Origin: a virus
Virus record (IMG/VR): IMGVR_UViG_3300048547_000202
Location: 1 to 32,598 of that record
Reading direction: 5' to 3' (one strand)
DNA length: 32,598 nucleotides
Position numbers and translations under genes: made by a program. Shown here in pieces: positions 1 to 32,598 of this stretch. The notes under the pieces are model-generated. The model worked only from the letters and a program-made list of their open reading frames with translations. It did no database searches and was not told where the DNA came from. The first letter of the stretch is position 1. Every line of letters begins with the position of its first letter.

Positions 1-99
1 CCATCCGGTGTAAACGGCACAGGTGGTGTTGGGACAGCCACTGTCTTGCTGATAACAACTTGGGGTCAAGGCGGCTATGGCGAAGGAACGTGGAATTGA
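1..99 (+). CDS. 3' end of a virion structural protein (partial)
   Basis: The frame is open from the first base and ends in TGA at 97-99. It encodes 32 residues finishing in WGQGGYGEGTWN. Trp/Gly-rich WGxGxW-type endings are common in marine phage virion proteins. The next gene starts 10 nt downstream on the same strand, so this belongs to the late virion operon. The bulk of the gene lies outside the window, so its role cannot be determined. Confidence 0.6.
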   Translation, partial: PSGVNGTGGVGTATVLLITTWGQGGYGEGTWN

Positions 100-109
100 G
101 GATGAATAA

Positions 110-736
110 ATGAATTATACAGAGCTAAAAGCCAACATCCAAAATTTTCTAGAAGACGATTCAACTGAGTTCGTCGCCTCAATCGACACAATAATATCGC
201 AAGCTGAAGAGATGGTATTTCAGCGACTGCCAAATATGCCTTGTTTCCGACAGACATCGTCTGCTGCAAATTTGGTTATTGGCCAGAGCCAATACACAAT
301 TCCCACAGCAAGAATGATCCGGCAGGTGTCCATAACAGACACTAATGTCTTGACGTATCTCGACCACAGAGTTGATTCTTACATCAGAGACTATTGGCCC
401 AATGCCACGACGCAAGGCACCCCACGAATGTACAGCACAAATAGCGCAGGAACAGCTGGAACGATCATTACATTGGCACCAACCCCATCAACAGCGTTGG
501 CCTATAGCGTAGATTTTATTGCCCCTGAGACGGGGTTAAGCAATGCGAATCCAAATACTTGGATTGCAACAAATGCATCAACAGTTCTACTTTCTGCGGC
601 TCTGTTTGAGGCATCGGCGTTTTTGAAAGCGCCAGAGACTCTTTCTCTCTATAAAAGTCAACTTGACGAAGCAGTCCAGTTCACAGTACAAGAGATGCAA
701 AGGAACTATACAGCAGAATATAATGGAGGCATATAA
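110..736 (+). CDS. head-tail adaptor-like protein
   Basis: A 208-aa protein. Its N-terminus is a helix pair (MNYTELKANIQNFLEDD, then an amphipathic stretch with AEEMVFQRLP around residues 33-42), followed by a beta-rich middle and a helical C-terminus. This layout, and the phrase AEExxxxRLP, resembles the adaptor (connector) proteins that sit below the portal in podovirus-like phages, such as the SU10-type adaptor. The start has a good ribosome-binding site (GAGGA, 7 nt before ATG). The stop overlaps the next start by one base (TAATG), so translation is probably coupled. The family call comes from sequence pattern only; another neck component is possible. Confidence 0.6.
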   Translation: MNYTELKANIQNFLEDDSTEFVASIDTIISQAEEMVFQRLPNMPCFRQTSSAANLVIGQSQYTIPTARMIRQVSITDTNVLTYLDHRVDSYIRDYWPNATTQGTPRMYSTNSAGTAGTIITLAPTPSTALAYSVDFIAPETGLSNANPNTWIATNASTVLLSAALFEASAFLKAPETLSLYKSQLDEAVQFTVQEMQRNYTAEYNGGI

Positions 737-1176
737 TGGCTATCACACAAGCAATGAGTACACTCTTTAAAAAAGACGTCATGTTGGGCGACCACCATCT
801 AGACAGCGACAATGTTTATATTGCGCTGTATACGAGCAGCGCGACATTGAGTGCGGCGACAGATGGTTACATAACCAGCAATGAAGTTGCCAACGGCAAT
901 GGTTACACCACTGGCGGTGTTGCATTGGCAAGCAAGGCAGTAACAGAAAACAGCACCAGTGGTGTTTTTGATGCGGCTGATCCAGAATGGACAAGCGCAA
1001 CATTCACTGCTCGTGGTGCTTTGATCTACAACAAAACACTGGGCGATGCATCTTCAAACTCAAGAGGTGCGATTGCCATCCTTGATTTTGGCGGTGACTT
1101 CTCTGTTTCTGGTGGTACGTTTAAAATTGTATTCCCAGCAGCGACTGCAAACAATGCAATTGTAAGGATCGACTAA
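736..1176 (+). CDS. small virion protein, unknown function
   Basis: A 146-aa beta-rich protein. It begins with a short helix (MAITQAMSTLFKKDVMLGDH) followed by DNVYIALYTSSATL, a Gly/Thr-rich region with NGYTTGG, and a hydrophobic C-terminal strand. Proteins with the pattern 'F-K-x-H-x(n)-xIALYTSSATL...GYTxGG' recur in the structural clusters of many marine phages, usually without assigned function. It lies between the adaptor and the fibre gene and starts inside the adaptor's stop codon. A head- or tail-decoration role is plausible but not shown. Confidence 0.6.
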   Translation: MAITQAMSTLFKKDVMLGDHHLDSDNVYIALYTSSATLSAATDGYITSNEVANGNGYTTGGVALASKAVTENSTSGVFDAADPEWTSATFTARGALIYNKTLGDASSNSRGAIAILDFGGDFSVSGGTFKIVFPAATANNAIVRID

Positions 1177-1177
1177 A

Positions 1178-2605
1178 ATGGCTTCAACCTATGTAAACGA
1201 CTTACGCCTCAATGAAATGGCGACTGGCGACCAGTCGGGATCATGGGGAACAGTCACAAACCTAAACTTGGAAATGATTGCAGAGGCATTTGCTTACGGC
1301 ACTGAAGCTATTGCGAATGCCTCTACACATACGGTCACTGTCCCAGATGGTGCCAAGGGTGATGAACGAAGGTTCTATCTAAAATGCACAGGCGGTGGTC
1401 AGGCTTGCACAGTCACACTTGCACCAAACACCGTTTCAAAAGTTTGGATGATTGAGAATGCAACTAGCTATACTCTGACATTCACTCAAGGCTCTGGAGC
1501 CAATGTTGCAGTGCTTGCTGGTCAGGTCAAAATGATTGCCACAGATGGCGCAGGATCAGGTGCAGTAATTTATGATCTTTTGACAGATGTAAATCTGGCT
1601 GGGACAACTGTAACTGATAATTTGACAGTTAGTGGAAACATTGATGTAGATGGCACAACCAATCTTGATGCTGTTGATATTGATGGCGCAGTTCAGCTAG
1701 ACGCCACTTTTACTGTAGGTGCTAACGACCAAGGCTATGACGTTACCTTGCACGGCGATACGGCTGCTAGGAATGTTGTTTGGGATAGTAGTGCTAATGC
1801 ACTTATATTTTCTGATTCAACTTCTGCAAAGTTCGGAAATAACGAAGATTTGCAGATTTATCACGATGGGTCAAATTCCTATGTAGATGATGCTGGAACA
1901 GGTGGGCTAATCCTACGCGGAAATAGCAATGTTACTATAGGCAAATACACTGGCGAAACTATGGGCTTTTTTGAAGTTGATGGTGCGGTTAGCCTTTATC
2001 ACGACAATGCAGTCAAAATCGCCACAACAGCCACTGGCGTAGAAGTCACTGGCGCAGCAACAGTAGGCGGTGCAGCGGTCAAAGTTGCTGGCAAAGAGAC
2101 GATCTTCGTGCCAGCGATTGCTATGTACCCAAGCACAACCAATCCATGTGGTGGGCCAGAGCAAGTTGAAACAACAGCTTTGCGACCTGATTTAAAAGTT
2201 TTGGACTTTGCGGCTGATGCGGATGACTTTGCTCAATTTGCTGTAGCCATGCCTAAGTCTTGGAACGAAGGCACGATCACCTTTCAGCCTTTTTGGACAG
2301 TAACAGGCACAAACACTGGCACGGTTGCTTGGCAACTTGCTGGGGTGGCAATTACAAACGACGAAAGCATAGACACAGCTTTTGGCACTCAGGTAGCGAC
2401 AACAGCACTTGCATTCTCTGGCACGTCAAATGACTTGATGGTTAGCGCAGAAAGTGGCGCAGTGACAATCGCAGGAAGCCCAGCCGCAAATGATATGTGC
2501 TTTTTCCAAATCAATCGTGACACGAGCGCAGATGATCAAACAGGTGCAGCAAGATTGTTGGGTGTAAAAATATTATTTACAACTGATGCAGCTAACGATG
2601 CATAG
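1178..2605 (+). CDS. tail fibre / receptor-binding protein
   Basis: A 475-aa protein with a modular fibre layout. Residues 1-135 form an N-terminal domain (MASTYVNDLRLNEMATGDQ) common at the virion-attachment end of marine phage fibres. Residues 138-300 are repetitive beta-strand sequence with NLTVSGNIDVDGTTNLDA and LQIYHDGSNSYVDDAGTGG (about 225-243), a motif seen in shaft domains of many ocean phage fibres. Residues 300-475 look like a separate C-terminal head (KETIFVPAIAMYPSTTNPC onward) that probably contacts the host. Only 1 nt separates it from the upstream gene. The fibre call is strong; the receptor is unknown. Confidence 0.8.
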   Translation: MASTYVNDLRLNEMATGDQSGSWGTVTNLNLEMIAEAFAYGTEAIANASTHTVTVPDGAKGDERRFYLKCTGGGQACTVTLAPNTVSKVWMIENATSYTLTFTQGSGANVAVLAGQVKMIATDGAGSGAVIYDLLTDVNLAGTTVTDNLTVSGNIDVDGTTNLDAVDIDGAVQLDATFTVGANDQGYDVTLHGDTAARNVVWDSSANALIFSDSTSAKFGNNEDLQIYHDGSNSYVDDAGTGGLILRGNSNVTIGKYTGETMGFFEVDGAVSLYHDNAVKIATTATGVEVTGAATVGGAAVKVAGKETIFVPAIAMYPSTTNPCGGPEQVETTALRPDLKVLDFAADADDFAQFAVAMPKSWNEGTITFQPFWTVTGTNTGTVAWQLAGVAITNDESIDTAFGTQVATTALAFSGTSNDLMVSAESGAVTIAGSPAANDMCFFQINRDTSADDQTGAARLLGVKILFTTDAANDA

Positions 2606-2613
2606 GAGGAAAA

Positions 2614-3414
2614 ATGACTGGCTTTGGATTTAATGTTTTAGGATTTGGGTCAGGCGGTGGTGGGCCTGTTACGCTTGAGACAGAAGCATTGATAAACTCC
2701 CAGCAAAACAGGCAAAATGTTCTTACCTCTGATTTTATCAGCACTGGTGGCACACTAATCATCCCCACTGACTTTTGGGTTTGGGGCACCTCCACAGGCA
2801 CTGCTGGATTGCGGATAGACACTCCCGACTGCACAATTGAAAATTACGGGAAAATTGTCGGAAGAGGTGGTGGTGGCAATGGCGGCAATGCAATAGAAAT
2901 AATGTCTAGCACCACTGGTGTAACTATAATAAATGCTTCTGGAAGTTACATTGCTGGCGGTGGCGGCAGTGGCGGTGGCGGCAACTGCGGTGGTCAAGGT
3001 GGCGGTGCTGGCGGTGGCAATGGCAATGGCCAAGCGCAACTTAATTCGACAGGTCGAGCTGGCAACGCAGGATATGGTGGCGGTGGCGGTGGCGGCGGCG
3101 CAGGAGGTGGTGGCTCTGCTTATGTCATTAACTGGGCTGCTGGTGGATATTGCGGGACTAGCACTGCTGGTGGGGGATACATTCTTCCTGGCTCTGGTGG
3201 CGGTGGTGGATCGTACTCTGGCTCTGGTGGCAGTGGCGGTGGTGGCGGTGGTGGTGCAAGCAATTATACTTACGGTGCTGGCGGTGGCGGTGGCTGGGGT
3301 GCATCTGGAGGTGTTTCTCAAACAGGCAATGGTTCTGGCGGCAAAGCCATACAACCTAATGGTCAAAGCTACACACTCAGCAATAGTGGAACGACTTACG
3401 GAGCGACATCATGA
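2614..3414 (+). CDS. glycine-rich tail tip adhesin-like protein
   Basis: A 266-aa protein preceded by a strong ribosome-binding site (GGAGGA) that overlaps the previous stop. Residues 1-85 are ordinary beta-rich sequence. About residues 86-250 are dominated by runs of up to eight glycines broken by short Ser/Asn/Tyr/Trp/Ala loops. Poly-Gly segments of this kind form polyglycine-II helix sandwiches in T4-like gp38 adhesins, with the loops between them binding the receptor. The position straight after the fibre gene fits an adhesin or distal fibre subunit. Homology to gp38 is not claimed; this is a structural analogy. Two long overlapping ORFs here are compositional shadows of GGT/GGC repeats. 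Confidence 0.65.
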   Translation: MTGFGFNVLGFGSGGGGPVTLETEALINSQQNRQNVLTSDFISTGGTLIIPTDFWVWGTSTGTAGLRIDTPDCTIENYGKIVGRGGGGNGGNAIEIMSSTTGVTIINASGSYIAGGGGSGGGGNCGGQGGGAGGGNGNGQAQLNSTGRAGNAGYGGGGGGGGAGGGGSAYVINWAAGGYCGTSTAGGGYILPGSGGGGGSYSGSGGSGGGGGGGASNYTYGAGGGGGWGASGGVSQTGNGSGGKAIQPNGQSYTLSNSGTTYGATS

Positions 3415-3875
3415 CTGAATACACCACTAGGTATCTTTGGAACATGACAATGTACACAAGTGAACAAGATGCTCAGACAGCAGCAGCAAAATTTGTTTCT
3501 GAGTTTAACACAAACTTTTTGTCTTATTGTGAGATACACATTGTCGAGCCTGATGTTAAAAAATACAATGCATTAATCATCAATCCAGCAAACAAATTAA
3601 CAACTCACCCTAAAGACCTTGCTGATGATGATCCAAGATATTTCAACCTTTCTTCTGTTGAAGATGGAGATACTTATACGGGGATAAGAGCAGTCGCAGT
3701 AAAAAGAATACATAAAGAGCAATATGAAAGGTATGTGAGTTTGAGAAATTTAAAACAAATAGTTAAAACGACTTTCCCTGCGAGGCTGGTTGACAACGAC
3801 AATCAAGCGTTAAGAGATGGGGAGCATTCAAACCAAGAAATGATTGGCGTAACAGCTCAATTCAACTATGGCTGA
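3411..3875 (+). CDS. hypothetical protein downstream of adhesin
   Basis: A 154-aa soluble protein that starts within the stop of the glycine-rich gene (ATGA overlap). No known motif is recognised. It opens with Thr/Tyr/Trp-rich strands, has a predicted helix around residues 18-33 (SEQDAQTAAAKFVSEF), and ends with a charged helical region. Its position between an adhesin and the lysis genes could fit a fibre-assembly chaperone, as gp38-like and tfa-like genes occupy such slots, but nothing in the sequence proves that. Confidence 0.55.
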   Translation: MTEYTTRYLWNMTMYTSEQDAQTAAAKFVSEFNTNFLSYCEIHIVEPDVKKYNALIINPANKLTTHPKDLADDDPRYFNLSSVEDGDTYTGIRAVAVKRIHKEQYERYVSLRNLKQIVKTTFPARLVDNDNQALRDGEHSNQEMIGVTAQFNYG

Positions 3876-4047
3876 TATGGAGGAGCGCGTATCTGCGCTG
3901 GAAAAAGAAATGGCATCTCTTCAAACCGAAGTGAGAATACAATTTAAAGAGTTGTTCACCAGAGTAAAGAGAGTCGAGGCTATCATGATTGGTGCTAGTG
4001 CTGCGATAATCATGATGTTGATAACTGTGCTAACAAAGATGGGGTGA
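3868..4047 (+). CDS. XhlA-like coiled-coil membrane protein
   Basis: A 59-aa reading frame that begins inside the previous gene (8-nt overlap) and ends in TGA at 4045-4047. Residues 3-35 form a charged heptad-like helix (EERVSALEKEMASLQTEV). Residues 39-55 are a hydrophobic segment (IMIGASAAIIMMLITVL), followed by a short KMG tail. A short coiled coil with one C-terminal membrane anchor is the layout of the XhlA haemolysin family, which assists holins. The next gene, a 2-TM protein, begins 4 nt later. This gene is easily missed because of its length. Confidence 0.7.
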   Translation: MADMEERVSALEKEMASLQTEVRIQFKELFTRVKRVEAIMIGASAAIIMMLITVLTKMG

Positions 4048-4051
4048 GAGC

Positions 4052-4252
4052 ATGACTATGGAAAAGTTTTTGGCATGGAAAATTATGCCTCGATTCATGA
4101 TGTTGGTGATGACGGTTATGTACATTCGTGTGATTGAGTGGTTCATGTCTCTCCCACAGGATGTTGTTAGCACTCAGGCCACTGCATTGACTGCCACCGT
4201 GACAGGTGCTATGACAGGTGCATTCGCTGTGTGGTTAGGATCAGAGAAATGA
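4052..4252 (+). CDS. small two-TM, holin-like protein
   Basis: A 66-aa protein with two hydrophobic segments: residues 13-32 (PRFMMLVMTVMYIRVIEWF) and 44-62 (ALTATVTGAMTGAFAVWLG). It ends in GSEK. Small proteins with this arrangement (MxxxEKFLxWKIxPRxMMLVMT) are widespread in marine phages next to endolysins and are often regarded as holins or holin regulators. It overlaps the next gene by 4 nt (ATGA). An alternative ATG lies two codons in. Class II holin topology fits, but function is inferred from context. Confidence 0.65.
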   Translation: MTMEKFLAWKIMPRFMMLVMTVMYIRVIEWFMSLPQDVVSTQATALTATVTGAMTGAFAVWLGSEK

Positions 4253-4704
4253 TGGCTCTTCTGGGAAGTCTGCTTGGCTTCGGATCATCGTTTCTCCCGT
4301 CTGTTCTTGATTACTTCAAGGCAAACCAGCAACAAAAACACCGCATTGAAATGATGCAAATAGAAACAGATCTTGCTCAAAGACGCAGCGAAATGAAATT
4401 GGTTGAGCTAGATAAAAAGGCAGACATCGAAGAAACAAAAGGTTTGTATGCACATGACCGATCTATTGACGCTGGAGGCTTTGTCAACGCTCTCAGGGGC
4501 AGCGTTCGCCCTATCATTACTTATGCCTTTTTCGGATTGTTCGTAGCCACGAAAGTTGTAATTATGGTCAAAGTCACGCAAGCTGGTGGTGATTGGATGC
4601 AAGCAGTTGACTTGATGTGGGATGGAGAAACGTCTGGACTGTTCAGTGCGGTCTTGGCGTTTTGGTTTGGGAATCGTGCGATCACGAAGTATGCGGGGAA
4701 GTAG
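4249..4704 (+). CDS. 3-TM holin (GTA holin-like)
   Basis: A 151-aa protein. The ATG at 4249 overlaps the previous stop and has AGGA 8 nt upstream; a GTG six codons earlier is less likely. Residues 1-20 are hydrophobic (MMALLGSLLGFGSSFLPSVL). A long charged helix follows to about residue 75. Two further hydrophobic segments follow, around SVRPIITYAFFGLFVATKVV and GLFSAVLAFWFGNRAI. The RPxITYxFF...FWFGxRxI pattern matches the 3-TM holin family first noted in gene-transfer-agent release. It would open the inner membrane for the endolysin encoded immediately downstream. Confidence 0.75.
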   Translation: MMALLGSLLGFGSSFLPSVLDYFKANQQQKHRIEMMQIETDLAQRRSEMKLVELDKKADIEETKGLYAHDRSIDAGGFVNALRGSVRPIITYAFFGLFVATKVVIMVKVTQAGGDWMQAVDLMWDGETSGLFSAVLAFWFGNRAITKYAGK

Positions 4705-4706
4705 CC

Positions 4707-5159
4707 ATGGGATACAAGTTAGGAAAACGAAGCCTATCAAGGCTAGAAGGTGTCAACGAAAATCTGGTAACTGTCGTGAAGTACGCCATCGGCGTTACGA
4801 AACAAGACTTTTCAGTGATTTGCGGATTGAGGACGATAGAAGAGCAAAAAGCTCTTGTCGCAAAAGGTGCCAGCCAAACAATGAAAAGCAAGCACATTCA
4901 CGGCAATGCTGTCGACTTGATGGCTTACGTTGATGGTGGTCGTTGGGAGCTTAACCTTTACGACGAGATTGCTGATGCGATGAAAGAAGCTGCTGCAGCC
5001 TCTGGAGTTAAGATCAAGTGGGGTGCAGCTTGGACAGTCGACTCTCTCGGGGATTGGGAGGGAACTGCGGAGAATGCGATGAACAGCTACATTGACATTC
5101 GCAGGTCACAAGGTCGTAGGCCATTCATAGATGCACCTCATTTTGAGCTAGCTTTTTAA
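4707..5159 (+). CDS. M15-type endolysin (L-Ala-D-Glu peptidase)
   Basis: A 150-aa peptidase. The start at 4707 is preferred over an upstream in-frame GTG at 4617, which would add 30 residues read out of frame inside the holin gene. Zinc ligands can be read as H63 and D70 in SKHIHGNAVDL and H145 in DAPHFEL, with D142 as the acidic partner. This is the SxHxxGxAxD...DxPHFE signature of the VanY/T5-endolysin family, which cuts the peptide stem of peptidoglycan. There is no signal peptide, so it needs the holins encoded just upstream for release. The length is typical of T5-like single-domain endolysins. Confidence 0.85.
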   Translation: MGYKLGKRSLSRLEGVNENLVTVVKYAIGVTKQDFSVICGLRTIEEQKALVAKGASQTMKSKHIHGNAVDLMAYVDGGRWELNLYDEIADAMKEAAAASGVKIKWGAAWTVDSLGDWEGTAENAMNSYIDIRRSQGRRPFIDAPHFELAF

Positions 5160-5160
5160 T

Positions 5161-7071
5161 ATGACTTTTTCTCTGATAAAATATAACTCAGGGATTGTTA
5201 AAGACACCACAGAATATTCTGCTGGTAAGAATGGGCCATTTTACGTTGACAGTGATCTTGTCCGCTTTGTCAATGGTTACCCAGAGAAAATTGGTGGCTG
5301 GCAAAAAGATGCGTTTTATGCATTAGATCCTGCTGGAGAAGCAACGTCTACTGAAGCTACATTGACTGGTGTTGGTCGGAAGATGGTTTTCTGGAGAGCA
5401 GTCGATGGTGTTGACAGGATAGCCGTCGGGACGCACAACCATCTTTATATAATTCAAAACAATGCAATCTATGACATAACACCACTGCGGAAAACCACGA
5501 GCAACCTCTCTAATCCTTTAGTGGTGACCAATGGCAGCACGACTATCACTGTGACCGACAATGCGCATGGAGCTTCAGATGGTGATTGGGTTGTAATAAA
5601 CTCTGCCACTGCTACAGGAGGGATCCCCGCAGACACGATCAACAGAATGTCTGGCTACCAAATAACTTTCATTGACACTAATTCTTATTCGATACAATCC
5701 CCATCAGCTGCAACGAGCGGAGCCACAGGTGGCGGCACGACAATAGACATAAAATACCTGATCGGATCCAATGATGGGCTGGGAACCCAGAGTGCTGCTC
5801 CAGCTTTGGGTTGGGGTGTTGGTGGATGGAATGAATCAACTTGGAACACGCCAAGATCTTTGTCTTTGTCTCAAGTCAGTCTTGAAAGTTCTGTTTGGAG
5901 CTTGAATCTTTGGGGAGAAGATCTTCTTGCAACAGTTAGAGGCCATGATGTTTATTATTGGGACACATCTTCTAATGTTACGAGCAGAGCAGTTTTGGTG
6001 TCATCAATAGCCGAGGCAGCTTCTGTCCCAGTTCAAATAAGAACCTCTGTCGTTAGTTTCCCAGACAGACACTTTATAGCTGGTGGGGCCAGCGTTTACG
6101 TCGCAGCTGATGGAAGCTCTGGTGACTTGGATCCGATGTTGGTCCGATGGTCAACTCAAGAAGACTTTACGAAGTTTGCACCAACAGCAACCAACACAGC
6201 TGGCGATCAACGGTTGGAAGTTGGCACAAAAATAATCACAATGGTCAATACCCGAGAAGAAACTATAATAAGCACCGACGAGGCTATTTATGGCATGACG
6301 TTCGTTGGTGCACCATTTATATTCTCTTTCCGATTGCTGGCCACTGGAGTTGGTGCCAATGGCATAAACTCGATGATCGCTATTGATGGCAATGTATATT
6401 GGATGAGCAACAGATCTTTTTACGTTTATGATGGTGTTGTCAAAGAGATTCCTTGTTCCGTAAAACATTTTGTTTTCGACAGAATGCAAGGCCGTTATTT
6501 CGACAAGACTGCAGTCGGTCATAATGTTGAATTCAACGAGGTCACTTGGTTCTATGTTTCTGACCAGAACACAGCTGCTGATAATCCTGAGCCAGACAGC
6601 TATGTTTCTTACAACTATGCTGAAAATGCTTGGTCTATTGGAGCTATGGACAGGACGGTCTGGAATGATGCGTTTGGCTCTCGAGAAAAACCATTCGCAT
6701 TTGATGCAGGTGGTCATTTGTATAATCAAGAGACAGGAACAAGCGCAGATGGCGCAGCTATGAATTGCTTTATTGAAGGTGCGCCAAGAGAAATGACGAC
6801 AGAAGGCAACGATCTTTATATGGTTGACAGGATAATCCCAGACATCACAATGGGAGCCAACAGCACAGTTTCAGTTTTCATGAATACTCGCAAGTTTCCG
6901 AATGCTTCCGAGACTTCTAAAGGTCCATTCAACATCACCTCCACAACCGAAAAGATCAGCACCAGAGTCAAAGGTCGACAAATAGCTTTAAAGTTCCAAA
7001 GCACAGGAACCCAAGACGAATGGCAGCTTGGAGACTTTAGAATTGACTTAAGACAGGATGGCCCGAGATGA
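5161..7071 (+). CDS. large tail protein, possibly nozzle-like
   Basis: A 636-aa beta-rich protein. It begins MTFSLIKYNSGIVKDTTEYS, then GKNGPFYVDSDLVRFVNGYP, a conserved opening of a very common marine podovirus protein. Blade-like repeats with tryptophans (GGW, MVFWRAVDG, GWGVGGW) suggest a beta-propeller. Residues about 115-185 look like an inserted Ig- or ubiquitin-like domain rich in Thr/Gly. Size, propeller character and location near neck genes are compatible with a tail nozzle (P22 gp10-like role). It overlaps the next gene by 4 nt. Structural role is confident; the nozzle assignment is inference. Confidence 0.65.
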   Translation: MTFSLIKYNSGIVKDTTEYSAGKNGPFYVDSDLVRFVNGYPEKIGGWQKDAFYALDPAGEATSTEATLTGVGRKMVFWRAVDGVDRIAVGTHNHLYIIQNNAIYDITPLRKTTSNLSNPLVVTNGSTTITVTDNAHGASDGDWVVINSATATGGIPADTINRMSGYQITFIDTNSYSIQSPSAATSGATGGGTTIDIKYLIGSNDGLGTQSAAPALGWGVGGWNESTWNTPRSLSLSQVSLESSVWSLNLWGEDLLATVRGHDVYYWDTSSNVTSRAVLVSSIAEAASVPVQIRTSVVSFPDRHFIAGGASVYVAADGSSGDLDPMLVRWSTQEDFTKFAPTATNTAGDQRLEVGTKIITMVNTREETIISTDEAIYGMTFVGAPFIFSFRLLATGVGANGINSMIAIDGNVYWMSNRSFYVYDGVVKEIPCSVKHFVFDRMQGRYFDKTAVGHNVEFNEVTWFYVSDQNTAADNPEPDSYVSYNYAENAWSIGAMDRTVWNDAFGSREKPFAFDAGGHLYNQETGTSADGAAMNCFIEGAPREMTTEGNDLYMVDRIIPDITMGANSTVSVFMNTRKFPNASETSKGPFNITSTTEKISTRVKGRQIALKFQSTGTQDEWQLGDFRIDLRQDGPR

Positions 7072-7256
7072 ACCAGCCAGCAGCCCCACTAGCAGTCTTA
7101 AGGTTGCCAACTCCTCCAGAGGAGTATCACCGGAGTTATATGGCACGCTTGACCAATACAATCGAGTTAGAAAAACAGGCAACTTATTTTGCCAACTCAG
7201 CAGGTCTTAATTCAGCCACAGAGCAAGCTGAAGCTACAGCGTGGTTCATTGGGTAA
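7068..7256 (+). CDS. small conserved virion-cluster protein
   Basis: A 62-aa protein whose ATG overlaps the stop of the large tail gene (ATGA). It contains LRLPTPPEEYHRSYMARL followed by a helix and ends TAWFIG. Short proteins with LPxPPxEYxxxYMxRL and a terminal WFxG occur repeatedly next to this large tail gene in marine phages. The final TAA overlaps the next ATG (TAATG). Tight coupling and conservation suggest a minor virion or assembly protein. No catalytic motif is present. Confidence 0.65.
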   Translation: MNQPAAPLAVLRLPTPPEEYHRSYMARLTNTIELEKQATYFANSAGLNSATEQAEATAWFIG

Positions 7257-7585
7257 TGGCTAACAACTATAAAAACGCGAAAGTTGATTTGACGGGAACA
7301 GGAGCAACTGTCCTTTATACAGCTCCCAATGCGACCACCACATTAATCAAGTCATTGCTTGTTTCTGAAGACAGCGGCAATGCTGACACAATCACCGTCA
7401 CAATCACAGATGCAGCCTCATCTCCTGCGACTTTCTCTTTATTTAAAGTCAAGGCTGTGGGTGCGAATGCGACTGTTGAGCTTTTGACGCAGCCTTTGGT
7501 CGTTCAAGAAGATGAGATAATAAAAGTCACCGCAGCCACAGGAAACAGGTTGCACGTTGTGGCATCATTGCTGGAGATAAGTTAA
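7256..7585 (+). CDS. small beta-sandwich virion protein
   Basis: A 109-aa protein. The ATG at 7256 sits in the previous stop (TAATG) and is preferred to a GTG 15 nt upstream. The sequence alternates strands (TGATVLYTAPNATTTLIKSLLVS, in part) with no Cys or His cluster and ends VVASLLEIS. The look is that of a single beta-sandwich domain, as found in small decoration or tail proteins. It is followed by a 50-nt gap (7586-7635), the longest break in the + strand operon, which contains only a short weak palindrome near 7610 and a ribosome-binding site AAAGGAA. Confidence 0.6.
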   Translation: MANNYKNAKVDLTGTGATVLYTAPNATTTLIKSLLVSEDSGNADTITVTITDAASSPATFSLFKVKAVGANATVELLTQPLVVQEDEIIKVTAATGNRLHVVASLLEIS

Positions 7586-7635
7586 TGATTTACTACTCAC
7601 GCAATATAAACTAAAATTAGTCAAAGGAATCTTTC

Positions 7636-8919
7636 ATGGCTACAGCAGGTGCATTGACAGGACTGACAGGCGAGACAACTGAAGAGGAGTCTGTGCCTGT
7701 TGAATATGGCGTTTTCCAAAACACTGCAGTCACTCAAGATCCCAACATTGACCTCCAAACAATGTATGGAACTGCGGCTGTCCCAACTCTGACTTGGGTG
7801 ACCCAGATCCAAACAGGTGAGCGGAGCTTTGATCCTAGTAGCCAGTTCGACAACTCGATGCTTGAGGATTATCAAAAGCTAGTCGACTCTCAAGGCCAAC
7901 CAACAGGCATGATGGGTCCAGGACAGATCAGCAAGCAAGTCACCGGAGACACTTTGAGCCAGCTGGGGCAGACAGTTGGAGCTTCCGCAGGAGCAGCTTT
8001 GGTTGATCCATATATGTCTGGGGATTCTGGGGCCAAGCTGTTAGCAGGAGCCAAAGGTGCATTCAAAGATCTTCCCTCCGAGTTAGTTGCGGACAGCACC
8101 AAGGCAGGTTACAAAATTTTAGAGACTGGATTGTCTGACAATGCAGTTTATTACCCAGAGCTTTCGAACAAAGCAACAGCCGCAGCAACTGGCAATGAGG
8201 CTGCTTATAATGCACTCAAAGACAGCTCAGAAGTTGTCAATGGCAGGAGAGTTTATGAGGCTGGTGCGCTTGACAAATTGCCGGAAGGTGTTGAAAGCAA
8301 CATAGCCGCAGAAGCAATAACATCATCTTCAACAGCCCCAACATTCTTCGAAGGTGTGGGCAACAGGCTTTGGGGCGAAGGTGCCAAGGCCAACTGGAGT
8401 GCGGCTGGTGGGGCTGGTTTGGCAGCTTTCGGAGTCAACCTGCTCATGGGCAAGAAGCCCAAAGAGGCAGCTAAGTCTGCAGGAGCTTCTGCTATCGGGA
8501 TGGCTCTCGGAAATGCTATACTTCCAGGACTCGGTGGAGTTGTTGGCAGCATGCTGGGTGGTGCTTTGGGTGGCAGGGTAATATGCAATGAGCTGATGCG
8601 CCAAGGCTTGATGGACAGGCAGAGTGTGATCCTTGACTATCGATTCACGAGAGACTATCTTTCCCCGCAGCACGTCAATGGATATCACGTTTGGGCAGTG
8701 TGGATGGTCAAGCAGATGCGCAAAGGTCGCTTTGTCGGTTTGTGGAAACACCTAGCCCAACACAGGTCGAATGAGATTGCTTACATATATGGCCAGAGAA
8801 CCAAGCCAGACTATCTAGGCAAGATTTACCGGAAGATATTAGAACCAACATGCTGGGTTGTTGGCGCGTTCACAAAAAAGACAGACTGGTCTGTTCTTTA
8901 CAAAACCAAGGAGGCTTAG
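7636..8919 (+). CDS. probable internal/ejected virion protein
   Basis: A 427-aa protein in three parts. Residues 1-250 are Ala/Gly/Ser-rich and acidic. Residues 256-313 form a strongly hydrophobic Gly/Ala stretch (GLGGVVGSMLGGALGG) that could insert in a membrane. Residues 315-427 form a compact, Trp/Tyr/Arg-rich domain beginning RVICNELMRQGLMDRQS. Versions of this C-terminal domain follow Gly-zipper-like segments in many marine phage virion proteins. A membrane-active protein delivered with DNA is plausible. The following gene starts at the very next base. Function is inferred from composition and position. Confidence 0.55.
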   Translation: MATAGALTGLTGETTEEESVPVEYGVFQNTAVTQDPNIDLQTMYGTAAVPTLTWVTQIQTGERSFDPSSQFDNSMLEDYQKLVDSQGQPTGMMGPGQISKQVTGDTLSQLGQTVGASAGAALVDPYMSGDSGAKLLAGAKGAFKDLPSELVADSTKAGYKILETGLSDNAVYYPELSNKATAAATGNEAAYNALKDSSEVVNGRRVYEAGALDKLPEGVESNIAAEAITSSSTAPTFFEGVGNRLWGEGAKANWSAAGGAGLAAFGVNLLMGKKPKEAAKSAGASAIGMALGNAILPGLGGVVGSMLGGALGGRVICNELMRQGLMDRQSVILDYRFTRDYLSPQHVNGYHVWAVWMVKQMRKGRFVGLWKHLAQHRSNEIAYIYGQRTKPDYLGKIYRKILEPTCWVVGAFTKKTDWSVLYKTKEA

Positions 8920-9213
8920 ATGGCCGAACAAATGCCTGATATGCGTGGAGCGAATATGGATGCTGGAATGGATCCGAGAGCACGCGAAGCGATGATGCAG
9001 CCGGACGAAGAGATCGCAGCAGTTCTTTTGGCTCGATTGTCGAACATGTCTCCTGAGGAGCTTGGTCGTCTGGACGAAGCGATCACCCCTGAAGTTGCTC
9101 GGATCCTAATAAAGTTGATCCCAGAGCTGGCGCAGCTTATAGAAGCGGTTGAAGGGCAACAAGCAGCTCCGCAACAAGCAGCTCCGCAGATGGGTGCTTT
9201 GGGCGGTATGTGA
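8920..9213 (+). CDS. small acidic helical virion-cluster protein
   Basis: A 97-aa protein beginning directly after the previous stop. The N-terminus is Met/Asp-rich. The core (about residues 29-78) is helical with MSPEELGRLDEAITPEVARIL and a leucine-rich amphipathic helix. The tail has a duplicated QQAAPQ segment and ends GALGGM. Acidic helical proteins of this size occur in the virion clusters of marine phages; a scaffold or minor virion role is possible. Its TGA overlaps the start of the acetyltransferase gene (TGATG). Confidence 0.55.
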   Translation: MAEQMPDMRGANMDAGMDPRAREAMMQPDEEIAAVLLARLSNMSPEELGRLDEAITPEVARILIKLIPELAQLIEAVEGQQAAPQQAAPQMGALGGM

Positions 9214-9653
9214 TGGATGTTCGGAGAGCTGGGCCACTCGATATTTCGGCGATTATTGCGCTTCTTATGGAGATGCATAAAAACACCGAGATTCCCGTCT
9301 CACCGATAAGCAGTGAAAAGCTGGTCGCCAAGATCAGCGAAGCAATACACAGAGGCATAGTGTTCGTGGCGATCGACGAAAAGAACAAAATATCAGGATC
9401 AATCGGAGGAACAATCAGCACTGACTGGTGGTCTGATGAAAGGCATCTTTCTGATATGTGGTTTTATGTTTCTGAGGCCAGCCGAAAAACCAGAGTCGCT
9501 TATGAGTTAGTCAAAAATTTTATTGGTATGGCAAAAGAAGCAAAAGTTCCTGTCCGGCTGGGGCATGTTTATTCCGGCGATATGGATCGCAAAGACAACT
9601 TTTTTGAAAGACTTGGCCTAGTAAAAGCTGGGTCTTTATTCGTGGGGACGTAA
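9213..9653 (+). CDS. GNAT-family N-acetyltransferase
   Basis: A 146-aa protein. The ATG at 9213 overlaps the upstream stop (TGATG). The N-terminus MDVRRAGPLDISAIIALLMEM has the first strand-helix unit of GNAT folds. VFVAIDEKNKISGSIGG gives the central strands. WFYVSEASRKTRVAYELVKNF corresponds to the acetyl-CoA pyrophosphate loop and helix. The end, FFERLGLVKAGSLFVG, is the typical closing F-xx-GF/L motif. The usual Q/RxxGxG/A loop is degenerate (SRKTRVA). Related genes occur among virion genes of many marine phages. Substrate unknown. Confidence 0.75.
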   Translation: MDVRRAGPLDISAIIALLMEMHKNTEIPVSPISSEKLVAKISEAIHRGIVFVAIDEKNKISGSIGGTISTDWWSDERHLSDMWFYVSEASRKTRVAYELVKNFIGMAKEAKVPVRLGHVYSGDMDRKDNFFERLGLVKAGSLFVGT

Positions 9654-9654
9654 A

Positions 9655-10665
9655 ATGGGCGGCGCATGTCAAAGCACAACAACAACACTTCCTTCTTCTA
9701 GCTCAACTCTTTCGGGCACAGAGATCCCAGAGTGGGTATCAGCTGGTGGCCGCATACTTTTCGACCAAGCGATGGAGTTGGCCAAGAGCGAATATCCAGA
9801 ATACACTGGAGCAAGGATAGCGTCTTACACTGATCCGGAAACTGGCGCAGTTAGCAAGCTCACCCCAGAAGAGCAACAAGCGATGGGCATGCTTTCCGGA
9901 GACAATGCCACGAAATACCAAACTTATTTGGACACTGCTTATGATGCTGCGAAAGGTCTTGGCCAAGGTTACACCAAACAAGACTACGACACTCTCATGG
10001 GCTCTGACTTCAGCTTAGAATCAGCTCAACCTTTCTTAGACATATATCAAGGCGCAGCAGACGCAGGAGTCCGAGAGGCAGAACGGCAAACAAGACTCGG
10101 ACAGAATGATGCCAGAGCTGCAGCTGCCAGAGCAGGAGCATTCGGTGGCTCAAGGCTCGGCATACAAGAAGCTCTTTTAGGCTCAGAAGGTGCTATGGTG
10201 GCGGGTGACTTGCGAGCCAAGGCTGCAGCCGAAGGATTAGGATTCGCAGCCAGCAGGTTTGACGCTGATAGAGCTGGCAGGATGGCCGCAGAAGACAGGC
10301 AACGTCAGGCTTTCGAGACTGAAGAGGCTTCAAGAGTTCGGGAGGCAGAGGCTTTGCAGTCTTATGCTCCGATGGTACAAGGATTACAAGAACAAGCTGC
10401 AGCTGGCCTCTTAGGGGCTGGCGAGGCTCGTCGGAGGCTAGACCAGACAGCTCTTGACTTGGCATTCGCAGACTACACAGAACAAGCTCAATATCCCTAC
10501 CAGCAACTCAACTTTGCTCTCGGTGCACTCAAAGGCGTTCCGTATGAGCAGAGACAATTCTCTTTGCAGCAAGGTGAACAGACAGCTCAAGCACCATCAA
10601 TATATGGCCAAACAATCGGTGGACTAGGTTCTCTGGCCAGTGCTTATTACATGGGCAACAGATAA
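9655..10665 (+). CDS. coiled-coil internal virion protein candidate
   Basis: A 336-aa protein rich in Ala, Gln and Glu. MGGACQSTTTT at the N-terminus carries a Cys after Gly-Gly-Ala but no hydrophobic leader, so it is not a clear lipoprotein. Residues about 120-270 are long Ala-rich helices with RAGAFGGSRLGIQEALLGSE. The segment DLAFADYTEQAQYPYQQLNF near residues 265-285 is a recognisable conserved motif of a marine phage virion family, in which a helical bundle is followed by PYQQL. It sits among other large helical candidate ejection proteins. Exact role unknown. Confidence 0.6.
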   Translation: MGGACQSTTTTLPSSSSTLSGTEIPEWVSAGGRILFDQAMELAKSEYPEYTGARIASYTDPETGAVSKLTPEEQQAMGMLSGDNATKYQTYLDTAYDAAKGLGQGYTKQDYDTLMGSDFSLESAQPFLDIYQGAADAGVREAERQTRLGQNDARAAAARAGAFGGSRLGIQEALLGSEGAMVAGDLRAKAAAEGLGFAASRFDADRAGRMAAEDRQRQAFETEEASRVREAEALQSYAPMVQGLQEQAAAGLLGAGEARRRLDQTALDLAFADYTEQAQYPYQQLNFALGALKGVPYEQRQFSLQQGEQTAQAPSIYGQTIGGLGSLASAYYMGNR

Positions 10666-10674
10666 GGAGCCGAC

Positions 10675-12108
10675 ATGGAAGACGACACAATCGGAGCAGC
10701 TGGAACCAGCTACGGTGACCTTCTCGGAATGTCGCAGGGTGCTTTGGGTCGTTTGGGTGGAAAAGATTTGATGGAAGATGCCATTGAAATTGCTCGGGAG
10801 ATATCTCCTGAATACAAACCTATTGATCCTGCTCTTTTGGCTTTTCAATTCTTCACGAACATGGCAGCTGAAGCCTCCAAGCCAGGACAAACAGCTCTGG
10901 GTGCAGCTTCAACAGCCTCATTAGTCCCAGCACAATACCTGATGAAAGATGCAATGGCCAAGCGCGAAGCTGAAGCCAAGCTCCCTGCAACTGCCATCAA
11001 CATAGCCAAAGCGATCAAACCACCCAAGGCTACAGGAACAGGAACAGTCAGCACATGGACTCTTAACAAAAACATTCCTGGAATTGGTAACATAGGGGAC
11101 AGAGTAACTCTTACGAATGCAGCAGCAGCTCAAATTGCTAGCCAAGATCCAGCTGCAATTGTTAAGGCATCAACAAAACCTTTGGCTGAAAAATATCTTC
11201 AGCAGGATCGTGTCCTTTACATGAACGAAGATGATGCAAGGGCGAAGCTGGAGACATTCGGTGTTACAGAGGATGATCCTGAATTCACCACAATATTTAA
11301 ATTGATGACCACTGATGATGAAGAGCTTCTTGGCAGACCAGTAATTCAAGCAGACCAGTATGTAAGTTTTTACATCCCTAGAGCTGGGGAAGATTCTGAA
11401 TTCTCTGTTATAACAAGAGCACCAACTGGGTCAGCAGTTCCCCCAGAGGTTACTTCTCGAAACGAAGAAATTAAAAAGCTCGGAAAATTGGAGATTGACT
11501 ACATAGACAAAACCAACAGCTTGCTACCGACAATTCAAGTTGCGCTTGATACAATATATCAAAATCCAGGATTAACAGGAGTTGTTCAAAGTGCAACTCT
11601 GGATATTCGCGCAGCATTGCAGGGTGCTTTCGGCTGGTCAGATCCTGAAATTTCAGACCAACAACTTCTGAAAGCGATATCAAACAAACTCGCACCTTTG
11701 ATGCGACCTCCAGGATCTGGTTCTACCTCAGACATGGAATTCAAGGCATACAAAGAGGCTGTTCTTTCTCTTGGCAACAATGCAAAAGCTAATTACCTCA
11801 CACTGCACATGTTGAAGAAAACAACTGAAAATTCTGAAGCTGACATCAGATTAAGAAAAGAGCTTTTAATTCAAGGAAAAAGCAACAAATACATAAATGA
11901 GAGAATCAGAGAGCTTGATAAAGGCATATACAAGAAAATGCCACCACTTCAGACAACCAATGTTGCGGAGTTCCGACAGGCAAGAGATACTTTTTACAAC
12001 TCTTTGGAGAACGGTGAAGTGTTCATAAATAAAAACCCAGCCACTGGTCAGAAATTATATCCACAACAACCTACTATTATGATCAAAGGCTGGAATGGTG
12101 GAAGTTAG
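10675..12108 (+). CDS. internal/ejection virion protein candidate
   Basis: A 477-aa protein starting 9 nt after the previous stop, with an AAGGAG ribosome-binding site. It is mostly helical and Ala-rich. A compact region about residues 60-130 has hydrophobic helices (LLAFQFFTNMAAEAS). The later part contains GSTSDMEFKAYKEAVLSLG (about 344-362), a motif recurring in large marine phage proteins next to DNA-ejection candidates. No enzymatic motif such as a transglycosylase Glu-Ser pair was identified. It is probably packaged in the capsid with its two neighbours, but that rests on gene order and composition. Confidence 0.55.
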   Translation: MEDDTIGAAGTSYGDLLGMSQGALGRLGGKDLMEDAIEIAREISPEYKPIDPALLAFQFFTNMAAEASKPGQTALGAASTASLVPAQYLMKDAMAKREAEAKLPATAINIAKAIKPPKATGTGTVSTWTLNKNIPGIGNIGDRVTLTNAAAAQIASQDPAAIVKASTKPLAEKYLQQDRVLYMNEDDARAKLETFGVTEDDPEFTTIFKLMTTDDEELLGRPVIQADQYVSFYIPRAGEDSEFSVITRAPTGSAVPPEVTSRNEEIKKLGKLEIDYIDKTNSLLPTIQVALDTIYQNPGLTGVVQSATLDIRAALQGAFGWSDPEISDQQLLKAISNKLAPLMRPPGSGSTSDMEFKAYKEAVLSLGNNAKANYLTLHMLKKTTENSEADIRLRKELLIQGKSNKYINERIRELDKGIYKKMPPLQTTNVAEFRQARDTFYNSLENGEVFINKNPATGQKLYPQQPTIMIKGWNGGS

Positions 12109-12116
12109 GGGCTAAC

Positions 12117-14396
12117 ATGGATGAAGAATTGACCTTTGAAGAGCAGGTAGCAGCAGCTGATGCAGCTGAAGGAGTGTTGCCCGATGGTGCTCCATCCCAA
12201 GGGAATGATGTTGACCCAGAGACTATTGATGTAGAGGCTGAAAGGTCTTTGTTCGAGTCCATAAAAGCAATCCCATCTGCTCTGGTGGATGCCGCAACTG
12301 GTGAAGGCCAAGAGGTTGAATTCCCAGACATCCCAGAAGCCTCGGACATGGGTGGTGATGCTCCTGGATTGATTGAAGGATTGATCCCCAACATCAAAGT
12401 ATTCCTTGCCAGAGACGATGTCGGCAAGAGCGAAATAATGGAAAAGTCTTTTCAAGGTGACGAGCGTTGGGGTGGCAGATTCCAAGACAAGTTCGGCAAC
12501 CCTATGATTGTCTGGAACAAGAAGCCTTACTATGTCAACAAGCCAGGATTTTCTTCGCAAGACTTCGGAACATTCGTTGGTGAAACAATCAAGATGCTCC
12601 CAGCAGCTCTCACATCAGGGGGAGCAAATGTCCTCCAGACTATAGCCAGAGGCATTCCAATATATTCATCCACTGAAGTTGGTTCCCAGCTTTTAGAGGC
12701 TCAGATGACTCCGGAGACAACCAAGGCTAAGAAGCAGACAGCAGGTGACCTAGCCACAGACGTGGCCACTGCGACAGGTGTTGGGGTTGCCGCAGACGTT
12801 GTGTTGCCACCAGCACTCAAGCTCGCAGGCAGGGCAGCTATGGCTCCTGTCAGGGGAGCAGCTAACGTCGCTGGAGTTCAACTCCCCCGATTCATGCGTC
12901 CAACGCCGAATCAAAGCTCCCCCTACATAATGACTCAGGGCCAAAGGTCTGGTGAGTTGCCTGATACGGAAGTTGGTCAGCTGGATACTTTGGCTTCTTC
13001 GGATCTTGCACGTGAAGACATTTTGCGCAGATCAGCGGGAGTAGATGCTGGAGCCAGCGACCAACTCAGAGGATTCGACAGGCGTCAGTTGGATCAGATC
13101 CGAGGAGATGCTGAAGATCTTCGGTCTAGGATGGGCTCAGGTGATCCAATGGTCACTGGTGCGCTTGAAACTCCCACAGCAGCAGCTGAAGGCATTCAAT
13201 CAACAGCTCGAGAAACAGCTGAACGTCTCAAAGCAGAGGCTGATGCATCTTATAAAATTGTTGAAAATGCTGCTAACCAACCAGTTCTTTCTCAGCGTGG
13301 GTTGATGGAAACTGCCAGCGATGCGGTGGCGATGTTGCGCAAAGAGGTCGGCCCAGCGATGCGTGCTGAAATGCCTAATCTTTCCAAGCAGCTGAAAAAG
13401 CTAGAAAAGTTAGTCAAAATAGCTAAAAATCCAAACTTCAAAGGTGCACCGCTTAGGGCCATTGATGACTACCAAAGAGCTTTGAACCTCCAAATAGAAC
13501 AGGCTATGGCAGTTGGCGGCAATGCTTCGGAAGGTCGTGCGCTGACAATGCTCAAGAATCAGCTTAACGAAGCCTACAACACCGCAATAGAGCGCGGATT
13601 GATGTTTGGGGATCAAAGCGTAATAGATCAGCTGCAGCAATCTAGGCAGATTTACACGAAGTATATGGGCCTGACGGGGCAGCAAAGCAGCAAAAATGCA
13701 TCAGTCCGAGCAGCCAACAAGATCTTGGAAATGATTACGAACACAGAAGCCAACCCCAAGCAGGTGGTCGGGGCATTGTTCGGTCACAACAAGTTCGCTC
13801 CAGCCAATGCGGTTCCAACTGTCATCCGCAAGCTCAAGTCAATTCTCGGGGAAGGCTCCGCAGAATACCAAGAGATCATTGGGCTGATGAAAGATGCAAC
13901 TCTGGAAAGAGCTTTTGCTGGCACTGGCAGGTCTGGCGTAACAAGAACGAACATCGTGAACAATTACAAAGATGTTTTCGGCAAGAACAAAGCTGTCGTC
14001 AATGAGCTTTTCTCGAAAGAAGAGCTCGCACAGATAGCTAAGTTCCGTAATGACGTAATGCCAACTCTCTGGGCAGAGATAAAACTTAATCCTTCAGGAA
14101 CTACTCCAGCAATTTTAGGGGAGATGGGAAGACAGGGCCTTCTTAACTTTTTGTCTGGGATTCCTGGAGGTGGTGGTGCAGTCAGAGCAATCGAAGGTGG
14201 TTTCGAGGCCAGAGAAGTTCAAGCAATTGTCCGACAATACCTCGACAGAGCCAAAGCACCTCTCTTCAGCACAGCAATCCAAGCTGAAACTAAGCCAGAA
14301 GCTATCGAGACAATCAATCCTCAAAGCTCCCCAGCTTTGCAGAGCATAATTGAAGGGTTGTCCGCAGAGGATAGGGCAGCTCTGCTGTCAGAATAG
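12117..14396 (+). CDS. large internal/ejection virion protein candidate
   Basis: A 759-aa protein, the largest late gene in the window. The N-terminal 100 residues are acidic. Residues about 130-240 contain NKPGFSSQDFGTFVGETIK and Ala/Gly-rich hydrophobic helices (ATATGVGVAADVVLPPALK), a pattern common in large ejected proteins of marine podoviruses. The rest is long charged helices, including a repeated KKLEKLVKIAKN-like segment near residues 423-435. There is no obvious peptidoglycan hydrolase motif. It ends in TAG, and the next ATG follows directly. The role in DNA delivery is inferred. Confidence 0.55.
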   Translation: MDEELTFEEQVAAADAAEGVLPDGAPSQGNDVDPETIDVEAERSLFESIKAIPSALVDAATGEGQEVEFPDIPEASDMGGDAPGLIEGLIPNIKVFLARDDVGKSEIMEKSFQGDERWGGRFQDKFGNPMIVWNKKPYYVNKPGFSSQDFGTFVGETIKMLPAALTSGGANVLQTIARGIPIYSSTEVGSQLLEAQMTPETTKAKKQTAGDLATDVATATGVGVAADVVLPPALKLAGRAAMAPVRGAANVAGVQLPRFMRPTPNQSSPYIMTQGQRSGELPDTEVGQLDTLASSDLAREDILRRSAGVDAGASDQLRGFDRRQLDQIRGDAEDLRSRMGSGDPMVTGALETPTAAAEGIQSTARETAERLKAEADASYKIVENAANQPVLSQRGLMETASDAVAMLRKEVGPAMRAEMPNLSKQLKKLEKLVKIAKNPNFKGAPLRAIDDYQRALNLQIEQAMAVGGNASEGRALTMLKNQLNEAYNTAIERGLMFGDQSVIDQLQQSRQIYTKYMGLTGQQSSKNASVRAANKILEMITNTEANPKQVVGALFGHNKFAPANAVPTVIRKLKSILGEGSAEYQEIIGLMKDATLERAFAGTGRSGVTRTNIVNNYKDVFGKNKAVVNELFSKEELAQIAKFRNDVMPTLWAEIKLNPSGTTPAILGEMGRQGLLNFLSGIPGGGGAVRAIEGGFEAREVQAIVRQYLDRAKAPLFSTAIQAETKPEAIETINPQSSPALQSIIEGLSAEDRAALLSE

Positions 14397-14876
14397 ATGA
14401 TTGATCCTGTCACAGCCTTCGCTGCTGCCAATGCCGCTTTCAAAGGCGTCAAAATGCTTGTCGGTGCTGGCAGGGAAATACACGATGTTTCTCAGCAGCT
14501 TGGTGCATGGTATGGCGCAGTCGCAGACATCACTCGTGCGGAGTCCCAACGCAAAAATCCAACTTGGCTAGACAAAAAGACTCATGGCTCCGAAAACATC
14601 GAGCAAGAAGCCATGGACATCATCGTTCGAAAAAAGACTTTGCTTGAGAAAGAAAAAGAGATAAAATTTATGTTAGATTACAGGTTCGGATTGGGAACCT
14701 ATGACGAGATGCTTGGAATGCGTCGGAAGATACGCGCTGATCGGGAAGAGACAGTTTACAGAGCCATGGAGGCAAAACGTCAGATTCAGAACAATATGGC
14801 CATAGCTGCACTTTCGCTAGGGATCATATCGGTGTTAGGGGGAGGGATTTATCTTATTTACTTGGGGATCAGCTGA
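14397..14876 (+). CDS. helical protein with C-terminal TM segment
   Basis: A 159-aa protein whose ATG directly follows the previous stop. The N-terminal 30 residues are Ala-rich and hydrophobic (DPVTAFAAANAAFKGVKML). The middle is a long charged helix rich in Glu, Lys and Arg. Residues 132-157 form one clear membrane segment (MAIAALSLGIISVLGGGIYLI). Similar proteins starting M-x-DPxT and carrying a late TM anchor recur at the end of marine phage late operons. Its stop overlaps the start of the exported Cys-rich gene (TGATG), so the pair may act together at the membrane. Confidence 0.6.
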   Translation: MIDPVTAFAAANAAFKGVKMLVGAGREIHDVSQQLGAWYGAVADITRAESQRKNPTWLDKKTHGSENIEQEAMDIIVRKKTLLEKEKEIKFMLDYRFGLGTYDEMLGMRRKIRADREETVYRAMEAKRQIQNNMAIAALSLGIISVLGGGIYLIYLGIS

Positions 14877-15145
14877 TGTTAGCGAGTTTGATTGTTTCTG
14901 TGGCGTTGGCAGGAGTCGCCAACCCGACACACGTTCAATGTCACCTTTGGAAAAGAATAACAGATCCAAATACAGACCAGAAAATCTGTGTATACCGATT
15001 CACCGCAGGTTTCGGTGGGCTGGGGTATCATTACCCAACCCAAAGTTTCTCTGAGTGTCCTAAAGTTTTCAGTTGCGTTTATGAAAAGAAAGACAAACGC
15101 CCAACCCTAAATGAGATTCTTGATGGGCTGAAAGGTGGATTCTAA
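14876..15145 (+). CDS. small exported cysteine-rich protein
   Basis: An 89-aa protein. Residues 1-17 (MLASLIVSVALAGVANP) look like a short signal peptide. The mature part has four cysteines (C22, C38, C61, C67) that could form two disulfides in the periplasm. Conserved-looking elements are VQCHLWKRI, ICVYRFTAGFGGLGYHYP and CPKVFSC. Proteins of this type are common in marine phages with unknown function. It is the last late gene. Its stop overlaps the stop region of the convergent nuclease gene by 4 nt, so no terminator fits between them. Confidence 0.65.
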   Translation: MLASLIVSVALAGVANPTHVQCHLWKRITDPNTDQKICVYRFTAGFGGLGYHYPTQSFSECPKVFSCVYEKKDKRPTLNEILDGLKGGF

Positions 15146-15555
15146 CAAGCTATCACATTGGCCAATTCAATCCAATCTTCAGACGACATGTTGCCTTGCT
15201 TGTGCCATGTTGCCATTTCAACAACATCTTTCTTGGCGGGTCTTTCTAGCAGCCTTTTGCCTTTCTGGCCATCAATCAATATCATGAAGTCTCTGCCAAT
15301 GCGGAACAAGAACCAACTCTTGCCACCTTCAATGATGTGTTGTTCTGCCCAGAATGTTTGACTTGATCTCAGGCCGCTGGTGAACCTGCCTCTTTTGGCC
15401 CAGTCTTCGATATATTTCAGCTCTATCCACCCAGACTTGCCGTCCAAAATATAATGAACATCTGGCATGCCACGCATGACTCTGTTCTCAACACGGTACA
15501 TCTTCAATGGAAGGTTGTTCCGCAACAATGCCCAGAAACTGCTCTCACTCATCAT
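15142..15555 (-). CDS. PD-(D/E)XK endonuclease (resolvase/VRR-NUC-like)
   Basis: A 137-aa nuclease. The core motif is RVENRVMRGMPDVHYI followed by SGWIELKYIEDW: Asp in GMPD and the E-x-K of WIELK form the PD-(D/E)XK metal site, with Gln (SSQTFWAEQH) after it as often seen in this fold. Phage enzymes of this type act on branched or replicating DNA. The start overlaps the upstream 64-aa gene by 11 nt; two adjacent ATG codons (15555 and 15552) follow AGGAGA. It is the last gene of the operon reading from the 19.25-kb promoter. DNA substrate unknown. Confidence 0.8.
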   Translation of the reverse strand: MMSESSFWALLRNNLPLKMYRVENRVMRGMPDVHYILDGKSGWIELKYIEDWAKRGRFTSGLRSSQTFWAEQHIIEGGKSWFLFRIGRDFMILIDGQKGKRLLERPAKKDVVEMATWHKQGNMSSEDWIELANVIAC

Positions 15556-15739
15556 TATTCTCCTTGATCCATTTTTCCAGCTTAATCCTCCCGCCTGTCA
15601 AATTCTTAAAGGCTTCGTCAAGAGTTTTATTAGTAAATTCTCCTGTATCAAGCAATTCTAGCTGCGCCCTGTAGATTGCATTTAAGGCTTCTTTGACGTT
15701 CGCCGTTGTTTTATCTACAGTCATAATTTCATGATGCAT
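15545..15739 (-). CDS. small helical protein between helicase and nuclease
   Basis: A 64-aa protein. The ATG at 15739 overlaps the helicase stop (TGATG) and has GGAGGA close upstream; an ATG five codons in, at 15724, is an alternative. The sequence is helical and charged (TTANVKEALNAIYRAQLELL, ending KWIKENNDE) with no Cys or known motif. It is held between the SNF2 helicase and the PD-(D/E)XK nuclease with overlaps at both ends, so it may link or regulate them. Function unknown. Confidence 0.6.
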   Translation of the reverse strand: MHHEIMTVDKTTANVKEALNAIYRAQLELLDTGEFTNKTLDEAFKNLTGGRIKLEKWIKENNDE

Positions 15740-17427
15740 CACTCCTCCGACAAGAAAAAAGACATCGGATCTTTGGTCACAACATCTGCTAGGTTCTTTT
15801 TGTCCCGCAGAGCTTTGATGATCTTTGAGTCAATGGTCTTGGGACTCTCGATGTCGATGTATGTTACGTTTTGGGTTGTGCCTATGCGGTGGCACCTGTC
15901 TTCCGACTGAAGCCTTGTTTCCAAGTCGAAGCTGTTGGAATAATATATCGCATAAGACGCAGCTGTCAGCGTCAAGCCAATCCCCCCCGATTGAGGTTGG
16001 CCGATGAAGTAACGCACACTAGGATCATTCTGAAAGCTGTCAACAGCTTTGGCTCTCATGTCATTCGACACGCCACCATGGTAGCTCACAGCCTTATGGC
16101 CCAACATCCGTTCGATCTGCGCTATGTCGGCTCGGAAGCGTGCCCAGATTATCACCTTGGCATCGATGTTGCCCAGCAAATCCTTCAGAGCCTCAAGCCT
16201 AGGATTCTTGTCGTCTATGGGTCTTGCTTTCTCTTCGGCAGGAAACCACCCACAAACTATCTGTTGCAGTCGTAGCAGCCTTGTTATGGCCTCCTGTGCG
16301 TCTATTACGTCACCTTCCAACTCAACCACGAAGTCTTTTTTCAGCGAATCATACAACTTGCGCTGCTTTGGCGAAAGATCAACAAAGTGACGTTGATATA
16401 TTTTGTCCGGCAAGTCCAAGCAATCTTTTTTCAAAACTCGGAACGAGTGGCCTTCAATGCTTTTGGTCAGCTCGTCCATATATTGATAAGAAACGATCTG
16501 TTTGTTCTCGTAGCCTCCCATGACGCAATATCTTGCCCTGAAAGAATAAAAGCTGTCGTACCCGAGGATATAAGGATCGAGAAACCTGAATTGGCTGTAC
16601 ACGTCCTCTGGACCTTTGGTCACTGGTGTGCCTGTCATGATCCTGCGATACTTGGCTTGTTTGGCAAACTTGTGGATTGTTTTGGTGCGCTTGGCTCCTG
16701 GACGTTTGATCCGAGAGCTTTCGTCCACCACCAAAAGAACCTTGTTGCTCAGGAGGATCTTGTTCATCAATGCCACGGCTGTTTGGCTTACAAAAGCCTC
16801 AACATTGAATGAAAATATCTTCAGTTCATCTTGCCCAGATAATATGTCGTCAAACTTGGTTTTGTCTCTGGACTTCATCCCCGAATAATAATATGCCGAC
16901 GAGTGGTTGCACCACTCTGGCATGTGGTCGGGGATCTCTTTGTTGAGCCAGTTGCGGTGCACCCCATTGGGCGCAATGACGACCAACGCAGTTATCTCAC
17001 CAGAAGCATAAAGATACGCAGCATTGTCGATTATGACTTTGGTTTTGCCTGTGCCCTGCTCCATGAGCAAAGCGAAAGACTCTTTGTCCCGACTCATGTA
17101 AAATGCTTTGCGCTGGTGATCGAATGGCTTGGTTTTGAAAAGGAAGTCACCCAGATCTTTCGGAGCTGAAGCCTTTTCTTTGCGAGTCAATTCAGCTTGA
17201 TGCATTGTCTCAATATAATCGTCTAGGATGGGCGAAGCAGCCTCCGACCACACCGCCCTAGGCCAATGCTTGTTGATGTGGCTTATGTTGGCTCCAGTTG
17301 GCGCAAACAACAAGTCCCTGCCAACCCACTTCTTGAATCCTGGCAATGCCGCCAATTTCTGGATAGCATCACCATCTAGCTTGACTTTGGCTAGGCAGAA
17401 CCTGCCATGAGCTTTGTCTATTTCCAT
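15739..17427 (-). CDS. SNF2-family SF2 helicase/translocase
   Basis: A 562-aa SF2 ATPase. The Q-like element is FKTKPFDHQRKAFY, Walker A is EQGTGKT (123-129), motif II is DESS (235-238), and motif III is TGTP (265-268). The second domain has VIIWARFRADIAQIE, SYHGG, and GGIGLTLTAASYAIYYSN, then motif VI DRCHRIG. DESS in place of DEAH/DEAQ and the DRxHRIGQ-like motif VI point to the SNF2/RapA-type group used by phages in replication and repair. Its ATG lies inside the stop of the upstream SleB gene (10-nt overlap). Residues 1-95 form an extra N-terminal region of unknown function. Confidence 0.9.
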   Translation of the reverse strand: MEIDKAHGRFCLAKVKLDGDAIQKLAALPGFKKWVGRDLLFAPTGANISHINKHWPRAVWSEAASPILDDYIETMHQAELTRKEKASAPKDLGDFLFKTKPFDHQRKAFYMSRDKESFALLMEQGTGKTKVIIDNAAYLYASGEITALVVIAPNGVHRNWLNKEIPDHMPEWCNHSSAYYYSGMKSRDKTKFDDILSGQDELKIFSFNVEAFVSQTAVALMNKILLSNKVLLVVDESSRIKRPGAKRTKTIHKFAKQAKYRRIMTGTPVTKGPEDVYSQFRFLDPYILGYDSFYSFRARYCVMGGYENKQIVSYQYMDELTKSIEGHSFRVLKKDCLDLPDKIYQRHFVDLSPKQRKLYDSLKKDFVVELEGDVIDAQEAITRLLRLQQIVCGWFPAEEKARPIDDKNPRLEALKDLLGNIDAKVIIWARFRADIAQIERMLGHKAVSYHGGVSNDMRAKAVDSFQNDPSVRYFIGQPQSGGIGLTLTAASYAIYYSNSFDLETRLQSEDRCHRIGTTQNVTYIDIESPKTIDSKIIKALRDKKNLADVVTKDPMSFFLSEE

Positions 17428-17846
17428 GGTCGTAATTTTGGCCTCACTTTCTTTGGCTTGGTTAGGTTGTCAGAATAGAACACATGGTTCCCTATCGTCA
17501 TGGCAGGATACATCTCTTCAGCCCAAACAGGCGAAACGCTAGTGGCATGGTAGTGGTAATAATATCCACCCCAATATTTCTCACCAGTCTTGTGATTGAA
17601 TATGGCATCTTGAGCGAACATTTCTGCATCAGCCCACAAGTCACCGTCTGTCGGAATTCCAGCCCAACCATTGGGGCTGACGAAGCTGAATTGATTAGGT
17701 TGCATGACAACGCCACAAATGGTGTCAGGGAAGCGATCAGACTCAACCCTATTCATTATGACCTCAGCAACAGCTCTTTGACCGTTGAGTGGCTCTCCAC
17801 GAGCCTCGTGATAAAGAGCTAACGACAAGCAAAGTTCCGCAATCAT
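17418..17846 (-). CDS. SleB-like cell wall hydrolase
   Basis: A 142-aa protein. The ATG at 17846 has GGAGG 8 nt upstream; a longer TTG start at 17861 is less likely. YHEARGEPLNGQRAVAEVIMN with RVxSDRFPDTICGVVMQPNQFSF is the signature of the SleB/hydrolase_2 family of peptidoglycan-cleaving enzymes; E14 of YHEARGE is the expected catalytic glutamate. The C-terminal half carries GGYYYHYHATSVSPVWA. There is no signal peptide. The gene lies between a 52-aa gene and the SNF2 helicase in the early operon, away from the late lysis cassette, which is odd for a wall hydrolase. Confidence 0.8.
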   Translation of the reverse strand: MIAELCLSLALYHEARGEPLNGQRAVAEVIMNRVESDRFPDTICGVVMQPNQFSFVSPNGWAGIPTDGDLWADAEMFAQDAIFNHKTGEKYWGGYYYHYHATSVSPVWAEEMYPAMTIGNHVFYSDNLTKPKKVRPKLRPWK

Positions 17847-18001
17847 TGTGGTTCCCTCCAAACAAAATAAGTTTTGTAGTCGCCAACATATCTCATCATG
17901 TAATAGTTGTGACTGTTCATAGCTGCGAAATATGTCATGTCTTTATATTCCACCACACGCTTTATTCCCTCGCCAATTTTGATTATTTCAGTTGCCCACA
18001 T
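17843..18001 (-). CDS. 52-aa protein, unknown function
   Basis: A short frame read directly from the gap: ATG at 18001-17999, TGA at 17845-17843. A strong ribosome-binding site (GAGGAG, 6 nt before ATG) supports it. The 52 residues begin MWATEIIKIGEGI and contain several aromatic residues (YFAAMNSHNYYMMRY, then FVWREPQ). It overlaps the upstream Zn-ribbon gene by 14 nt, and its TGA overlaps the SleB ATG (ATGA). The tight fit makes it very probably real. No family recognised; no membrane segment. Confidence 0.7.
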   Translation of the reverse strand: MWATEIIKIGEGIKRVVEYKDMTYFAAMNSHNYYMMRYVGDYKTYFVWREPQ

Positions 18002-18173
18002 GGTTGTCTCCTCGCAGGTTCAACTTGGCCAAAGTCTCCAGAGGATTGTCTAGCATTTCAGCCAGACTAGATCTGTAAGATTCACGGCAAGGATCGCAAA
18101 TCTCAGAGCCATCAAATGGTGGCTCGTGCAGGTGGAAAGCCTCCCCGCAATTGCAGCAATCATATTCACCCAT
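17988..18173 (-). CDS. small zinc-ribbon protein (61 aa)
   Basis: Starting at ATG 18173, the protein has C6-x2-C9 (CCNC) and C26-x2-C29 (CDPC) spaced as in a zinc ribbon, followed by a helical tail. An upstream in-frame start at 18215 would add 14 residues that overlap the previous gene and is less likely; GAGGA sits 8 nt before 18173. It overlaps both neighbours. Such ribbons usually bind DNA, RNA or protein partners; none is evident. Confidence 0.7.
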   Translation of the reverse strand: MGEYDCCNCGEAFHLHEPPFDGSEICDPCRESYRSSLAEMLDNPLETLAKLNLRGDNHVGN

Positions 18174-18453
18174 CGTCTTCTTCCTCATCTGGCTTGCACT
18201 TTGGGCATGGGTCACGATACATCACCCAGTGGAAATGCTCTCTGGGTCCACCGCCACAACTCTCCGGACGCTCGTCCTCAATCCAACCATCAACGCAGTT
18301 GTCCTCGTCGCATTCGACTTCTCCGGAGCCATTGCAATCCTCACAATCAACCCACTCACCAACAGGCTCCAGCGTCCCACCGAAACGCTGGTACAAAGTC
18401 TTTTCAACTTTGCCTTTGTGGCCTGTGTGCTCACACTCTGGGCAGGGGATCAT
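18166..18453 (-). CDS. DnaJ-type zinc-finger protein
   Basis: A 95-aa protein with cysteine pairs CPEC (C4, C7), CEDC (C37, C40), C48/C53, C66, and CPKC (C83, C86). CEDCNGSG is very close to the CxxCxGxG repeat of DnaJ zinc fingers. The tail is acidic (DEEEDDG). There is no J-domain, so it is not a DnaJ chaperone but a stand-alone zinc-binding protein. Its ATG overlaps the stop of the upstream OB-like gene (ATGA) and its stop overlaps the next Zn-ribbon gene. Two neighbouring zinc proteins in one operon suggest partners in transcription or replication. Confidence 0.7.
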   Translation of the reverse strand: MIPCPECEHTGHKGKVEKTLYQRFGGTLEPVGEWVDCEDCNGSGEVECDEDNCVDGWIEDERPESCGGGPREHFHWVMYRDPCPKCKPDEEEDDG

Positions 18454-19217
18454 GCCAGCTCCCCCACTTGAATTTTCATTGGACGGTTGACAACGGTCTG
18501 CTTCTCGCCATTGTATTCTTCGTGCTTCTTGACGGTTGCTTTGAAGCTGATTGGAAAGCTCTCACCTTCACCAAGCCACTTGCCCATGTATTTGATGGTG
18601 TTGCCGTCTTGGGTCTTGATGAGGTAGATGTATGTTGTGCCCCACTGATTCTCACCTCTCCAGACGAGACGTGCTGTGCCTTGGAAGTCTAGGCGATCAC
18701 CAACTTCCCCGATGAAATTGGAAGCAGCTTTTTCCTCCGCGATTGCTTTGGCTTTGGCGTCGTTCACAACTGTCAACTCAGCGAGCTTCTCAGCAGCCAT
18801 AGAATTGTCACGCTCGAAGATCACCTCAGTGCGCTTGGGGTTAGGCCAAGACCGCCCAGTTGAATCATCGTAAGAGCGGTGGATCTTGTACATAGCCACC
18901 ACACCAACAGCGTCAACAACGAATGCTCTGCAGAAGTCACGACTGCGACGACCCCAACCAGTTGTGCCTTGGGCCCATGGGGTTGATCCTGCATACTCAA
19001 CGATGATCGGAGCTTCAAGGATCACGATGCTCTGGCCAACTGCGGATGGAACGCTGTCATCCCAGTGGCTCTCACCGTCTTTGGCATAAGAGTTGTGGCC
19101 CACAACGCGAGCCATATAATTCATTTGGCCAACAGAGGAGAAATATCCACCTTTGTTGACGCAGCCTTTGAGTGACATGTAGAGGTCTTTGTCATGATCA
19201 GTCCAACCGATTTGCAT
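18450..19217 (-). CDS. early protein with OB-fold-like C-terminus
   Basis: A 255-aa protein. The start at 19217 (MQIGWTDHDKDL) follows AGAAAGGAAC and is preferred to an earlier in-frame ATG. Residues 1-140 are Trp/Gly-rich with WGRRSRDFCRAFV in the middle. Residues 140-168 are an Ala/Glu/Lys-rich linker helix. Residues 169-250 look like a small beta-barrel with FQGTARLVW, TYIYLIKTQDG and ATVKKHEEYNGEKQTVVNRP. The last phrase is shared by OB-like domains in several phage and cellular DNA-binding proteins. It is the first gene after the 19.25-kb promoter. ssDNA binding is a reasonable guess, not shown. Confidence 0.55.
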   Translation of the reverse strand: MQIGWTDHDKDLYMSLKGCVNKGGYFSSVGQMNYMARVVGHNSYAKDGESHWDDSVPSAVGQSIVILEAPIIVEYAGSTPWAQGTTGWGRRSRDFCRAFVVDAVGVVAMYKIHRSYDDSTGRSWPNPKRTEVIFERDNSMAAEKLAELTVVNDAKAKAIAEEKAASNFIGEVGDRLDFQGTARLVWRGENQWGTTYIYLIKTQDGNTIKYMGKWLGEGESFPISFKATVKKHEEYNGEKQTVVNRPMKIQVGELA

Positions 19218-19245
19218 TTTTTGTTCCTTTCTCATTTGATAGCTT

Positions 19246-19274
19246 AGTATCGCTCTTTCCCACCGAAAAGTAAA
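19246..19274 (-). promoter_or_regulatory. sigma70-type early promoter P19.25
   Basis: Read on the - strand: -35 TTTACT (19274-19269), 17-nt spacer, -10 GATACT (19251-19246). Downstream, the OB-like gene starts at 19217 behind TGAGAAAGGAA. The -10 box, spacer length and downstream leader match the promoters near 21.1 and 29.8 kb; the -35 differs from TTGCCT at two positions. Confidence 0.65.
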
Positions 19275-19315
19275 GAAGAAAGAATTGTTGAAAAACAAGG
19301 ACCTCTACTTTTTTA

Positions 19316-19876
19316 CTATTTAAATTTATTCACGTCACTGGCCCAAAGCACCAATGAAGCCTTCTCGTTGCCTGAGCTGGCCATCACTCCTGCCCTGACC
19401 ACACGACCATATTGGTGAGCCTTGGCCAAGGCATTGCTGACCTCGGAGCGGTGGAGCCTGTCTTTTTGATTGGGGTGCGCTTCATAATAAGCCTCATCAC
19501 ATTCCCCTGTCGTCAAGTAATTTTCTTGCGCACGCAGGATGTCGATGATGTTGCTTTGGATCTGGGTGGCACCGTGCTTGGCAACAACAGTTGCGTTGAC
19601 AGGACGATCGTCTTCTTTGGGCAAAGAAGCAGAAGGCGTTTCAGAGATTTTGACGCAACGCACAGCACGCCAATCAATGCGGCTCGCGTGATTTTCGTAG
19701 TTAGGCAAAGCATGCGCCAGAACCTGATCCCCGATGTCGAGGTTGAGGAATTTGCCGATGCGGTTGCCGATGAAAATTGTCTCACCTTCTTGGGTGACGC
19801 CAAAACAATTATGCTGCTGCGAGACCGACTCGATCAAGACGTGCAGCTCTTGAGTTTCTTCGATTGGTGTTGTCAT
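19316..19876 (-). CDS. hypothetical early protein (OB + helical C-terminus)
   Basis: A 186-aa protein, start ATG at 19876 after AGAAAGAAAT. Residues 5-75 are beta-rich (FGVTQEGETIFIGNRIGKF, then DIGDQVLAHALP), a pattern like a cold-shock or S1-type OB domain. Residues 105-186 are helical, with DRLHRSEVSNALAKAHQYGRV resembling a winged-helix turn. It is the last gene of the 21.1-kb operon and precedes the P19.25 promoter. A nucleic-acid-binding role is suggested by the domain pattern only. Confidence 0.5.
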   Translation of the reverse strand: MTTPIEETQELHVLIESVSQQHNCFGVTQEGETIFIGNRIGKFLNLDIGDQVLAHALPNYENHASRIDWRAVRCVKISETPSASLPKEDDRPVNATVVAKHGATQIQSNIIDILRAQENYLTTGECDEAYYEAHPNQKDRLHRSEVSNALAKAHQYGRVVRAGVMASSGNEKASLVLWASDVNKFK

Positions 19877-19937
19877 TATATTTCTTTCTCAGTTTGAAGT
19901 TTAATGAGCAGTTTGAATCCATGCTCAGGGATTGGGC

Positions 19938-20426
19938 TCAGGCTCCAGAAGCAGCCAGAGGCTCGATCAACCAAGGATCATCCTCAGCGTCGAATTTGGG
20001 GTTGGTGACTTCGAACACGTTGTGCACCAACTTGTTTTTGTGCTTGGTCGCGTCCATTGCGATCCACTCACGGTTTTGATTATCGATGGTGGTGAAGTCA
20101 CGAGTGTCGACCACGAGGAAATGCTTGGTGATCTGGATCACGTAGACTTTGCCAGCCTCAAGTGTCGGCAGGAATTTTGAGAGCTTGGTGCGCTTCTCGA
20201 GAGACTTCCACTTGCCGTTCACACCGAACATCCGGCACGCAGCTCTCAGGTTGGAGTTGGTGATGCCTTTTGCGTGGCGTTTGCCGCGCACTAGCTTGGC
20301 AGCTTGGTATGCAGGCTCATAGGCCACACCACAAAGAACGGCGATGGCGTATGGGCCACACCATGTGATGCGCTGCTTGCCGACCCAGTCGGTGATCGGG
20401 CGTTGAGATGGAGTGTGCTTGTTCAT
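19938..20426 (-). CDS. papain-like cysteine protease candidate (C39-like)
   Basis: A 162-aa protein. C23 lies in TWCGPYAIAVLCG, the Cys-helix motif of papain/C39-type peptidases. H102 lies in KHFLVVDTRD, the expected His strand. D115-N116 follow in TTIDNQ as the third triad residue, in the order Cys-His-Asp/Asn. There is no signal peptide or transporter domain. The start has AAAGG behind the 18-nt repeat at 20434-20451. It lies in an early operon of unknown small genes. A cytoplasmic protease, deubiquitinase-like hydrolase or transglutaminase fold enzyme would fit; targets are unknown. Confidence 0.65.
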   Translation of the reverse strand: MNKHTPSQRPITDWVGKQRITWCGPYAIAVLCGVAYEPAYQAAKLVRGKRHAKGITNSNLRAACRMFGVNGKWKSLEKRTKLSKFLPTLEAGKVYVIQITKHFLVVDTRDFTTIDNQNREWIAMDATKHKNKLVHNVFEVTNPKFDAEDDPWLIEPLAASGA

Positions 20427-20433
20427 GATAGTG

Positions 20434-20451
20434 CCTTTCTAAAATTTGAGG
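20434..20451 (-). repeat. 18-nt leader repeat, copy 1
   Basis: The 18 nt on the + strand, cctttctaaaatttgagg, are identical to those at 20694-20711. On the - strand the copy supplies the AGAAAGG ribosome-binding site of the protease gene, 7-8 nt before its ATG. Confidence 0.75.
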
Positions 20452-20456
20452 GTTGG

Positions 20457-20684
20457 TTAATATTGTGACAATTCTTGTTCGGTCAGGCTGGCGTAAAACT
20501 CAGCAAATTCGTCTTTCAAGTTCCTATCGCCAATGTACTCTTCAAAGCTCTCGACCTCATAACCACAAGCGCGACTTTCGCTCCTGTAATTATAATAAGC
20601 CTCCCGCTCCTGCTCTAGGAAGCGCTGGCGCACATGATATTTGATGTGCCTTGCCTTGGCTTTTGCTTCATTGATCGTTGTCAC
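20457..20684 (-). CDS. hypothetical early protein (75 aa)
   Basis: A 75-aa charged helical protein that begins with GTG at 20684, supported by AAAGGA 8 nt upstream. It is rich in Arg, Glu and Tyr (YHVRQRFLEQEREAYYNYR, then EEYIGDRNLKDEF) and ends LTEQELSQY. One cysteine, no known motif. It lies between two copies of the 18-nt leader repeat, and the UUCG hairpin lies upstream, so its mRNA may be processed or attenuated separately from the gene before it. Confidence 0.55.
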   Translation of the reverse strand: MTTINEAKAKARHIKYHVRQRFLEQEREAYYNYRSESRACGYEVESFEEYIGDRNLKDEFAEFYASLTEQELSQY

Positions 20685-20693
20685 TTGCTGGTT

Positions 20694-20711
20694 CCTTTCT
20701 AAAATTTGAGG
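20694..20711 (-). repeat. 18-nt leader repeat, copy 2
   Basis: Identical to 20434-20451. It lies between the UUCG hairpin (20716-20735) and the GTG start at 20684, and provides that gene's AGAAAGG ribosome-binding site. Confidence 0.75.
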
Positions 20712-20715
20712 AGGT

Positions 20716-20735
20716 GGTGGGGCCGAAGCCCCACC
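20716..20735 (-). terminator. 8-bp UUCG hairpin, possible terminator or processing site
   Basis: On the - strand the RNA would read GGUGGGGC-UUCG-GCCCCACC: a perfect 8-bp stem closed by C(UUCG)G, one of the most stable tetraloops. The loop is of this type only on the - strand, matching the direction of the genes. No U-tract follows (ACCTCCTCAAATTTTAG), so it may be a partial terminator, a processing site or a stabilising 3' end for the 95-aa gene. Confidence 0.55.
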
Positions 20736-20741
20736 GTTAGA

Positions 20742-21029
20742 TTATGAGTGAAATTTACGGAGAGAATCCCAGTCATCAGCCAGCGAATATAAGTTGCCCC
20801 CATCGTCGGCCGAACGCTGGTCATAAAGATAAACTAAATCAGCAGCGACCAGTGAGCCGAATGTGCCTTCAGCTTCTTTTTGGCCCCAGCCAGCTTCAAC
20901 GAGATCAGAGGCATCAACCCATGTGAATGGGTCGTCTTGCAAATCAGCAAGGGTTTTGCCGCCCATGTTGCCGAGGCAACTTTTGATAAGAGCAGTCATC
21001 GCTCGGGTCTGGTTGTTTGTAAGTTCCAT
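20742..21029 (-). CDS. hypothetical early protein (95 aa)
   Basis: A 95-aa protein. The start at 21029 follows TGAGAAAGGAA, and a longer in-frame version from 21107 would run back through the promoter. It begins MELTNNQTRAMTALIKSCLG. The segment LVEAGWGQKEAEGTFGSLVAADLVY (in two helices) resembles a winged-helix recognition region. It is the first gene after P21.1 and is followed by the UUCG hairpin. A small DNA-binding regulator is possible; no family recognised. Confidence 0.55.
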   Translation of the reverse strand: MELTNNQTRAMTALIKSCLGNMGGKTLADLQDDPFTWVDASDLVEAGWGQKEAEGTFGSLVAADLVYLYDQRSADDGGNLYSLADDWDSLRKFHS

Positions 21030-21078
21030 CGTTAGTTCCTTTCTCAAACCGTCAGGGCCTCTCCCTTCCGATAAAGAG

Positions 21079-21143
21079 AGTATCGTCGTTATTGCCAGAA
21101 AAGGCAATCATTATTTTCAATTTTGAGTGAAATAATTTTTCTC
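21079..21143 (-). promoter_or_regulatory. sigma70-type early promoter P21.1 with AT-rich upstream element
   Basis: Read on the - strand: -35 TTGCCT (21107-21102), 17-nt spacer, -10 GATACT (21084-21079). Upstream are CAAAATTGAA and GAGAAAAATTATTT (21143-21130), placed 22 nt from the -35. The same boxes with the same spacings occur at 29754-29818. It drives the 95-aa gene and three genes beyond. Confidence 0.75.
21091..21108. promoter_or_regulatory. inverted repeat over the -35 box (possible operator)
   Basis: ATTGCC-agaaaa-GGCAAT forms a perfect 6-bp inverted repeat with a 6-nt centre that covers the -35 of P21.1. The sister promoter at 29.8 kb lacks it, so it may be an operator specific to this promoter. 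The chance of a 6-bp match is not negligible. Confidence 0.4.
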
Positions 21144-21150
21144 TCAACAT

Positions 21151-23964
21151 TTACAACATCTTACGAACCTTTTCAAGATAGATCTTCCTGAACCCATTCT
21201 TCAACACACCTTTGAATAAGTACCATTCACCCAGCTTTCCATCCTCCACAATGGGCTTGCCCATCTTTTGGTACTTGAACCTGTCGACTGTGCATATGAT
21301 TGCGCCAGTGTCATCTTCAGCTGTCACGTTCAACCAAAGGTTATTCCGATCAACTCTGCGACCACCACGTTTGGCCAAGTTGACAGCTTCATTCATATCC
21401 CTCAAATTCTTCTCTTTGAGCTTGCCGAAGAAAACGAATGTTCCTGGATTGTCCCCGTCTAGGTCTTGGATGTCTGTTATGGCTGAGCCGATGTTGTGGG
21501 CTTTGGGATCTTTCTTGATGTGGCCAAATCTCCTTTCGCACTCAAAAATATCGTCATAGGGTGTCGTGCCTGTGTTCAGCAGGGTTTCTTGCCGTGGGGT
21601 CAATGGTTGGGACAGGTTGCGCCTGTTTTCTATGTCTTCTGCCATTTTGGGGCCGATGCCTTTGATCCCTATCAACCCACCGATCAATTCATTGTCTTGG
21701 ACTGACCAGTTGGCCTTGGACTTGAATTTGTCGAATGGCTTGTAAGTCAATCCCTCAGACACAACTTCCCTCAACAGCTTGACAGCTTGGTCGTCATCCT
21801 TGACATTACGGAGGCAAGCAGCAGCATACTCCAGTGGGAACCTGCTCTTCAAGACACAACACCAATAGCTCACCATCCCGTAAGATATTGCGTGACTGCG
21901 GTTGAACGCCCAAGATCCCATCGTGTTGATGTTGTCCCATATTGTTTGCGCGACGTCTTCCGGTATGCCGTTCTCAGCAGCTCCAACCTTGAACTTCTCC
22001 CAGAACGTGTCAAAATATTCTTTGCCATAAGACTTGCTCATTGCTTTGCGCAGGAATGAAACATCTTCCCAACTCAGCTTGCCTATCTCCCGACCAATGG
22101 TCATGACTTGTTCTTGATAGACCACAACACCATGAGTCACCTTTGTGATTGGCTCTGTCATTGGGTGCATGTATTCCGCTGGTGCTGCTCCTATGTGCCG
22201 CTTGATAAACTGGCTCGTACCACCGGAGTTGAGTGGTCCAGGACGAGCTAGGGCAGTGATGGCTGCAACGTCCTCAAAGTTGTGCACTTTCATTTGTCTG
22301 GTCACACCTTGCAGCGCGTAGCCTTCAAATTGGAATATGCCTGCATATTTCTCATCATTCAATATTGCGAATGCCTTTTTGTCTTCCAGAGGAAACTTTA
22401 TCAGCTGGTCTCGCACCCAACCAACCTGATCCAAAACGTCCTGCAAGACGGAGAGTGTTCTGAGGCCCAATGCATCAATCTTCAGCAGGTTGAGGTCTTC
22501 AGCGTCTTTTTTGTCTATCTGGGCCGCACCAGTCTGCGCACTGACGGAGCAATATTTGCTGACTGGGTCTTCAGTCACCAGAATGCCAGCAGCATGCACA
22601 CCAACGTGTCTTGCGTGGTTCTCCATCTTTGCCGCAACTTTCATCTGCGGGAATTTCTCCAAGACAGCCTTGCCTATGTCGAGGTCGTTGAATGTGTCGA
22701 GGATGCAGAACGCAGCACGAGAGTCACCACCACTGCGCTCGATGATCGCACCTTTCAGGTCATTGACTTCCCATGCGGGTATGCCAAGCTCTTTGGCCAC
22801 TTCTGCTATTGTGCTCTTGGCTTTGTAGCGGCTGACCGTCCCGAGGTGTGCAACTTTTTCTGCACCGTACTTGTCCCTGAGATATTGGAAAACCATCTCT
22901 CTGCGGTCATCTTGAAAGTCGATGTCGATGTCTGGCAGATCTTCTCGGGTGATGTCGATGAATCTTTCGAACAACAGGTCGTGCACAATCGGGTCAACGT
23001 CAGTTATGCCAGTGAGGTAACAAACCAAAGAACCAGCAGAAGATCCACGAGCAGGGCCAACCAGCATGTGCTCTTTGGCGTAACGAATCATGTCAGCAAT
23101 CACAAAGAAATAATCCTCAAATTCCTTGCTGGCAATCATGTCCAACTCTCGCTTGAGCCTAGCCGCATAAACTGGATCTTTCAGGTCAACGCCCAGTGCC
23201 GGAGCACCATCTTCGCAAAGCTCTCGCAAAGTCTTTTTTGAATGGAATGCGATCATTTGCGCAACTGGCAGATCAGCATTGCAAAGCTCTGCAACTTTGT
23301 AGGTGTTGTCGATGGCTTCTTGCGTCCCCCAAGGCACAGCAGCCTTCCACTCCCACTCATCAAGAATGTGCATGGGCCCACTGCGATCTGTACGGTTACG
23401 GCCACACAAAACCTCGTAAGCCTTTTTGTCCGATGGCTTGGGATAAAAGTTGTCGCTGGTGGCTATGGTCTTGAAGCCTTTTTGAGCAGCCCACTCAGCT
23501 GACTTCGGAGAGCTCATTGGTCCAAGCTCGACGTAAAGATTGTGTTTTTTGGTCAAAGGAAGCATCGACCAGTCTGGGTGCGATCCGGACAACATTATCA
23601 CGTTTTCGCTGACATCGAACAGGTCTGAATAGCTTATGCGGGGATAATAGTAGAAATTCTCTTTGGATGTGCTGCGGGACACAAGCTCATATATCTCAGC
23701 CAACCCATCATTGTTGCAAGCCAGAAATGACATCGGATTGTCGGCTTGTTTGGAACGGTCATTGGCATCTAAGACCACAGATATCTCAACACCAAACACA
23801 GGCTTGATGCCAGACTTTTTGCAGTGCTTGGAGAATGCGACGTGGCCCCATGTTCCTGTGTCGCATATTCCAACAGCCTTGTCTTCAAAACACTCAACAA
23901 CCTTTTGTATGGGGCCGTATGCCTTGCGGAACGAATACTCTGTGCGTGTCTTGAGGTTCAACAT
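21151..23964 (-). CDS. dnaE: DNA polymerase III alpha subunit (C-family polymerase)
   Basis: A 937-aa polymerase, shorter than the roughly 1160 aa of bacterial DnaE. The catalytic palm has GPARGSSAGSLV (303-314) and PDIDIDF (344-350, with D345 and D347 as metal ligands). LLKIDALGL carries the third aspartate. FNRSHAISYGMVSYWC is the conserved fingers motif. The PHP domain at residues 1-60 is degenerate: the usual LHxHSxYS reads LKTRTEYS, and D-H reads D-T, so metal-dependent proofreading is probably lost. The C-terminus ends in an OB-like segment, without a clear beta-clamp/tau tail. It directly follows the epsilon-like gene (TAA-ATG), giving a phage-coded replicative core. Confidence 0.92.
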   Translation of the reverse strand: MLNLKTRTEYSFRKAYGPIQKVVECFEDKAVGICDTGTWGHVAFSKHCKKSGIKPVFGVEISVVLDANDRSKQADNPMSFLACNNDGLAEIYELVSRSTSKENFYYYPRISYSDLFDVSENVIMLSGSHPDWSMLPLTKKHNLYVELGPMSSPKSAEWAAQKGFKTIATSDNFYPKPSDKKAYEVLCGRNRTDRSGPMHILDEWEWKAAVPWGTQEAIDNTYKVAELCNADLPVAQMIAFHSKKTLRELCEDGAPALGVDLKDPVYAARLKRELDMIASKEFEDYFFVIADMIRYAKEHMLVGPARGSSAGSLVCYLTGITDVDPIVHDLLFERFIDITREDLPDIDIDFQDDRREMVFQYLRDKYGAEKVAHLGTVSRYKAKSTIAEVAKELGIPAWEVNDLKGAIIERSGGDSRAAFCILDTFNDLDIGKAVLEKFPQMKVAAKMENHARHVGVHAAGILVTEDPVSKYCSVSAQTGAAQIDKKDAEDLNLLKIDALGLRTLSVLQDVLDQVGWVRDQLIKFPLEDKKAFAILNDEKYAGIFQFEGYALQGVTRQMKVHNFEDVAAITALARPGPLNSGGTSQFIKRHIGAAPAEYMHPMTEPITKVTHGVVVYQEQVMTIGREIGKLSWEDVSFLRKAMSKSYGKEYFDTFWEKFKVGAAENGIPEDVAQTIWDNINTMGSWAFNRSHAISYGMVSYWCCVLKSRFPLEYAAACLRNVKDDDQAVKLLREVVSEGLTYKPFDKFKSKANWSVQDNELIGGLIGIKGIGPKMAEDIENRRNLSQPLTPRQETLLNTGTTPYDDIFECERRFGHIKKDPKAHNIGSAITDIQDLDGDNPGTFVFFGKLKEKNLRDMNEAVNLAKRGGRRVDRNNLWLNVTAEDDTGAIICTVDRFKYQKMGKPIVEDGKLGEWYLFKGVLKNGFRKIYLEKVRKML

Positions 23965-24501
23965 TTATATGTGTCCTTCCTTTGCGTACCAATCAATGAT
24001 CCGGAGCGTTGCTTCAACATCATTCATTGACCTGTGAGAGCCTTCTATCTTCTCTTCGAAGAGCTCTTCGTATATGTCGCCCAGCTTGCGCATCTTCCCC
24101 CAGACTCTCTGGCCAACCTCAACTGTGCAGGTGTGCTCATAAGGCCAAGGGAAGCTTGTGACCTTGTCTAGCCTCTCAAGCTCAAATTTCAAGATCTTTC
24201 TGTCGAAGCCAAGATTGTGGGCAAACATACGCTTGGTTCCCAAAAAGAATTCATTCAATCTGTCGAGGTGTGCGATGAATGGCTTTTGGTCTTTGAGCAT
24301 GTCGTCTGTTATGCCTGTGATCTTGGTGATCTTTGGATCGAGCATGTGCTTGGGGTTGCAAAAGAATTCAAGGCGATCAACCTCAATGAGCTCTTCAGTA
24401 AGCTTGATCGCACCGAATTCAATAATCTTGGGCTGCATGTCAAGATCAGAACCTTCCGCTTTGGGCAGACCTGTGGTTTCTAGATCAAAGACTATCAGCA
24501 T
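23965..24501 (-). CDS. dnaQ: DnaQ-like 3'-5' exonuclease (proofreading)
   Basis: A 178-aa DEDDh exonuclease. Motif I is FDLETTG (D6, E8), motif II AHNLGFDRKIL (D100), and motif III SHRSMNDVEAT (H156, D161). This is the complete DEDDh set. The gene ends immediately before the dnaE start, so the two proteins are very likely made together as a polymerase-proofreader pair; this would replace the lost PHP activity. It overlaps the VOC gene by 17 nt. The clamp-binding QLxLP-type motif of cellular epsilon is not evident. Confidence 0.9.
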   Translation of the reverse strand: MLIVFDLETTGLPKAEGSDLDMQPKIIEFGAIKLTEELIEVDRLEFFCNPKHMLDPKITKITGITDDMLKDQKPFIAHLDRLNEFFLGTKRMFAHNLGFDRKILKFELERLDKVTSFPWPYEHTCTVEVGQRVWGKMRKLGDIYEELFEEKIEGSHRSMNDVEATLRIIDWYAKEGHI

Positions 24502-24964
24502 CTTTATTTATCCTAACGATGAATTTGAGGTCAACGCCCAGTATGTTCTTCGTGTCGAATATGACGTAATTGTAAGATCGTTTTCCTGCAATCACGGGAT
24601 TGGTGTGGGAGTCGGTGAAAACTTCTTGCGCCACTTCGATGTCACGGTTTGCGAAGAACGCTCGCCAATGCACAAGATCTTCTGCACTGCAATGCATCCC
24701 TAGGTGGCTGACTGTGTTCCTTGATCCTCTTGAATCAATCCAGTTGGGGCCAGAAGTATAATCCAAAACTTCAAACTCTTTGCCGGAGAACAGGTCATAG
24801 TTGAAAGACAAGTCAGCTTCGTTGGTGTCGCGAACGCCGAAAACATTGCCAGTTGCGACAACGTGATCTTCAGCCCAATCAGTTGCCCCAATCTCTGACA
24901 ACAGCTTCTTGGCTGCGATTGGATCTTTCGGGACGATTGCTATTTGTTCAATTTGGAATTTCAT
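24485..24964 (-). CDS. VOC-family (glyoxalase-like) protein
   Basis: A 159-aa protein. The ATG at 24964 has GGAG about 6 nt upstream; an ATG four codons earlier is possible. Two beta-alpha-beta-beta-beta-like halves are visible: FQIEQIAIVPKDPIAAKKLL with EFEVLDYTSGPNW, and SHLGMHCSAEDLVHWRAFF with GVDLKFIVRI. Possible metal ligands are Q7, E65 and H87; the fourth position is D145 or absent. This is the vicinal oxygen chelate fold used by glyoxalases, extradiol dioxygenases and resistance proteins. The role in a phage is unknown. It lies between an SDR and the polymerase genes in one operon. Confidence 0.7.
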   Translation of the reverse strand: MKFQIEQIAIVPKDPIAAKKLLSEIGATDWAEDHVVATGNVFGVRDTNEADLSFNYDLFSGKEFEVLDYTSGPNWIDSRGSRNTVSHLGMHCSAEDLVHWRAFFANRDIEVAQEVFTDSHTNPVIAGKRSYNYVIFDTKNILGVDLKFIVRINKDADSL

Positions 24965-24965
24965 T

Positions 24966-25643
24966 TCAGGCTCCATATGGAAGGATGCACCCAGTCAGGT
25001 ACTTGTGGTGATCTTTTGATTGAAGTAAAAAAGCGACAAATTCTGCCAGCCTTTCTGGTGGCGTTTCTTCGCCTGTCAACAGACCATTGAGTTGATACTG
25101 CTGGGCATGCTCTTTGGTCCAGCCACGAGTGGCAACCACTTGGTTGTCGATGTCATCACTCATGCCAGTGCCAGAGAGTTTGTTAGGGGCTATCCCAAAA
25201 ACTGTTATGCCATGCTTCTTGGTCAGCTCTCTGGCCATCTGCAACGTCATGATGTGGGCAGCACCTTTGGACGCATTGTAGGCCAAAGAACAAGTCATAG
25301 GCATGTGGGCTGCATTGCTTACGATGTTGATGACTGTGCCTTTGCTTTTGATCAGTCCTGGCAAGCAAGCCTTGGTCATCATGTAGATGCCTTTGGCGTT
25401 GGTGTCCATGACTTTGTCCCAGTCTGATTCCTCGAAGTTTTCCAGCCAATCGATTATGTTGACGCCAGCATTGTTTATCAACACGTCAATTTTCTGACGC
25501 CAGACGTCAGAAATGTCTGGACTGCGGACATCCCTGCCATCCTCAAGATTGAAGCTGATCACTTTGTGGCCTTGGCTGATCAGCTTTTCTTTCATTGCCT
25601 TGCCCAAGCCTTTGCCTGTGCCTGTGATTAAAATGTTGCTCAC
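24966..25643 (-). CDS. short-chain dehydrogenase/reductase (SDR)
   Basis: A 225-aa oxidoreductase. The start is GTG at 25643, overlapping the previous TGA and with a strong AAGGAGG 7 nt upstream. The NAD(P)-binding loop is TGTGKGLG (7-14), the structural motif NNAG (57-60), and the catalytic set N82, S109, Y122 and K126 (YNASK). All classical SDR residues are present, so it should be an active dehydrogenase. The substrate cannot be read from the sequence; nucleotide sugars, fatty-acid intermediates or modified bases are possible. It is followed by the VOC gene. Confidence 0.85.
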   Translation of the reverse strand: MSNILITGTGKGLGKAMKEKLISQGHKVISFNLEDGRDVRSPDISDVWRQKIDVLINNAGVNIIDWLENFEESDWDKVMDTNAKGIYMMTKACLPGLIKSKGTVINIVSNAAHMPMTCSLAYNASKGAAHIMTLQMARELTKKHGITVFGIAPNKLSGTGMSDDIDNQVVATRGWTKEHAQQYQLNGLLTGEETPPERLAEFVAFLLQSKDHHKYLTGCILPYGA

Positions 25644-25936
25644 TGTTTCTCCTCCTTGATGAGATATTCAACCATGGCCGCATAAACGGCTGCATCATGA
25701 ATTGAGTCTTTGTGTTTCAGGTTGCTGTTTGCGAACCTAGTGATCTTGACGATCATCAACTCAAACAGATGCCAGCTGTTGTAATCGCTGACTGTGTTGA
25801 GCTGCACCCCATTGGGGAACAAACTGATCATCACTTCTCCGACGGTCTTGTAGTTGTCGCCGTAGACTTTATTCCGCTCTCGGAATGTTTCTGCCATCTC
25901 TTGCAGAATGTCTGATGGATCTTTAGGACTGCTCAT
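25640..25936 (-). CDS. small NTPase-like protein (DUF6378-like)
   Basis: A 98-aa helical protein, start ATG at 25936 overlapping the upstream stop (ATGA). The sequence ERNKVYGDNYKTVGEVMISLF followed by FELMIVKITRFANSN and SIHDAAVYAAMVEYLI has the order R-x-x-x-YG, then K-x-x-R, then D-x-x-x-Y found in a small phage family (DUF6378) that resembles all-alpha NTP pyrophosphatases. Hydrolysis of a (d)NTP would fit the nearby ThyX and polymerase. It ends in GTGA overlapping the SDR start. The family call is by eye. Confidence 0.6.
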   Translation of the reverse strand: MSSPKDPSDILQEMAETFRERNKVYGDNYKTVGEVMISLFPNGVQLNTVSDYNSWHLFELMIVKITRFANSNLKHKDSIHDAAVYAAMVEYLIKEEKQ

Positions 25937-26121
25937 TCGACACGCCACCATTCACCTTCGGCCCTCCCTTCTTGGTATGCTGCATCGACGGATTCGTCGT
26001 GCTCGTTGGACTTCTTGAAAGCCTCCTCCAGAGACATCCGCAGGGCAGGGCTGAGGTCAAAAAGCCTTGCAATTTTTTGCCTGTCAAATTCAATGTCGTT
26101 GCCGACCAATCTAAGTTCCAT
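25933..26121 (-). CDS. small hypothetical protein (62 aa)
   Basis: A 62-aa acidic helical protein. The ATG at 26121 overlaps the phosphatase stop (TGATG) and has GGAGGGG 8 nt upstream; an upstream start would read out of frame through the phosphatase gene. It begins MELRLVGNDIEFDRQKIARL and ends EGEWWRVE. No cysteine or known motif. It is coupled at both ends, so it is likely real. Confidence 0.6.
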   Translation of the reverse strand: MELRLVGNDIEFDRQKIARLFDLSPALRMSLEEAFKKSNEHDESVDAAYQEGRAEGEWWRVE

Positions 26122-26555
26122 CAGAAATTCCCCTCCTGAACCTGCAGGCAAGTTATGCCCTCATCTCTCCACATGTCAACGCAGACTTTGCGGTCTTCCA
26201 GAGCAAACCAGACTTGTTCTTTTTTGTAGTTGGCATTGAACAATTCTCGCTTGACAATGTCGTCTCTGCGCTTGTCACCTGCTGGCCTCATCAACAGATG
26301 GTTGAATGGGATGTCATTCATGTTGAGCCAACTCATGGTCACGTCTCTGAATGATTCGTCCCGAGCGGTCATTATTACAATCCAAGTCCACTTAGGCAGA
26401 TTGCGCACCAAATCAACAACAGCATCAATCGGATCATCATCCTTGCTGGCTGCATTGAATGCTTCATAATCTTTCGCTTCATACAAATGGAATCTGTGAC
26501 GACAATCAGCCAGCGTCCCATCAATGTCAACAATCACTGCACCGTCTCGAACCAT
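26121..26555 (-). CDS. HAD-superfamily phosphatase (PNK 3'-phosphatase-like)
   Basis: A 144-aa protein. The ATG at 26555 has AAGGAGG 7 nt upstream; a TTG eight codons earlier is unlikely. Motif I is VDIDGTLAD (D10 nucleophile, D12), motif II is MTAR (T63), the region RRDDIVK carries a candidate motif III lysine (K102), and motif IV is EDR (D121). The phrase ALEDRKVCVDMWRDEGITCLQV is very like the phosphatase domain of T4 polynucleotide kinase. No kinase domain is attached. It may remove 3'-phosphates from nicked nucleic acid or act on nucleotides. It overlaps the upstream gene by 22 nt. Confidence 0.8.
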   Translation of the reverse strand: MVRDGAVIVDIDGTLADCRHRFHLYEAKDYEAFNAASKDDDPIDAVVDLVRNLPKWTWIVIMTARDESFRDVTMSWLNMNDIPFNHLLMRPAGDKRRDDIVKRELFNANYKKEQVWFALEDRKVCVDMWRDEGITCLQVQEGNF

Positions 26556-27022
26556 TCTGGAGCCTCCTTGTCTTTCCAAGCTGCGAACCTTGCCTTGGCA
26601 CCATTGTAATAATTCCTGTATGCTTCCACAGTGCAGTCAGTTTTGTATTCATCAGGCATGCACTGAGGCGGTTCTCGCCAAGCCAGACGATCAATCCACA
26701 TTGGTGAAATTGTCAAGAATGGAGCCAGACCCATGCTCTTGTGGGTCTTGCCGTATCGTCTTGTGTATTCCAAACCAAGCTGGACATACAATCCGCAAGC
26801 CCACCAATATTGCGCAGAGCTCTCGCGCACCCAAACAGCAGACGGATGGTTCTTGTGGGTAGACTTATACAAGCCAACCATGTCAGCCCAGTAGTCACCA
26901 TCGAGCTCTCTGTGAGCAGTGCACAGCAGCTGCGCAGTCTCAAGGATCATTTTGACGCAATGCTTGTCGCAATGCATCTTTGCAGCTTCCACAGGGTTGT
27001 GGTCTAGGTAGAAAATATTCAT
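26534..27022 (-). CDS. conserved phage protein of unknown function
   Basis: A 162-aa protein starting at ATG 27022 after TGAGAAAGGAA. It begins MNIFYLDHNPVEAAKMHCDKH and continues VKMILETAQLLCTAHR, then AVWVRESSAQYWWACGLYVQL and EYTRRYGKTHKS, ending APEWF. This is a distinctive family common in tailed phages. Its His/Cys/Arg pattern (CDKHxVKM, H-x-x-HPS, WVRES) suggests an active site, and a distant relation to pyrimidine-dimer glycosylases has been proposed for such sequences; I cannot confirm this. It lies between an HTH-like protein and the HAD phosphatase. Confidence 0.65.
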   Translation of the reverse strand: MNIFYLDHNPVEAAKMHCDKHCVKMILETAQLLCTAHRELDGDYWADMVGLYKSTHKNHPSAVWVRESSAQYWWACGLYVQLGLEYTRRYGKTHKSMGLAPFLTISPMWIDRLAWREPPQCMPDEYKTDCTVEAYRNYYNGAKARFAAWKDKEAPEWFETVQ

Positions 27023-27047
27023 GCCATTTCCTTTCTCAGCACGATCC

Positions 27048-27323
27048 TTACTTTTCGAATAATCCTTTAAATGCTTTCCTGAAGCCATTGACTATTGACC
27101 GTTCGTCTTTTTGGAAGTCTTCAGGCTCCTCAAACGCAGCATCATCAACAACGTAGTCCACAGGTATTGGTTTGTCCTCCAGCAACGTGCAATGAGGATT
27201 ATAAAGGATGTACTTGACTTCATGCTCCTTCAGGCTGTGCTTCTCCATGATCTCTTTGACGGTCATGTGCTTCTTGTTTTCCCGCACAGCGATTATCAGA
27301 TCATCTTCATATTTCTTGCTCAT
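27048..27323 (-). CDS. small helix-turn-helix-like protein
   Basis: A 91-aa protein with ATG at 27323 overlapping the ThyX stop (ATGA). Residues 5-40 contain DDLIIAVRENKKHMTVKEI and MEKHSLKEHEVKYIL, a helix-turn-helix pattern of the simple trihelical type. The rest is acidic (DDAAFEEPEDFQKDE) and ends FKGLFEK. It may regulate the operon or act on DNA with its neighbours. A 24-nt gap follows before the next gene, which has its own leader. Confidence 0.55.
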   Translation of the reverse strand: MSKKYEDDLIIAVRENKKHMTVKEIMEKHSLKEHEVKYILYNPHCTLLEDKPIPVDYVVDDAAFEEPEDFQKDERSIVNGFRKAFKGLFEK

Positions 27324-27967
27324 GGCTTGTTCAGAGCCTTTCCCATTGATGGTGCGGCCCACTGTGTTGGGGTCAAGAAAGGATCAGCCCATGGGTGCAC
27401 CGCGACAACAGCCTTGACCATCAGCTTGAACACCTGTTGATATTCACCTTGAGCTCGTGGGCTGAGGCGTGACTTGGCCATCTCGCTCAGTGTGCGCAAG
27501 TTAAACTTCGCGACGATGTTGGTGTGGATGTTAGTCGGCAAGACACCACGTGCATCTTCTGCGGGGACAAACTTCCGGAGCCTTTGGTATGCGTCAGCTA
27601 TGTCAGCCATTGCCTTGTCATATTCTTCCAGAGCTTCGTGGTTTTGCTCAATGCGCTCTGGAGTGTAATAGCTGAAGCCAAACATGTCAACTGTTCGTTG
27701 AGATTGTTGGGCGTATGAGGCTTGGCGAGTCCGGACGAACTGATGGGTGAACCCACGACTGACATCTCGAATGTTGAATGTGTAGTCAATGAATTCCCAA
27801 GATGAGCGGATTGTTTGGAGCATGTAGTCTAGCTCCTCCTGCTTCTTTGTTTCAGACCATCCAGCGATTTTGCCATAGGCATCCTCGTCGTCCATCAGCC
27901 TTGTGTTCTTGGTGAACAACAGCAGGTCAACAGCGTCAGAGGTATAATTTACGAGTTCCACTTTCAT
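27320..27967 (-). CDS. thyX: ThyX-like flavin-dependent thymidylate synthase, variant motif
   Basis: A 215-aa protein, start ATG 27967 with AAGGAG 7 nt upstream, overlapping the FAD oxidoreductase stop (ATGA). The signature region reads HQFVRTRQASYAQQSQR: RTRQAS (79-84) in place of the classical RHRxxS, and SYAQQSQR in place of SxNExSxR. RGVLPTNIHTNIVAKFNLRTL and SPRAQGEYQ are also typical. ThyX makes dTMP from dUMP with FAD, NADPH and methylene-folate. The His-to-Thr change occurs in a subclass of phage homologues by my recollection; whether it makes dTMP or modifies another nucleotide is open. Confidence 0.85.
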   Translation of the reverse strand: MKVELVNYTSDAVDLLLFTKNTRLMDDEDAYGKIAGWSETKKQEELDYMLQTIRSSWEFIDYTFNIRDVSRGFTHQFVRTRQASYAQQSQRTVDMFGFSYYTPERIEQNHEALEEYDKAMADIADAYQRLRKFVPAEDARGVLPTNIHTNIVAKFNLRTLSEMAKSRLSPRAQGEYQQVFKLMVKAVVAVHPWADPFLTPTQWAAPSMGKALNKP

Positions 27968-28902
27968 TGATTTTCTCCTTTCTGAGAGTGCATCCATCGG
28001 GCATAGTCAGACTTCCCCCGAATGAATTCTTCGACAACTTTTACATCGTCGACTACATCGTCCAGTAAGATCTGTCGCCATGTTGCGAACCTGCCAACTG
28101 AATAGATGTTGTGTTGGGTGGTCATTTGGAAAATGAATTCTTTCCGCAGACGCTCATCGATCGGACGAATCTTGCCGTACTCTTGAGTCGATGAGGTGAT
28201 GTTGGTTATCTTCATAGGTCTGAACCCGAAGTCATCCATCAGTATGCTCATTATGTGGGGTGCTGGCTTTGATTCTATTGGCACAGCAGCCTCACAGATC
28301 ACGACATTGCCGATGACTGAAACTCTGTAATGTGGGACTGTCGGGTCTGGGTAATAAATGGTCTGATATATATCGCAGTCCGGTTTGTCAATGGTTGCGC
28401 GGATGGTGTATATTTTTTGCTTGGGAAAGTCTGGGATCTCGTCCCAACCGACGATCTTCATCAACACTGGCATTGGTATGGTCGAGATGATTGGTCCGGA
28501 AGTGTTGGCGATTGAGTATTCGGACAAGCTCATGTTGTAAGATATTTCTGCGCCCATGGACATGTCCCTGATCAGGTGCCATGGGGCAATGTAGCGTGAT
28601 GCTGCGGAGAGGTTGTTGATGGATCGGCTCATGATTGAGCCTGTGACCTTTTGGGAATACATGTTGCTCAGGAACAGGTTTGGCTCAGTGGTGATCTTGC
28701 CGTCGTACTTGATTGCTTTGGTCACGTGCACCTTCTTGAAAGGGATGCCGCAAGCTGTGCCAGCCTTGTCGCTACGGAAGCGCAACAGCGCACCATGGTT
28801 GTTGGGCAGGGAGCCTTGAGCCTCAAACACAGTTGGGCTCATCCCCCTCAACATATTAGCTGCCAGCAATCCTGCCAGACCTGCTCCATAAATCGCTACC
28901 AT
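27964..28902 (-). CDS. FAD-dependent oxidoreductase
   Basis: A 312-aa flavoprotein. The N-terminus has a beta-alpha-beta dinucleotide fold: VAIYGAGLAGLLAANML (GAGLAG 6-11) with E27 at the end of strand 2 binding the FAD ribose. The C-terminal VGRFATWRQILLDDVVDD is like the second FAD-binding motif (G-R-F-x-W) of UDP-galactopyranose mutase and amine oxidase-like flavoproteins. No second NAD(P) site is obvious. The start overlaps the CxxC gene (TAATG), with GGAGGAA before it, and the stop overlaps thyX. This tight pairing suggests work with ThyX or on its product. Confidence 0.8.
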   Translation of the reverse strand: MVAIYGAGLAGLLAANMLRGMSPTVFEAQGSLPNNHGALLRFRSDKAGTACGIPFKKVHVTKAIKYDGKITTEPNLFLSNMYSQKVTGSIMSRSINNLSAASRYIAPWHLIRDMSMGAEISYNMSLSEYSIANTSGPIISTIPMPVLMKIVGWDEIPDFPKQKIYTIRATIDKPDCDIYQTIYYPDPTVPHYRVSVIGNVVICEAAVPIESKPAPHIMSILMDDFGFRPMKITNITSSTQEYGKIRPIDERLRKEFIFQMTTQHNIYSVGRFATWRQILLDDVVDDVKVVEEFIRGKSDYARWMHSQKGENQ

Positions 28903-29075
28903 TATTCCTCCAACATCTTCCTGAGTTTGCGTTCGGCTCTCTTGGCCGCTGCATGGGTTGTTATTGCTTGTGGCACGGATTGCTCAATCGGGAATATACA
29001 AGCATCAAGCGCAACGAGCAAGAGGCGAATCTCCTGCTCGTTGAGTTTTGGCTTATAGCAATCTTTGCAGGTCAT
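28902..29075 (-). CDS. 57-aa CxxC protein
   Basis: A short frame found in the gap: ATG at 29075-29073 overlaps the stop of the upstream gene (ATGA), and the TAA at 28904-28902 overlaps the FAD oxidoreductase ATG. The protein starts MTCKDCYKPKLNEQEIRLLL, with one CxxC pair (C3, C6) and a further C26, then a basic helix (HAAAKRAERKLRKMLEE). A half zinc-ribbon or redox-active CxxC is possible. Both boundaries are coupled, so it is probably real and part of the FAD-ThyX group. Confidence 0.65.
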   Translation of the reverse strand: MTCKDCYKPKLNEQEIRLLLVALDACIFPIEQSVPQAITTHAAAKRAERKLRKMLEE

Positions 29076-29725
29076 ATCAGCTCGATGCGTCCTTTTTTAA
29101 TGTCATGGGCAACATCTTCTCTGACGCCACCTTTGGTGCTCCAGCCAGCAGCGTTCGCAACCAGATCTTCGTAGCTGCCACCAGAGACGTAAAGGCTATA
29201 TGTCTTGTGGGCACGAGTGCCTTCCTTGCGAGGATTGTCAAGCTCAATCACGCGGATTGTCTTGCCAGCGAATGCACCGCGAGCCTTGGTTGGCATTGGT
29301 GGGGTGATGTCAGTGGTTGTGACGACAATCTCGGAGAGAGCACCTTTGATGGCTGGCGCTGACTTGTCTGCAGGGAGACCGAGTGGTGTCATTCCTGGGA
29401 GTGCAGCGACCTGTGGGGTTGGCTTGGAGGTGGGCACGTCCCAGCCAGTGTCCCAGCAACCTGTGGGGTCGACGTGCAGGCCACCAATCGCAGCCATGTA
29501 ACGACGAGCAGCAGTCTTGTTGTCGGAAAACTTTTTGACAGTCTTGAGGGAGACTTCATTGAAAGCGTCCACAAGGATCTTGCCTGTGATGTTGCGGTCA
29601 GCCAGCAGCTCTTCAGCAGAGGTGAAGATGATCGCGCCGTTGCCTTGTGACCGTGCAACTTTGCTGCTGACGTAGGCTTTGACGACGAGAGATTTGATGT
29701 CGAGGGCGAAGGTTGGGTTGTTCAT
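29072..29725 (-). CDS. first early protein after P29.8, unknown function
   Basis: A 217-aa protein starting at ATG 29725 behind TGAGAAAGGAA; a longer in-frame version from 29785 would run through the promoter. Residues 1-85 are helical and charged (FALDIKSLVVKAYVSSK). Residues 85-135 form a Pro/Thr-rich linker with TPQVAALPGMTPLG. The C-terminal region has IRVIELDNPRKEGTRAHKTY and GWSTKGGVREDVAHDIKKGRI, which may be a winged-helix. Being first in a long early operon, it may bind DNA or regulate the host. No family recognised. Confidence 0.55.
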   Translation of the reverse strand: MNNPTFALDIKSLVVKAYVSSKVARSQGNGAIIFTSAEELLADRNITGKILVDAFNEVSLKTVKKFSDNKTAARRYMAAIGGLHVDPTGCWDTGWDVPTSKPTPQVAALPGMTPLGLPADKSAPAIKGALSEIVVTTTDITPPMPTKARGAFAGKTIRVIELDNPRKEGTRAHKTYSLYVSGGSYEDLVANAAGWSTKGGVREDVAHDIKKGRIELI

Positions 29726-29753
29726 GTCATTTCCTTTCTCAGTTGACAATCGT

Positions 29754-29818
29754 AGTATCGCTGATGTCGCAGGAGAAGGCAACAAAAAAATTCAATTTTG
29801 ATGAAAATAATTTTTCTC
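29754..29818 (-). promoter_or_regulatory. sigma70-type early promoter P29.8 with AT-rich upstream element
   Basis: Read on the - strand: -35 TTGCCT (29782-29777), 17-nt spacer, -10 GATACT (29759-29754). Upstream CAAAATTGAA and GAGAAAAATTATTT (29818-29805) sit 22 nt from the -35, as in P21.1. The block is about 73% identical without gaps to 21079-21164 (63 of 86 by hand count). It drives the long polycistron to dnaE. Confidence 0.78.
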
Positions 29819-29839
29819 CCAATGTTTCCAAGAGCTTAC

Positions 29840-31300
29840 TCATAGCTGATAGTGCATCAAATTGCGAGGACGCACGACAAACAAGTTCTCTTTGGCTCTG
29901 GTCAATGCCACATACCACACTCGATTCTCTTCGTCGGTGTGTGAATTCTCCCAACTCAATCGACCCATGTCAGTTGTCAAGACCACATTGTCAGCCTCAC
30001 CACCTTTGGACTGGTGGATTGTTGAGATTGATATTCTTGGCTTGTTCGAAAACTTCTCCCCATTGCGCAAGCAAGATCGGAGATATTCCCGCTCGTCTGG
30101 GGCGATGCCTTTTAACATTGTCATCCAATCAAGATTCTTTGCCTCGTCTGGCAGACCCAGATCATTGAGATCATATGACTCTTTCTTAGGCAGGTCAACT
30201 GTGAAAGAGAAAAACTTGATTATGTTCTTGGCTTCATGCACGGTCAGGTGCTTGCCTGACTTCAGCCTTTGCCAACTCAAGATTGCTTTGGTTTCTTCAT
30301 TGTCCAAGGAGTGCTTGCCGTTCAACAGGTATGCATAGCCTTGTTGCCTTGCGGATTGCTTGAACCTGTTGAGCAGATACTTGCTGCGACTGAGACACAT
30401 CCAAGTCCCCTGCCCAGAGAAGTCAGCTTGTTGTTCGTCAGCCACCCACTCGACAGAACCTTGCTGTTGGCGTGGTGACCATGGCTTTTCATATCTGTTC
30501 TTGATGCGGCTGACAACTTCCAACGCAAGATTGTGCACAGCTTTGGGGATGCGATAGCTTTGGGGCAGCACGACTCGCTCACCTTTCAATGACAGGAATT
30601 TGGCAACGTCTGCTCCTGCCCAGCCAAAGATGGCTTGGTCGTCGTCCCCTGCTATGTAAACTTCTGAGGCTTGGCTGCTGGCTAAGATTGCCATTCGATA
30701 TTGCAATGAGCTCAAGTCTTGCGCCTCGTCAAAGATGCAAATGTCGACTGGCAGTGCGGACTCATATTGCTCCAACATGTCAGTGAAGTCCAGCAATCCA
30801 TTGTCATGCTTATAAACACGCAACGCAGAATCATATTGTCGCACCGCATGCAGGGTCAGGTCATTGATCTTGGAAATGTGGTGTTGTTGTTCAACTGTGC
30901 GTAGGCCAACTCTAGCCAGAGACTCAACTCGTGAACATTTGTCCCCCAAGCCATCACCAGTATGAATTCCAAGGTCTTCATCATATATGCCTTTGAATTC
31001 AACACCCATTGCCTTGCCAAATTTGCGATAGTGGTTATTGGTCATTACTTCATCTCGTTGCAGTCCTAGTTCTTTGAAGGCCAAAGAATGAAGTGTCCGG
31101 AAATATGGGAACCTGCTCTCATCGAAACCAAACTGATCCATTGCACGCTCTGCAGCTTCGTGGGCTGCTTTGCGAGTGAAGGCTAAGTAAGCAATGCGCT
31201 CTGGGGGAATGCCGCGCTTGAGTGCGTCCTCAACTATCCCCAGCAGCTTGGTTGTTTTGCCCGTTCCTGGAGGTCCGAGGATGATCTGGACTTTCCTCAT
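29840..31300 (-). CDS. UvrD/Rep-like SF1 DNA helicase
   Basis: A 486-aa SF1A helicase. Walker A is GPPGTGKT (9-16), motif Ia AYLAFTRKAAHEAA, motif II FDEAQD (190-195), motif III GDDDQAIFGWAGAD (218-231), motif IV-like VVLPQSYRIP, motif V STIHQSKGGEADNVVL, and motif VI VWYVALTRAKENLFVV. The set is complete, so it should be an active 3'-5' translocase. It is shorter than UvrD (about 720 aa), with reduced 1B/2B insertions, as in phage versions. The ATG has AGAAAGGAA 9 nt upstream. Its start lies inside the 3' part of the upstream Zn-finger gene (71-nt overlap). Likely role: replication or recombination. Confidence 0.92.
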   Translation of the reverse strand: MRKVQIILGPPGTGKTTKLLGIVEDALKRGIPPERIAYLAFTRKAAHEAAERAMDQFGFDESRFPYFRTLHSLAFKELGLQRDEVMTNNHYRKFGKAMGVEFKGIYDEDLGIHTGDGLGDKCSRVESLARVGLRTVEQQHHISKINDLTLHAVRQYDSALRVYKHDNGLLDFTDMLEQYESALPVDICIFDEAQDLSSLQYRMAILASSQASEVYIAGDDDQAIFGWAGADVAKFLSLKGERVVLPQSYRIPKAVHNLALEVVSRIKNRYEKPWSPRQQQGSVEWVADEQQADFSGQGTWMCLSRSKYLLNRFKQSARQQGYAYLLNGKHSLDNEETKAILSWQRLKSGKHLTVHEAKNIIKFFSFTVDLPKKESYDLNDLGLPDEAKNLDWMTMLKGIAPDEREYLRSCLRNGEKFSNKPRISISTIHQSKGGEADNVVLTTDMGRLSWENSHTDEENRVWYVALTRAKENLFVVRPRNLMHYQL

Positions 31301-31535
31301 GATATTCTATTCCTTTCTGAAAGAGCTCTGTGAAGCATGAATCGCAGTCGACTGTTGTGCGCAATGCGAGTTCATGGAGGCTCCATTTCTTGTAAATCTT
31401 GCCACGTGTGTATTGGCCGCAAAAATCACAAACAACAGCCTCTGCATAATGGTATGCTTCTGGTCTGGGTTGCAGGTTTCTTTCAAGGATCTCCGCAAAC
31501 TTGGCCTTGGCTAACTTATTCTTTTCCAGCAGCAT
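31230..31535 (-). CDS. small zinc-finger protein overlapping the helicase start
   Basis: A 101-aa protein, start ATG 31535 with GGGGGA close upstream. C36-x2-C39 (CDFC) and C64-x2-C67 (CDSC) give a zinc-finger pair 24 residues apart. The N-terminal 30 residues are a basic helix. The last 23 residues are encoded within the helicase's first 71 bases, including its Walker A codons, and look unstructured (PDHPRTSRNG). This overlap is much longer than the usual 1-22 nt here; a lost stop or sequence error near 31300 could have lengthened it. Confidence 0.6.
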   Translation of the reverse strand: MLLEKNKLAKAKFAEILERNLQPRPEAYHYAEAVVCDFCGQYTRGKIYKKWSLHELALRTTVDCDSCFTELFQKGIEYHEESPDHPRTSRNGQNNQAAGDS

Positions 31536-31662
31536 CTTCTCCCCCTAAAACTTTCTTGGCTGTGCAATAAACCACGAACAGCTCTCTTGTTATCTTTTCG
31601 AGCCTTTCTTTAAGCTCACGATTTTCTTCGCAGACTCTTTCATATTCATCACGGTTTATCAT
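31516..31662 (-). CDS. 48-aa coiled-coil protein
   Basis: Read directly from the gap: ATG at 31662-31660, TAA at 31518-31516. GAGGAG stands 7 nt before the ATG. The protein begins MINRDEYERVCEENRELKER and continues as a heptad-like charged helix, with a short tail (GGEDAAGKE). It overlaps the zinc-finger gene by 20 nt and starts 2 nt after the primase-like stop. Probably a real small gene; function unknown. Confidence 0.6.
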   Translation of the reverse strand: MINRDEYERVCEENRELKERLEKITRELFVVYCTAKKVLGGEDAAGKE

Positions 31663-31663
31663 T

Positions 31664-32598
31664 TCAAAACTCCTCTGTCACGCCACTCGGAATATTCAAG
31701 TCATCGTCGTCTTGATAGAAGTCTGGAGCCGGAACAGACCAGACCTTGACTGGCTTAGATTTGATTCGGAATGCCTTGCGGTCACCACCCACAGTCCTGA
31801 GCCAAGACCAGACTTGGTGCTGGGATGGATATCTGAACCTCCTAGCCTCAAGATAAATAAATAGGTCTTCTGATCGGAAGTAAACCTTTCCATCGTCAAT
31901 GTCGTGCCATGGCTTGCCATTCATGATCTCGTCTCTTTGGCGAGCTTGGACTTTGCCAGTCAGGAAGCTGTCAAGCATCTTTTCAAATTGGCCTTGGGGT
32001 GATGCATCGTCTGGGTCCAAGATCACCTCAACACTGGTCAACAGCTCGTTGATGCGCTGTTCCCAACGCTGTCCTGGCATTGTGCTCGGACACTTGTTGA
32101 GCTTTTCAACACACAGCTTTTGCAGTTGGCGTTGGTCCAAAAGTTGTTGGGTCGTGACTTCTATTCGCTCACCACCTATCTCGATGTACCATCGCACGGA
32201 TTGTCTGTTCTCAGTTTCGTACTTCGTGATGGCATCTATCTCTATGGCTTGACCACCACCGATCCCACCAATGCCAAACTCTCGCTTCATGCACTTGGAC
32301 TTCTCGCAATAGTTGCAAATTGGAGATTGCTTGCAAGTGTAGGCATAGTCTTTTTTGCTGACAGACTTGATCAGGCCATTGACCTCACCAGAGGGCAGGG
32401 GTTCGCTCATGCTTTCGTAATTGAACCTCATCAGATCTTCTTGCCAGTCGTCAGGGTTCTTCTTGCGATAATAAACGCCCACATTGAACAAAGAAATGTT
32501 TCGTCCACCTTCTGGGAAGCCCATGGTCATTATGTGTTGAAGGCATGGCGGCCCATCCTCAAACTTGTTCGTCAGGTCAGGCTTGAAGTTTTCCAGAG
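31664..32598 (-). CDS. primase-like replication protein (5' end outside window)
   Basis: The frame stays open to the right edge, so 311 residues are the C-terminal part of a longer protein. It shows GPPCLQHI, GFPEGGRNISLFNVGVYY, then TCKQSPICNYCEKSKC and FGIGG. The PPC...G-x-RN...C...C-x-x-C...C order resembles the PriL-like or helix-bundle region that follows the catalytic domain in AEP-type phage primases; the cysteines could bind zinc or an Fe-S cluster. The rest is helical and ends acidic (DFYQDDDDLN). Primase is inferred; the catalytic part is not in the window. Confidence 0.6.
   Translation of the reverse strand, partial: LENFKPDLTNKFEDGPPCLQHIMTMGFPEGGRNISLFNVGVYYRKKNPDDWQEDLMRFNYESMSEPLPSGEVNGLIKSVSKKDYAYTCKQSPICNYCEKSKCMKREFGIGGIGGGQAIEIDAITKYETENRQSVRWYIEIGGERIEVTTQQLLDQRQLQKLCVEKLNKCPSTMPGQRWEQRINELLTSVEVILDPDDASPQGQFEKMLDSFLTGKVQARQRDEIMNGKPWHDIDDGKVYFRSEDLFIYLEARRFRYPSQHQVWSWLRTVGGDRKAFRIKSKPVKVWSVPAPDFYQDDDDLNIPSGVTEEF

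What the first reader, a model, noticed from the sequence alone, without database searches (positions are those of the whole stretch)
27320..29075. FAD oxidoreductase coupled to a divergent ThyX
A CxxC peptide, an FAD oxidoreductase and a ThyX homologue are joined by TAATG and ATGA overlaps. The ThyX has RTRQAS instead of RHRxxS and lacks the SxNE pattern. Classical ThyX reduces its own flavin with NADPH and needs no partner flavoprotein. The pair could be a two-component thymidylate synthase or a route to a modified pyrimidine in phage DNA.
Basis: partly seen in the sequence, partly recalled or inferred. Interest (0 to 1): 0.65.

Follow-up and report, generated by a model that had tools for sequence, protein, structure and literature searches.

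The report
Flavoprotein–ThyX pair in phage replication operons
Many phages, including Pseudomonas phages used in therapy, carry an odd version of the DNA-building enzyme ThyX that is tied to a second, uncharacterised flavin protein; the pair probably makes an altered DNA building block, which would be a new route to the modified DNA with which phages evade bacterial defences.

Summary
The genes are as described, on the minus strand: CxxC peptide, flavoprotein, ThyX homologue, with TAATG and ATGA overlaps. The flavoprotein–ThyX coupling is real and deep: ThyX is present in 51 of 52 flavoprotein lineages with full context, usually followed by an HAD phosphatase, a MazG-like protein, DnaQ and Pol III alpha. 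The CxxC peptide is local.

The diagnostic change is not the one named: 'SxNE' is absent from ordinary phage ThyX too. What matters is joint loss of T. maritima His53, His59, His79 (of RHR) and Tyr91 equivalents, with dUMP contacts kept, across 74 sequences. None of 92 RHR-type phage ThyX loci has the flavoprotein; 33 of 33 RQR/RTR actinophage loci have a distant homologue.

The flavoprotein is predicted to have the UDP-galactopyranose mutase/amine-oxidase fold.

Best explanation: a two-flavoprotein module making a C5-modified deoxyuridine nucleotide. [quoted passage not shown] I found no base analysis. A two-component thymidylate synthase making ordinary dTMP remains the main rival.

The parts
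27964..28902 (-). FAD-type flavoprotein (phrog_4828), UDP-galactopyranose-mutase/amine-oxidase fold predicted over the whole length
27320..27967 (-). ThyX-like protein, RTR in place of RHR; His53, His59, His79 and Tyr91 equivalents lost, dUMP-site arginines kept
28902..29075 (-). CxxC peptide (57 aa); local to the window's lineage, not part of the conserved module
26121..26579 (-). HAD/PNKP-type phosphatase (DIDGT motif); in 47 of 52 full-context lineages
25640..25951 (-). MazG-like / DUF6378 protein (Pfam match below cut-off, E 7e-5); in 48 of 52 lineages, fused to the HAD in some phages
24966..25643 (-). short-chain dehydrogenase (FabG-like); in 23 of 52 lineages
23965..24501 (-). DnaQ-like exonuclease; in 51 of 52 lineages
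21151..23964 (-). Pol III alpha-type DNA polymerase; in 51 of 52 lineages

Best explanation
The two genes are the core of a phage module that makes a C5-modified deoxyuridine nucleotide for the phage's own polymerase. The ThyX-like enzyme still binds dUMP and FAD and carries a one-carbon unit on flavin N5 to uracil C5, but with the His/Tyr face of the active site replaced it does not finish as an ordinary NADPH-driven reductive methylation; it hands over a 5-CH2-type product (for example 5-hydroxymethyl-dUMP). The UDP-galactopyranose-mutase-like flavoprotein acts on that product or completes its redox or adduct step. The MazG-like and HAD enzymes trim competing normal nucleotides, and the adjacent Pol III alpha incorporates the product. 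Optional short-chain dehydrogenase, methyltransferase or carbamoyltransferase genes decorate it further in some lineages. SHOWN: operon, co-conservation, residue replacements, predicted folds, no bacterial copies found. INFERRED: substrate, product, order of steps, roles of the neighbours, incorporation into DNA.
For: Pair kept together in 51 of 52 full-context lineages, with HAD, MazG-like, DnaQ and Pol III alpha. His-less ThyX and flavoprotein co-occur without exception in the sets tested: 33/33 actinophage loci with, 0/92 RHR loci without, 17 whole genomes split cleanly. Joint loss of His53/His59/His79/Tyr91 with dUMP-site arginines kept; Tyr91 and Ser88 assist methylene transfer in T. maritima ThyX (PMC8316439). 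Flavoprotein fold of an enzyme family that forms flavin-N5 adducts and binds a uridine nucleotide, with many invariant basic residues. Wifcevirus phages carrying the module resist nearly all tested restriction systems without known cause (PMC11990801); Pbunavirus DNA resists 7-10 of 16 restriction enzymes (PMC11945000) although most sites exist in the relative E217. A methyltransferase sits in the operon in eight lineages and a carbamoyltransferase next to the one flavoprotein without ThyX.
Against: No nucleoside analysis. Pbunavirus DNA is cut by HindIII, MspI, HpaII and SacII, and HindIII/EcoRI/XbaI maps were used in one study. No nucleotide kinase conserved in the module was identified and only one of 22 genomes has a dUTPase. 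Resistance to restriction has other possible causes (anti-restriction proteins, missing sites). The ThyX passes NCBI's equivalog cut-off for thymidylate synthase. Nothing shows that the flavoprotein acts on a nucleotide.
Confidence: 0.48

Rival explanations
1. Two-component thymidylate synthase: the product is ordinary dTMP. The ThyX lost its NADPH/folate-facing residues because the second flavoprotein supplies electrons or the one-carbon unit; the module boosts dTMP supply for phage replication.
For: Same gene pairing and residue losses; each of 22 module genomes has exactly one Thy1 protein and none has ThyA; above NCBI's thyX equivalog cut-off; position next to the polymerase also suits dTMP supply.
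Against: The predicted fold is not that of a typical flavin reductase; the partner is not always adjacent (up to about 9 kb in actinophages); restriction resistance, inserted methyltransferases and the ThyX-less carbamoyltransferase locus L289 are left unexplained.
Confidence: 0.32
2. The flavoprotein acts on something else (for example a nucleotide sugar, as its fold relatives do) and is linked to ThyX only by shared regulation within a conserved replication block; the ThyX is an ordinary if divergent thymidylate synthase.
For: UDP-galactopyranose mutase is the nearest solved fold; the whole block including polymerase is conserved, so linkage alone is weak.
Against: Residue loss in ThyX tracks presence of the flavoprotein family, also in actinophages where the two genes lie kilobases apart; no glycosyltransferase recurs in the module.
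Confidence: 0.1
3. The ThyX-like protein is catalytically dead for C5 chemistry and serves as a nucleotide-binding scaffold or regulator of the pool, with the flavoprotein as the only enzyme.
For: Loss of His53, His79 and Tyr91 equivalents; Ser88 replaced by Thr or Ala in part of the family.
Against: Arg78, Arg80, Arg90, Arg147 and Arg174 equivalents are kept in all 74 sequences and the Asn-x-Arg flavin-site motif in nearly all.
Confidence: 0.07

Closest known systems
Flavin-dependent thymidylate synthase ThyX (T. maritima TM0449, M. tuberculosis ThyX)
   Same: Thy1 family, same predicted fold, dUMP-contacting arginines and Asn-x-Arg motif kept
   Different: RHR is RTR/RQR/RSR; His53, His59 and Tyr91 equivalents lost; always with a second flavoprotein
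UDP-galactopyranose mutase (and protoporphyrinogen/monoamine oxidases)
   Same: Whole-length fold match of the model, Z 21.8 over 298 residues; similar C-terminal GR..x(Y/W) motif
   Different: About 10-18% identity, no Pfam/NCBIfam match above cut-off, UGM helical domain reduced; phage only in the collections searched
5-hydroxymethyldeoxyuridine and thymidine-hypermodification pathways (SPO1, M6 types; from own knowledge)
   Same: Works-like analogy: thymidylate-synthase homologue plus nucleotide-pool enzymes next to the replication genes
   Different: Those use a ThyA-type hydroxymethylase; no ThyA homologue in 22 module-bearing genomes; no modified base demonstrated here
MnmE/MnmG and TrmFO (tRNA uridine C5 modification with flavin and folate; own knowledge)
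   Same: Works-like analogy: a flavin-bound one-carbon unit is moved to uridine C5
   Different: Substrate is tRNA; homology to the window proteins was not tested

Membership tests
ThyX (flavin-dependent thymidylate synthase) | Match to Thy1 (PF02511) and NCBIfam thyX (TIGR02170) above curated cut-offs | tested here: met
   137.1 bits vs 24.8; 101.4 vs 87.9
ThyX (flavin-dependent thymidylate synthase) | ThyX fold | tested here: met
   Model pLDDT 93; top PDB matches are T. maritima and M. tuberculosis ThyX
ThyX (flavin-dependent thymidylate synthase) | RHR signature | tested here: not met
   RTR here; Thr/Ser/Asn in 74 of 74 relatives, Gln/Ser/Thr in actinophages. Filed therefore as a His-less ThyX-like subfamily
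ThyX (flavin-dependent thymidylate synthase) | His53 and Tyr91 equivalents | tested here: not met
   Ile 71/74; Val/Thr/Ala/Ile 74/74
ThyX (flavin-dependent thymidylate synthase) | dUMP-contacting Arg78, Arg90, Arg174 equivalents | tested here: met
   74/74 each
ThyX (flavin-dependent thymidylate synthase) | dTMP formation / rescue of a thyA mutant | not testable with these tools
   needs the bench
UDP-galactopyranose mutase | UGM fold | tested here: met
   Z 21.8, 298 residues aligned, but related oxidases score 17-20
UDP-galactopyranose mutase | Match to a UGM sequence family above cut-off | tested here: not met
   only sub-threshold N-terminal Rossmann matches
UDP-galactopyranose mutase | UGM active-site motifs | tested here: inconclusive
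   hhalign against six UGMs: probability 43%, E 2.4e-4, uncertain middle part
Known phage thymidine hypermodification pathway | ThyA-type dUMP hydroxymethylase | tested here: not met
   PF00303 in 0 of 22 module genomes; control rang in 9 of 14
Known phage thymidine hypermodification pathway | Modified thymidine in virion DNA | not testable with these tools
   only restriction phenotypes in the literature

The most novel reading that the evidence does not exclude
A ThyX-derived, two-flavoprotein pathway that makes a new C5-modified deoxyuridine for DNA in hundreds of phages, including the therapeutic Pbunavirus group and Wifcevirus, and that explains their unexplained restriction resistance.
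Probability: 0.38. Interest if true: 0.87.

Novelty: new variant of a known kind. Interest (0 to 1): 0.62.

Why it matters
If right, it would be, as far as I know, the first DNA-base (or dNTP) modification route built on ThyX rather than ThyA, found in phages widely used in therapy, and a concrete candidate for the restriction resistance reported for Wifcevirus without known cause. Even if the product is plain dTMP, a ThyX that has lost its key residues and is always accompanied by a second flavoprotein would test directly which half-reactions of ThyX can be outsourced. Either way phrog_4828 and phrog_8720, now 'unknown function', get a testable partner.

Tried and rejected
SxNE as a diagnostic: rejected, RHR-type phage ThyX lack it too. 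CxxC peptide as part of the system: rejected, adjacent in three clusters only. Bacterial copies: two conserved patterns of the flavoprotein gave no relative in the collection of 84,980 species genomes. UGM by single-sequence profile: only the N-terminus aligned; six UGMs gave a weak full-length match. Palindrome avoidance by A/T content as an indirect test of base modification: uninformative across different hosts. Anti-phage defence models: nothing meaningful; one weak partial hit of the short-chain dehydrogenase. An alignment of eight divergent RHR ThyX was too diverse for a scan; narrower queries were used. Literature on ThyX plus hypermodification, or on Pbunavirus nucleosides: nothing relevant in the open-licence library.

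Full report
WHAT IS THERE. The window is a 32.6-kb IMG/VR virus record. On the minus strand a CxxC peptide (29075-28902), a flavoprotein (28902-27964) and a ThyX homologue (start 27967, end 27320) are joined by TAATG and ATGA overlaps. Further downstream in the same direction lie an HAD/PNKP-type phosphatase, a MazG-like protein, a short-chain dehydrogenase, a DnaQ-like exonuclease and a Pol III alpha-type polymerase.

CONSERVATION. tblastn finds the flavoprotein in 359 deposited phages (Pbunavirus, Wifcevirus, Carpasinavirus, Serratia, Rhizobium, Vibrio phages and others) and related ThyX in 536. In 127 fetched loci both lie on the same strand, 120 of them directly adjacent. Scans of IMG/VR with three alignments gave, with the earlier loci, 87 flavoprotein clusters at 70% identity. 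In the 52 with at least 5 kb on each side, ThyX is present in 51, HAD in 47, MazG-like in 48, DnaQ in 51, Pol in 51, short-chain dehydrogenase in 23 (gene orders). The exception, L289, keeps flavoprotein and HAD with a 4-base overlap, lacks ThyX within its 12 kb, and carries a NodU-type carbamoyltransferase and a methyltransferase. No flavoprotein relative was found in the bacterial genome collection.

THE THYX IS A DISTINCT SUBFAMILY. Over 74 aligned members, residues equivalent to T. maritima His53, His59, His79 (the H of RHR) and Tyr91 are replaced by Ile (71), Phe (73), Thr/Ser/Asn (74) and Val/Thr/Ala/Ile (74), whereas Arg78, Arg80, Arg90, Arg147, Arg174 and the Asn-x-Arg motif are kept. 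In T. [quoted passage not shown] some RHR phage ThyX carry Phe there, so Tyr91 alone is not decisive. That His53 stacks on the folate is from my own knowledge. 'SxNE' is not diagnostic.

ASSOCIATION TEST. Actinophages with RQR/RSR/RTR ThyX carry another 'oxidoreductase' (phrog_8720; 120 phage records), which in Hiddenleaf overlaps ThyX by 4 bases. Profile comparison relates it to the window family (92%, E 7e-7, 232 columns including the C-terminal GR-x-W motif). Among 17 phage genomes plus the window in the alignment, all 8 lacking both flavoproteins have RHR ThyX and all 9 having one have His-less ThyX. In IMG/VR, 33 of 33 actinophage His-less ThyX loci with full flanks have the phrog_8720 protein within about 10 kb; none of 92 RHR loci, 61 of them with full flanks, has either family, nor do 14 whole records. 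In the ThyX tree the His-less sequences fall on one side of one branch (SH-aLRT 87, quick search): one old transition, kept ever since. This is evidence for a lasting partnership, not for repeated independent gain.

STRUCTURES. The flavoprotein model (pLDDT 94, 73-sequence alignment) matches UDP-galactopyranose mutase over its whole length (Z 21.8, 298 residues; protoporphyrinogen oxidase 19.6, monoamine oxidase 17.9). Invariant or nearly invariant His/Arg/Lys/Tyr residues (H36, R41, R43, K62, Y82, K85, R103, Y183, R193, K244, R253, R271) suggest a phosphorylated substrate (inference). UGM, like ThyX, makes covalent flavin-N5 adducts, as PMC8316439 also notes. The ThyX model (pLDDT 93) matches solved ThyX.

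PHENOTYPES. [quoted passage not shown] Bas98 carries the module. Two Pbunavirus DNAs resist 10 and 7 of 16 enzymes but are cut by MspI, HpaII and HindIII (PMC11945000); JG024 is cut by SacII (PMC3008698). In 59 kb of the Pbunavirus E217 genome only SmaI and XhoI sites are absent and BamHI and KpnI sites single, while EcoRI (29) and EcoRV (30) sites are frequent; so missing sites may not explain ten resistances, but the enzymes concerned are in a figure I could not read and another strain was counted. A further Pbunavirus study used HindIII, EcoRI and XbaI maps, which speaks against wholesale blockage. No ThyA-type enzyme was found in 22 module-bearing genomes, a dUTPase in one, and exactly one Thy1 protein in each.

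TAILORING GENES. A phrog_6636 methyltransferase sits in the operon in eight lineages at different positions: between flavoprotein and ThyX in L122, between HAD and MazG-like in L287, after MazG-like or nearer the polymerase in others. With the carbamoyltransferase of L289 this looks like optional decoration of a product (inference).

VERDICT. Observation confirmed; interpretation partly supported. Best explanation (0.48): a ThyX-derived two-flavoprotein module making a C5-modified deoxyuridine nucleotide. Main rival (0.32): a two-component thymidylate synthase with dTMP as product. Nucleoside LC-MS of E217 or Bas98 virions decides.

Noticed in passing
L289:5664-9806: The one flavoprotein locus without a detected ThyX has the HAD gene overlapping the flavoprotein, followed by DnaQ, a NodU/TobZ-type carbamoyltransferase and a methyltransferase.
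   Followed up: partly
L122:7489-8004; L287:11198-11731; L277:11134-11643: A small phrog_6636 SAM-dependent methyltransferase is inserted at different places in the flavoprotein-ThyX operon in eight lineages.
   Followed up: partly
L510 and L006 (Pbunavirus E217): EcoRI and EcoRV sites are 2.6-2.7 times more frequent than expected from base composition, whereas SmaI, XhoI, SacII, BamHI and KpnI sites are almost absent.
   Followed up: partly
window 26534-27088 (-): phrog_624 'DNA binding protein' between ThyX and the HAD phosphatase, with a sub-threshold match to pyrimidine-dimer glycosylase (Pyr_excise, E 0.039); in 9 of 52 lineages.
   Followed up: no
window 110-736 (+): SU10-type adaptor protein at the head of the plus-strand virion genes, suggesting a podovirus-like virion for this contig.
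   Followed up: no
L317:4083-4709, L317:4726-5235: Krampusvirus actinophages place a protein distantly sharing phrog_1485 with the window's MazG-like protein, and an annotated nucleotide pyrophosphohydrolase, between ThyX and DnaE, mirroring the window's operon.
   Followed up: partly
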